Shown here piece after piece: positions 1 to 42,481 of a stretch of 42,481 bases of DNA. The position numbers and the translations under genes were made by a program. Numbering within the stretch: position 1 is the first letter of the stretch; every line of letters starts with the position of its first letter. The DNA lies in IMG/VR virus record IMGVR_UViG_3300047470_000534, positions 1 through 42,481 of that record, one strand, 5' to 3'. The notes beneath the pieces were generated by a model that worked only from the letters and a program-made list of their open reading frames with translations, did no database searches and had not been told where the DNA came from. The DNA comes from a virus.

Positions 1-255
1 TCAAGCCAGCGCAGCGTCAATATAGGCGTCTATCACCTCACTAATGATGCTTGCATCAAAGCCGATTCTGCTGGCCTTGATCGCAACATCCTCGTCCCAT
101 CCGTCCGAATATTTCGCCGCCGCCAGGGCAGCTCGCGCGCTCGACCGATAGGCTTCGCAATCTCCGAACCTTTCCATGGTGGTTACGGATGGCAGGCCAT
201 GGCGCACGCGGTCATCATTCAATAGCGCCAGCGCCATCCGCTCGATGATGTTCAT
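1..255 (-). CDS. hypothetical protein, last gene of the leftward phage operon
   Basis: An 84-residue acidic, largely helical protein that I do not recognise. I chose the ATG at 255 (protein begins M-N-I-I-E-R) over an upstream in-frame start because it overlaps the stop of the preceding small gene in the ATGA pattern repeated throughout this operon. The stop codon is at the first bases of the window, so the gene looks complete. It is read after the integrase, so it belongs to the phage operon and the prophage end probably lies further left. Confidence 0.6.
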   Translation of the reverse strand: MNIIERMALALLNDDRVRHGLPSVTTMERFGDCEAYRSSARAALAAAKYSDGWDEDVAIKASRIGFDASIISEVIDAYIDAALA

Positions 256-350
256 CCACCATTCCCTTTCTTGATCCCGTAAGCGATGGTGCCGAAGACA
301 ATAGAGAAGCACAGCAGCGTCACCCATTGCCAGTTGAGCCATTCGGTCAT
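252..350 (-). CDS. small single-span membrane protein (32 aa)
   Basis: A 32-residue peptide, M-T-E-W-L-N-W then a hydrophobic stretch (about residues 8-26), ending in K-K-G-N-G-G. This fits one transmembrane helix with a basic end. The reading frame is open upstream into the integrase, but the ATG at 350 lies 4 bases beyond the integrase stop and its own stop overlaps the next start (ATGA), which favours the short form. Function unknown. Confidence 0.5.
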   Translation of the reverse strand: MTEWLNWQWVTLLCFSIVFGTIAYGIKKGNGG

Positions 351-354
351 CGCC

Positions 355-1638
355 TCAATTCCCTTTCTCAACGCGCTCGCCGAGCGCCTGGATATGCTCC
401 CGCCGCTTGAGGGCGATCCGCCGCCCCTTCTCAGCCGTCGCTTTGTTGTAAGTCCGCGTCTGCGCGAGCGTCTTGTGACCGGAGATCGGCCGCACGTCCG
501 CCTCGCCGCTGTCGCCGATCTCGGTGATGCCTCCATGGCGAAAACCGGTGAACGTCATGGCCTTGGGCAGCCCCGCCTTCGTGCAGATCCTGCGATGCAC
601 CGTCGACATCCAGCGCTGATCGAACGGCTGGCCGTTGCGCTCATCCACGATGATCGGCCCGACCGGCTGGCCGAACTCATCCCGCACCGCGCGCTCGCGC
701 AGGTCCGTCAGCTCGCGCTCCAGATCGGGGTAAAGCTGCACCGCCTCCCCCTCGATATCGATCGCCAGATCCAGCCAGACCGGGTTGCCCGTCTTCCGCT
801 GGATCAGCGCCATCGCCGCGCCCGGCTTGTAGACGGACCATTGCAGGCCCGCCGGCGGATCGCGTCCTTCCTTTACCGCCTCTTCATCCGGCCAGAAGCC
901 AAAGACCTGGCTGACGCGCTGACACGCCTCGAAACAGAGCGCGGCAGCAGCGGCCATGTTCTGATAGCCCATGGCCCGCGCCGTCTCGCGGTAGAGGTCA
1001 TATTCCGCGCGCGTCGTCGGCCGATTCTCACCGGCTGGCGTACTCTTGATCCCCATGCCCGCGAATGGATTATCCTTCACGCCCGTCGTGCGCTTGTGGC
1101 GCGCCGCCCACTTCCAGACGAGGCGGCAGACCTGCATGCAATAGGCGGCCTCGCGCTCGCCCTTCTCGCGCAGCTTGCGGTAGAGGGTGTCGGCCGTCTC
1201 GCCGTCCATGTCGGCGGCCCTGCGGTGGCCCAGCGTGCCGCCTGCCTTCGTGGGATAGGCGGCGACGATCTCCATGAGGCGGCGATAGTCGCGCTGCGTC
1301 TTGGGCTTCAGGTCGGTGAAGCGCTCCTGCTGGCGATACCAGCCGAACAGCCAGGCGATCGAGCCGGGCTTGAGCGTCTTGCGCTCCGCGCCCAGGCGCC
1401 ACTCCTTCAGCGTCTCGTTCAGGCCCTCTGCCTTGGCGACGGCCGTATCGTGGCTCGTGCCGAGCGCGGACGATTCGACCGGGCAGGGAAAGCCGTGCCG
1501 CACGGCCGGGGTGCGGGCGCCTGTCTTCGGATCCTTGACCGTCGCCCAGTGCGGCAGCTTCCAGTAATAGGCATGCTCGCCCGACGCGAGTTTCACGCGG
1601 GTGACGTAGGCAGGTAGCTTGACGATCGCCTTGCCCAT
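355..1638 (-). CDS. int: phage tyrosine recombinase / integrase
   Basis: A 427-residue site-specific recombinase that would integrate and excise the phage. The N-terminal part (about 1-200) contains a SAM-like core-binding region; the catalytic domain follows. Visible catalytic residues by motif: box I Arg241 (EACQRVSQVFG), hairpin Lys282 (QRKTGNP), box II Arg367 (TGFRHGG), His388 (SGHKT) and nucleophile Tyr397 (TRTYNKA). The usual His of the H-x-x-R motif appears to be Thr364. The start at 1638 shares bases with the stop of the upstream excisionase-like gene (TAATG), so the two are probably coupled. The gene lies at the far end of the leftward operon and so is under the same operator pair near 6770-6821. 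Length and motif order are normal for a phage integrase. Confidence 0.92.
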   Translation of the reverse strand: MGKAIVKLPAYVTRVKLASGEHAYYWKLPHWATVKDPKTGARTPAVRHGFPCPVESSALGTSHDTAVAKAEGLNETLKEWRLGAERKTLKPGSIAWLFGWYRQQERFTDLKPKTQRDYRRLMEIVAAYPTKAGGTLGHRRAADMDGETADTLYRKLREKGEREAAYCMQVCRLVWKWAARHKRTTGVKDNPFAGMGIKSTPAGENRPTTRAEYDLYRETARAMGYQNMAAAAALCFEACQRVSQVFGFWPDEEAVKEGRDPPAGLQWSVYKPGAAMALIQRKTGNPVWLDLAIDIEGEAVQLYPDLERELTDLRERAVRDEFGQPVGPIIVDERNGQPFDQRWMSTVHRRICTKAGLPKAMTFTGFRHGGITEIGDSGEADVRPISGHKTLAQTRTYNKATAEKGRRIALKRREHIQALGERVEKGN

Positions 1639-1868
1639 TACAGTTCGATGCCGCCCTTACCTTCGGTGCCGAACAGGTCGGCGAGCGCCGCGTCCAGGTC
1701 GGAGCGCAGGGCCAGCATCGCGCCGCGGGGGCCGCGCGGGCGAAAGCGCACCTTGGCGACCCGCTCCCACTCGCGCATCTGGTCGGTGCTGACGCCGGTA
1801 TAGGCCAGCGCAAGGTCGCGATTCATTCCGGCTGGCCAGTCGGGCAGCTTTTCAAGTGCGAGGCCCAT
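1638..1868 (-). CDS. small helix-turn-helix protein, probable excisionase / recombination directionality factor
   Basis: 76 residues. The segment from about residue 15 (NRDLALAYTGVSTDQMREW) resembles the winged-helix DNA-binding part of AlpA/excisionase proteins, in which a helix-turn-helix is followed by a basic wing (RFRPRGPRGA). A GGAG box 9 bases upstream supports the ATG at 1868; the start lies inside the end of the preceding gene. It directly precedes and overlaps int, as expected of xis. The excisionase assignment rests on position and a weak domain likeness. Confidence 0.6.
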   Translation of the reverse strand: MGLALEKLPDWPAGMNRDLALAYTGVSTDQMREWERVAKVRFRPRGPRGAMLALRSDLDAALADLFGTEGKGGIEL

Positions 1869-2355
1869 CGGGCATGCTCCATGGTGCGAGAGTGCGGGTG
1901 TAGGGCAGCATCAGCGGGTGGCACGGATGACCATCTTTCGCTGGCGCGCCGATCGACATCGGCTCCAGATGCATTGCCCGAGCGATGCGATCGACCTCGC
2001 GCCACTGTTCGCGCAACCGTTTAGGCAGCTTTCCGGCCGGACCCCATGCAAAAACACAGCGCTGCACGTCGAGGAATATCTCGGCGAGGCGATAGCCGTT
2101 GTCGGGGCCGACGGGATCGACGGCCGCCGCCAGTGCCCGGACGTCGGTCGACCGGAAGGCGAACAGATTGCCGACAATCAGCCTGCCCCACCCATATCGG
2201 TTACCGAAGCCGCGTAGCTTGCGAATGGTAGCGTCATCCTGCGTGGCATCGGCCGTCGAGGGATTGACCATGATAATCGCGGTCGCACCCTCGCCCGGCC
2301 CGTCGCGTTCGAGGCGATAGCGGAAGGTGTGGCAGGGAGATATGATGGCCTTCAT
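1852..2355 (-). CDS. DUF1643 family protein
   Basis: 167 residues. The features I associate with DUF1643 are present: an N-terminal FRYRLER strand, the motif IIMVNPSTADA-x-x-DDAT (about residues 27-43), RLIVGNLFAFRSTD and, near the C-terminus, HPCHPLML. The family is common in phages and bacterial accessory regions and its biochemical function is unknown to me. The ATG at 2355 is preferred because it follows a GAAGGG box and overlaps the upstream stop (ATGA); the frame stays open for 19 codons further upstream. Confidence 0.8.
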   Translation of the reverse strand: MKAIISPCHTFRYRLERDGPGEGATAIIMVNPSTADATQDDATIRKLRGFGNRYGWGRLIVGNLFAFRSTDVRALAAAVDPVGPDNGYRLAEIFLDVQRCVFAWGPAGKLPKRLREQWREVDRIARAMHLEPMSIGAPAKDGHPCHPLMLPYTRTLAPWSMPDGPRT

Positions 2356-2531
2356 ACTGCACCCTTCGTCGGCTTGCGGTAACTGGCCCTCCAGAATGGG
2401 AGAGAGGACCACTCTTTCTCAGGCATCACATACGGATCGCCCCTGAATGGCCGAAGCATGACCCAGCCCTTTGCCTTGGCCATAAAGCACAGGCACCCAA
2501 GGGTAGGGTGTTGCCGCCGCTCGCCGATCAT
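2352..2531 (-). CDS. small hypothetical phage protein (59 aa)
   Basis: A short reading frame read directly from the sequence. It overlaps the stop of its upstream neighbour at 2528-2531 and the start of DUF1643 at 2352-2355, both as ATGA, so it fills exactly the space between two genes. The protein is basic with a hydrophobic start; GWVMLRPFRGDP and EKEWSSLPFWRASYRKP are recognisable blocks. I do not know its function. The double overlap is the main reason for calling it. Confidence 0.65.
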   Translation of the reverse strand: MIGERRQHPTLGCLCFMAKAKGWVMLRPFRGDPYVMPEKEWSSLPFWRASYRKPTKGAV

Positions 2532-2920
2532 GCCGACGCCCTCTCGATCAACAGCTGCTCGCGAATGCGCAGCCCCAGCCGCGTCAGTCGGCAGTAGCCG
2601 CGATTGCGGTTCTGATATGAATAGCCCTCCCCGCCGACCATGATCCCGCGACGGGCAAGTGCCGCGCAGGTATCGAGGCCGACGCCGCGCGTTTCCACGA
2701 CATAGGTGAAGTCTTGGCCGTCATCGTCAGCTGGCCGGTGCGGCTGGAGGCGACAGAGCAGGCGCTTCTGCGGGTCCGACAGTCCGGCGACGACGACGGC
2801 GATGGCCGCCTGCCCTTCCGCGAGCATGACGTGCAGCTGCGCGGCCTGGCGCTCATCTGCACCGGCACGGCGATCGGCATCGTCGCGTTCGGCGCGCAGG
2901 GTTTCGAGGGTGTCGGTCAT
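2528..2920 (-). CDS. hypothetical protein with coiled-coil N-terminus and winged-helix-like C-terminus
   Basis: 130 residues. The first 35 are charged and helical (LETLRAERDDADRRAGADER), probably coiled coil. The rest (from SDPQKRLLCRLQ to RLTRLGLRIREQLL) reads like a small winged-helix module of the type found in phage regulators. Its start overlaps by ATGA the stop of the alternative frame of the methyltransferase gene (2917-2920), not that of the methyltransferase itself, which ends 36 bases earlier. Function unknown. Confidence 0.6.
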   Translation of the reverse strand: MTDTLETLRAERDDADRRAGADERQAAQLHVMLAEGQAAIAVVVAGLSDPQKRLLCRLQPHRPADDDGQDFTYVVETRGVGLDTCAALARRGIMVGGEGYSYQNRNRGYCRLTRLGLRIREQLLIERASA

Positions 2921-4005
2921 GCCGCCTCTCCAAAAAGATTACCCTGTCCGGTCACGTCAGATGCCGAGACGAGCGCTGAGAGATAGGAAGGCATCAGCAG
3001 CCACCAGCGGATCCACGCCGTTTCCTGTCGCTCGAAGCCGCTCAACCCGGTTGGCCATCGCATCAAAGCCTCTACGAAGATGGGATTGAGCCTCCTCTTC
3101 ACTGAGGGCTGGTTGGAGTTCGGGGAATCGGTCGAGTACATCGATCCACCGGCTATCGGTTGGGCCGGGGATGACGGCCGGCGGAAGTGCGAGGCGACCT
3201 CGTTGAGCGGCCGTGCATTGTGATCCAGCGGGTTGACTTGGCTCACGCCCTTGTGATCGCGCGCCTGCGGCCCCGGCCCCGGCCACGCCTGAGCCTGATT
3301 GGGCAATTCCATCTTGCCGACACCAGCAGAACCGCGCGCATCCGCATTCATTGGACCGGCCCAATTCACCGCCACCGGCGTCATCCACTCCATTGCCTGA
3401 TCTTGAAGGTTCGCCGTGTGTCCGCCCGCCAAGCGCTTGCTCATCGGCTGCGCCCCACCGCGCTGGCTGTCGTCCGTCGGCGATCGCCATGATGAACAGT
3501 CGCTCGCGCCGCATGGTGTTTCCCGCTGCGGCCGAGCTGAATATTCCCGCCGCAACGCGGTAGCCCAGTCGCTCCAGTGTCGGCACGATGGCCCAGAGCT
3601 GTCCGTCAGCATTGCCCGGGACGTTCTCGCGGAAGATAAGATCAGGCCTGCACTCCTCGGCGAGGCGGCAGACCTGGGGGGCAAGGAAGCGATCGCCGTC
3701 GGCGCCAGCGCGCTTTCCGGCAACGCTGTTGTCCTGACAGGGGTCGCCTGAAGCGAGGATATGAACGACGCCACGCCATGGTCGAGCATCGAAGGTGAGC
3801 ATGTCAGACCAGACAGGCGCCGGATGAAGCCACCATGCTTCCATCGACGCGACCAGGCTGCCGACTGCTGCGACTTCCCTCTCCACGTAGCAGATGCCGC
3901 GACCAACCTCTCCGCGATGATGGAGGGCGAGCAGGATTCCGAGTTCGAGGCCTCCGACGCCTGCGCAGAGGGACATGATGTTTCGGGGATGTAGAGCCAT
4001 GTCAT
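2917..4005 (-). CDS. alternative-frame Ser/Trp-Pro-rich protein overlapping the cytosine methyltransferase
   Basis: A second reading frame is open over the entire methyltransferase gene (362 residues from ATG 4005). It fits the operon at both ends: its start overlaps the upstream stop (ATGA, 4002-4005) and its stop overlaps the next start (ATGA, 2917-2920). The protein is Ser/Ala/Arg-rich at first, then has W-x-T-P-like repeats (EWMTPVAVNW, AWPGPGPQARDHKG) and the block LNPIFVEALMRWPTG (3052-3090) followed by ETAWIRWW. I recall similar serine-rich phage proteins with WPTPxARD repeats and LNPxFVEWLMGWP blocks, so this may be a true protein rather than a shadow. The alternative is that conservation of the methyltransferase frame forces this composition. 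Confidence 0.45.
   Translation of the reverse strand: MTWLYIPETSCPSAQASEASNSESCSPSIIAERLVAASATWRGKSQQSAAWSRRWKHGGFIRRLSGLTCSPSMLDHGVASFISSLQATPVRTTALPESALAPTAIASLPPRSAASPRSAGLILSSARTSRAMLTDSSGPSCRHWSDWATALRREYSARPQRETPCGASDCSSWRSPTDDSQRGGAQPMSKRLAGGHTANLQDQAMEWMTPVAVNWAGPMNADARGSAGVGKMELPNQAQAWPGPGPQARDHKGVSQVNPLDHNARPLNEVASHFRRPSSPAQPIAGGSMYSTDSPNSNQPSVKRRLNPIFVEALMRWPTGLSGFERQETAWIRWWLLMPSYLSALVSASDVTGQGNLFGEAA
2957..4000 (-). CDS. C5 DNA cytosine methyltransferase
   Basis: About 347 residues from the ATG at 4000. It transfers a methyl group from SAM to C5 of cytosine in phage or host DNA. Motifs in order: I (MSLCAGVGGLELG, residues 9-21), IV with the catalytic cysteine (SGDPCQDNSVAGKRAG, Cys88), VI (RENV, 124-127), VIII (MRRERLF, 163-169), a short Gly/Ser-rich region in place of a normal target-recognition domain (about 180-275), then the C-terminal block NRVERLRATGNGVDP (317-331) corresponding to motifs IX/X. 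A longer start at 4039 would run into the upstream gene. Phages use such enzymes to avoid host restriction. The low-complexity recognition region is dual-coding with the frame described separately, which may constrain its composition. Confidence 0.88.
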   Translation of the reverse strand: MALHPRNIMSLCAGVGGLELGILLALHHRGEVGRGICYVEREVAAVGSLVASMEAWWLHPAPVWSDMLTFDARPWRGVVHILASGDPCQDNSVAGKRAGADGDRFLAPQVCRLAEECRPDLIFRENVPGNADGQLWAIVPTLERLGYRVAAGIFSSAAAGNTMRRERLFIMAIADGRQPARWGAADEQALGGRTHGEPSRSGNGVDDAGGGELGRSNECGCARFCWCRQDGIAQSGSGVAGAGAAGARSQGREPSQPAGSQCTAAQRGRLALPPAVIPGPTDSRWIDVLDRFPELQPALSEEEAQSHLRRGFDAMANRVERLRATGNGVDPLVAADAFLSLSARLGI

Positions 4006-4280
4006 GAGCGTTCCCACACGGGGCCATAGTCCACGACAACCGAACGCACCTGCGCCTCGCTGCCGACGAACACGGGATAGAATGTCAGGCCCGACATCAC
4101 GGACATGAAGACGCGGCCGGTGCGATTGACCTCTTCAATCTCGTCCGACGTCAGCTGCCAGCACGAGACGTTGCAAGGTCCGCCACGCTGGCGGAACGTG
4201 TGAAGGTCGGACACATCTTCACGGCCTTCCGGTGCCTTGAAAACGAAGTTCGATCCGGCGAAATCAACTGCATAGGCCAT
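4002..4280 (-). CDS. hypothetical phage protein (92 aa)
   Basis: 92 residues, soluble, with an acidic middle (TSDEIEEVNRTGRVFMSVMSG) and a C-terminal PVFVGSEAQVRSVVVDYGP. I do not recognise a named domain. Start and stop each overlap neighbouring genes (4280 with the upstream stop; ATGA at 4002-4005 downstream), so it belongs to the leftward operon. It precedes the methyltransferase, but nothing in the sequence ties it to methylation. Confidence 0.65.
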   Translation of the reverse strand: MAYAVDFAGSNFVFKAPEGREDVSDLHTFRQRGGPCNVSCWQLTSDEIEEVNRTGRVFMSVMSGLTFYPVFVGSEAQVRSVVVDYGPVWERS

Positions 4281-4693
4281 CAGTCCGGCCTCCCGATCAT
4301 CTCATTGTGGACAGCGACGATCGCGCTCAGCGCGCCCATCGCGGCGTGATTGTCGCCGAAGCTGACAAGGATCGTGCGCGCCCGCGTCTCATCATCGACG
4401 GCAACGATGTGCAGGCCGTCGGCTGGCCAGATCTCGTCTTCGCGCAGGTCGCCCGGCAGCCGGTCGCTTTCGAGCCATTGCTTGCCCCAGTGGGCGCGCA
4501 GGCGTTCGCAGGCAGCATCGAACGGGTCCGGCTCGGACTGCGGCACGCCATGCTCGTGGCAGAACTTGCACGAGGCGGGGTTGCGGCGGCACTGGGTGAG
4601 CCGCCCTTCCGTGCCGGACCTGGTGACGTGGCACGGGCCGTACTTGCCCATGCCGATCGTGAAGTCGTCGGTGTCGGCACCGAACTTGCTCAT
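4280..4693 (-). CDS. hypothetical protein with Cys/His cluster (137 aa)
   Basis: 137 residues. An N-terminal cluster (CHV at 21-23, then C-R-R-N-P-A-S-C-K-F-C-H-E-H at about 35-48) could bind a metal ion, although spacing does not match a finger family I know. The second half contains WPADGLHIVAVDDETRARTILVSFG. It overlaps its upstream neighbour by ATGA (4690-4693) and abuts the next gene. Function unknown. Confidence 0.65.
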   Translation of the reverse strand: MSKFGADTDDFTIGMGKYGPCHVTRSGTEGRLTQCRRNPASCKFCHEHGVPQSEPDPFDAACERLRAHWGKQWLESDRLPGDLREDEIWPADGLHIVAVDDETRARTILVSFGDNHAAMGALSAIVAVHNEMIGRPD

Positions 4694-5571
4694 GCCGCAA
4701 TCCTTTTCATGGCGTCGCGGAAGCGCGCGGCATCCTCAAAGCGCTCTTCGCTGACGGCCAACTTCAGACGGCGATCGACGGCGGCGCGAGGATTGCGAGC
4801 AACGCGGCGCGGTTCAGTGGCGGGGCTGCATCGGAACAGTTCGTGCCGAGACAGCTGAGTATAATCACGAGGGCCTGGCCCATAGACTACGAGCCACATG
4901 CCGTTGATCCCGCCATAGGCCTTACCGCGCGCAAGTCGCCCGCCGCGATCGCGGAAATACAGCACCTCGCCATGAGTGATCGGATCAGGATCTTGCGAGT
5001 TCCAAGAGGCAAGCTCCTTCGGCGCAGGCCATCCGCTTTCGTCGCGCACAAACCGATGCTCCCCGCGCCGCCGCTCGTAAACGCCGTCCCAAGTGGCATT
5101 GAAATAGGCCAGCGGGTCGGGATTGGGGCTTTCCGGCTTTGTATCGAATACGAAGCCGCGCGAAATCAGATGCGCCGACATAGTGCGCCGCGCGCCTTCA
5201 AACGCTTTCCTGATCAGATAAGGCATTTTTGACAGCTGGTCGAAGTCGTATCGACCGCCATGGTGGTTAACCGTGACTATCTCCTGATAGAACTCGAATT
5301 TGCTGCCCATAGGGTAGACCTCGGCGTTGACGTATAGGACACCGCCGGGCGTTGCCCGCTGACCAAGCCAATGACTTTTCGCCAACGACGGCCAAAGCTC
5401 CACCACCTTGGGGTCGCGCTGCCAAGCGAACCCCTTTGCTTCCAGTACGTCCTTGATCCGGTTGAACGTCTCCCAATCGTTATCATGCCAAAGGCCCCGG
5501 CGATCCATGCGGCCGGATTGCGCGTCGACGTTGATCGACGCGTCATAAAATCTGAAGCTGCGCCCGCTCAC
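4690..5571 (-). CDS. hypothetical protein with a C-terminal UVR-like helical hairpin (293 aa)
   Basis: The largest unrecognised protein of the operon. The main body (1-255) is rich in aromatic residues (FRFYDASINVD, KSHWLGQRATPGG, WDGVYERRRGEHRFV) and matches no domain I can name. The last 30 residues, LKLAVSEERFEDAARFRDAM, look like the UVR helical hairpin of UvrB/UvrC and other protein-interaction modules (pattern L-x-x-A-V-x-x-E-x-F-E-x-A-A-x-x-R-D). That suggests a C-terminal protein-protein contact. The gene overlaps both neighbours by 4 bases. Confidence 0.65.
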   Translation of the reverse strand: MSGRSFRFYDASINVDAQSGRMDRRGLWHDNDWETFNRIKDVLEAKGFAWQRDPKVVELWPSLAKSHWLGQRATPGGVLYVNAEVYPMGSKFEFYQEIVTVNHHGGRYDFDQLSKMPYLIRKAFEGARRTMSAHLISRGFVFDTKPESPNPDPLAYFNATWDGVYERRRGEHRFVRDESGWPAPKELASWNSQDPDPITHGEVLYFRDRGGRLARGKAYGGINGMWLVVYGPGPRDYTQLSRHELFRCSPATEPRRVARNPRAAVDRRLKLAVSEERFEDAARFRDAMKRIAA

Positions 5572-5852
5572 TGTTCACTCTCCCGCTGGCACGGGGCGAC
5601 CCGCGCGCAATCGCTGGCGCAGACCGGGCAGTCGCATTTGTCGCCCGGATCGGATTGGTTTGCGGGCCGACCGGCCTCGACGGCCGACCCGCGTGGATCA
5701 GATGACAGCCCATGGGGGCGAGAGCTGTCCGAGGCTCCTGCCGGCTGCGCGGTCGGGGGGATGACGCACAGCTCCGGCAAGGCGGATTGGTTGATGAGGC
5801 GGCGCATGCGCATGAGCCGGGTGAAGGCGAGCGCGGCGTGGTTGATGTCCAT
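5568..5852 (-). CDS. hypothetical protein with Cys-rich C-terminus (94 aa)
   Basis: 94 residues from the ATG at 5852, chosen because it overlaps the upstream stop (TGATG). The N-terminal part is helical (MDINHAALAFTRLMRMRRLI), the middle is low-complexity, and the end carries CDCPVCASDC, four Cys in ten residues that could bind zinc. Longer in-frame starts exist upstream but would cover the preceding membrane-protein gene. Confidence 0.5.
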   Translation of the reverse strand: MDINHAALAFTRLMRMRRLINQSALPELCVIPPTAQPAGASDSSRPHGLSSDPRGSAVEAGRPANQSDPGDKCDCPVCASDCARVAPCQRESEQ

Positions 5853-6004
5853 CACTGGGCTGCGCCCCACAGCGCGGCGATGGTGCGACACAGCGCGGCC
5901 AGCAGCTTGAACGCGCCGGTCCACATGGCAGCGCCAACGACGCACATGCCGAAGAACATGGCCGGGTGCATGTTGATGGCGGGCGGGTCAGCGTCGGGGC
6001 GCAT
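5852..6004 (-). CDS. small membrane protein (50 aa)
   Basis: A 50-residue reading frame with an excellent ribosome-binding site (AAGGAGG, 7 bases before ATG 6004). The segment MFFGMCVVGAAMW to LLAALCRTIAALWG is hydrophobic and could form one or two membrane helices. Its stop overlaps the next start. It is too short for most gene finders. Function unknown. Confidence 0.55.
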   Translation of the reverse strand: MRPDADPPAINMHPAMFFGMCVVGAAMWTGAFKLLAALCRTIAALWGAAQ

Positions 6005-6149
6005 GGGCGGCCTCCTTCGGGATCGGATCGAACAGCAGGGCGGCGGCCATCTTGTCGCGGTACTGCCAGAGCATGCGGACCGTGACGGCGAGCGAGCCGA
6101 TGCCAGCGGCGGCGAAGAGGCTGGCGGCGAAGAGGTAAAAAACGCTCAT
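5988..6149 (-). CDS. small membrane protein (53 aa)
   Basis: 53 residues from ATG 6149, which overlaps the upstream stop (ATGA). One clear transmembrane helix (VFYLFAASLFAAAGIGSLAV, residues 3-22) followed by a basic cytoplasmic-type tail (WQYRDKM ... HAPRR). It overlaps the next small membrane-protein gene by 17 bases, so the two are probably co-expressed and may act together. Superinfection exclusion is a possible role for such proteins, but nothing here proves it. Confidence 0.55.
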   Translation of the reverse strand: MSVFYLFAASLFAAAGIGSLAVTVRMLWQYRDKMAAALLFDPIPKEAAHAPRR

Positions 6150-6442
6150 GCCAGTTCGCCTTTCGCTTTTGCGATGGTGACGCGAGCCTTTTGCATGGCC
6201 GCCGATTGCCAACGGGCGCCGTGATCTGTGCGCGGCTGGCACATAGCCAGCGCCTCCATCGCGTCCTGAAGGGCGTCCAGCAGTTCCGGCGCGGCGGCGA
6301 TCAGGCGGGCGTTGGCGTCAAGCGTCTGCCCATGAGCAAGAACAGCAACATGGGTGACATGACCATTGGCGTCATCAGGGCCAAAAACGGTGGATCGGTT
6401 AGCCATCCAAGGCCCCGGCGTATGCTTCGCATCGGCGCTCAT
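6146..6442 (-). CDS. phage protein of the HTPGPW / NARLIAAAPELL type (98 aa)
   Basis: 98 residues. The N-terminal HTPGPW, central ANARLIAAAPELLDAL and following helical tail are hallmarks of a very widespread but uncharacterised family of small phage proteins. It overlaps both neighbours by 4 bases. The function of the family is unknown to me; its place in the early leftward operon suggests a role soon after infection or induction. Confidence 0.75.
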   Translation of the reverse strand: MSADAKHTPGPWMANRSTVFGPDDANGHVTHVAVLAHGQTLDANARLIAAAPELLDALQDAMEALAMCQPRTDHGARWQSAAMQKARVTIAKAKGELA

Positions 6443-6711
6443 GCCGCCACCAGCGCAGTGACCGGAACGCCGTTGATCTGCGCTTCAAGCATTTCGGCGG
6501 CGCGGATCATGCGGCTGGCGCCGTTGATGAGCAGGTCGCGCGCCTGGTCCGCGTCGGTCAGCAGCAGTTCGTGCGCTTCCCTCGCGTCATGGGCGGCGAT
6601 GTTGATCAGGTCGACTGGCCGGAGCGCCGTCGCGTCGGGGTGGCTCAGGGCGCCAACGCGCGAGAGCGTCTGCGCTACTGCTGAGCCGATGCTGTAGGAT
6701 GGGATTGCCAT
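6439..6711 (-). CDS. hypothetical protein, first gene of the leftward operon (90 aa)
   Basis: 90 residues, predicted all-helical (NIAAHDAREAHELLLTDADQ, SRMIRAAEMLEAQING). Strong ribosome-binding site GGGGAGG about 6 bases before ATG 6711. It is the first gene behind the promoter at 6770-6798, with a leader of roughly 50 bases. No named family recognised. Being first in a repressor-controlled operon, it would be one of the earliest products made on induction. Confidence 0.65.
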   Translation of the reverse strand: MAIPSYSIGSAVAQTLSRVGALSHPDATALRPVDLINIAAHDAREAHELLLTDADQARDLLINGASRMIRAAEMLEAQINGVPVTALVAA

Positions 6712-6769
6712 CGGAACCTCCCCACCGTGGCGGCCGGCTGGATGCGCGGCGCGTCAGGTGATGGGCACT

Positions 6770-6798
6770 TTATTACGATTATCGCAATCTCTCGTCAA
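6770..6798 (-). promoter_or_regulatory. predicted promoter of the leftward operon (P_L)
   Basis: On the minus strand, TTGACG (6798-6793) and TAATAA (6775-6770) are separated by 17 bases, a sigma70-type arrangement. The -10 box and spacer overlap the 17-bp operator at 6772-6788, so a bound repressor would occlude RNA polymerase. The next gene downstream starts at 6711. Confidence 0.6.
6772..6788. promoter_or_regulatory. repressor operator O_L1
   Basis: ATTACGATTATCGCAAT fits the 17-bp palindromic consensus ATTRCGR-N3-YCGYAAT seen in both control regions. It covers the -10 region of the predicted leftward promoter. Confidence 0.75.
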
Positions 6799-6804
6799 TG
6801 CTAA

Positions 6805-6821
6805 ATTGCGGTTGTCGCAAT
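6805..6821. promoter_or_regulatory. repressor operator O_L2
   Basis: ATTGCGGTTGTCGCAAT is another copy of the 17-bp palindrome. Its centre is 33 bp from that of O_L1, the same spacing as between two operators in the cI/cro region. It lies just behind the stop codon of the HIRAN gene and upstream of the -35 box. Confidence 0.75.
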
Positions 6822-6822
6822 T

Positions 6823-7227
6823 TCAATCACCAGTCCATTCTTCGTCCGGCCACCAGTCTGCCTCCCTCGGTGCCGAAATCGGATTTTCTGTGTCGACGCA
6901 GCTAGAAGGTGGCGGCAGGATTGGGTCACTACCGTCGAGGTGCGCGCGGATGGTCGCGCCCCATTGCTCTTTCTGTTGGAAGATGGCCTGCACGATCCCG
7001 TCGCGCATAGCCTTGCCGATCAATGGCGCACGTTCGGCCCGGATATATCCGATCTGGATACCGCGCGCGGAATAGACGGCTATGGCCTGGGGATCGTGCT
7101 TGTTCTTTGGCTCAGGTCGCAGCTCGATCGGCTCGCCAGGATGACACATCGCGATCTCAAAGCGCCGCGCCGGGCCTGACTTGTTGGGGTGGTCAGCGCC
7201 GACGACGGCGAGGGAGAGGTGGCGCAT
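6823..7227 (-). CDS. HIRAN-domain protein
   Basis: 134 residues. The pattern VVGADHP ... PGEPIELRPEPKNKHDPQAIAVYSARGIQIGYI (residues 8-62) matches the HIRAN domain, a small beta-rich module that in the eukaryotic protein HLTF binds DNA 3' ends and in bacteria often occurs alone in phages and defence-related regions. The key N-K-H-D-P-x-A-I-x-V signature is intact. After a helical part the protein ends in an acidic tail (WWPDEEW). It is the last gene of the immunity transcript, 3 bases behind the preceding small gene. A diverged paralogue lies at 40960-41364. Confidence 0.8.
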   Translation of the reverse strand: MRHLSLAVVGADHPNKSGPARRFEIAMCHPGEPIELRPEPKNKHDPQAIAVYSARGIQIGYIRAERAPLIGKAMRDGIVQAIFQQKEQWGATIRAHLDGSDPILPPPSSCVDTENPISAPREADWWPDEEWTGD

Positions 7228-7230
7228 TTG

Positions 7231-7449
7231 CTATTGAAACGAAGCGCCTAGCGGATCCTCTTCAACAACCGGATACCCGCAATATTCAGACGGAATAGTT
7301 TTATCGCGACGCCACTTTCCGTCCGCCGCCACTATCAAAACATGGCCATCAGGCCGGATGCCGGCGACAACCGTCCCCTTCCAGCTCGGCAGCTTCAGCT
7401 CGGCGGCCAAGCGGCGAGCGGCTGATCTGGGTGCCAAATCTTGGATCAC
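7231..7449 (-). CDS. small protein coupled to the trypsin-like protease (72 aa)
   Basis: 72 residues from a GTG start that overlaps the protease stop (GTGA), so translation is coupled. A helical start (RSAARRLAAELKLP) is followed by what looks like a small beta-sheet (GTVVAGIRPDGHVLIVAADGKW) and an acidic end. I do not recognise a family. Its conserved-looking coupling to the protease suggests an inhibitor, cofactor or substrate, but that is inference. Confidence 0.55.
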   Translation of the reverse strand: MIQDLAPRSAARRLAAELKLPSWKGTVVAGIRPDGHVLIVAADGKWRRDKTIPSEYCGYPVVEEDPLGASFQ

Positions 7450-8579
7450 GTGTTATGGCCATATACCAATTCAACGCCGAGTTGGTTAACAATTGACGGC
7501 AAGGGCAAAATGAATGACTGGCCGCGGTCGTTCCCTGCAAAAATCAGACCCACCGCCTTCCGCGATCCATCAGGCCAGACCCCTACAACTAATGAACCGG
7601 AATCCCCGGCGCGAGAGAAGTAAGTTCCAGGTAGGCTTTCTGCTATCCAGACTTCGTTAAAATAGACGGTTTTGCTTATGCCATATTCCTTGATGGCATA
7701 GCCAACAGGTATAGGCGCCGCGACGACGCCGGTTATAACACCTGTGGTGAAACCGGTCGTACGCCCATGCTTCTCTACTGTCAGACCTCCATATGGATCA
7801 GCTACATCAGCGGGCGTATCGTATTGCTCCCCTTGCATCGATGATAGCTGCGAGAGATCCTCGATCTCAAAGATCGCAGCATCCCAATTGACAGTCGTAT
7901 CGACGTTCTCAGGAATGCCTTCGTTGATCGGAAGGAGCCGCGTGTGGCGCCCAATAGTGAATGGGCTGATATTGTCTTCTGTGGCGTCCAACGGTCCGGG
8001 GCAAAGGATCGGGATGCCCGGCACAGCGCAGTTGCAAGCCCCGGTCACGTGATTGTTGGATAGCCCGAAATACTTGCCCGTCGCGTCTTTGACGATAGCA
8101 CCAAGCGTTCCCGCGCCGAAGCAATTGACGGGGTGGATAGACGACCCGCAGGTCACAGCGCCCTTATGCAAAGAGTATGGCATCACCGCGTCGGGATGTG
8201 GAATTCCACCCTTTACGCTGGCGGTGCCTCCCAGCATATATTCTATTCTGACGCCGCCAGTGACTTGGAAAGGCATCTTCTCCCGCTCTGCCTTTGTCAG
8301 TTTCCCTTGAGTGTAAATCGTCACCTTCCGCTCTGCGTCGCTATAGGCGACAAGATTGATCGCGCGCTTTTTCATCACCGCTTTGACAGCTTGCGATTCA
8401 AAGAAATTTTGCGGGAGCATCTCGATGTCGGCAGCATCATCTTCGACCGAATCTTCGATCGCACCTTTTGCAAAAAGATGGTTCTGCTTGGCCCATGCTA
8501 AAATGCTTTCAGCGGCCTGCTTTGCGGTTTTGGCGCCGTCTTCATGAACATCGTCTTCCGCAAGAAGTTGGTCAGCCAT
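7446..8579 (-). CDS. trypsin-like serine protease in the immunity region
   Basis: 377 residues from ATG 8579, chosen because AGGGGG precedes it by about 8 bases; a TTG two codons earlier is poorly placed. Residues 1-100 are a helical, acidic, non-catalytic region; then comes a chymotrypsin-like fold with His177 (FGLSNNHV), Asp233 (NWDAAIFEI) and Ser327 (SRAGDSGSLVV), a complete triad. The LSNNHV ... ILCPGPLD blocks resemble the Nal1-like branch of trypsin-like proteases as I remember it. No signal peptide is visible, so it should act in the cytoplasm. It lies between the repressor and a small coupled gene and would be expressed in the lysogen, which suggests a lysogenic-conversion or defence function rather than virion maturation (a separate prohead protease exists at 18515). 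Confidence 0.85.
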   Translation of the reverse strand: MADQLLAEDDVHEDGAKTAKQAAESILAWAKQNHLFAKGAIEDSVEDDAADIEMLPQNFFESQAVKAVMKKRAINLVAYSDAERKVTIYTQGKLTKAEREKMPFQVTGGVRIEYMLGGTASVKGGIPHPDAVMPYSLHKGAVTCGSSIHPVNCFGAGTLGAIVKDATGKYFGLSNNHVTGACNCAVPGIPILCPGPLDATEDNISPFTIGRHTRLLPINEGIPENVDTTVNWDAAIFEIEDLSQLSSMQGEQYDTPADVADPYGGLTVEKHGRTTGFTTGVITGVVAAPIPVGYAIKEYGISKTVYFNEVWIAESLPGTYFSRAGDSGSLVVGVWPDGSRKAVGLIFAGNDRGQSFILPLPSIVNQLGVELVYGHNT

Positions 8580-8619
8580 CTTCAATCCCCCTCACACTTC
8601 CGCAAGATCGCCACAGCGT

Positions 8620-9288
8620 TCATATCCGCCGCCCGATCCAAATGACCCGCCCGATGATGAACGTCTCGCCATCTCCCACCTCATCGGGTCGCACGACCGA
8701 ATTGTCCGGCATCAACATCCACGACCCTTTAGGCGTTACCCTGATGCGACGGATCATTCCCAGATCGCCGTAGGAAATAGCCCAGATTCGATCCTGATCA
8801 TCGATGCGGCGAACGGAAGTGTCGACCAGGACTGTATCGCCGTCGCGGATAGTCGGCTCCATGGAATCGCCGCGGCCTCGGACGACCTTCAGATGTTTCA
8901 CATCGCCAGAATACAAGCCATGCAGCCAATTCTCGCGGAAGGGCACGATTCCCATCACCTCCGGCTCGGCGCTGTCTAGAAATGTGGCACCCATCCCAAA
9001 CGCCAAGTCGATTTCATCCACGAAGACTAAGCCGTACTCAGCCGCCAGATCAGTCAGGGAAAGAGATCTGGCGCCCGTCTCACGGTCGGAGGGCGCGGCT
9101 TGATCAACCATCCCTAAAAGGCGGGCTAATATCTCTTCTTCCTCCGCTTGGACGCGACGCTCGTACTTCCGCATCTCCGTAATGCGCGCCGGATCGATGC
9201 CAAGCGCTGCCGCCACATCCTTGCCCTTGATGATCTTGGCGTCCAACTGGCGAATCAACTCTTCGCGAATGGCTTCGTGCTTCAGCAT
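8620..9288 (-). CDS. LexA/cI-like S24 repressor
   Basis: 222 residues from ATG 9288. An N-terminal helix-turn-helix (KGKDVAAALGIDPARITEMRKYER) is followed by a hinge and an S24 peptidase-like domain with GDSMEPTI (Ser142), DGDTVLVDTS and IWAISYGDLGMIRRIRV. The position normally held by the catalytic lysine (IKR) reads Arg180, and no Ala-Gly cleavage site is apparent, so self-cleavage may be impaired. In-frame ATG 9324 or GTG 9345 would put the start inside or beyond operators; 9288 leaves all three right operators upstream. None has a convincing ribosome-binding site, so the message may be leaderless or nearly so. It most likely binds the five 17-bp palindromes and maintains lysogeny. Confidence 0.88.
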   Translation of the reverse strand: MLKHEAIREELIRQLDAKIIKGKDVAAALGIDPARITEMRKYERRVQAEEEEILARLLGMVDQAAPSDRETGARSLSLTDLAAEYGLVFVDEIDLAFGMGATFLDSAEPEVMGIVPFRENWLHGLYSGDVKHLKVVRGRGDSMEPTIRDGDTVLVDTSVRRIDDQDRIWAISYGDLGMIRRIRVTPKGSWMLMPDNSVVRPDEVGDGETFIIGRVIWIGRRI

Positions 9289-9296
9289 TCCGCTGT

Positions 9297-9313
9297 CTTG
9301 CGATATTCGTAAA
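9297..9313. promoter_or_regulatory. repressor operator O_R3 (imperfect)
   Basis: CTTGCGATATTCGTAAA matches the 17-bp operator consensus except at both outer bases. It is immediately upstream of the favoured repressor start (9288), where binding could autoregulate the repressor. Its centre is 26 bp from that of O_R2. Confidence 0.55.
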
Positions 9314-9322
9314 ACACTATCC

Positions 9323-9339
9323 ATTGCGGATACCGCAAT
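9323..9339. promoter_or_regulatory. repressor operator O_R2
   Basis: ATTGCGGATACCGCAAT is a perfect 7-3-7 palindrome and the most symmetric copy of the operator family. It lies between the divergent repressor and cro genes. Confidence 0.78.
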
Positions 9340-9345
9340 TTTCAC

Positions 9346-9374
9346 TTGCTCTTAAATTGCGACTATCGTAATTC
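9346..9374 (+). promoter_or_regulatory. predicted early rightward promoter (P_R)
   Basis: TTGCTC (9346-9351) and TAATTC (9369-9374) with a 17-base spacer, mirroring the layout of the leftward promoter: the operator at 9356-9372 covers the spacer and -10 box. The predicted start point, about 7 bases after the -10 box, coincides with the cro ATG at 9381, so cro would be translated from a leaderless message. Confidence 0.55.
9356..9372. promoter_or_regulatory. repressor operator O_R1
   Basis: ATTGCGACTATCGTAAT, a 17-bp operator copy, centred 33 bp from O_R2 and overlapping the -10 box of the predicted rightward promoter. Confidence 0.75.
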
Positions 9375-9380
9375 TCTTGC

Positions 9381-9593
9381 ATGCAGACCGAAGCAGATCG
9401 CATCATAGACGGACTGGGCGGCACAAGTGCCGTGGCCCGTATGCTCCAATGTCCGGTTTCAACCGTGCATAGTTGGAGGCGTAATGGCATCCCGCAGTCA
9501 CGGTTGGCGCATTTGCGACTGGCTGCAAAAACATCACGTATTAAGTGGCCTTCCTCGCCTGCGCCTGCTTCTGCCCAACAGGCCGCAGCCTGA
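9381..9593 (+). CDS. Cro-like DNA-binding protein
   Basis: 70 residues. The segment GGTSAVARMLQCPVSTVHSW (about 13-32) followed by GIPQSRLAHLRLAA is a helix-turn-helix of the short Cro/YdaS type, with a Pro/Ala-rich tail. It is divergent from the repressor and first in the rightward operon, the classical position of cro. No ribosome-binding site precedes it; the ATG seems to lie at the transcription start. It would antagonise the S24 repressor at the shared operators. Confidence 0.75.
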   Translation: MQTEADRIIDGLGGTSAVARMLQCPVSTVHSWRRNGIPQSRLAHLRLAAKTSRIKWPSSPAPASAQQAAA

Positions 9594-9787
9594 TGCGCCC
9601 CTCCCCTTCCCCCAACGCCGACGGGTCGCACCTCGGCCGTGCCAGCGGAGGCCTGCACGCTTCCGCTGGCGCCACAATCGACAGCGCCCCCGCGCTGTGC
9701 ACGACCTGCGATCAACGGCTGGACGATACCGCCGTTCGCGCCTGCCCGGTGCTGAATTGCCCTCATGCTCAGAGAGAGGCTGCGTAA
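9593..9787 (+). CDS. small Cys-rich early protein (64 aa)
   Basis: 64 residues from ATG 9593, which overlaps the cro stop (TGATG). The N-terminal half is Ser/Gly/Ala-rich; the C-terminal half has CTTC ... CPVLNC (C-x2-C and C-x4-C), suggesting a small zinc ribbon. Function unknown; it belongs to the early operon. Confidence 0.5.
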   Translation: MRPSPSPNADGSHLGRASGGLHASAGATIDSAPALCTTCDQRLDDTAVRACPVLNCPHAQREAA

Positions 9788-10303
9788 ATGACTGGATGCT
9801 GTGATCATGGGACCGGTCTACGCGCAGGCGCGCCCAGCGTGTTGGGCAAGTTGCCCCGTCTCACCCAAAGTTCTTATCGCGAGGCTGTCAGCCAGACCGT
9901 CAGCGCGCTTGCCGCGCCGGAGGGCCTGACCGACCAGGACATGGCCGAGGTGATCGGCAACAGCGCGGCGAGCATCGGCAACGCCCGGAACAAGAAGGGC
10001 GACCTTTCCGCCGTCGCAATGCTGGGCATCGGCAAGGCCTTCGGCCCCGACGCGCTTAACACCATCCTTGCGCTGATCGGCGCCAAGGCCGTGCCCACCG
10101 AGGCGATCTGCTGCGGCAACGTCGGCCATATCCCGGTCGCGATCGCGCAGGCCCTGCCGCTGCTGATCACGCTCTTTGGCGACAACGAGTGCTGCGACGA
10201 CGATGTGCGCGCCCTGGATAAGGCGGGCGCCATCGACACCTTCATCAAGGCGGCTGGCATGCTGGAGCGCCGCCGCAACGAGGTTCGACTGCAAAACGCC
10301 TGA
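9788..10303 (+). CDS. early regulatory protein with helix-turn-helix (171 aa)
   Basis: 171 residues with a GAGAGG box about 9 bases upstream. Residues 45-90 (LTDQDMAEVIGNSAASIGNARNKKGDLS) read like an XRE-type helix-turn-helix in which the recognition helix is followed by an N-x-K-K-G-D turn. The C-terminal half is helical with two Cys pairs. Position third in the early operon fits a CII-like or replication-control regulator, but the exact role is not visible. Confidence 0.6.
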   Translation: MTGCCDHGTGLRAGAPSVLGKLPRLTQSSYREAVSQTVSALAAPEGLTDQDMAEVIGNSAASIGNARNKKGDLSAVAMLGIGKAFGPDALNTILALIGAKAVPTEAICCGNVGHIPVAIAQALPLLITLFGDNECCDDDVRALDKAGAIDTFIKAAGMLERRRNEVRLQNA

Positions 10304-10347
10304 CGAGATTTTGAACTGAGCGGGCCGGGCGGCCCAGGAGTGACGAT

Positions 10348-10851
10348 ATGGAAAGCGCGACCAGCGCGGCCCCGGTCAATGCCGGTTCCGCGAACGACAT
10401 TGTATTGCCCGGCCGGAATGGCAAGCGGACGCCGCAGCAGGTTGTTCGTGACGACCGGCTGACGAAGATGCTGCGCGCGCTGGAGCGTGCGGCAAACGCT
10501 GGCGTGCCCTGCCCCAGCAACGAAGACCTGTCGCGAACGCTGGGCTATGCCAGCCCGTCGAAGGCCTCCGACCTGATCGCCACGTTGGAGACGATAGGCT
10601 TCATCACGGTCGAGCGCGGCAGCGACACGCGGGTGGTGACGATCGTGAAGACGGGGAAGGGGACGGCTGGCGATATCCGAAAGCGCAGGCAGAAAGGCGG
10701 TTGGACCGACGATCAGGAAGCGATCCTGATGGACGGCATGGCACAAGGCCTGACGTTTGCAGCCATCGGCAAGATCTTGGGCAAGAGCAAGAACGCCTGT
10801 GTCGGCCGGTTCCACATGCTGTCGGCGAGCATGGGGCACCAGGCAGCATGA
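10348..10851 (+). CDS. winged-helix protein with C-terminal GcrA-like motif
   Basis: 167 residues. Residues 30-100 form a probable winged helix (SNEDLSRTLGYASPSKASDLIATLE ... GFITVERG). Residues 119-158 (WTDDQEAILMDGMAQGLTF, then AIGKILGKSKNACVGRFHML) match the N-terminal helix-turn-helix of GcrA, a cell-cycle regulator of alphaproteobacteria that works with sigma70 at methylated sites. The fusion may let the phage redirect host RNA polymerase or sense methylation, which is speculative. An AGGAG box precedes the ATG; the stop overlaps the next start by ATGA. Confidence 0.7.
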   Translation: MESATSAAPVNAGSANDIVLPGRNGKRTPQQVVRDDRLTKMLRALERAANAGVPCPSNEDLSRTLGYASPSKASDLIATLETIGFITVERGSDTRVVTIVKTGKGTAGDIRKRRQKGGWTDDQEAILMDGMAQGLTFAAIGKILGKSKNACVGRFHMLSASMGHQAA

Positions 10852-11213
10852 GCGACTGGACGCCTGGCATCATAGCTGCGAACTGCCTGGATGGGGCGAA
10901 ATCCCTACCCGGCTGGATATCAGACCCTTTCGGCCTCGACTGGGGGGTAAACCGTGAAACTCTAAAGCCAGCATGGGTTCTCCACCACCTGCCCACCGGC
11001 TGGGTTATGATGGCGATCGATCACGAGATCATCGACGTGATCCAATGCGTGGATCTCATTCGATCACTGGGAGATTGGTCGTTCACCGATCCGGCAGGCG
11101 TGGAAGATTTCAAAGATTGCCTTCAGGTCGTCCGAGCATCCGGCTTTACTGTATTTAATGCGCGGCTGGTCGGCCGTCCGACGTTTCCCGATCAAATCAA
11201 GGCAGTCGCATGA
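10848..11213 (+). CDS. hypothetical early protein (121 aa)
   Basis: 121 residues from ATG 10848 (ATGA overlap with the preceding gene). It appears globular: DWTPGIIAANCLDGAKSLPG, LHHLPTGWVMMAIDHEIIDV, DLIRSLGDWSF. No family recognised. The stop overlaps the next start (ATGA at 11210). Confidence 0.6.
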   Translation: MSDWTPGIIAANCLDGAKSLPGWISDPFGLDWGVNRETLKPAWVLHHLPTGWVMMAIDHEIIDVIQCVDLIRSLGDWSFTDPAGVEDFKDCLQVVRASGFTVFNARLVGRPTFPDQIKAVA

Positions 11214-11443
11214 CGCGCCGCTACCGCCGCCGCACCTTCGCCGAGGTCGCCGCCCAGGCACGCATCGCCGAGCGCGCGCAGGTTGCTGAGTTCGGCCGGT
11301 GGCAGATCGCGGCCGTGACGAACCTCATCGCAGCTGGGAAGGTCGACGCCGAGAGCGGATCACTCCTGTCCATCCGGCTGGAGGCTTTTGTCGAGCAGGT
11401 CGAGCAGGGCCTGCACCTTTCCAATCCTTCCGAAAGCCGGTGA
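11210..11443 (+). CDS. small basic helical protein (77 aa)
   Basis: 77 residues beginning M-T-R-R-Y-R-R-R-T-F and continuing as amphipathic helix (EVAAQARIAERAQVAEFGRW). Basic N-terminus and helical body fit a nucleic-acid or protein-binding small protein. Start overlaps the upstream stop by ATGA. Function unknown. Confidence 0.6.
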   Translation: MTRRYRRRTFAEVAAQARIAERAQVAEFGRWQIAAVTNLIAAGKVDAESGSLLSIRLEAFVEQVEQGLHLSNPSESR

Positions 11444-11445
11444 GC

Positions 11446-11706
11446 ATGACCGCCGTCGATAACAGGAATCGCCACGGCCTCACCGTGCAGAAGCCGCAGA
11501 AGCCGATTGGCAACAGTGAGTTTCAGCTTCGCAAGGCATCATCCAGAGATGGCAGCGCCACCCTGCGCGATCGCATCGAGGCGCTGATCGTCCGTACTGC
11601 TGACACCCTGTCCGTGCCGACCGAATGGACCGACCGCCGCCTGGACTTTGCGCGGTCGTATCTGGGGTTCGAAGTCACCGATCAGGATCGCGGTCGTGGA
11701 CATTGA
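11446..11706 (+). CDS. hypothetical early protein (86 aa)
   Basis: 86 residues from ATG 11446, two bases behind the preceding stop. The N-terminal third is polar ([20 protein letters not shown]); the remainder is helical with [19 protein letters not shown] and a tail [14 protein letters not shown]. The gene overlaps the next by 11 bases. Not recognised. Confidence 0.55.
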
Positions 11707-11917
11707 ACCGCGCACCATCACCCCCGAGCAGATGGAGGAAGCCATCCTCCTATGCCGCAAGCGTGCCCAACGCGCCGATGAGAAGGTGGCGGCAGCGCTC
11801 GCCGAAAAGGCCGACGCCACATCCTCCCTGGAGGCGGCTCAACAACGCCTGTCCGATTGGCAGGCGGCCAACCCGGATCCGCAGCGGTCCATATTTGAGG
11901 AACTGTCCAATGTCTGA
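11696..11917 (+). CDS. small coiled-coil protein (73 aa)
   Basis: 73 residues from a GTG at 11696, chosen for the AGGA box 8 bases upstream. [20 protein letters not shown] followed by alternating Ala/Glu/Lys heptads predicts a continuous coiled coil up to residue 60. It overlaps the GapR gene downstream by 8 bases. A longer form from ATG 11648 is possible. Confidence 0.5.
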
Positions 11918-12152
11918 AGGTAATGTAGCAGCCGACCAGCTGCGCTTGTTCATTGAGCGTATCGAGCGGCTGGAAGAGGAAAAGAAGGGCATCAGCGACG
12001 ATGTCAAAGACGTCTATCTGGAGGCCAAGGCCAATGGATATGACGGCAAGATCATGCGTCAGATCGTCCGCCTGCGGAAGATGCAGCCGCACGACCGCCA
12101 GGAGATGGAGGCCATCCTCCAGACATATCTCGCCGCGCTCGGGATGGAGTAA
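11910..12152 (+). CDS. gapR: GapR family (DUF2312) DNA-binding protein
   Basis: 80 residues, the usual size of the family. The core [20 protein letters not shown], then [20 protein letters not shown] and IVRLRKMQ, ending [13 protein letters not shown], is the GapR signature. The Caulobacter protein is nucleoid-associated, binds overtwisted DNA ahead of replication and transcription, and stimulates type II topoisomerases. A phage copy could help phage replication or compete with the host protein. It sits directly before the RusA and replication genes. Confidence 0.92.
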
Positions 12153-12157
12153 CGCCC

Positions 12158-12511
12158 ATTTCGAACTCCGTCCGCCTCCCTTGGCCTGCACCGCAGCTAT
12201 CGCCGAATTTCCATGGAAAGCTGCGCGACAAGCTGCGGGCCAAGAAGGCCTATCGTCAGACGTGCTGGGCCGCCTCCCTGGAGGCGAAGCTCCGCGCGCC
12301 TGACAGCGCTAAGATCGCGCTGCGCGTGGAGTTCTTTCCACCAGACCGCCGCTCGCGCGACGATGACAACCTGATCGCCAGCTTCAAGCATGGTCGGGAC
12401 GGCGTCGCGCTGGCGGTGAAGGTCGATGACAAGCGCTTCCGCACCGTTCCCATAATCCATGATGAAATCGTCCCCGGTGGCGAAATCATCGTCACGCTGG
12501 AGCCGCTATGA
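12158..12511 (+). CDS. rusA: RusA-like Holliday junction resolvase with probable ATT start
   Basis: 117 residues if initiation is at ATT 12158. RusA features: an N-terminal P-x-x-L-S-P-N (PAPQLSPNFHG), a basic helix, a beta strand LRVEFFPPDRR, the acidic cluster RDDDNLIASFKHGRDGVA (Asp68-70, Asn71, Asp81) and VKVDDKRF (Asp90-91). RusA enzymes cut four-way DNA junctions and in phages tidy replication intermediates before packaging. The first ATG/GTG-type codon in frame is GTG 12326, which would remove the N-terminal half. A GGAG box at 12146-12149 is spaced 8 bases from the ATT. The stop overlaps the next start by ATGA. Confidence 0.75.
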   Translation: MSNSVRLPWPAPQLSPNFHGKLRDKLRAKKAYRQTCWAASLEAKLRAPDSAKIALRVEFFPPDRRSRDDDNLIASFKHGRDGVALAVKVDDKRFRTVPIIHDEIVPGGEIIVTLEPL

Positions 12512-13416
12512 GTGACGCCCTCCCTCTGACCGCGCATGATTGCGACTTACAGGACTTTCCCTTCATGCCGTTGCAGGTCGCGCGCCTGCGCGACAGCGAT
12601 CTGGCCGCGACCGAGCATCCAGAAGCGTGCTGGTATGCGGTGCTGCTCTGGGCGGCATCCTGGCATCAGGTGCCAGCCGCCAGCCTGCCCGACGATGAGA
12701 TGGTGCTGACGCGGCTGTGCGGGCTTGGCCGTGACGTGAAGACGTTCCGCAAACATCGCGCAGGTGCCTTGCGCGGCTTCGTCACATGTTCGGACGGGCG
12801 GCTGTATCATCCCGTCGTCGCCGAGCAGGCCAACGCCGCGTGGAAAGAGAAGCTGGCCTATCGCGACCGCAAGGAGAAGCGCGCCGTCATCGCCAGCAAT
12901 GCAGCCAAGGCGCGCTGGCAAAGCATGCCCGAAACGGATGCAGATGCATACACGATGCATGATGCATCGAATGAGGATGCATCATGCATGCCCGATGCAA
13001 TGCTGAAAGGGACAGGGACAGGGACAGGGACAATTATAGTTGATGATGATGAGCGCGAGGGCGCGATCGACATTGTCGACATGACAGCGGACCTGGCCCG
13101 GATGGCTGGCGTCGGCCACCTGGCCCCAGGCCGGATAGCCCAGAACATCGACACCGTCCGTGAATGGATGGCCCACGGAGCCACGCCGGACGAAATGCGC
13201 GGCGCGGTGCAGGACGGCGTGTCCGCGGCATCCGCCGCCATCCACAGCCTCAAATATTTCAGCGGCGCAGTGCGCCAGCGCGTCGCCAAACGGGAGAATG
13301 GAAATGGGTCAACTGGCCAAGGTTCAGCCGCAGAGCAGAGCAATGACGGAATATTGCGAGCCGCCGCTATCCGCCGGGCTGCTCGCCGCACTGAACAGCA
13401 GGCAGAGCGTGCTTGA
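12508..13416 (+). CDS. DUF1376 phage replication protein
   Basis: 302 residues. The N-terminal 120 residues (FMPLQVARLRDSDLAATEHP, EACWYAVLLWAASWHQVP, YRDRKEKRAVIASNAAKARW) are the DUF1376 domain typical of phage replication initiators or helicase loaders. A variable acidic linker (about 140-190) is encoded by DNA packed with ATGCAT and GGGACA repeats, the candidate origin. The C-terminal part contains a second small helical region (GRIAQNIDTVREWMAHGATP) of DnaD-like flavour. The origin inside the initiator gene recalls lambda gene O. It is followed by an overlapping gene in another frame. Confidence 0.8.
   Translation: MSDALPLTAHDCDLQDFPFMPLQVARLRDSDLAATEHPEACWYAVLLWAASWHQVPAASLPDDEMVLTRLCGLGRDVKTFRKHRAGALRGFVTCSDGRLYHPVVAEQANAAWKEKLAYRDRKEKRAVIASNAAKARWQSMPETDADAYTMHDASNEDASCMPDAMLKGTGTGTGTIIVDDDEREGAIDIVDMTADLARMAGVGHLAPGRIAQNIDTVREWMAHGATPDEMRGAVQDGVSAASAAIHSLKYFSGAVRQRVAKRENGNGSTGQGSAAEQSNDGILRAAAIRRAARRTEQQAERA
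12936..13053. other. candidate replication origin: ATGCAT iterons, GGGACA repeats and AT-rich segment
   Basis: Within 55 bp there are five exact ATGCAT hexamers (12944, 12955, 12962, 12977, 12984), four of them as GATGCAT, with flanking GATGCA copies at 12937 and 12994. Four tandem GGGACA units follow (13009-13032), then AATTATAGTTGATGATGATGA. Clustered short repeats next to an AT-rich stretch inside a replication-protein gene are the layout of lambdoid origins. The linker encoded here is low complexity (K-G-T-G-T-G-T), as expected if DNA function dominates. Confidence 0.55.
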
Positions 13417-13855
13417 ACTCAAGGTGCCCGGCCCTGCCAGCCGCGCGGTGCTGCAGGCCTATGTCGACGGCGCCCGCCCGCCGCTGGCAGACGAAGAGGA
13501 AATCGACACGATCGTCGCTCGCCTCGCTATCGTCCTGCCTCGTAAACGCGACGAGCCTGGCGTCGATGGCGCGAAGCTGGACATCTATGCCAGCGCGCTG
13601 AGCGACCTACCGCTGATCGATCTTCGGGCGGCATCGGACTGGCTGATCAACAACGCCGGGTTTTTTCCTTCAGTCGCAGAGATCCGAACGGCAGTCGCCA
13701 AGGTGGCGGGGCCGCGCACTGCGCGCATCGCTCGCGCTGAGTTGATGATCCTCCGCCATGACCGCGACTGGACGCCGCCGATCGCGGACGGCGATGCGGT
13801 CAGCGTCGGTGCGGTGATGAGTAAGGCGCTGGCGGCGCATCCGTCGAAGCGGTAA
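13304..13855 (+). CDS. hypothetical replication-region protein (183 aa)
   Basis: 183 residues from ATG 13304, which has GGGAG about 9 bases upstream; ATG 13298 and 13343 are alternatives. The body is helical: LSAGLLAALNSRQSVLELKV, DEEEIDTIVARLAIVLPRK, IDLRAASDWLINNAGFFPS-x-AEI. It overlaps the DUF1376 gene by over 100 bases in another frame. Such genes commonly follow phage replication initiators and may be helicase-loading partners, but I see no Walker motif. Function unknown. Confidence 0.6.
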   Translation: MGQLAKVQPQSRAMTEYCEPPLSAGLLAALNSRQSVLELKVPGPASRAVLQAYVDGARPPLADEEEIDTIVARLAIVLPRKRDEPGVDGAKLDIYASALSDLPLIDLRAASDWLINNAGFFPSVAEIRTAVAKVAGPRTARIARAELMILRHDRDWTPPIADGDAVSVGAVMSKALAAHPSKR

Positions 13856-13885
13856 GAACAAGAGTAGAACGGGAGCATCACGATA

Positions 13886-14491
13886 ATGGCACGGCGCAAG
13901 GCATCGGCCCGCAAGATTGAGCGACAGAACCGGGAGATTGTCGGCCCCACGCCAGAGCAGCAGGCCCGCGCGAAGTATGACTTGGGCGTTGTGGTCGACA
14001 CCGTGCCCGGCGGCAAGTCGATCACGATCGGCAAAGCCTACCGACGGGAACCCTATTTCGAGGAACTGGCCCGCAGGGAGGCGACGGGCATCAGTGCGGA
14101 CGATCTGCGCTGCCTTCGGTTTTACCGCAACGCCTACGAGGCGGGACAGCGCTCGCCTGTCCGGTCGGTGCTGAACCGGGACGCGGGCGGTGGGCTAGGC
14201 GAAGGGCCGATGCTCGCGGTGCTGATGTCATCGTCCGACCATACCTATCTTGAGGTCGGTGTTGGCGGCGCGGTGCATACGCTGCGCGCGGTGGCGCTGG
14301 ATGATAAGAGTTATGCCCAGGTCGCTATGGACCGGTGGGGCAGCCGTGAGCAGCAGTGGATCGTCAAGGGCGAGCATCGCACCAAGATCGTGCCGAAGTC
14401 GGGCAAGCACGCCACGATCGTGCGGGAGGAATTCCTTCAGGCGCTGTCTCGCCTCACCGATCGTGCCCTTCCATATATTCGCACAGGATAG
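13886..14491 (+). CDS. hypothetical protein at the end of the early operon (201 aa)
   Basis: 201 residues with a very basic start (MARRKASARKIERQNREIVG) and a mainly mixed alpha/beta body (LEVGVGGAVHTLRAVALDD, HATIVREEFLQALSRL). Start preceded by GGGAG. It is the last early gene before the junction with the packaging module, where lambdoid phages place their late regulator (Q). That position and the basic N-terminus make a late transcription factor plausible, but no family is recognised. Confidence 0.55.
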   Translation: MARRKASARKIERQNREIVGPTPEQQARAKYDLGVVVDTVPGGKSITIGKAYRREPYFEELARREATGISADDLRCLRFYRNAYEAGQRSPVRSVLNRDAGGGLGEGPMLAVLMSSSDHTYLEVGVGGAVHTLRAVALDDKSYAQVAMDRWGSREQQWIVKGEHRTKIVPKSGKHATIVREEFLQALSRLTDRALPYIRTG

Positions 14492-14504
14492 GGCTTGCAC
14501 GGGG

Positions 14505-14520
14505 GTGCCACGTATGGCAC
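14505..14520. promoter_or_regulatory. inverted repeat at the early-late junction
   Basis: GTGCCA-CGTA-TGGCAC, a 16-bp element with 6-bp perfect arms, lies just behind the last early gene and in front of a terminator and the packaging genes. TTGCAC at 14495 could be a -35 box. It may be a regulator site for late transcription. Confidence 0.35.
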
Positions 14521-14540
14521 ACATCACGGCATAGGAATTG

Positions 14541-14573
14541 CGCCCGCAGGTCAAGCGACCGAGCGGGCGTTTC
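14541..14573 (+). terminator. Rho-independent terminator between early and late genes
   Basis: CGCCCGC (14541-14547) pairs with GCGGGCG (14563-14569), with an inner GGTC/GACC pair, followed by TTTCT. It would end the early transcript just upstream of the HNH gene, so the late genes either need antitermination or have their own promoter. Confidence 0.65.
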
Positions 14574-14592
14574 TGTATCTGGAGCGTGTCAT

Positions 14593-14901
14593 GTGAACCG
14601 TCGCACCGAACGGCTTCGCGGTCGCGCCGGGGTCGAGCAGCGCAAGCGCCGCCTTCTCGCTGAGCCCCTCTGCCGTGACTGCGCCGACAAGGGTATCGTC
14701 ACCGCCGCCACCGTGCCCGATCATATCAAGCCGCTCAGCCAAGGCGGCAGCGACGACGACGCCAACATCAGATGTCTGTGCAAGCCATGCCACGAGGTCA
14801 GGACGGCCGAGCAGTTCGGGCACGACCGTCGCGCCGCCCTCGGCGCATGCGACGCCACCGGCCTGCCTACCGACCCTGCCCACCCTTGGAACCGCATGTA
14901 A
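14593..14901 (+). CDS. HNH endonuclease
   Basis: 102 residues from GTG 14593, with GGAG (14581-14584) 8 bases upstream. The core reads CRDC (27-30), VPDHIKPLSQGGSDDDANIR (His44, Asn58) and CLCKPCHEV (His67), giving the H-N-H residues and two Cys pairs for structural zinc. In HK97-type phages an HNH nuclease next to the terminase genes stimulates cos cleavage or packaging by the terminase. Its location immediately before the small terminase fits this role. Confidence 0.88.
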   Translation: MNRRTERLRGRAGVEQRKRRLLAEPLCRDCADKGIVTAATVPDHIKPLSQGGSDDDANIRCLCKPCHEVRTAEQFGHDRRAALGACDATGLPTDPAHPWNRM

Positions 14902-14905
14902 CACC

Positions 14906-14923
14906 ATCACATTTCGATGTGAT
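14906..14923. promoter_or_regulatory. TTCG-looped inverted repeat before the small terminase
   Basis: ATCACAT-TTCG-ATGTGAT, 7-bp arms around a TTCG loop, begins 4 bases after the HNH stop. It is followed at 14950-14958 by a run of nine G and GCGGGTCAAAAGTC. The stretch 14902-15052 has no gene and may contain the cos/packaging recognition site; it lacks a T-run, so a terminator is less likely. Confidence 0.4.
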
Positions 14924-15052
14924 ATTGCCCGCCCGCGCAACAATATTACGGGGGGGGGCGGGTCAAAAGTCAGGGGTCGCGTGCTTGGACACCGACGCCC
15001 CCCACACTTCTATCGCTAATACAGTTTTTGCTCTGGACCGGGAGGCCAGCCG

Positions 15053-15523
15053 ATGACCCGACGCCAGCGCATCGACAGCGCGGTCGGCGCCGTGGCCACA
15101 ATGGCAGCGGCCAGCCGTGACCTGTCTCCACCGAAGCATCTGAAATTGCGGCGCGGCGACCAACCATTTTGGGACGCGGTCATCTCCGAGCGGGCCAAGT
15201 CCGAATGGACCGATGCCGATCTTGCAGTCGCTGCGAACCTAGCGCGGGCAATGTCCGACGCCGAAAAGCTGGCCGCCTTCTCGGTCGATCGCGGCGGCAA
15301 CGTCAAGATCTCTACGCTGATCCAGACGATAGACCTGAGCGACAAGCTGGCCCGCCGCATTGTCACGCTGCGCCGGGCGCTCGGTATGGACAATCGGGCC
15401 AAACATGGCGAGCAGCGCGACGTCAGCAAGCGCCGCGATATCGCGAAGGGGATCGAGGGCGGCCATAACCCGATCGCCGAAGATGATGATGGCCTGCTTG
15501 CGAGGCCGGGCACCATCCAGTGA
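15053..15523 (+). CDS. terS: terminase small subunit, P27 family
   Basis: 156 residues; the start is preceded by GGGAGG. The motif LKLRRGDQPFWDAVISERAK and the later DLAVAANLARAMSDAEKLAA helix pair fit the P27-type small terminase that recognises phage DNA and recruits the large subunit. It overlaps the large-subunit start by 4 bases and follows the HNH gene, the usual order. Confidence 0.85.
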   Translation: MTRRQRIDSAVGAVATMAAASRDLSPPKHLKLRRGDQPFWDAVISERAKSEWTDADLAVAANLARAMSDAEKLAAFSVDRGGNVKISTLIQTIDLSDKLARRIVTLRRALGMDNRAKHGEQRDVSKRRDIAKGIEGGHNPIAEDDDGLLARPGTIQ

Positions 15524-17097
15524 GGCCGTCGAGCGGCGGATATCCGCTGCCGACATTCAATGCGGAGCATAAGCCCAAGACGCGTGGCGACCGGGTCATC
15601 GCCTTCATTGAGAAATATTGCCATGTCCCGGAGGGTAAGCTGGTCGGCCAGCCGATCCGGCTAGAACCGTTCCAGAAGGCTTTCATCTGGGATGTATACG
15701 ACAATCCAGACGGCACCACTGAGGGTATCCTCAGTATGGCGCGCAAGAATGGCAAGACGGCACTCATCGCCTGCCTTGTCCTTGTCCACCTCGTCGGACC
15801 GGAGGTCAGGCTAAACAGTCAGATCGTTTCTGGCGCCAATGCGCGGAAGCAAGCCGCGTTGGTTTTCAACCTCGCGCATAAGATGATCAATCTGAACCCG
15901 GCGCTGAAGGTGCTGGTTCGCATCGTTCCTTCGGCGAAGCAATTGATCGGCCTCGCGCGGAACGTCACATACGAGGCCCTTTCGGCGGAAGCTGGAACGG
16001 CGCATGGCCTTTCTCCGGTACTCGCCATTCTCGATGAGTTAGGACAGGTAAAGGGGCCGCAAGACGATTTCGTAGAGGCCATCGAGACGGCTTCGGGCGC
16101 ATATGACGACGCCCTCCGCCTGATCATTTCGACCCAGGCCCCCACCGACGCTGACATGCTCAGCATCAAGATTGATGACGCACTGCGCAGCCGCGATCCG
16201 AAAATTGTCGTTCATCTCTACGCCGCCGAACCAAAAGCAGATGTTCTTGATTCCGTCGCGCATGTAGCCGCCAACCCTGCGCTCGGCACCTTCCGGTCAA
16301 AGGTCGAACTAGAAACAGCTGCGGCACGCGCGTCGCGAATGCCATCGGCCGAAAACGGGTTCAGAAATCTCTATTTGAACCAACGGGTCAATAGATTTTC
16401 ACCCTTCATCTCGCCCAGTGTCTGGGGTGCGTGCAACGAAAATACCGACGATGAGGCCTTTGAAAAGGGCGAGGTCTACGGCGGCCTCGATCTTGCTGAA
16501 ACGACCGACCTTTGCGCCTTCGTTCTGGCCGCGCTCTACCAGGGGGTGTGGCACTACCGGGCATGGTTCTGGAAGCCTGAAGCCACGCTGCGCGATCATG
16601 TTAAGCGCGATCGCGCGCCCTATGATGTCTGGGCCGACGAGGGCTTCATCTTTACGACGCCAGGCGTCGCCGTCGATTATGAGTATGTCGCCCATGACCT
16701 GGCGCGAATTTGCGAAGGGCTGCCGGTCATCAAGATCGGATATGATCGGCATCGCTTCAAAACGCTCGAAGCCCAGATGCAGAAGGTCGGCATAGATCTG
16801 CCTTTTGAGCCATTCGGGCAAGGGTTCGTCAGCATGGCGCCGGCCATGGACCTGATCGAAATCGACTTTTTGAACGGACGCGTGCGGCACGGCGGTCATC
16901 CGGTACTGACAATGTGTGCTGCCAATGCCGTCGTTAACAAAGATCCGGCCGGCAATCGCAAGCTCGACAAGGCCAAGAGTACGGGAAGGATCGACGGCAT
17001 GGTCGCAGCAGTGATGGCCCGTGGCGTTGCAGCGCTCGATGGCAACGAAGGTGACGGCGTGGATGACTTTATCGCTCAGATGAAGGCCGCGAGCTGA
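15520..17097 (+). CDS. terL: terminase large subunit
   Basis: 525 residues, full length. The ATPase has an adenine-binding LEPFQKAFIWD, a Walker A variant ARKNGKT (74-80) and Walker B LAILDELGQ (Asp172, Glu173), with coupling motif STQAPTD. The C-terminal RNase H-like nuclease has GGLDLAET (Asp324), a second acidic region IGYDRHRF and a final GRIDGMVAAVMA. The enzyme cuts concatemers and drives DNA into proheads. It matches the HK97/Terminase_1-like branch. Confidence 0.95.
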   Translation: MRPSSGGYPLPTFNAEHKPKTRGDRVIAFIEKYCHVPEGKLVGQPIRLEPFQKAFIWDVYDNPDGTTEGILSMARKNGKTALIACLVLVHLVGPEVRLNSQIVSGANARKQAALVFNLAHKMINLNPALKVLVRIVPSAKQLIGLARNVTYEALSAEAGTAHGLSPVLAILDELGQVKGPQDDFVEAIETASGAYDDALRLIISTQAPTDADMLSIKIDDALRSRDPKIVVHLYAAEPKADVLDSVAHVAANPALGTFRSKVELETAAARASRMPSAENGFRNLYLNQRVNRFSPFISPSVWGACNENTDDEAFEKGEVYGGLDLAETTDLCAFVLAALYQGVWHYRAWFWKPEATLRDHVKRDRAPYDVWADEGFIFTTPGVAVDYEYVAHDLARICEGLPVIKIGYDRHRFKTLEAQMQKVGIDLPFEPFGQGFVSMAPAMDLIEIDFLNGRVRHGGHPVLTMCAANAVVNKDPAGNRKLDKAKSTGRIDGMVAAVMARGVAALDGNEGDGVDDFIAQMKAAS

Positions 17098-18344
17098 TGG
17101 GCCTGTTTGACTGGCTTATGGGATATAGGGCCAAGCTGTCGGGTCGCGATGGCGACGAGCATCCAGGCTATGAGAATTGGGGGCCGACCTTTCAGGCGCG
17201 CGCTTCGGCTGGATCGGTCATGAGCCTGGCGGCAGCTTGGGCGTGTGTTCGCCTGCGGTCACGCGTCGTCGGGTCGCTTCCAGCGGCCGTCATCAGCAAA
17301 GTGGACGGCAAACGTCGCGAAGAGGAAGATCATTGGCTGTCGCGACTGTTGCGCGACAGCCCTAATGCGGACCAGACGCCCTATGAATTTTGGTCCAGCC
17401 AGGTCGGATGCATTGACCTGTGGGGCAATGGCTATTCAGAGAAGACGCTGGGCGCCCTCGGTCGGACGACGGCACTGACACCTTTCCAACCCGACCGAGT
17501 CTCGGTGCGCCGGGATGGCAATGGCGACCGGGTTTATGACGTGAATGACCGTGGCAAGACGGAGACGTTGCCGGAAGAAAAGATGTTTCACCTGCGCGGC
17601 CTGACGCTTGGCGGTGATGTCGGCCTGTCTGCGATCGCGGCGGGTTGTCAGTCACTTTCCGGCGCGCTCGCTGCTGAAAACACGGCGATCAACCTTGTGG
17701 CGCGCGGTTTGCAAATTTCGGGCTTCATGGAAACGGGGTCTTCGAAGCTCAGTCCAGACCAGCGCGCCGATCTTGCATCCATTTTCAATGCCTTCACCGG
17801 ATCGGCTCAGGCGGGTAAGATCATGCCCCTGGAAAAGGACTTCAAGTTTCAGGCGCTTCGCATGAACCCGGTCGAAGCGCAGTTGCTCGAATCGCGGGGT
17901 TTCAACGTCGAAGAAATTTGCCGGTGGTTTGACACGCCGCCGATCCTTATCGGACATGCGGCGGCTGGGCAGACAATGTTCGGGTCGGGCGTCGAGCAGA
18001 TATTCCTCGGCTGGCTGACCATGGGCCTTAATCCGGTGCTGACGAGCATCCAGCAAGCCGCCAGAAAGCAATTGCTGCCGCCCGCCGAGCGCTCGAAATT
18101 CAAGGTCGAGTTTAACCGTGAAGCGTTGTTGGCGGCTGATAGCGCCGCCCGCGCCGCCCTGTACTCTTCGCTGGGGCAGAACGGCGTGATGACGCGGAAT
18201 GAGATGCGCGAAAAGGAAAATCTGGCACCGATGCCCGGCGGCGACGTGCTGACGGTCCAGTCCAACCTGCTGCCGATCGACAAGCTGGGGACTGTGCCAC
18301 CCACTGGAGCAAGCAATGAGCAACCCGCACCCATCCGACAGTGA
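17097..18344 (+). CDS. HK97-family portal protein
   Basis: 415 residues. AAWACVRLRSRVVGSLPAAV, then the stem/crown segments LWGNGYSEK and GVEQIFLGWLTMGLNPVLTS, and the C-terminal LLAADSAARAALYSSLGQNG, MTRNEMREKENLAPMPGGD are typical of HK97-type portals. Twelve copies form the DNA entry channel and head-tail docking ring. The start shares a base with the terL stop. Confidence 0.93.
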   Translation: MGLFDWLMGYRAKLSGRDGDEHPGYENWGPTFQARASAGSVMSLAAAWACVRLRSRVVGSLPAAVISKVDGKRREEEDHWLSRLLRDSPNADQTPYEFWSSQVGCIDLWGNGYSEKTLGALGRTTALTPFQPDRVSVRRDGNGDRVYDVNDRGKTETLPEEKMFHLRGLTLGGDVGLSAIAAGCQSLSGALAAENTAINLVARGLQISGFMETGSSKLSPDQRADLASIFNAFTGSAQAGKIMPLEKDFKFQALRMNPVEAQLLESRGFNVEEICRWFDTPPILIGHAAAGQTMFGSGVEQIFLGWLTMGLNPVLTSIQQAARKQLLPPAERSKFKVEFNREALLAADSAARAALYSSLGQNGVMTRNEMREKENLAPMPGGDVLTVQSNLLPIDKLGTVPPTGASNEQPAPIRQ

Positions 18345-18522
18345 TCGCTTGCGCGCGCACCTCGACGGCCTCCGGGCTGCCGGTGCCGTTCCGATGACGC
18401 CCGAAGAGATCCTTTCGGGCGCATCCCAAGGCGGCGTGCCCCGCCCCTCATTCCTCAAAGACGAGGATGGCGACGGCTCTGTCGAGTTCGTTGGTTCAGG
18501 AAAGGCATCGTGCCATGGATGA
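18316..18522 (+). CDS. small hypothetical protein between portal and prohead protease (68 aa)
   Basis: 68 residues, polar and probably largely disordered (SDSDRLRAHLDGLRAAGAVP, MTPEEIL, DEDGDGSVEF). GGAG precedes the ATG. It overlaps the portal end by 29 bases and the protease start by 8, so it is translated within the head operon. A minor head or scaffold-related role is possible; no family recognised. Confidence 0.55.
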   Translation: MSNPHPSDSDRLRAHLDGLRAAGAVPMTPEEILSGASQGGVPRPSFLKDEDGDGSVEFVGSGKASCHG

Positions 18523-19165
18523 AACCGACTTTGATCTTTCGGTCAAATCGATCGATAGCGACGGCACCATTGTCGGGATCGCGGCTGGTTACGGCAATGT
18601 CGATCATGGCGATGACGTGATCCTCCAGGGCGCGGCTTCCAAATCCTTGGAAGGTAAGGCCCGGCTGCCAATGCTGCTGTTCCACGACCAGCGCCGTCCC
18701 GTGGGCGTATGGCATGTTCCAGAGTTCAAAGAACTGCCCGACGGCCAGCAGGTCATGGGTCGCTTCGCCATGTCGACACTGGCGGGCAAGGAAGCGCATG
18801 CCATGGCAAAGGACGGCGCGCTGGGAGGCCTGTCCTACGGTTACAAGACCTTGAAGAAGAAGATGGTCGGCAGCATCCGCCACTTGGTCGAGGTAGCGCT
18901 GCACGAAATCAGTTTGGTGACGATCCCTATGAACAGCAAGGCGCTGATCATGTCGGTGAAGGACATCGGAGACATTCGCGACCGTTTGGCAGCCGGGGAG
19001 CGGCTGACGGAGCGCGAGTGGGAAGGTCTGCTCAAAAAGAGCTTCGACCTTTCCAATGCGGAGGCGGAGCGCGCCGTGCGCCTCAACCTCAAGAATGGCC
19101 AGGGGGATCCTGGTGTCACGGCAAATGACGACGCGCGCGGTTTCTACGAGGCCCTGCGCCCCTAA
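18515..19165 (+). CDS. HK97-family prohead protease
   Basis: 216 residues from ATG 18515. The catalytic elements of the U35/herpesvirus-assemblin fold are present: LLFHDQRRPVG (His57), GGLSYGY (Ser107) and EVALHEISLVTIPMN (Glu131 region). It digests the capsid delta domain during maturation. It sits between portal and capsid, the standard order. The C-terminal 70 residues are helical and charged. Confidence 0.92.
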   Translation: MDETDFDLSVKSIDSDGTIVGIAAGYGNVDHGDDVILQGAASKSLEGKARLPMLLFHDQRRPVGVWHVPEFKELPDGQQVMGRFAMSTLAGKEAHAMAKDGALGGLSYGYKTLKKKMVGSIRHLVEVALHEISLVTIPMNSKALIMSVKDIGDIRDRLAAGERLTEREWEGLLKKSFDLSNAEAERAVRLNLKNGQGDPGVTANDDARGFYEALRP

Positions 19166-19221
19166 AATCAACGAGTTTCCGCGTCGCGAGACGCCGACCC
19201 TCCCATAGATGGACCCCTATC

Positions 19222-20544
19222 ATGAAGAAGATGATGTTCGCGGGCGCGGCCCGCGGAGTGCTCGGCCTTGCGCTGATCGGCACGCTGACCGCCAACGAAC
19301 GCCGCATGGGTCGCCTGTTGCGCGATCCCAACGGCCACCCCCAGGGCAAGACGGTCGCCGAACTGGCCGCCGAAACGAAGCAGCTGTTCGAAACCAAGCA
19401 CAACGAGGTGAAAGCGATCGCCGAAAAGGCCCTCGCCGAAGCCGAAAAGGGCGTGCCCATGTCGACCACCGCCAAGGAATTGGCGGACCAGGCTCTGACC
19501 GGCCTTAACGAGGCGAAGGCGCGACTGGACGATCTGGAGCAGAAGGCTGCCAAGCGCGGGGGCGCGCCGGAACGCGAACGGTCGATCGGCGAGCAGTACG
19601 TCGAATCGGACGAATACAAGGCCGCATTCGCCAACGGTGCGCGCCAGGGTCAGAGCGTCGGCATCGAAATCAAGGCCATCACCAGCCTGACGACCGACGC
19701 GAACGGTTCGGCCGGTGACGCCGTCCGCGCCGATCGCGTTCAGTCGCCCATGGCGATGTTGCCGGATCGTCAGATGACCATCCGCAACCTGATCGCGCCC
19801 GGCCAGACGTCGTCCAGCTCGATCGAGTATGTTCAGGAAACCGGCTTCACGAACGGTGCCGGGATGGTGGCCGAAGGTACGCTGAAGCCGGAGTCGACCC
19901 TCAAGCTGGACCTGAAGAACGCGCCGGTTCGCAAGATCGCGCACTGGTTCCTGGCGTCGGCGGAAATCCTGGCGGATGCGCCCGGCCTGCGCTCGATGCT
20001 GGATCACCGCCTGCGCTACGGCCTCGCGTTTGTCGAGGATGTCCAGCTGCTCAAGGGTGACGGCACCGGCCAGAACCTAGCAGGTGTGAAACCGCAGGCG
20101 GCGGACTATGCAGTGCCCGCCGGTCTGTCGGGCTTCGCCACCCCAAGCATGATCGATAAGCTGCGCATCGCACAGCTTCAGGTCGCCCTCGCGCTCTATC
20201 CTGCCGACGGACAGGTTCTGCATCCGATCGACTGGGCCGCCATCGAGATGATGAAGGATGGCGAAGGCCGCTATCTGATCGGAAACCCGCAGGGCACTCT
20301 GTCGCCGACCCTGTGGGGCCTGCCGGTCGTGCCGTCGATGGCGCAGACCGTCGGCGAGTTCACTGTCGGATCGTGGAAGATGGGCGCGCAGCTGTTCGAT
20401 CGTGAGCAGTCGGGCATCCTCGTATCCACCGAAGACGGCGACAACTTCCGCCGCAACATGGTGACGATCCTGGCGGAAGAGCGGTTGGCCCTGACGGTTT
20501 ACCGCCCCGAAGCCTTTGTCGACGGCGCGTTCGCCAACGCCTGA
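19222..20544 (+). CDS. HK97-family major capsid protein
   Basis: 440 residues. The N-terminal part (about 35-130) is an alternating Lys/Glu/Ala coiled coil, the delta scaffold domain expected to be removed by the upstream protease. The mature shell domain begins around YVESDEYKAAFANG; SSSIEYVQETGFTNGAG, ILADAPGLRSMLDHRLRYGL and GDGTGQNLAGV are typical HK97-fold segments (E-loop, spine helix, A-domain). A hydrophobic N-terminal stretch (FAGAARGVLGLALIGTL) is unusual for a capsid protein; a later start cannot be excluded. Confidence 0.93.
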   Translation: MKKMMFAGAARGVLGLALIGTLTANERRMGRLLRDPNGHPQGKTVAELAAETKQLFETKHNEVKAIAEKALAEAEKGVPMSTTAKELADQALTGLNEAKARLDDLEQKAAKRGGAPERERSIGEQYVESDEYKAAFANGARQGQSVGIEIKAITSLTTDANGSAGDAVRADRVQSPMAMLPDRQMTIRNLIAPGQTSSSSIEYVQETGFTNGAGMVAEGTLKPESTLKLDLKNAPVRKIAHWFLASAEILADAPGLRSMLDHRLRYGLAFVEDVQLLKGDGTGQNLAGVKPQAADYAVPAGLSGFATPSMIDKLRIAQLQVALALYPADGQVLHPIDWAAIEMMKDGEGRYLIGNPQGTLSPTLWGLPVVPSMAQTVGEFTVGSWKMGAQLFDREQSGILVSTEDGDNFRRNMVTILAEERLALTVYRPEAFVDGAFANA

Positions 20545-20549
20545 TGATC

Positions 20550-20574
20550 AGAGGGCGGCCTAGCGCCGCCCTCT
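20550..20574 (+). terminator. strong hairpin behind the capsid gene without a T-run
   Basis: AGAGGGCGGC (20550-20559) pairs perfectly with GCCGCCCTCT (20565-20574) around CTAGC. No T-run follows and the next ribosome-binding site (AAGGAG) starts within 6 bases, so it is more likely an RNA-stabilising or partial-attenuation hairpin that raises capsid mRNA relative to downstream genes. Confidence 0.55.
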
Positions 20575-20590
20575 CCCAAGGAGACGATCG

Positions 20591-20878
20591 ATGGCAAAGA
20601 AGAAATATGACGTGTACCGGTCGATGACCGGCGACAAGGAATATAACCGCGGCGACATCCGGGAGATGGAAGAGGCGGACGCTGTGGAATTGGTCGCTTC
20701 GGGCGCCCTGGCGCTTGAAGGAGAGGATCCCGTGAAGCGCGAAGCGTTGGTTCAGAATGGCGAGCTGGATGAGATGGATCGCAGTTTCGGCCACGAGATC
20801 GCGCCACCGCCGCGCGAGCTAAGCGTCAAGGTTGCGGACAAGCGTTCGGCTGACAAAAAGCCGGTGAAGCCGGAATAA
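20591..20878 (+). CDS. small charged head protein (95 aa)
   Basis: 95 residues with an AAGGAG box. KKKYDVYRSMTGDKEYNRGD followed by REMEEADAVELVASGALALE resembles the small proteins found directly behind capsid genes in HK97-type phages, with a charged disordered tail (KRSADKKPVKPE). Possibly a head-decoration or joining protein; not certain. Confidence 0.6.
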   Translation: MAKKKYDVYRSMTGDKEYNRGDIREMEEADAVELVASGALALEGEDPVKREALVQNGELDEMDRSFGHEIAPPPRELSVKVADKRSADKKPVKPE

Positions 20879-21477
20879 TGCGCGTCTCCGTCGTCATCCC
20901 CCCCGATCCCGTGGTGACATGGGAAGAGGCCCAGGCGCATCTGCGTCTGGACGGTGACGACGAGCAGGCGCTCGTGGTCAGCCTTGTTGAGGCGGCCACC
21001 GCCCATATCGACGGACCGAGCGGCTGGCTTGGCCGGGCGCTCGGTCTTCAGACGCTTGAAATGTGCCTGCCTTCGTTTGGCGTTGTCAGCATCTGCCTGC
21101 CCTACCCGCCCGCCGCCGACATCGTGTCCATCGAATATGTCGATAGCGCTGGCGACGTCACCATGTTGGCGGACGATGATTTTGAATTGCGCGGCTGCCT
21201 GCTGCGCCCAGCCTGGCCGCGATCATGGCCTGCCGCCCAATGGCGCGGCGGCGACGGCGAGACGGTGCGCATCCGCTATCGTGCTGGCTATGCCGTCAAT
21301 CCCGATGCCGACCCTATCGTTTCGAACATCCCGGCGCCGATCCGCGCGGCGATCCTGCTAATGGTGGGCGACCTGTATCGCAGCCGCGCATCCGTCGCCA
21401 TCGCAGGCTCATTTGTTAACGTCCCAATGTCCACGACCGTCGAAGCGCTGTTGCAGCCGTTCAGGGTCTATCGCTGA
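20878..21477 (+). CDS. head-tail connector protein (gp6-like)
   Basis: 199 residues. EEAQAHLRLDGDDEQALVVS, LVEAATAHIDGPSGWLGRAL, the strand pair around IVSIEYVDSAGDV and the closing APIRAAILLMVGDLYRSRAS are typical of the HK97 gp6/DUF-type connector that forms a ring under the portal. Start shares a base with the upstream stop. Confidence 0.85.
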   Translation: MRVSVVIPPDPVVTWEEAQAHLRLDGDDEQALVVSLVEAATAHIDGPSGWLGRALGLQTLEMCLPSFGVVSICLPYPPAADIVSIEYVDSAGDVTMLADDDFELRGCLLRPAWPRSWPAAQWRGGDGETVRIRYRAGYAVNPDADPIVSNIPAPIRAAILLMVGDLYRSRASVAIAGSFVNVPMSTTVEALLQPFRVYR

Positions 21478-21812
21478 TGTCTATGGACGCAGGTCGTCGC
21501 GACAAGCGGATAAGGATCGAATATCGGACTGTAGCGGCCGACGGCTATGGCGGCGAGACTGAGACGTGGAACGAAATCGCTCGGCCGTGGGCCGACGTTA
21601 TTTACGGCGCTGGGGTTGAGCAGCGCCAAGCGGCGCAGCAAAGCGCGTCGCAGATCGCATCATTTGAATTTCCCCGCGATAGCCGGACGCGAAGTATCAA
21701 TCCGATTGACCACAGAATTGTGTTCGACGGCGGAATTTGGAACATTACCGCTAAGAATGATCTCAGCGGCAATGAGGGGATAAGGGTCACCGCCGTAAGG
21801 GGGGCCGCCTGA
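21477..21812 (+). CDS. head closure protein (SPP1 gp16-like)
   Basis: 111 residues; DAGRRDKRIRIEYRTVAADG-Y-G-G, then WADVIYGAGVEQ and the C-terminal RIVFDGGIWNIT follow the pattern of phage head-tail adaptor/closure proteins. TGATG coupling to both neighbours. It would seal the connector before tail attachment. Confidence 0.8.
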   Translation: MSMDAGRRDKRIRIEYRTVAADGYGGETETWNEIARPWADVIYGAGVEQRQAAQQSASQIASFEFPRDSRTRSINPIDHRIVFDGGIWNITAKNDLSGNEGIRVTAVRGAA

Positions 21813-22243
21813 TGGCGGAAACCTTCAAGATGGAAGGGCTTCGCGAGCTTGAAGCCGCACTGCGGCAGATGCCCCAGGCAACGGCACGCGCCACCGGAAT
21901 GCGCGCGCTACGCCAAGGTGCCGAGCCGATAGCGCGCGCGGCGAGGCGGCTAGTTCCAGTCGACGAAGGTAGCCTCAAGGAAAGCATAGATGTTGGCGTG
22001 AACCTCGCGTCCAGCCAGCGCGGCGATAAAGGCGCCGTCGCGCCCCTTGAAGTTCACATCGGCCCCGGTCAACAGCCACAGGCGATCACTCAGGAATTTG
22101 GCACTTACAAAGACCCTGCCCAACCTTTCATGACGCCCGCGTGGGAAAGTGAGCGTGTGAACGCGCTCGACATCGTCGGCACCGCCCTTGGAATAGAGGT
22201 GGCGAAGACAGCCGATCGCTTGGCAAAAAAACGGGGCAGATAG
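21812..22243 (+). CDS. HK97-gp10 family tail-completion protein
   Basis: 143 residues. The start FKMEGLRELEAALRQMPQAT and the segment GMRALRQGAEPIARAARRLV-PVDEGSLKESI are diagnostic of HK97 gp10-type proteins, with the C-terminal PFMTPAWESERVNALDIVG. It takes part in the head-tail interface. Confidence 0.88.
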   Translation: MAETFKMEGLRELEAALRQMPQATARATGMRALRQGAEPIARAARRLVPVDEGSLKESIDVGVNLASSQRGDKGAVAPLEVHIGPGQQPQAITQEFGTYKDPAQPFMTPAWESERVNALDIVGTALGIEVAKTADRLAKKRGR

Positions 22244-22244
22244 A

Positions 22245-22637
22245 ATGGATGTCGATCTCATAACACGATTAGGCGCTGCGCCGGGAATCGGTGACAAGAT
22301 CGGCAGCGTCAGTTGGGTGGAGCGCCCGTCAAAGACACAAATGCCCGGCATTACGCTACGCCGCCTTGATCCCGGTCGTCCATACACGTTTGGCGGCCCC
22401 GTCGCCCTCCAGGATACCCGCACGCGCTTTGATTTCTGGGGCTTATCTGTCCGCGACCTTAAACCCATATTCCTGACCACTCTGGCTCTAATGGAAGCAG
22501 GAGAAACGGTCGGGAGCACGATCTTCAGGCCCTCGATGCTTGAATTTGAGAGCGATCAGCCTGCCGAGTTCATCCCTGAGATCGGCAAAGTATTCCGCAT
22601 TACCGCGGATTTTCGAATTTGGTGGAAACCGCTGTAG
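22245..22637 (+). CDS. tail completion / terminator protein (DUF3168-like)
   Basis: 130 residues. GIGDKIGSVSWVERPSKTQM-PGITLRR and DFWGLSVRDLKPIFLTTLAL fit the small tail-terminator proteins that cap the tail tube; order between gp10 and the tail tube gene supports this. The family match is moderate. Confidence 0.7.
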   Translation: MDVDLITRLGAAPGIGDKIGSVSWVERPSKTQMPGITLRRLDPGRPYTFGGPVALQDTRTRFDFWGLSVRDLKPIFLTTLALMEAGETVGSTIFRPSMLEFESDQPAEFIPEIGKVFRITADFRIWWKPL

Positions 22638-22649
22638 CAGGAGCGAATA

Positions 22650-23084
22650 ATGAGTGATGCAATCACGGGCTATGGCTCGGCTTTTCGACTGGCCAACAAC
22701 ACTGGCGTACTCACTGAATGCGGCGAACTCATCGGCCTTGAGCCTGGCGCTGAAGAGTGGGCCACTACAGAGGTTACTCACTTCAAAAGCCCAGGCCGTC
22801 GCCGCGAACATATCAAGACGTTGATCGAATCTGGCCAGGGAAGTTTTCAGGTTAACTGGCTTCCCGGGTCGGCGACCGACGCATTGATCTCCGATGCCCA
22901 TGCAGACCCGGCATCGCGCGATTTTGAGATTGAGGTGCCCGCAGACAATGAGGGCGGAACTTGGGTGATAGCCGGTTCGGTCAATGTCCTTAGCCGGACG
23001 CCGACCATTCCTCTTGATGACCGCATGACCTGTCAGGTCGCTCTCCAGTTTACGGGCGCGCGAACTGAAGGGGCAGGCAGCTAA
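22650..23084 (+). CDS. major tail tube protein
   Basis: 144 residues with an AGGAG box. Beta-rich sequence: GYGSAFRLANNTGVLTECGE, VTHFKSPGRRREHIKTL, FQVNWLPGSATDAL. This is the pattern of siphovirus tail tube proteins (S-P-x-R-x-E-x-I). Position directly before the assembly chaperones supports the call. Confidence 0.85.
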   Translation: MSDAITGYGSAFRLANNTGVLTECGELIGLEPGAEEWATTEVTHFKSPGRRREHIKTLIESGQGSFQVNWLPGSATDALISDAHADPASRDFEIEVPADNEGGTWVIAGSVNVLSRTPTIPLDDRMTCQVALQFTGARTEGAGS

Positions 23085-23455
23085 TGGCAAACTCGATGCG
23101 TGGCGAGGCATCCTTTGATGGCGGTGACGGCCCCTACACCATCACTATGGATGCCGACGCCCTCGCGATGGCCGAAGAGGTAACCGGCAAGCCTATCAGT
23201 GTCGTCGTAGGCATGTTCGATAGCGGGATGCACCTGGGCATGACATCGGCGCTCGCCTGGGCAGGCCTATTTCGCCAGCACGCGTTCCCGTGGGAAGGAT
23301 TCAGGGAGCGAGTGATGACCTGGGGGCTTCCAAATGTTCGAGATGCCGTCGCGCAGTCCATGAGGCACGCGTGGCCTGAGGTTGAAGTGGCCGTACCAAA
23401 CCCTCCGAAGCGGGGTCAGACCAAGAAACCGGCTGGAACTGGCTCAAGCTCCTAG
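23084..23455 (+). CDS. tail assembly chaperone G (GTA-gp10-like)
   Basis: 123 residues. EASFDGGDGPYTITMDADAL and AMAEEVTGKP resemble the GTA-gp10 chaperone family. The C-terminal tail (PPKRGQTKKPAGTG) is low complexity and holds a heptanucleotide A-AAC-CCT (23398-23404) in the frame required for -1 slippage. The stop (TAG, 23453) lies inside a second open frame encoding the T extension. Confidence 0.82.
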   Translation: MANSMRGEASFDGGDGPYTITMDADALAMAEEVTGKPISVVVGMFDSGMHLGMTSALAWAGLFRQHAFPWEGFRERVMTWGLPNVRDAVAQSMRHAWPEVEVAVPNPPKRGQTKKPAGTGSSS

Positions 23456-23766
23456 AGACTTGGTGCGAGGCCGGGTTTGATCCCGACACATTCTGGCGGC
23501 AGACGCCCAGGACAATACAGGCCGCCATCCGAGGCTACCTGCGCCGGGAAAAGGCGGCTCATCGCGAAAGCATGTATGTCGCGTGGCATCAGTCTGCGTT
23601 CTCTAGATCAAAGCGGATGCCTCCCCTTTCCGAAGCTCTGGGCGACAAGCAGCAGCCCAAGCTCAAAACGCGAGATCAGCTGCTTAAATCGTTCCGAGCG
23701 ATGGCCAAGAACGGCATAGGCCTGACAATCAGGAGGGGTTCCGGTCCCTCTTCGCCCGGTAGATGA
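23398..23766 (+). CDS. tail assembly chaperone T extension, expressed by probable -1 frameshift
   Basis: From the slippery heptamer on, the -1 frame is open to the stop at 23766 and encodes TGWNWLKLLETWCEAGFDP, TFWRQTPRTIQAAIRGYLRR and a Lys/Arg-rich end. This looks like the T part of a G-GT pair (helical, W-x-x-T-P-R). There is no ATG/GTG near its beginning; the first is ATG 23572, which would delete the conserved-looking part. The G-GT product would guide tape-measure assembly. Last bases overlap a gene on the opposite strand. Confidence 0.7.
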   Translation, partial: KPSEAGSDQETGWNWLKLLETWCEAGFDPDTFWRQTPRTIQAAIRGYLRREKAAHRESMYVAWHQSAFSRSKRMPPLSEALGDKQQPKLKTRDQLLKSFRAMAKNGIGLTIRRGSGPSSPGR

Positions 23767-23917
23767 CGCCCTGCACGCAATACGGGGCGACAACGAAGAA
23801 CAGCGCGATTCCGGCCGCCGCGGCCTGCTGAGGCGCGCTGCCTGATGCCAATGCGCCGAACACAAACAGTGCGCCGATAGCGGCGCCGATAAACGTCAGA
23901 ATTTTCCACAAATTCAT
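23729..23917 (-). CDS. small membrane protein on the opposite strand within the tail module (62 aa)
   Basis: 62 residues from ATG 23917 (AGGGG box about 8 bases upstream). Two hydrophobic helices (LWKILTFIGAAIGALFVFGA and AAAAGIALFFVVAPYCVQGV) joined by SGSAPQQ, then a basic tail. I recall similar P-Q-Q-A-A-x-A-x-A-x-x-V-x-P-Y proteins in other prophages. It runs against all neighbours and overlaps the T extension by 38 bases, the arrangement of a lysogenically expressed moron, possibly superinfection exclusion. Confidence 0.65.
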   Translation of the reverse strand: MNLWKILTFIGAAIGALFVFGALASGSAPQQAAAAGIALFFVVAPYCVQGVIYRAKRDRNPS

Positions 23918-23940
23918 TTTGCACCCCTGAAAGGACACGC

Positions 23941-26472
23941 ATGGCCAGATCGGTTATCGGCGCTCTGCGTGTTACGCTGGGGCTAGACAGCGCAGAATTT
24001 GAAACAGGAATCAAGCGTGCGTCTAAGACCACGCAGACGTTCACGCGTGCATCGAAAGACGTGAAGGCGGCATCCGACCAAATTTCGTCATCCTTGCGCG
24101 GGGTTGGAGCCGCGCTTGGCATAACATCGCTGACTGCCGCCGGTGTCGCCTACATGAAACTGGCCGACCAATCGAAACTGCTGGCGGCGCAGCTAAATCT
24201 GGCGACTGCATCTTTTGGCAATTTCGGGCAGGCACAGAAGGATGTCACCCGGATAGCATCCGACGCTCGAAGCGGACTTTCTGAAACCGGCAGCCTTTAC
24301 TCCAGCTTCCTTCGCACCGCCCAGGAGCTGGGCGCGCAACAATATGAGGCGGCGCGCGCCACTGAAACATTCTCCAAGGCCTTAAAGGTCGGCGGTGCCG
24401 GGACGCAGGAAGTTTCATCGGCCACGCTTCAAATGGGCCAGGCTCTTTCTTCTGCGAACGTCCAGTGGGAGGAGTTGGGCCAGATTCTTGAGGCGTCCCC
24501 TCGCCTTGGGCGGCTATTTACCGATGCACTCGGGGTGACGCGCGGCGAGCTTAAGAAAATGGCCGAGGACGGCAAGCTGAGCAGCGATATGTTGTTCAGG
24601 GCACTTACCGATCGCAAGTTCACCGATACCATTGACGCTGAGTTCAAGCTGATGCCGGTCACATTCGGCGATGCGGTCCAGCAGATTACCAATTCGGCGA
24701 CCATCGCATTCGGCGCATTTGATCGCGGCGGTCAGTTTTCCACAGCTATCGCCAATTTTGCCACGGATGGTGCGGGCGAGCTGCAAGACATGGAGCTGGC
24801 GGCTGAGCGCTTTGGGATAACTCTTCGAACCGAGATTAACGCTGTTTCTGAGACTGTGCGGCCGCTGCTCGATCTTCTGGGTGGGGTGCGGGAGGCCCTT
24901 TCCTCCATAGAGACGAGCGTGCCTAAGAATTGGAAACTAAGCCCAGAATCATTAGGCGGCACATCGGATATCGTAACAAGCCTTTGGCGAGCGCCTCAGG
25001 GCGCTGCGCGCGGAGTTTACGCAGCGGCAAACGGTGGCAGTTTCAGCAAAGAATATAGTAATTTTATGAGCAGCACGTCTGCTGCCAACTATGTTCGCCA
25101 GATCCAGGGCAACATCGACAAGGCAAACGTTCAGGCGACGCTGGGGAGGATTTGGCAAGGAAATCCTTTGGTAGATGCTCCACGCACAACATCTGTCCTG
25201 AAGCCTGCGGCCACGACGGTGAAACCCGACAAGGGCACTGCGAAGGCGGCCGAGGCCGCGCGTAAGCGCGCGCAGCGCGAGGCGGAAAAGGCTGCCGACG
25301 CGCTTCGCCAGTTCGCAGATGAAGTTGATCGGGAAGCAAGCACCCTCAGTTCGACTTTGGCGGAACTGACCGGTACGACCGAAGCGAAGCGGGATGCAGA
25401 TCTCAAGCAGATCGAGGCCGATCGCGGTGTTCGCGAGCGCGCCATCAAGGCTGATGATGATATAGACGCCGCGAAAAAAGCACAGCTGATTAGCTTGAAT
25501 GATGAGAACGCTGCCGCACGAAAGCGTGTCATCAATCAGCGCGCTGAAGAAGATGTTCGGAATCGAACAATACGATCTGAGCAGGAGCGCGCGGATCTTG
25601 CCGTAGAGCTGATGCAGTATTCAGCTGACGCCGCGCGCACGGCGCGGGACCGTCGCGCGATCGAGCTGCGTATCCTAGAAACTCAGTTCAACGAAGAGGA
25701 AAGTCGTCTTCGCCTTGAGGCCCTTTCGACCGACCTGGAAAAGGCAGCCTCTGCAAGGCTCCGGTTGGCGCAGCTTCCTGCCATTCGCGAGGGTGCCACT
25801 GACCAGGTAATGCGCGCCACTCAGGGGCCGCTCGAGTCATATCTTGATCGCATTCCCAAGAGCGCCGCGGAAGCCAAGGAGGCGCTTGAACGAATTGAGG
25901 TCGATGGCATCGACAGCTTGATCGATGGCCTCGCCGGCGTCGCTAGCGGCGCGCGATCGCTTGGCGACGTTTTCAAGAATGTTGCCAATCAGATAATTGC
26001 CGACATCGTGCGCATCAACCTTCAGCGCATGCTTGTTGGGTCTGGCGGCGGTGGCTTTCTTGGCAGTCTCCTTGGAGGCTTCGGTGCGTTCACTGGTGGC
26101 AATGCGCTGGGCGGCGTGAGCGCTTCTTCTATGGCGTACATAGACGGAATGGCGTCTCAACTGGGCAGTCCCAAAAACCTGACGGGATTTGCCACAGGCG
26201 GATCATTCAAGGTGGGTGGATCTTCGGCTATCGGCGACCAGCAACTCGTCTCGTTTCGAGCAAACCGCGGCGAGATGGTCGACATCCGCAAGCCTGGCAA
26301 CGACAACCGCAGCGGGGCCATAGCGCACATCGTACCCTCTCCATATTTCAATGTCGTGGTCGATGGCCGGGCCGCGGGTATCGCCGCGCCGCTATCAGCT
26401 CAGGCTGCCAATGCCGGATCCCAGGGCGCGCAGGTTGCGCTGGCACGCAAGGGCAGCAGGGCTATTCCATGA
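23941..26472 (+). CDS. tail tape measure protein
   Basis: 843 residues. The N-terminal tape-measure domain (LRVTLGLDSAEFETGIKRAS ... LRGVGAALGITSLT) is followed by a chaperone-like region (SGLSETGSLYSSFLRTAQEL), a long charged coiled coil (about 415-660, many R/A/E/K repeats) and a C-terminal glycine-rich part (GSGGGGFLGSLLGGFGAFTG) ending in GSKAIP-like basic residues. It sets tail length; 843 residues suggests a tail of roughly 120-130 nm at 1.5 A per residue (inference). AAGGA precedes the start. Confidence 0.92.
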   Translation: MARSVIGALRVTLGLDSAEFETGIKRASKTTQTFTRASKDVKAASDQISSSLRGVGAALGITSLTAAGVAYMKLADQSKLLAAQLNLATASFGNFGQAQKDVTRIASDARSGLSETGSLYSSFLRTAQELGAQQYEAARATETFSKALKVGGAGTQEVSSATLQMGQALSSANVQWEELGQILEASPRLGRLFTDALGVTRGELKKMAEDGKLSSDMLFRALTDRKFTDTIDAEFKLMPVTFGDAVQQITNSATIAFGAFDRGGQFSTAIANFATDGAGELQDMELAAERFGITLRTEINAVSETVRPLLDLLGGVREALSSIETSVPKNWKLSPESLGGTSDIVTSLWRAPQGAARGVYAAANGGSFSKEYSNFMSSTSAANYVRQIQGNIDKANVQATLGRIWQGNPLVDAPRTTSVLKPAATTVKPDKGTAKAAEAARKRAQREAEKAADALRQFADEVDREASTLSSTLAELTGTTEAKRDADLKQIEADRGVRERAIKADDDIDAAKKAQLISLNDENAAARKRVINQRAEEDVRNRTIRSEQERADLAVELMQYSADAARTARDRRAIELRILETQFNEEESRLRLEALSTDLEKAASARLRLAQLPAIREGATDQVMRATQGPLESYLDRIPKSAAEAKEALERIEVDGIDSLIDGLAGVASGARSLGDVFKNVANQIIADIVRINLQRMLVGSGGGGFLGSLLGGFGAFTGGNALGGVSASSMAYIDGMASQLGSPKNLTGFATGGSFKVGGSSAIGDQQLVSFRANRGEMVDIRKPGNDNRSGAIAHIVPSPYFNVVVDGRAAGIAAPLSAQAANAGSQGAQVALARKGSRAIP

Positions 26473-27077
26473 TTGACCTTCCCGACTTCCCATCGCCGAA
26501 TGGCGCCGTGCCGCGCGTGCAGGATTTTGGCGGCTTTCTAGATCCGTCGAGTGGGGCCGAGGTGCAGCGGATCAACAGGCTGGGCAATCGCTATGCCGTG
26601 TCCATCACCCTGCCGAGGCTGGAAAACAAACGGAATGGCCGCATCTGGGTCAATCGGCTGGTTAAGGGGCAGAAGGCGGGGGTCCGACTTCCTTATCCCC
26701 TGCTCGATTTCCATCCAGGCACCCCAAACCGCGCCGACGGTTCACCCATCGTGGTCGACGGCGCGGGCCAGGCTGGCACCAATCTCGCCATCATGAACGG
26801 GGTGCCAGGTTACGCGTATTTGGAAGGCCAGCCGGTCAGCCTGGAGATCGGCGGCCAGCATTTCTTCGACTTCATCGCTGAACCGGCCGTCGTCGGCGCA
26901 AATGGCAAGGTCACCGTCACGCTTAGCCAGATGCTGCGCAAGCCGCCCACGACTGGCTCCATCCTCCATGTCGCCGAGCCGAAGATCGAGGGCTTCGTGC
27001 GCGGCAATGAGGTGTCGTGGGAACTGGCTCTCGATCGCACCATCGGCCTCTCCTTCGAAATCTGGGAGCGTCGCTGA
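26469..27077 (+). CDS. tail tip / distal tail protein (202 aa)
   Basis: 202 residues, beta-rich: FPSPNGAVPRVQDFGGFLDP, NRLGNRYAVSITLPRL, EIGGQHFFDFIAEPAVVG. Size and position directly after the tape measure correspond to the distal tail protein position of alphaproteobacterial siphophages. ATGA overlap with the tape measure gene. Exact homology not certain. Confidence 0.7.
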   Translation: MIDLPDFPSPNGAVPRVQDFGGFLDPSSGAEVQRINRLGNRYAVSITLPRLENKRNGRIWVNRLVKGQKAGVRLPYPLLDFHPGTPNRADGSPIVVDGAGQAGTNLAIMNGVPGYAYLEGQPVSLEIGGQHFFDFIAEPAVVGANGKVTVTLSQMLRKPPTTGSILHVAEPKIEGFVRGNEVSWELALDRTIGLSFEIWERR

Positions 27078-27631
27078 TGGCCTTCACCGGCGGCGTTCTC
27101 AATCTCGTGGCGCTGATGAAGATCGAGGCGCCCGGGCGCGATGTCATGATGTGCGACGCCGGGTTCATCTATTGGGGCGCCGACCTCTATGATTGCATCG
27201 ATCCCCTCTTCGGCACGATCGCTGCGGCCGAGACATTCGAAGAAAAGACGGGCGATGAAGCGCCAGGCGGCAAGCTGACATTCCTGCCACCGACTGCCGC
27301 AGCTGGCGCGGCGCTAAATGATCCCGCCCTCCAAGGTTCGCGCATGCGCTTCTGGCTCGGAGAGTTCAATCCTTTGACCGGTCGCGTCGTAGGCGCGCCG
27401 GAACTGACAGCCGATCTGTCAATCGACACCGCCACCATCCAGGTGGACAAGGGATCGCGCTCGGTCGACGTAGAATTCGAGAGCGCTGCCAAACGACTGT
27501 TCATGGTGATGCGCGGCGTGGCGCTCAATGATCGCTTTCATCAATCCTGTTATCCGGGGGAACTGGGCATGGTCAACGCCACCGGCATGCCACGATCGAC
27601 CGCCTGGGGGGCGGCAACGCCAAACGCATGA
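27077..27631 (+). CDS. tail protein (184 aa)
   Basis: 184 residues from ATG 27077 (TGATG coupling). Contains GVLNLVALMKIEAPGRDVMM, DPLFGTIAAAETFEEKTGDE and a domain LTADLSIDTATIQVDKGSRS resembling other tail-tip components that follow the distal tail protein. It begins and ends in overlaps, so it is part of the tail-tip operon. Confidence 0.65.
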   Translation: MAFTGGVLNLVALMKIEAPGRDVMMCDAGFIYWGADLYDCIDPLFGTIAAAETFEEKTGDEAPGGKLTFLPPTAAAGAALNDPALQGSRMRFWLGEFNPLTGRVVGAPELTADLSIDTATIQVDKGSRSVDVEFESAAKRLFMVMRGVALNDRFHQSCYPGELGMVNATGMPRSTAWGAATPNA

Positions 27632-28026
27632 GCGACCTAGAAAGGCGGCGCATTGCGCTGGAAACCACGCTGGCGAAGTATCGCGGGCGCGCGCTGGACT
27701 ATGTCACCGCCGACTGCATCCGCATGATCCGCTTCCATCTGCTCCAGATGGGGCACAGGCCGCCGACCCTGCCGCAATACCGATCAGCGCTGGGCGCGCG
27801 CAAAAAGCTGCTCGCGGCCGGGGGAATGATTGCCATCCTCGACGCGATCCTGCCGCGCATCCCTTACTCCCGCATGTTGCTTGGCGACATCGCCGTGCTG
27901 GAGGGGACGGACGGATTGGATGCCGGTGTCATCTGCGTCGGACACAAGGTCATCGGCTGGCATCAGGATAGTGACGTGATGGTCAACCTGGTCCCGCTCG
28001 AAATCAAGGCGGCCTGGAGGGTCTGA
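27628..28026 (+). CDS. DUF6950-like / NlpC-P60-like tail protein (132 aa)
   Basis: 132 residues. RALDYVTADCIRMIRFHLLQ with Cys29 and later GVICVGHKVIGWHQD with His106 resemble the DUF6950 family, related to NlpC/P60 cell-wall peptidases carried in tail tips, where they would open the peptidoglycan during DNA injection. ATGA and TGATG overlaps on both sides. Confidence 0.65.
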   Translation: MSDLERRRIALETTLAKYRGRALDYVTADCIRMIRFHLLQMGHRPPTLPQYRSALGARKKLLAAGGMIAILDAILPRIPYSRMLLGDIAVLEGTDGLDAGVICVGHKVIGWHQDSDVMVNLVPLEIKAAWRV

Positions 28027-29924
28027 TGTCCAGAACGCTGGCAAAAGTCGCCGTTATTGCCGGCGCGATTGCGCTTGTCGCCACCGGCGTCGGCGCCGCG
28101 GCTGGCGCGTTCGCGCCGGGCCTCGCGGGCACGACGACCGTTGCGGGCGTATCGACGGCGACAATCTCGACGGTCGCCACCACGGCCACCGTCGTTGCCG
28201 CGGCGGCATCTGTCGGCGCGCAGCTCACCGCGAAGAAGCCCGGCGCTGTGGGCGGCGTCAACCAAGTGCAAATATCGGCGAATAGCTCGGTCCCCTACGG
28301 CATGGGGCGGTGCTTCTATGCGGGTAGCCAGCTGCACGACGTTGGCTATGGCGGCAAGGTCGGGAAGACTCAGAATCCGTATCTGTCCAAGGTATTCGTG
28401 TGGAGTGCTGGCGGCCCAATCGACGGCATCGAAAGCCTGTTGATGGATTGGCAGCCGGTCACATTTTCGGGCACGTCGGCGCTCGGCTACTATGCGTCAT
28501 GGATCTATGCCGATCATCAGCTAGGTACTCGGCCAGAAGTAGATGCACTTCATGGTCCGTGGGGGGCGGTTCCTGATTGGAGTGCAGCACACAAGCTGTC
28601 CGGCATGGCGGCCAGCATGGTCAGTTTCCGTTTTGACCGCGACAATAAGGTTTGGGCGAATGGGGTTCCCGCTTTTGGCGTCGTCGGGCGCTGGGCGCGG
28701 GTTTACGACATGCGCAGCGACAGCACCTATCCCGGCGGTGCTGGGGCGCAGAGGTTCGATGACGAGGATACATTTGCCTTCGACCGCAACGTTGCGCTGA
28801 ACGCCGTCACCTACGCGCGCGGGCGTTTTGCCATCGACCCGACCACCGGGGTTCAGACGGTCAAGGTCATCGGGTGCGGGTTCCCGCAGGACAGCTTCGA
28901 CTGGCCCCAGTGGACAGCCTTCGCCAATGTCTGCGAGGCGAACGGCTGGAACTGCGACGGCCATGTGTTCGACGGCCCGGGCCTGAGCCTGTGGGATAAC
29001 CTGAAGCGGATATGCGCGGCCGGCGGCGGCGTTCCGGTTATCTCGGGCGGCCTCCTGTCCGTGCGGTTCCAGTCGCCCAAGGTCGCGCTGGATACGATCA
29101 CATTCGAGGATTTTGCCCAGGGTCGCCGGATCGCACCGGGCATGCGGACCTATAAGGATCGCATCAACACGATGGTCCCGAAGTATCGTTCGGAGGCCAA
29201 CAAGTGGGAATATGTCCAGTCCAAGGCCGTCAGCTTCGAGGCATACATCGCCCTCGACCGGGGCGAGATCAAGGAAGAGGAATTTCTCACAGAGCTAGTG
29301 ACGGACAAGGATCAATCGGCTCAGCTGACCGCCTATGAATTGTTCAACCGCCGCGAACTGGCCGGTATCACTCTGCCGTGCAAGCCGCGCCTTTGGGAAT
29401 ATCGCCTTGGCGAGGCTTTGATGGTCGTAGATGCCGAAGCTGGGCTAAATCATCTTTGCGTGATCGCGGCGGCTACCAAGGACATATCGACCGCCACCGT
29501 CACCTTCACGTTTGAGACGGAGACGACGGAAAAGCACGCGCTGGCGCTGGCAATGACCGGAACCGCTCCACCGCCTCCAAGGCTTGTGCCGCCGGGCGTC
29601 GCTGACGGAGCAAGCTGGGATAATGGTGGCAACACAGTCGACCCGGTCACCGAATTAACTGTCACACCGACGGCTGGATCGGCGGCCATCGCTTGGCGCA
29701 ATCCAACCACCGCTCCGTTCGGCTATTGCTATGCCTATCGCGGCACGACCAACGTATTCGGCTCCGCTACGCAAATCGCCGGTCCGATCGTCGGTGGCCT
29801 CGGTCAGGTGCAACAAGTAACCGACACGGTGGCGGCTGGCATCTATTATTACTGGGTCCGCGCCTTCGACAACGATGGCACCCCAGCTGATCCGACCGGT
29901 CCAGTCTCAGGGGTCATCACATGA
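28026..29924 (+). CDS. central tail tip protein (J-like) with fibronectin-type C-terminus
   Basis: 632 residues. A hydrophobic Ala/Thr/Val-rich N-terminal segment (ALVATGVGAAAGAFAPGLAG, 14-70) is followed by a large tail-hub region (VQISANSSVPYGMGRCFYAG, WSAGGPIDGIESLLMDWQPV, GGGVPVISGGLLSVRF) and, from about residue 535, a fibronectin-III-like domain (TELTVTPTAGSAAIAWRNPT to YYYWVRAFDNDGTPA). This matches the J/host-specificity type of protein forming the tip and contacting the cell. ATGA overlap with the next gene. Confidence 0.85.
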   Translation: MSRTLAKVAVIAGAIALVATGVGAAAGAFAPGLAGTTTVAGVSTATISTVATTATVVAAAASVGAQLTAKKPGAVGGVNQVQISANSSVPYGMGRCFYAGSQLHDVGYGGKVGKTQNPYLSKVFVWSAGGPIDGIESLLMDWQPVTFSGTSALGYYASWIYADHQLGTRPEVDALHGPWGAVPDWSAAHKLSGMAASMVSFRFDRDNKVWANGVPAFGVVGRWARVYDMRSDSTYPGGAGAQRFDDEDTFAFDRNVALNAVTYARGRFAIDPTTGVQTVKVIGCGFPQDSFDWPQWTAFANVCEANGWNCDGHVFDGPGLSLWDNLKRICAAGGGVPVISGGLLSVRFQSPKVALDTITFEDFAQGRRIAPGMRTYKDRINTMVPKYRSEANKWEYVQSKAVSFEAYIALDRGEIKEEEFLTELVTDKDQSAQLTAYELFNRRELAGITLPCKPRLWEYRLGEALMVVDAEAGLNHLCVIAAATKDISTATVTFTFETETTEKHALALAMTGTAPPPPRLVPPGVADGASWDNGGNTVDPVTELTVTPTAGSAAIAWRNPTTAPFGYCYAYRGTTNVFGSATQIAGPIVGGLGQVQQVTDTVAAGIYYYWVRAFDNDGTPADPTGPVSGVIT

Positions 29925-30475
29925 GCACAAAGATGAACGTAGTGGGCGGCGCGACCATGTCCGGCGGCAAGCTGGCGCCCTATGTCGCGGACAAGGGCGA
30001 ACGGGGGCCAGCGTCCACCATCCCCGGCCCCGTCGGGAATGCCGCCTGGTCGCCTATGTTGGCCGGTGAGGCGGACGGCGTTCGCACCTTGATCAAGGTG
30101 ATCGACTGGTTTGGCGGGCAAGGCGATAAGCCTGCGGCTGGCATGTATATCGGCACGACAGGCTATGTCGCCACGAAGGCGGCGGGGTTTAACTTCAACA
30201 CGGCCAAGCATTTCACCATCCTGACGGGCATCACCAACGCGCAGGGCATAGCTGCGATCAGCTTCGGTAACATATTTGCGGATTGCGCCGCCGCGCCTTC
30301 GATCGGCTTCTGGGCCATCCCAGCGGCGGCCGTCGGGGGCGTGAAGGCAACTCAGGTGGCCGGAACGCTCAGCAAGACGGGCGTCCAGATTAAGGTGGAA
30401 GCGCCCAACATCCTCTCGGCCGTGCTGACGCTGCTCGTTGGCGCGACCGTCTTCGTGATCGCCATCGAACAGTAA
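29921..30475 (+). CDS. tail-associated protein (184 aa)
   Basis: 184 residues. After a short collagen-like stretch (GERGPASTIPGPVGNAAWSP, residues 26-45) comes a beta-rich domain with TLIKVIDWFGGQGDKP and a hydrophobic end (AVLTLLVGATVFVIAI). Collagen-like motifs are common in tail fibre-associated proteins. Specific role unknown. Confidence 0.6.
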   Translation: MSTKMNVVGGATMSGGKLAPYVADKGERGPASTIPGPVGNAAWSPMLAGEADGVRTLIKVIDWFGGQGDKPAAGMYIGTTGYVATKAAGFNFNTAKHFTILTGITNAQGIAAISFGNIFADCAAAPSIGFWAIPAAAVGGVKATQVAGTLSKTGVQIKVEAPNILSAVLTLLVGATVFVIAIEQ

Positions 30476-30495
30476 CCCTCCATCCCGGAGATTTC

Positions 30496-30900
30496 ATGCC
30501 AGCAAAACTTGATCTCGCGGCTTCGCGGAATGTCGACCCGTGGGCGCCGACCATCGACCTGCTCTATGGCGGCGGCGACCTGCCTGTCGGTGGTGCATCT
30601 GTCCGCCTTCAGGTGCGGCTCTACCCTGGCGCGCCCGGCGCACCTCTGCTCGACCTGTCTGCCGTGCCTTTTGAGGATGCGTCTGCGGCGACCGCCAGCA
30701 ACCCAGACCGCCGACGTCTGCGGCTACTGCCGTCCGCTCCGGCGTCGTCTCTGGAGGGATGGCCCACTGGCCTTAACAAGCCTGAGCCCGGCGAAGCCGA
30801 CCGATACAGCTACGACGTCATCCTGACCTACGCCGGTGGCGCTGGGGAGGACAAGTTGGCGCTGGGCTATTTCCACCTAGAGCCGGGAGTGACCATGTGA
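30496..30900 (+). CDS. hypothetical tail protein (134 aa)
   Basis: 134 residues with a CGGAG box. Beta-rich (ASVRLQVRLYPGAPGAPLLD, DRYSYDVILTYAGG) and without hydrophobic spans. It precedes the tail fibre by an overlap (TGATG), so it may be a fibre-base or adaptor protein. Not recognised. Confidence 0.6.
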   Translation: MPAKLDLAASRNVDPWAPTIDLLYGGGDLPVGGASVRLQVRLYPGAPGAPLLDLSAVPFEDASAATASNPDRRRLRLLPSAPASSLEGWPTGLNKPEPGEADRYSYDVILTYAGGAGEDKLALGYFHLEPGVTM

Positions 30901-33900
30901 TGCTCGACTATTTCTCCGCCGAGGTACGTGGCCTGCGCGGGCCGGGCTTGACCGAGCAACAGGAAGAAGATCTGGCGGCGGCGCTGGCCCCTGCGACGAC
31001 TGAAACGCCAGGCCAACTGTCTGCCGCCGACAAGCAGAAGTTGGACGGCTTGGGCGAGCTTGCTTCAAAGGATGAAATCGGCGCGTTTGATGTCGGCGCC
31101 AACGCCGTCAACAATGCGGGCCTGTCGGACATGCCCGCGAACACGATCAAGGGCCGTCTTACCAGCGATGGTGATCCTCAAGACCTGAGCGTCGCGCAGA
31201 TCCGCGCCCTCGCGCAGGTGAATAATGTCGATAATACATCGGACGCGAATAAGCCGATCAGCACGGCTGTAGCTGCTGCGCTGGCGGCCAAGGCTACGTC
31301 AGCGCAGGGCGCGAAAGCCGATACGGCGGTTCAGCCATCGGCATTGGGCGACCTTGCCTCAAAGGATCAGATTGGTCCGTTCGATGTCGGGCCTAACGCG
31401 GTGAATAACGCGGGCCTGTCCGACATGCCCGCGGACACTATCAAGGGCCGGATGTCGAGCGATGGTGATCCGCAAGACCTTTCCGCCGCGCAAATCCGCG
31501 CGCTTGTCGATGTCGATAACGTCGATAATACGTCAGACGCCGACAAGCCGATCAGCACTGCCGTCGCAGCAGCCCTTTCGGGCAAGGCTACGTCCGCGCA
31601 GGGGGCAAAGGCCGACACCGCTGTTCAACCCGGTGATTTGGGCGATCTGGCCACGAAAGACCAAATCGGCCCCTTCGACGTGTCCGCTGGAGCGGTCAAT
31701 AATGCCGGTCTTTCCGACATGCCGGGGAATACGATCAAGGGGCGGCTCACGAACGACGGCGACCCGCAAGATTTGTCGGTTTCTCAAATCCGCACCCTTT
31801 TGCAGATCAACAATGTCGATAACACTCCCGACGCCAGCAAACCGGTCAGTGGGCCGCAGGCAACAGCGATCAATGCTGTGGCATCGGATCTCGACGCTGT
31901 TTCAGATTCCCTTGACGCCAGGCTGATTCCTGCCGAAGCCGCCATTAGTTCGCTGTCCGCGCTCATCCCCCGCTATCCCGAACGCGCTGGTGATGCGCGC
32001 GCGCTGTTTTCTACCGCGCTCACCGGCGATCCTCTGGCCCGCGCGATCATTTCCGCTGGCGTGGTTGAAGCTGTATCCGGCCTGGGGACCGTTCTGCGCA
32101 TCCGCGGCCAGGACACCGACGACGTGTCGGGCTACATCTCGATCGCGCCTCGCATTGCAGCGGCTATCTATCCTGGCCGAACCTACCGCGTCACCTATCG
32201 CCTGCGCCGCGCTGTCGATCCTACCGACCCCGCGAACAATGCGGTCGAACTGCGCTGGCAGAACCTCAACCACAACAAGGCAAGCGTCAGCAATGTTCGT
32301 CTGAGCGATATCCTGACGCCTACGGTCGCAGACGGCGATCTGACCTTTAGCTTCCTGATCGGCAAGGCTGGCGCACCGGGCGACCTCGTTTACACGATCC
32401 CGCCAACTGCCATCTATGGCCTCCCTGAGCTTCGTATCTATGGCAATGGGCAGGAAACCTATGTCATCAGCATTGATGCGCCAGAGGATGTGACGGACCA
32501 GATTGCGGGCGGTGCGGATGTAACTGCCTTGGCTGATCGCGTTGAAGCGGTGGAGATTGCTCTGCCGAATAAAGCCGACCGTTCCGAACTTCCCCTTGAT
32601 GCTCAACCGCTGGGCCTTTTGCCCGAAGTCGCTGGCGGCGCGATCGACGCAGACGGCTATCTGGTCCCGTTCATGACCGACAAGCCTGTTGTTGAAACGC
32701 AGGCTTCCGCCGATGTCGGCCAAGCCTTCCAGGATGACGACGGATATTTGCTGGAACAGGTTGCGGTGGACGGCAGCACAAACACCATGCAATCGCCCCA
32801 TGTCAGCTTCGCCCTGCAAGATGCAGATGGCTATCTCGTAGCTCTGATGACGGACAAGCCCGTCATTGAAACCGAAGCCTTTGTGGATGTTGGGCAGGCC
32901 TTCCAAGACGTGGATGGCTATCTGCTGGAACTGTCCGGCCCTGACGGCACAAGCGGGTCTCTGTTTCTGCCCGGCATCACGACCGGCACGATCGATCCAG
33001 ACGGCTATCTGGTTACGCCCGATGCTGGCGGCACTGTCGATGATATGACGACCTACGGCTCACGCGATGCTGCCAACATCGCCGCTTCAAGCGCGCTCAA
33101 GTCACGGACGATCGCGACCGACATCGCGGGCCTGCTCTGGGATTATAATCTCAACCTGCTCTATGGCCAGTCTCTTTCCGTGGGCGTTCAGTCGTTCCCG
33201 GCTCTATCGAAAACGCAGACGCTTTCGAACAAGATGCTCGGCGGATCGACGCGATCGGGCGTGAACCCGGCGGGCGTCGACTTCTCCCCGGTGGGCGGCC
33301 TCAGTTTCCAACCCCTGATCGCGACGGCTCAGAATCCCGCGACGCGCGCGATGCTGACGGATGCGGAGGTTGCGGCGCTACCCGACACAAGCGGGACCGA
33401 AGGCGAAACATACATCGAGGGGGCATGCAACGGCCTCAAGAAACTGTGGAACGCATCTCGCGCCTATCTGGATGACCTGTCGCGCGTCCTTGTTGGCGCT
33501 GTGTCTGGCGAAGGCTCCAAGACCGTTGTGGAACTGAGCAACAGCGGCAACTACTGGCGTGAGCTGACCACGCATGTTCTGGCGATGAAGACGCTGGGCG
33601 ATAGCGCTTTTAAGTCGTCCGGCCTGATCGCGCTCAATTGGGCGCAGGGCGAGAATGATTATGCCCTCTCCACCACCGAGTCAGCATGGTCCGCCAGCTT
33701 CCTGTCGGGCGTCTATTCTCCCCTGCTGAACTGGATCGGGGCGAACTATGCGCAGTCGGTGCGGCCCGCCGTTTTCTTCTGCGGCGTCTCGCCAAACTCT
33801 CGGCGGGATAACAATTCCGGGTTGGGCATCAACTCGATCGACATGGCGCAGATCAACCTCGCGCGCGAACGGGACAATTTCTATGTTGTCGGCCCGAATT

Positions 33901-34457
33901 ACCATGTTCCAGATCGCGGTATCCACCTGACCTCGAACGGTTCGCGGTGGGTCGGCAACATGCTGGCCAAGGTTCAGCATCGCGTTCTTGTGGAGCGTCG
34001 GCCCTGGCGTCCGCTGGAGCCTCGCTGGGAGGCGCAAGGCGGGCCGTTCCGCATCGCTGGCAACATCGTCTCGATTGACTTCTTTGTGCCAGAACCGCCG
34101 CTGGCGTGGTTCCAGCCTTATGTCGGCCGCGTTGCCACCGATTACGTAGGGAAGGGCTTCACCGTGCGCGACGGCCTTGGCGTGATCGGCTTCAGAGTGC
34201 GCCTCGTCCTCAACAGCATCGTAGAACTGACGTTGGTCCGCGCACCAGTGGGATTGGTCTGGGTCAGCTATGCCGGTGAAGCTGCCTATGCCGGACATGG
34301 GTGCCTGCGAGACAGCGACCCATTCATCTCGCCCGACCTCTACGAATATTCAGCTGGGAGCGGCCAAACCGCCGACGAGAATATCCCGGCGCTCGTCGGC
34401 AAACCCTACCCCAATTTCAACCCCTGTGTGCCGTTTCGTGGCTCGATCGCTGTTTGA
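30900..34457 (+). CDS. long tail fibre with acetylesterase (SASA/SGNH-like) domain
   Basis: 1185 residues from ATG 30900 (GGGAG upstream); GTG 30897 is possible. Near the N-terminus are about 2.7 tandem repeats of 99 residues (each with FDVG/S-x-x-AVNNAGLSDMP and GDPQDLS), then a middle region with repeated D-x-DGYL motifs (about 575-715), then a catalytic domain: LLYGQSLSVG (Ser758), LNWAQGENDYA, and VPDRGIHLTSNG (Asp1005, His1009). QGEND with a G-Q-S block I is characteristic of sialate O-acetylesterase-like enzymes. It probably removes acetyl groups from the host capsule or EPS during adsorption. The Asp-His spacing is one residue longer than D-x-x-H. Confidence 0.85.
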   Translation: MLDYFSAEVRGLRGPGLTEQQEEDLAAALAPATTETPGQLSAADKQKLDGLGELASKDEIGAFDVGANAVNNAGLSDMPANTIKGRLTSDGDPQDLSVAQIRALAQVNNVDNTSDANKPISTAVAAALAAKATSAQGAKADTAVQPSALGDLASKDQIGPFDVGPNAVNNAGLSDMPADTIKGRMSSDGDPQDLSAAQIRALVDVDNVDNTSDADKPISTAVAAALSGKATSAQGAKADTAVQPGDLGDLATKDQIGPFDVSAGAVNNAGLSDMPGNTIKGRLTNDGDPQDLSVSQIRTLLQINNVDNTPDASKPVSGPQATAINAVASDLDAVSDSLDARLIPAEAAISSLSALIPRYPERAGDARALFSTALTGDPLARAIISAGVVEAVSGLGTVLRIRGQDTDDVSGYISIAPRIAAAIYPGRTYRVTYRLRRAVDPTDPANNAVELRWQNLNHNKASVSNVRLSDILTPTVADGDLTFSFLIGKAGAPGDLVYTIPPTAIYGLPELRIYGNGQETYVISIDAPEDVTDQIAGGADVTALADRVEAVEIALPNKADRSELPLDAQPLGLLPEVAGGAIDADGYLVPFMTDKPVVETQASADVGQAFQDDDGYLLEQVAVDGSTNTMQSPHVSFALQDADGYLVALMTDKPVIETEAFVDVGQAFQDVDGYLLELSGPDGTSGSLFLPGITTGTIDPDGYLVTPDAGGTVDDMTTYGSRDAANIAASSALKSRTIATDIAGLLWDYNLNLLYGQSLSVGVQSFPALSKTQTLSNKMLGGSTRSGVNPAGVDFSPVGGLSFQPLIATAQNPATRAMLTDAEVAALPDTSGTEGETYIEGACNGLKKLWNASRAYLDDLSRVLVGAVSGEGSKTVVELSNSGNYWRELTTHVLAMKTLGDSAFKSSGLIALNWAQGENDYALSTTESAWSASFLSGVYSPLLNWIGANYAQSVRPAVFFCGVSPNSRRDNNSGLGINSIDMAQINLARERDNFYVVGPNYHVPDRGIHLTSNGSRWVGNMLAKVQHRVLVERRPWRPLEPRWEAQGGPFRIAGNIVSIDFFVPEPPLAWFQPYVGRVATDYVGKGFTVRDGLGVIGFRVRLVLNSIVELTLVRAPVGLVWVSYAGEAAYAGHGCLRDSDPFISPDLYEYSAGSGQTADENIPALVGKPYPNFNPCVPFRGSIAV
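31056..31870 (+). repeat. 297-bp tandem repeat coding for tail fibre modules
   Basis: Two full units (about 31056-31352, 31353-31649) and a partial third encode near-identical 99-residue modules. The nucleotide sequences differ at many third positions, so the protein is conserved more than the DNA, meaning old duplication with selection rather than recent amplification. Confidence 0.8.
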
Positions 34458-34471
34458 AGGAGAATAGAATC

Positions 34472-35248
34472 ATGGGAACCATCATGAAGGCTGGCAACGG
34501 CGAAAGTTTCCGCAACGTCGCCCGCGCGCGGCTTGTTCACCCGCTGTGGAAGAAGCCCAGCGCCACCGGTCTGTTCATCTTCGAAGGGTCGCCGAACTTG
34601 TTGGGGCGCAATTGGGCCGAAGGCAAGCTGGACGCAGCCGTAGTTGGCGCTCCGGTGATGCACGCTTCTGGGTACGGCGCCTACATGACGCAGGCGCTGA
34701 ACTACCTACAGTCGCCGGTGCTTGAGGCTCCAAATCAGACCATCATCTACGGTGTCGAGGATATCGCGGCGGCGTCGTTCTGGCCGGTAAGCAATTATTA
34801 CGGCGCCCGCAGCGCTTCCGACGCGGCGGTATCTAACGGCACATTCTGCCAGATGACGGTTTCCGGTTCTCAGCAAGCCTATACGGGCGGCATGGCCCAT
34901 TATTCGGGTACGCCGGGCGCGCCTACCGCAAATGACGTTGCCAGCTTCGCGCGAGATGTGAGCGGTAATGCTCGGATCATCGCCGTGCGATCCAGCGAAC
35001 CTGCTGGCACAATACGGTGCAAGGACATGACCAGCGGGACAGAAGCAGTGACGACCCGATCGACGGGCGTTCGCGACATATGCCCGCTGCCGCTGTTGGT
35101 GGGATCAAACTATCTGGCCCGCGACACATCGCCTGCCCGGCGCATGTTCTTCGCGGCCATTTTCAGCGAAGCGCTGTCGGATACTGACCTCAACAACTTT
35201 GTGGCCTGGAAGCGCGCATATTGGGCGCGGCGCGGGATCGCCGTCTAA
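34472..35248 (+). CDS. tail fibre-associated / receptor-binding candidate (258 aa)
   Basis: 258 residues from ATG 34472, preceded by an AAGGAG box (34457 region). The body is beta-rich (IIYGVEDIAAASFWPVSN, QQAYTGGMAHYSGTPGA) and ends with IFSEALSDTDLNNFVAWKRA, a pattern common at the end of concanavalin/LamG-like lectin domains. Location behind the fibre suggests a receptor-binding or attached carbohydrate-binding subunit. Confidence 0.6.
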   Translation: MGTIMKAGNGESFRNVARARLVHPLWKKPSATGLFIFEGSPNLLGRNWAEGKLDAAVVGAPVMHASGYGAYMTQALNYLQSPVLEAPNQTIIYGVEDIAAASFWPVSNYYGARSASDAAVSNGTFCQMTVSGSQQAYTGGMAHYSGTPGAPTANDVASFARDVSGNARIIAVRSSEPAGTIRCKDMTSGTEAVTTRSTGVRDICPLPLLVGSNYLARDTSPARRMFFAAIFSEALSDTDLNNFVAWKRAYWARRGIAV

Positions 35249-35300
35249 CAGAATCCGACCATGCCCCTGGGCAGCGCGAACATGTTACAGACAAGGGGCG

Positions 35301-35696
35301 ATGACTATGAATGAAGGTGGGCTTGTCGAGGGCGTCGCGAAGGTTGCGGCCGGCGGTCTAGGTGCGGGGGGCGGCCTGTATTTCGTTCGCTGGCTCATCC
35401 TATGGCTGGGCGGTGTCACTGAGCGACGCGCGGCGGCAAACGATGCGCAGCGCGCTGAACTAGACCAAAGCTGGAAAGGCTACCGCCTCACGCTAGAAGA
35501 TCGGCTTGGAAAATATGAACAGCGCATCGATCGACTGGAGACAGAAGTCGAGGATTGCCACGCCAGCAAGCGGGAGACCGAAGCTCAGTTGGCTCGGCTA
35601 CAGGCATATATGGATGGCGAGGGCCAGGCGAGGCAAATGGGCGCAGTTGTGGCTGCCCATGACCGATTGATCGATCGCCAACGCTCCCAGCCTTAA
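35301..35696 (+). CDS. membrane-anchored coiled-coil protein, possible spanin or holin-associated (131 aa)
   Basis: 131 residues; AAGGGG precedes ATG 35301. A hydrophobic stretch (GLGAGGGLYFVRWLILWLGG, residues 18-38) is followed by a long charged coiled coil (ERRAAANDAQRAELDQSWK ... LGKYEQRIDRLETEVEDCHA). That is the design of i-spanins and related lysis proteins, and it stands before the endolysin. The assignment is by layout only. Confidence 0.6.
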   Translation: MTMNEGGLVEGVAKVAAGGLGAGGGLYFVRWLILWLGGVTERRAAANDAQRAELDQSWKGYRLTLEDRLGKYEQRIDRLETEVEDCHASKRETEAQLARLQAYMDGEGQARQMGAVVAAHDRLIDRQRSQP

Positions 35697-35809
35697 ATTA
35701 CCATGACGATTGCTGCGGCAGCGCTCCAAACCGCGACCGACATCAGGACGCCGTTTACAAGGCCGTGAAATGCGCGCGGCACGTCGGGCCGCTGTTCACC
35801 GTCAATCAT
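35693..35809 (-). CDS. small membrane protein with strong ribosome-binding site, opposite strand (38 aa)
   Basis: A 38-residue frame: polar start (MIDGEQRPDVPRAFHG) and a hydrophobic C-terminus (VLMSVAVWSAAAAIVMVI). The AAGGAGAGG box ahead of ATG 35809 is among the best in the window. It runs against the lysis operon and its stop overlaps the stop of the preceding gene. Could be a lysogeny-expressed membrane peptide. No homologue recalled. Confidence 0.45.
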   Translation of the reverse strand: MIDGEQRPDVPRAFHGLVNGVLMSVAVWSAAAAIVMVI

Positions 35810-35858
35810 AATCCTCTCCTTCTTACAGACCAACGGGGAGGGTCACAGACTGTTCCAC

Positions 35859-35881
35859 GGGCGCTTTGAGGCGCCCTTTTT
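35859..35881 (+). terminator. Rho-independent terminator before the endolysin
   Basis: GGGCGC (35859-35864) pairs with GCGCCC (35871-35876) and is followed by TTTTT (35877-35881). It ends or attenuates the tail-gene transcript, only 15 bases ahead of the endolysin ATG, so lysis genes may depend on readthrough or antitermination. Confidence 0.65.
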
Positions 35882-35895
35882 CATGGGAGAATAAC

Positions 35896-36411
35896 ATGGG
35901 TTCGACAGATCCATCGTGGCTGATGGCCGCGCGGAGGCTCCTTGGCACGCGTGAAGCTGCTGGGGCTGCCAATAATCCGACCATCCTGGGCTGGGCCAAA
36001 GCACTCGGTATCAAGGTGCTGGGCATCGCCTATAATGCAGACAGCGTGCCGTGGTGCGGTCTGTTCGTGGCGCAGTGTCTGCGCGCTGGCGGTGTCGATC
36101 TTGGCACCATGAAGGTCGGCGTGCGCGCCAAGGCCTGGGCCACTTGGGGCAGCGCGATCGCGGCCGACCGGCTCGCGCCCGGCGCAATCCTTGTCTTCGA
36201 TCGTGAGGGCGGCGGCCATGTGGCCTTCTATGTCGGCGAGGACGCCGTTTACTATCATGTGCTGGGCGGCAACCAGGGCGACGCGGTCACCATCATGCGG
36301 CTGGCAAAGTCGCGCTGCATCGCACGGCGCTGGCCTGCTGCCTGGCCGGTCATCGGCGGCCCGGTCAAGCTGACGTCTGCCGGCGTGCCTGTGTCGAGGA
36401 ATGAGGCGTGA
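35896..36411 (+). CDS. endolysin, TIGR02594-type NlpC/P60 or CHAP-like peptidase
   Basis: 171 residues from ATG 35896 (GGGAGA box). After an N-terminal helix (SWLMAARRLLGTREAAGAAN) comes the catalytic VPWCGLFVAQCL (Cys54), followed by GAILVFDREGGGHVAFYVG (His108). This Cys-His pair and spacing match the TIGR02594 family of phage cell-wall hydrolases. No signal peptide is present, so export requires a holin. It would cleave peptidoglycan at lysis. Confidence 0.85.
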   Translation: MGSTDPSWLMAARRLLGTREAAGAANNPTILGWAKALGIKVLGIAYNADSVPWCGLFVAQCLRAGGVDLGTMKVGVRAKAWATWGSAIAADRLAPGAILVFDREGGGHVAFYVGEDAVYYHVLGGNQGDAVTIMRLAKSRCIARRWPAAWPVIGGPVKLTSAGVPVSRNEA

Positions 36412-36674
36412 GAGCGCCCTGCTTCAAGCTGACCGATCATGGCAGTGAAATCGCGCTTCTAAGCGCGATCGCAATTGGCGTCGTCATCCTGTTGTGGCGG
36501 GCAATCGAGCGGAACCTCGTGGGAAGCGGCTTTGATGTCGCTGCTTTCCTGTTGGTGCTTCAACGCATTATTGAGGCAGTACAAGGCCGGTGGACGCAGC
36601 GCAGTGTCGATCGAATGGGCCAGTCCCTTGCCAACGCGCCGCCATCTGACCCGCCAGCCACAGAGGCCCGGTGA
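36408..36674 (+). CDS. membrane protein, holin candidate (88 aa)
   Basis: 88 residues from GTG 36408, which overlaps the endolysin stop (GTGA). One strong transmembrane segment (IALLSAIAIGVVILLWRAIE, residues 14-33), a second weaker hydrophobic stretch (FDVAAFLLVLQRIIEAVQ) and a charged C-terminus. Size, topology and coupling to the endolysin fit a holin. Confidence 0.55.
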   Translation: MRAPCFKLTDHGSEIALLSAIAIGVVILLWRAIERNLVGSGFDVAAFLLVLQRIIEAVQGRWTQRSVDRMGQSLANAPPSDPPATEAR

Positions 36675-36826
36675 TGGGCCTGGGCAAAATCACCCGCACC
36701 GCCGGCAAGATCGGCATTGCGCTGGAGGTCGGACGCTTCGTGTGGATCGCCGGAAAGGCGCTGCTCGACACCATTAGGAAGCGCGAACCGTCCGCGCCGC
36801 CACCACCCGTTCCACCGGAGGACTGA
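36674..36826 (+). CDS. small basic lysis-region protein (50 aa)
   Basis: 50 residues; the ATG overlaps the upstream stop (TGATG). Basic amphipathic region (KITRTAGKIGIALEVGRF) and a Pro-rich tail (PPPPVPPED). Probably a small lysis-accessory or membrane-associated peptide; no family recognised. Confidence 0.45.
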   Translation: MGLGKITRTAGKIGIALEVGRFVWIAGKALLDTIRKREPSAPPPPVPPED

Positions 36827-36829
36827 GCC

Positions 36830-36994
36830 ATGTTCGAAGGCCCTGAACCCGGCTCCCGAGAATATCGGGAACTCACCCATCTCCTGTGCAGTCGCAGCCG
36901 CAAGCGCAGGCATCTCGGGCCGATCGCGCTGGTTGCGGTCGCCGTCTTGACCATCCTGGCACATGGGGGTGTCGATGCTATCTGCCACCTATAG
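36830..36994 (+). CDS. small membrane protein in the lysis region (54 aa)
   Basis: 54 residues. A basic patch (CSRSRKRRH, residues 20-28) precedes one transmembrane helix (IALVAVAVLTILAHGGV, 32-48). The AGGA box is well placed. Possible antiholin or o-spanin-like protein; no lipobox is seen. Its end overlaps the next gene. Confidence 0.5.
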   Translation: MFEGPEPGSREYRELTHLLCSRSRKRRHLGPIALVAVAVLTILAHGGVDAICHL

Positions 36995-37313
36995 CTTTGA
37001 GCGCGGCGAGACGATCGCCATCCCGCTGCGTATTGCCCTGGGCGATCGGGGCGACGTGTCCGCCATCACCGCGCAGGCCCGCTATGCCCGCTATGTGACC
37101 ACGCCGATCGCGCCCAGCCTGCCAATCTCGGCCGACTTCGCGATCGTCGAAACCGATGATGGCTGGCTGCTGACGATCGATGCGGCCACCAGCGCCAGCC
37201 TTGCCATCGGCTATCACCTTGCTGACGCGCGCCTGATCATCGCGGGCGGGGTCATCATCACCGATCCGATCGCCATCCGCATCACCGAACCCGTAACGGA
37301 GGCCGCCCCATGA
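36975..37313 (+). CDS. hypothetical beta-rich protein (112 aa)
   Basis: 112 residues from ATG 36975 (GGGGGT just upstream; ATG 36963 is an alternative). Begins MLSATYSFERGETIAIPLRI and continues in alternating strands, reminiscent of the N-terminal domain of phage baseplate upper proteins. It is followed by two further overlapping genes ending in an esterase, so this trio may form a second adsorption apparatus. Confidence 0.55.
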   Translation: MLSATYSFERGETIAIPLRIALGDRGDVSAITAQARYARYVTTPIAPSLPISADFAIVETDDGWLLTIDAATSASLAIGYHLADARLIIAGGVIITDPIAIRITEPVTEAAP

Positions 37314-37846
37314 CGCTTGTGCTGCAATGGGTGCCACAGGCGCCTTCCGCTGGGATAGCGCCCGCCGCTGTCGTGGGGCCGCCGGGCATCCGCGAGGCCG
37401 CCCAGGCCCGCGCTGACGGCCTGATCCCTACCGACACGCCCGACAATCAACTGAGCGCCGTCTATGCGGCCTATTTAGCAGAGGGGGGAGCCGTGGCGCT
37501 CGCTGACGAACTTGAAGACATGACCCTAAAGACGGTGGCGCTGCTCGATCCGTCTGGGGTCGCGCCGGTCGCTGTCGTGCTGAGCGCAGTTGGTGTGTCG
37601 CTGCCCTTCGCGCCGATCCTCGGCCGTCCGTTCAACGTCACGCACAAGGTGACCGGATTCACCGGCAGCTACCAGCTGGAGAAGAAGTTCGACGGCGACG
37701 CCAACTGGTATGTCGCCCTGGGCTATGCTGATCTGCCCAGCCTGCCGGAGAGCTTTGCCCTGACGGAAACGGAGGCGGGCGTTACCTATCGCTGGAACTG
37801 CACGGCGCGGACCGCTGGCAGCGTTGCTGTGAGGATCTCTGCATGA
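37310..37846 (+). CDS. hypothetical tail-spike-associated protein (178 aa)
   Basis: 178 residues, ATGA overlap. Middle part is acidic (ALADELEDMTLKTVALLD); the C-terminal half is a probable beta-sandwich (FNVTHKVTGFTGSYQLEKKF to YRWNCTARTAGSVAVRISA). Likely a structural partner of the SGNH esterase behind it; function inferred from context only. Confidence 0.55.
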   Translation: MTLVLQWVPQAPSAGIAPAAVVGPPGIREAAQARADGLIPTDTPDNQLSAVYAAYLAEGGAVALADELEDMTLKTVALLDPSGVAPVAVVLSAVGVSLPFAPILGRPFNVTHKVTGFTGSYQLEKKFDGDANWYVALGYADLPSLPESFALTETEAGVTYRWNCTARTAGSVAVRISA

Positions 37847-39231
37847 GCGTGATCGAGCTGCTGGCCGCGTCGAGGGCGGCTAAGGCTTTGGCGTTGGCGC
37901 AGGGGGCGGTGCCGGTTGCTGGGTTGGATGGGATGTTGGCGGCGCGCGATCGTCGGACGCCAGCCATTGGCCTGTTCGGAAATAGCCAAGCGTTCAATAA
38001 TCACAATAACGGAGCAACCTTTACGGCAGGCGTCCCTGCTGCATTGCAGACGCCCGCAGAGCGCGAAGACAAGTCAAGCAAAGGTTTTGCAATCTACACC
38101 GAAATGCTGACCGGGGGGCGGGTATCATTCTCGCGCGCGGCCAATTGGGGGACTGGCGGTGAAACGACGGCGGCGATGGTCACGCGCCTTCCGACCGCAG
38201 TTTCTGCCATGCTCGCGCTTGGCGTCTCGTCAGTCGCAATCATAGCCGCCACAAACGATCCCGGTGGGCTGACTTTTGCTCAGACCACAGAGAACCTTGC
38301 TATCATTGAAGCCGCATTTCTTGCAGCCAAGATTCGGGTGATCTGGATTAGCGAGTACCCGCGAGGCTATTCGGGCAATACCACCTGGCGTCTTACAGGC
38401 ACCAACCTCGCCGACCACCTTAACGTCCGGTACTGGATTAACAGCCGTCACAACGGGAAGACAGTCTTCGCGGTCGATTGCTGGGATGTGCTGTGCAACC
38501 CGATTTCGACCACCGGCGATATCCTCCCGAACATGGCGACCGATGGACTGCACTTAGACGGCCCTGGCAGTTTTAAGGTTGCGCAGAAGCTGGCTGTTGT
38601 CATCAATGCACTATACGCGCCGCGCAATAATTTGCCGGTCAGCAATAGTGATTTGTGGTCTGTGAATAATCCCTACGGCGCGATCACTCCAAACCCCATG
38701 ATGGATGGGACAGGTGGTAGCGTCGATGCTGCAAATTCCGGCTCGGTCGCGACTAGTTGGACCAACCCCGCGCCGCCTGCGGGCATCACGGCCGCCTTTT
38801 CAAAAATTACTGACACGGACGGATACCCGGCTCAACAGTTTGTCCTCTCGGGCACGGGGACGACGGGCAGCCAGTTTGTCGAATTGCTGCGCCGCGACGT
38901 AGCCATTGGTACGAACGGCCTTGCTATCGGATCGATAATCGCGGCGGTAGGCGAATTGCAGGTCGCAGCGGCTTCGACCGGCATTCTGGCCCTTTGGCTG
39001 CAACTGGCCGCCAACACAAACAGCTCGCGCGCTCCGTCTCCGGCGGCCAACTTTGCCGAAAGCCTCATCCCGCTTGAGGCGTGGGGCGGCCCGATTAGTT
39101 TGCCGCAGATCGTTGTACCTTCGGGCACCACCACCATACGATTGTCGCTACAAGCCTTGACCAAAAGCGCCACCGCCATCTCCCTTACTGGTAAGTTGAA
39201 GCGGTGCGCGGCCATGTATCCACACCCATGA
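37843..39231 (+). CDS. SGNH/GDSL-type esterase (462 aa)
   Basis: The N-terminal half shows the four SGNH blocks: GLFGNSQA (Ser48), GTGGETT (Gly104 region), AATNDP (Asn138) and MATDGLHLDG (Asp234, His237), giving D-x-x-H exactly. The C-terminal half (from about 270) is a beta-rich carbohydrate-binding-like region. A deacetylase acting on surface polysaccharide is likely. This is the second probable esterase of the phage. The gene overlaps its upstream neighbour by 4 bases and is the last of the rightward late operon. Confidence 0.82.
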   Translation: MSVIELLAASRAAKALALAQGAVPVAGLDGMLAARDRRTPAIGLFGNSQAFNNHNNGATFTAGVPAALQTPAEREDKSSKGFAIYTEMLTGGRVSFSRAANWGTGGETTAAMVTRLPTAVSAMLALGVSSVAIIAATNDPGGLTFAQTTENLAIIEAAFLAAKIRVIWISEYPRGYSGNTTWRLTGTNLADHLNVRYWINSRHNGKTVFAVDCWDVLCNPISTTGDILPNMATDGLHLDGPGSFKVAQKLAVVINALYAPRNNLPVSNSDLWSVNNPYGAITPNPMMDGTGGSVDAANSGSVATSWTNPAPPAGITAAFSKITDTDGYPAQQFVLSGTGTTGSQFVELLRRDVAIGTNGLAIGSIIAAVGELQVAAASTGILALWLQLAANTNSSRAPSPAANFAESLIPLEAWGGPISLPQIVVPSGTTTIRLSLQALTKSATAISLTGKLKRCAAMYPHP

Positions 39232-39276
39232 TGAAACCGATGTTCAAGCTAGACCCCACCCCACCGATGGAGCAGC

Positions 39277-39289
39277 AGCGCTAGGGTCG
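39277..39289 (+). repeat. 13-bp element, left copy flanking the HEPN cassette
   Basis: AGCGCTAGGGTCG. An exact inverted copy lies at 40665-40677 and a 10-bp copy in the same orientation at 40697-40706. The 214-bp space 39232-39445 contains this element, an AAGGAG box at 39306 and only very short frames (for example a 31-codon one at 39331-39426, not convincing). Confidence 0.45.
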
Positions 39290-39445
39290 GTTCCGCTGGG
39301 GATTTAAGGAGAAATAGCGTCTATGATCCCATGCTTGGATCGCTCGAATATGCCCGCATAGAGCGCGACGAATGGCAATGGTGGTGGGACTTAGCGCTGC
39401 TGCGCTTCTCAACGCCGTGTCAGTAGCCTGCATTGACTCCTGCGG

Positions 39446-39886
39446 GTGATCCAGTCAGCTGTACCCATGCTCGTTGAAACACTACTTTTTGAACCCGGCC
39501 TGAGAAACCGAAGTGCGGCCAAACGCGCTGTGGCGCTCGCGATGGTCGAGGATCGGCAGCATTGCCGCGAAACTTGGGTCGCGTCTGGCTTCTCTGTCGA
39601 ATTTGCTCTCAAAGCGCTGATCTGTAGAAAAAGTGGTTGGGATAGTTGGCCTAGCGCTCAAGCCAATCCTGAAGCCCACACGCACTCACTGAAGAAGCTA
39701 TTTGCCATGGCGGGGATCAACCTGCCTTCCCTTCCACGAGAGATGAAGCCAAGCGTCAGGCAAATTTTGGATTGGGAGAGACGGCATGACTATATTGCCA
39801 CTCCGATGGCACGGAAGGTCGCGCGCTCTATGTTCGACGCAGCTTTTGCAGAGACTGGTGTTGTCGAATGGCTGAACAAGCAATGA
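39446..39886 (+). CDS. HEPN-domain-like protein
   Basis: 146 residues from GTG 39446; ATG 39467 or 39542 are possible and none has a clear ribosome-binding site. The helical core HCRETWVASGFSVEFALKALICRK followed by AHTHSLKKLFAMAGI is the HEPN pattern (G-x-x-x-E-x-x-L-K-A then H-x-L-x-x-L). The R-x4-6-H RNase motif is not evident. HEPN proteins are common as toxins and antiviral RNases, or as non-catalytic partners. It overlaps the next gene by 19 bases, in an accessory zone behind the late genes. Confidence 0.65.
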   Translation: MIQSAVPMLVETLLFEPGLRNRSAAKRAVALAMVEDRQHCRETWVASGFSVEFALKALICRKSGWDSWPSAQANPEAHTHSLKKLFAMAGINLPSLPREMKPSVRQILDWERRHDYIATPMARKVARSMFDAAFAETGVVEWLNKQ

Positions 39887-40359
39887 TACCCAGTGATCAC
39901 GATATAGCGAGCGGTCACGACCTGTACGCCGCGCTTAAAAAGCTGGCGTTCGACCCGGAAGTCCTATGCTGGGTTGCGATCGAAGGCGAAACTGAGTTGG
40001 CGATGGTCACATCCCTTGCCGACCGGATAGGATCGCTAGCAATCTATGAAGCCCTGCACCGCGCCCAAGACTGGGGAATGATCCCAGCCGGTTTCGACCT
40101 CATGAGGCTGTCTGTTTATTCTCCGCACAGTGAACTGGGAGAGGACTTGAACCGGTTGCTAGCGAAGACCGTGGACAGTGCAGGTAGCGTCGCCGGTATA
40201 GACAAAATCGGCAGAACGATGTTGCAGGTGGGTGTCTTTGATCCGTGGTACATCTATGGGCCTGGCATCTATGTGATCAGGAAGGCCGGTTATTCAGCTT
40301 CCGCTGACATCTCGCGATGGAGGAAAATCGAACGTCGGATCGCGCAAAACGCAGCTTGA
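39868..40359 (+). CDS. unknown protein coupled to the HEPN gene (163 aa)
   Basis: 163 residues. EVLCWVAIEGETELAMVTSL, DWGMIPAGFDLMRLSVYSPH and MLQVGVFDPWYIYGPGIYVI indicate a mixed alpha/beta fold. I do not recognise a family. The overlap with the HEPN gene upstream and with a small membrane-protein frame downstream suggests a three-gene unit. It could be the antitoxin, sensor or regulator of the HEPN protein. Confidence 0.6.
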   Translation: MAEQAMIPSDHDIASGHDLYAALKKLAFDPEVLCWVAIEGETELAMVTSLADRIGSLAIYEALHRAQDWGMIPAGFDLMRLSVYSPHSELGEDLNRLLAKTVDSAGSVAGIDKIGRTMLQVGVFDPWYIYGPGIYVIRKAGYSASADISRWRKIERRIAQNAA

Positions 40360-40466
40360 AGAGTGCTAAAAAGCTCTTGTCCCTAACTACAAAAGCTTTT
40401 GGGTCGCTTCAGTGGTGGGACGCGGTGCTGGTCGCGGCGGCGGTACTAATGCTGGTGTGGCCCTAA
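40317..40466 (+). CDS. small C-terminal-anchored membrane protein (49 aa)
   Basis: A frame beginning at ATG 40317 inside the end of the preceding gene (AGGAAAA-like context). Basic N-terminal half (MEENRTSDRAKRSLKSAKK) and one hydrophobic segment (WWDAVLVAAAVLMLVW) at the C-terminus. Third member of the putative HEPN cassette; a membrane effector or anchor is conceivable. Confidence 0.45.
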   Translation: MEENRTSDRAKRSLKSAKKLLSLTTKAFGSLQWWDAVLVAAAVLMLVWP

Positions 40467-40579
40467 CACCGTCCCATTTCGGCGCACACAAAACGCCTGT
40501 CCAATTTATCCTAAACGAAAGATTAAGATGAGCGCAAAAGCGAGTCGCGAGCGGTATTCGACACATCGCTTGCAGGAAC

Positions 40580-40616
40580 TAGCCCGGCGACGTGTCACGC
40601 GCCGGGCTATTTTTTT
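40580..40616 (+). terminator. strong Rho-independent terminator
   Basis: TAGCCCGGCG (40580-40589) pairs with CGCCGGGCTA (40600-40609) and is followed by seven T (40610-40616). It closes the HEPN cassette transcript or the late operon. Confidence 0.85.
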
Positions 40617-40664
40617 GCCGACGTCAGTTTTACTTGCACGTCTCGAAGTGGTTTCTCGGAAGAG

Positions 40665-40706
40665 GCGACCCTAGCGCTTCAGCTGGTCGCGCGGATACGC
40701 TAGGGT
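40665..40706. repeat. inverted repeat with CGCTAGGGTC arms
   Basis: GACCCTAGCG (40666-40675) and CGCTAGGGTC (40697-40706) form perfect 10-bp arms around 21 bases. Extended to 13 bp (40665-40677) the left arm is the exact reverse complement of 39277-39289. It lies in 40467-40959, a 490-bp stretch without a convincing gene that also contains the terminator and a 13-bp direct repeat. Confidence 0.55.
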
Positions 40707-40766
40707 CTATCCCGATGTTTAGTCGTCACAACAGCATCGAGACGCCTGGCGCATCAGCAAAAGTCG

Positions 40767-40870
40767 GTGATTCGGTCAAGGGTGACCCCGGCCATACCTA
40801 ACAGGTTGGGACACAGAGAGGGATGGGCCGGGATCGCGCGTAGATCATCAGGGGTGCGTGATTCGGTCAA
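40767..40870 (+). repeat. 13-bp direct repeat GTGATTCGGTCAA
   Basis: Exact copies at 40767-40779 and 40858-40870, 91 bp apart, in the gene-free stretch before the second HIRAN protein. On the minus strand each contains TTGACC, a possible -35 box. Function unknown. Confidence 0.5.
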
Positions 40871-40959
40871 TCCCCACTTTGACGCCGGTCATCCGGCGGA
40901 TGGGGATGGTTCTATAACGATCCGTTGTGCGCAGCCGAGCGACCGCTTATGTTCATGAC

Positions 40960-41364
40960 ATGTTCCAAGGCTCAACTTCAACCGTCATCATCGGCGCAGA
41001 CTTCCCGCAGCGCGGCCCTGCCCGCCGGGCGGAGATCGCTGCATGCCAGCCGGGCGAGGCGCTGGAGCTGCGTCGCGAGCGCACGCCGATCGGAGGTCAT
41101 GCGGCGGTGGGAGTGTATTCGGCCCGCGGCGTGCAGATCGGCTACATCTGGCCCGACAGCGCCGACCAGGTTGCCGGTCAGATCGCTGTCGCAAGAGCGA
41201 TATTTTACACTGCCGAGACATGGGGCGCTGCCGCACAGATCACGCTCGACGGGTCATCGCCTGCGCTCCCGCATCCGAAGCCCAAACCGCAGATCAACTA
41301 TCCGCCCAGGCCACCGCGCGACGAATATTGCGGTATTTTTGCGAAACGCACTGCCGTTCGATAG
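40960..41364 (+). CDS. second, diverged HIRAN-like protein (134 aa)
   Basis: 134 residues from ATG 40960 (GTG 40927 is possible). It aligns along its length with the HIRAN protein at 6823: VIIGADFPQRGPARRAEIAA, CQPGEALELRRER, VYSARGVQIGYI, ETWGAAAQITLDGSSPALP. The signature N-K-H-D-P-Q-A-I is replaced by T-P-I-G-G-H-A-A-V, so the domain may have lost its ligand-binding loop. No ribosome-binding site is apparent. It may be a decaying duplicate or a diverged functional one. Confidence 0.65.
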   Translation: MFQGSTSTVIIGADFPQRGPARRAEIAACQPGEALELRRERTPIGGHAAVGVYSARGVQIGYIWPDSADQVAGQIAVARAIFYTAETWGAAAQITLDGSSPALPHPKPKPQINYPPRPPRDEYCGIFAKRTAVR

Positions 41365-41402
41365 CGCTGGACGCAAGCCCGTCACATCCATCGAGAGCGG
41401 AA

Positions 41403-41621
41403 CTAGGCGCCTCCCTCTGGGACAACGAGTTGTTGCACCTTTTCTGTTATCTCAAGCCAATTCTGCACCTCTTGGGCGTCACCTTCCTCCATGAGCGATT
41501 GGACGCGTTCGAGGAGGGCTCCACCTACGTCAATGCCGTGTACCTCAACCATTCGCGCTGCCACGGCCCATTGTTCCGCCGCTGGCATATTGCTCCGCAT
41601 GATCGAAACGGTTTCATTCAT
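41403..41621 (-). CDS. DUF6961-like small protein (72 aa)
   Basis: 72 residues from ATG 41621. AAEQWAVAARMVEVHGIDVG, then RVQSLMEEGDAQEVQNWLEI follow the pattern of the small helical DUF6961-type proteins I associate with sphingomonads (E-x-W-A-x-A ... GD-x-x-x-x-x-W-x-E/I). It overlaps the YozE-like gene upstream by 8 bases, forming a two-gene operon against the HIRAN gene. Confidence 0.55.
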   Translation of the reverse strand: MNETVSIMRSNMPAAEQWAVAARMVEVHGIDVGGALLERVQSLMEEGDAQEVQNWLEITEKVQQLVVPEGGA

Positions 41622-41835
41622 TCGACCATTCCACCTCAGCATCATTCAGCGCCTCAAAACTATCGCCTTCTGCGCCAGCTTCCTGAAGCTTTTTGCGCAG
41701 ATCGTCAGGCGTCATGGCCGCCCTGAATTTCGGATCGGCTTTGGCTGATTTCGCGAGCGGCCCTATCCAATCATCTCGGCCGGTCTGTTTCAGCAGCCAG
41801 GCGCCGAAGGTCTCGCCTTGTTCGTTCGTCTGCAT
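41614..41835 (-). CDS. YozE/SAM-like domain protein (73 aa)
   Basis: 73 residues; AGAGG precedes ATG 41835. TFGAWLLKQTGRDDWIGPLA, KSAKADPKF is the pattern of YozE-type SAM-like proteins (F-x-x-W-L-x-x-Q-x-x-R-D-D-x-I-G-D/P-L-A). Such proteins occur in prophages and accessory islands; function unclear. The intergenic region behind its promoter side (41836-42058) is AT-rich with no gene seen. Confidence 0.7.
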   Translation of the reverse strand: MQTNEQGETFGAWLLKQTGRDDWIGPLAKSAKADPKFRAAMTPDDLRKKLQEAGAEGDSFEALNDAEVEWSNE

Positions 41836-42058
41836 GATGTGCCTCTGATTCGACGGATGATCTTATGGATCATATGGCATCGGATGGACTGGTGCGATGC
41901 TCATCGCAGCCAATCTGGGGGCAAAAACAAACGCCATGGTATAATCGATGGTATCAATTTCAAAGTATGAAAAATAGCTTATGTAATCCACCTATATAGA
42001 AGTGTGGTTTGACTGGCTACATCTCACCGACGATCAGGAATATCTGGAGAAAGCTGCC

Positions 42059-42481
42059 TCACTGGGCACCAGAATAATAGCTGACCATGTCTCGAGGTGT
42101 CAGGCTGTTATCTGAGCGCCGCCCGAGAAACATCAGTGCCGATGCTCCATCGACGATAAATTTACGCTTCTGAAATGGTCGGATAAGTCGGAGCCAAAAG
42201 AACATCAAGGCCGCTATCGTGCCTACTTTGTAAGAGCCAGCGATCGAAGCGACATAATAGCGTATCGACCAGATCAGCACTGTGCTCGGACCAGAGCATA
42301 CGCAGCTTTCAATTTCATCAAACTGACGGAAGAGCCATCGATGGCCGCTAAGTGAAAACCGGGTGAAATCAAATGGACCTTCATGCACTTGTTGCATGAA
42401 AGGTGACTCGGCAAAGACGACACCATTAGTCACTAGAACACGGTGGATCTCTGCCACGACGTCGATGGGTGTTAGTACATG
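42059..42481 (-). CDS. class I SAM-dependent methyltransferase, partial at window edge (host-like)
   Basis: At least 140 residues; the frame is open to the right edge, so the N-terminus is missing. Visible sequence: HVLTPIDVVAEIHRVLVTNG, VVFAESPFMQQVHEGPFDFT and RFSLSGHRWLFRQF, matching the C-terminal half of Methyltransf_11-type enzymes found in polysaccharide biosynthesis clusters. Lower GC and less phage-like codon use than its neighbours. It probably marks host DNA beyond the prophage, or an accessory region. The SAM-binding motif lies outside the window. Confidence 0.7.
   Translation of the reverse strand, partial: HVLTPIDVVAEIHRVLVTNGVVFAESPFMQQVHEGPFDFTRFSLSGHRWLFRQFDEIESCVCSGPSTVLIWSIRYYVASIAGSYKVGTIAALMFFWLRLIRPFQKRKFIVDGASALMFLGRRSDNSLTPRDMVSYYSGAQ

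Follow-up and report, generated by a model that had tools for sequence, protein, structure and literature searches.

Organization of the locus

The window analyzed here is the whole 42,481-nucleotide stretch of an IMG/VR virus record (IMGVR_UViG_3300047470_000534), and two overlapping reading frames are found on its minus strand. Frame A (2957..4000, minus strand; ATG at 4000, stop at 2957) encodes the large, alpha-like chain of a C5 DNA methyltransferase (MTase), 347 aa in length. Frame B (2917..4005, minus strand; ATG at 4005, stop at 2917) would encode a second, beta-like chain of 362 aa; it is the +1 frame of A and has no internal stop over its 362 codons. B starts 5 nt ahead of A and ends 40 nt past it, the two start codons forming the double start ATGACATG (3998..4005, minus strand), in which the ATG at 4005 belongs to B and that at 4000 to A. 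The identity of A as a C5 MTase, the openness of B throughout and the coordinates of both frames had been given in an initial annotation of this DNA and were confirmed by our analysis.

The same annotation had noted that both ends of B overlap neighboring genes through ATGA, which holds for the window and is general among its relatives. The upstream operon gene (4002..4280, minus strand), a member of a family of unknown function (phrog_11885, E 1e-7), ends with a TGA at 4004-4002 that sits within the ATGA of the B start, and in 81 of 84 relatives an upstream ORF terminates at the start. The ATG of the downstream operon gene (2528..2920, minus strand) sits within the terminal ATGA of B (2920-2917), and a start codon overlaps the B stop in 75 of 88 relatives. 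A DUF1643 gene (1852-2412, minus strand; PF07799, E 1.3e-28; phrog_3230) lies further downstream in the same operon direction. The GC content of A at codon positions 1, 2 and 3 is 0.75, 0.56 and 0.63, respectively, a profile that would be abnormal if only one frame were coding.

Frame A carries the catalytic motifs

Residues 7-177 of A match PF00145 (E 1.2e-18), and the chain also matches PHROG 29583 and 363, both DNA methyltransferase. The catalytic region with motifs I-VIII, including PCQ, ENV and RRER (3470..3982, minus strand), is defined by the Pfam match, by a profile match and by strong constraint (wA 0.13), and P87, C88, E125, N126 and V127 are invariant in 65 relatives. In the usual, single-chain form of C5 MTases, one chain holds both the target-recognition region (TRD) and motif IX besides the catalytic motifs. 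In A the Pfam match stops at residue 177, and a profile alignment with single-chain phage MTases covers motifs I-VIII only (E 1.8e-33). Across most of the TRD region A is an open, unconstrained linker, which is followed by motif X, NRVERLRATGNGVDP (3008..3052, minus strand), with d2 about 0.01 and with N327, G328 and V329 invariant in the 65 relatives.

Frame B matches the recognition part of C5 methyltransferases

Three parts can be distinguished in B. Its N-terminal extension lies over the catalytic motifs of A (3511..4005, minus strand), is almost devoid of stops among relatives (4 vs 96 expected) and is weakly constrained (wB about 0.5). It is followed by a TRD with degenerate W-x-T-P modules (3106..3504, minus strand; wB 0.11-0.16), identified by a profile match to the TRD of phage MTases. 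The W-x-T-P repeats described earlier are clear in the relatives, while in the window itself they are degenerate (WRSP, WMTP, WAGP, WPGP). The third part is a motif-IX-like block, RRLNPIFVEALMRWPTG (3046..3096, minus strand), nearly invariant in 78 relatives with the consensus LNPxFVEWLMGWPxGW, which profile-matches the in-frame RLAPAFSEWMMGWPAGW of single-chain MTases. The blocks LNPIFVEALMRWPTG (about 3046-3090) and NRVERLRATGNGVDP (about 3008-3052) had been taken to be encoded by the same bases; they are in fact adjacent, with 7 nt in common.

A comparison of B with protein families, recommended in the initial annotation, returned no match to Pfam or NCBIfam for B alone, while the B of the window matched phrog_27243 (E 3e-13) and phrog_1008 (E 8e-8). 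At E <= 0.001, PHROG 27243 was matched by 78 of 78 B relatives and PHROG 1008 by 73 of 78. The latter family also covers an internal gene of a Paenibacillus phage, a nested ORF of Salmonella, the beta-like chains of actinophages and the C-terminal half of the mycobacteriophage protein gp27. PHROG 1008 carries the label DNA methyltransferase and PHROG 27243 that of unknown function, and neither label mentions a position in the +1 frame of an MTase gene. When B was compared with the TRD and motif IX of single-chain and related actinophage MTases, a probability of 97 and an E of 1e-10 were obtained. On these profile comparisons, B is homologous to the TRD and motif IX of C5 MTases. The alignment of A is limited to motifs I-VIII, and that of B covers the TRD plus motif IX; B thus carries the parts that are missing from A, a point that the initial annotation had missed.

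Structure prediction was less informative. AlphaFold2 models of B alone, built from alignments without rows from annotated phage records, were of low confidence in two runs (mean pLDDT 59 and pTM 0.28 in one of them), and a Foldseek search with the model gave no fold match. An obligate partner could explain the poor model, which lends no support to the assignment. A sequence search of the PDB with B gave a single short match, to the MS2 coat protein, which was taken as chance.

Each B has between 0 and 6 TRD modules. A near-identical module (SPKASDPEKAGPNMRGSKGDVPLPGQA and variants) is common to the otherwise divergent B of five loci (L003, L004, L007, L011, and L012), which suggests module shuffling and possibly recognition of several targets.

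Both frames are kept open among relatives

Three sets of loci were collected, by searching B against bacterial and archaeal genomes (79 loci), B against viral contigs (79 loci) and A alone against viral contigs (80 loci, 77 of them new), the last set being gathered irrespective of frame B. Both frames were open end to end in 73 of 79, 74 of 79 and 72 of 77 loci in these three separate scans, counts that are not independent as the sampled loci are related to one another. B was thus open over its full length in 72 of the 77 viral loci retrieved by A alone. In total, hundreds of related phages and prophages have both frames open, and B occupied the +1 frame of A at every locus scanned.

Synonymous shuffling of A in 88 dereplicated loci predicted 328 stops in B; 50 were seen, most of them the terminal stop of B itself, and B was stop-free in 46 loci vs 6.3 expected. 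In the third frame, used as a control in the same shuffle, 896 stops were counted vs 1045 expected. Over motifs I-VIII, codon shuffling gave the 96 expected stops against which the 4 observed in B are to be read, and within codons 1-30 of B there were 4 stops vs 49.5 expected, so that openness is significant from codon 1. The reverse shuffle, of synonymous codons in B, predicted 150 stops in A over the TRD, where none was found, and 207 in the third frame, where 206 were found. The absence of stops indicates that A is still read through the TRD.

Exceptions were few. A was broken and B intact in five loci (L031, L064, L073, L197, and L222). Relatives with an intact MTase and a broken or shortened B, which the initial annotation held would tell against a second protein, were sought and amounted to L088 and L142. 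A search for standalone B genes found no case; in all alphaproteobacterial loci B was the +1 frame of an MTase gene. The possibility that B also occurs as a gene of its own was rejected, the "standalone" annotations inspected being instances where the gene caller had picked frame B.

Selection acts on different frames in different regions

Sites were sorted according to what a change does in each of the two frames, in a comparison of 64 disjoint homologue pairs. Over the whole gene, selection on B was evident from a dNN/dNS of 0.25 and a dSN/dSS of 0.34, and selection on A from a dNN/dSN of 0.26, these pairs being mostly from alphaproteobacterial prophages and SS sites being few, about 9 per gene. 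The control of 175 neighboring gene pairs gave a dNN/dNS of 0.81, a dSN/dSS of 1.09 and a dNN/dSN of 0.165, and the +1 frame of neighboring genes is accordingly under weak selection, if any. The check at synonymous sites that had been proposed for this locus therefore shows B to be selected (dSN/dSS 0.34 vs 1.09). A chance ORF or GC artefact was considered and ruled out by the shuffles together with the neighbor controls.

The constraint alternates along the gene. A is under purifying selection in motifs I-VIII and X, and B in the TRD and the motif-IX block. Over motifs I-VIII A dominates (wA 0.13, with wB about 0.5). In the TRD it is B that is under constraint (wB 0.11-0.16), and amino-acid changes in A behave as neutral (wA 1.03). 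The C-terminus is constrained in both frames. The TRD had been proposed to evolve under double constraint, a view that these values do not bear out, as only B is constrained there and A is merely kept open. In the window's own clade the direction is unchanged (TRD wB 0.37-0.50, wA 0.62-0.83), in pairs that were aligned on B, the A-based alignment being unreliable in the TRD. Amino-acid constraint is absent from the first ~27 residues of B, so the real B start could be further in.

Alternative layouts of the same enzyme parts

The same parts are arranged in several ways among relatives. In the mycobacteriophage proteins prophiGD91-2 gp27 and Madiba gp71, motifs I-VIII, LPTP modules, the IX block RLAPAFSEWMMGWPAGW and motif X are all in frame; these have the same parts as A and B together, but in one frame and one chain. 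The gp27 gene (L264:2004-3158) has an extra LLPTPRATDGTKGGPNQRGSSGDLMLPSAVA module directly after motif VIII that lies in the +1 frame, whereas the modules behind it are in frame; it looks as though an indel within the repeat array had displaced it. In Arthrobacter phage Eesa (gp39/gp40) and Mycobacterium phage Miramae (gp79/gp78), A stops after motif VIII, and the TRD, IX and X are in the +1 frame; the layout of Upyo gp54/53 is similar.

Relatives from E. coli, Salmonella and Klebsiella have a nested +1 ORF with the TRD and motif IX, while motif X stays in A. B matches these nested ORFs with an E of 1.3e-26, and their TRD shows the same division of constraint (wB 0.14-0.20, wA 0.88). Codons 1-40 of B are unconstrained in the enterobacterial relatives, and +1 stops occur there in most loci. 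For Paenibacillus phage Diva (47% GC), the annotation supplied by its authors already lists the nested ORF, under the name "g49 internal gene." The more distant, classical C5 MTase of Streptococcus phage Javan6 has no frame B and carries motif IX in frame. In addition, M.BatI, an orphan prophage C5 MTase reported to be 20-30% below the usual size with an unusually short TRD (PMC8936443), could be a further case with a hidden second frame.

Some individual loci deserve mention. At L010:3915-4990 a natural indel fuses the catalytic N-terminus of A to the C-terminus of B (PRRLNPAFAAWLMG), with motif X in another frame. In the genome of Pseudotabrizicola algicola (L049), frame B was matched seven times, at about five sites, indicating that several of its prophages carry the locus. 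In Acidovorax phage Alfacinha1 (OP131590 gp46; L013:2899-4032) the annotated CDS is frame B, named a cytosine-specific methyltransferase, and in Synechococcus phage Ssp-JY39 (PP438429; L014:2906-4021) the annotated CDS is likewise frame B; A is unannotated in both.

Comparison with known systems

In M.EcoHK31I, the gene of the large chain also encodes the small chain, in a different frame and from an internal start; this small chain is about half as long as B. As summarized in PMC3404938 (citing Lee, Kam and Shaw 1995), M.EcoHK31I is a two-polypeptide C5 MTase with motifs I-VIII and X in the large chain and motif IX in the second, and its predicted TRD is placed in the large chain. The present locus resembles this outline, in that A has motifs I-VIII and X without IX, and IX is found in the predicted chain of the overlapping frame B. 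The nested +1 arrangement of the E. coli, Salmonella and Klebsiella relatives is a further likeness. There are also differences. B extends over all of A, with its start codon 5 nt ahead of that of A; since the start of B is not internal to A, the locus would be a variant working like the M.EcoHK31I type rather than the type form. Selection places the TRD in B, both here and in the E. coli-type relatives, whereas that summary gives a predicted TRD in the large chain of M.EcoHK31I, an enzyme compared here through its published description. The specificity of M.EcoHK31I, YGGCCR, is not assumed for the locus of the window.

The second chain of M.AquI is described in the same summary as consisting of motifs IX and X (PMC3404938). 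M.AquI is similar in being split between motif VIII and the end, into two chains that must pair, but motif X is in frame A here, and the AquI-like layout is instead that of Eesa and Miramae. The ShiLan domain, an out-of-frame HNH endonuclease (PMC11855218), is likewise a protein concealed in a different frame of a phage methylase gene for DNA. That case is a homing endonuclease insertion, whereas here the second frame corresponds to a part of the same enzyme and there is no insertion.

The principle of two chains in overlapping frames is thus already known. What appears to be new is a second chain that covers the whole gene and shares the start region, the breadth of the arrangement among phages and prophages, and the location of the TRD in the second frame. 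A survey of overlapping frames in phage C5 MTases was not found in the openly licensed literature.

A probable two-chain methyltransferase and its alternatives

Taken as a whole, the evidence makes it likely that a single C5 cytosine methyltransferase is encoded at this locus in the form of two chains that share the same DNA. The A chain would contribute the SAM-binding and catalytic motifs I-VIII, an unconstrained linker and motif X, and the B chain a leader overprinted on the catalytic motifs of A, the TRD, motif IX and a tail overprinted on motif X. The two would pair into one enzyme in the manner of M.EcoHK31I, each supplying the parts that its partner lacks. Both chains may be made from one mRNA by initiation at starts 2-5 nt apart. 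The A and B start codons are found at this spacing in about 224 of 230 loci (ATGTGG, ATGACATGG, ATGCATGAG), and a Shine-Dalgarno-like core precedes the starts in 44 of 85 cases vs 14 of 85 in a control window. Translation of B, pairing of A with B and a requirement of both chains for methylation are what we infer from the sequences. The initial annotation's proposal of two proteins from one locus is supported by the purifying selection on B and its membership of PHROG 27243 and 1008, with translation of B being the part that we infer.

That annotation had also considered a frameshift variant with another C-terminus. Programmed +1 frameshifting after motif VIII would fuse the catalytic part of A to the TRD and motif IX of B, and the +1 position of B, the actinophage layout in which the A chain ends after VIII and the TRD, IX and X lie in the +1 frame, and the natural indel at L010 that merges the N-terminus of A with the C-terminus of B all agree with it. 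Such a product would, however, have no need of an open B over motifs I-VIII (4 stops vs 96 expected), of an open A from the TRD to motif X (0 stops vs 150 expected) or of B start codons beside those of A, and it would be without motif X. As the openness of the two frames in these regions is left unexplained, we regard frameshifting as improbable. It is similarly doubtful that B is a separate protein with another role, e.g., anti-restriction or structural, that happens to overlap the methyltransferase; the lack of matches in Pfam, NCBIfam and fold searches would fit such a protein, but the middle and C-terminal parts of B match the TRD and motif IX of phage C5 MTases, exactly the parts that A is without. 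That B is untranslated, its openness and conservation being forced by the amino acids of A and by high GC, is most improbable and largely refuted by the selection tests: GC-rich DNA does yield long spurious ORFs, several on the antisense strand of the window, but synonymous shuffles of A give many stops, dSN/dSS is 0.34 vs 1.09 in neighbors, the constrained frame in the TRD is B and not A, and the pattern is also present in phages of 47-57% GC.

Returning to the two-chain enzyme, the interlocked, co-extensive pair, with starts 2-5 nt apart and the TRD frame opposite the catalytic frame, probably represents a large and overlooked class in phages and prophages, in which each chain would consist of a functional part and the frame-shadow of its partner. 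The class would have been overlooked because annotators list only one frame or the other.

Implications

At the level of annotation, a correction is called for, as at least two public phage records give only the frame without the catalytic motifs. Codon-optimized cloning of one frame would wreck the other chain, and the enzyme could then seem falsely inactive. If the two-protein reading is true, 1.1 kb of DNA would be double-coding almost end to end, for two proteins that are halves of one enzyme, an overlap that to our knowledge would be among the longer ones on the same strand in phages. It would also be a clean natural case of overlapping genes that share constraint, with the frames alternating along the gene.
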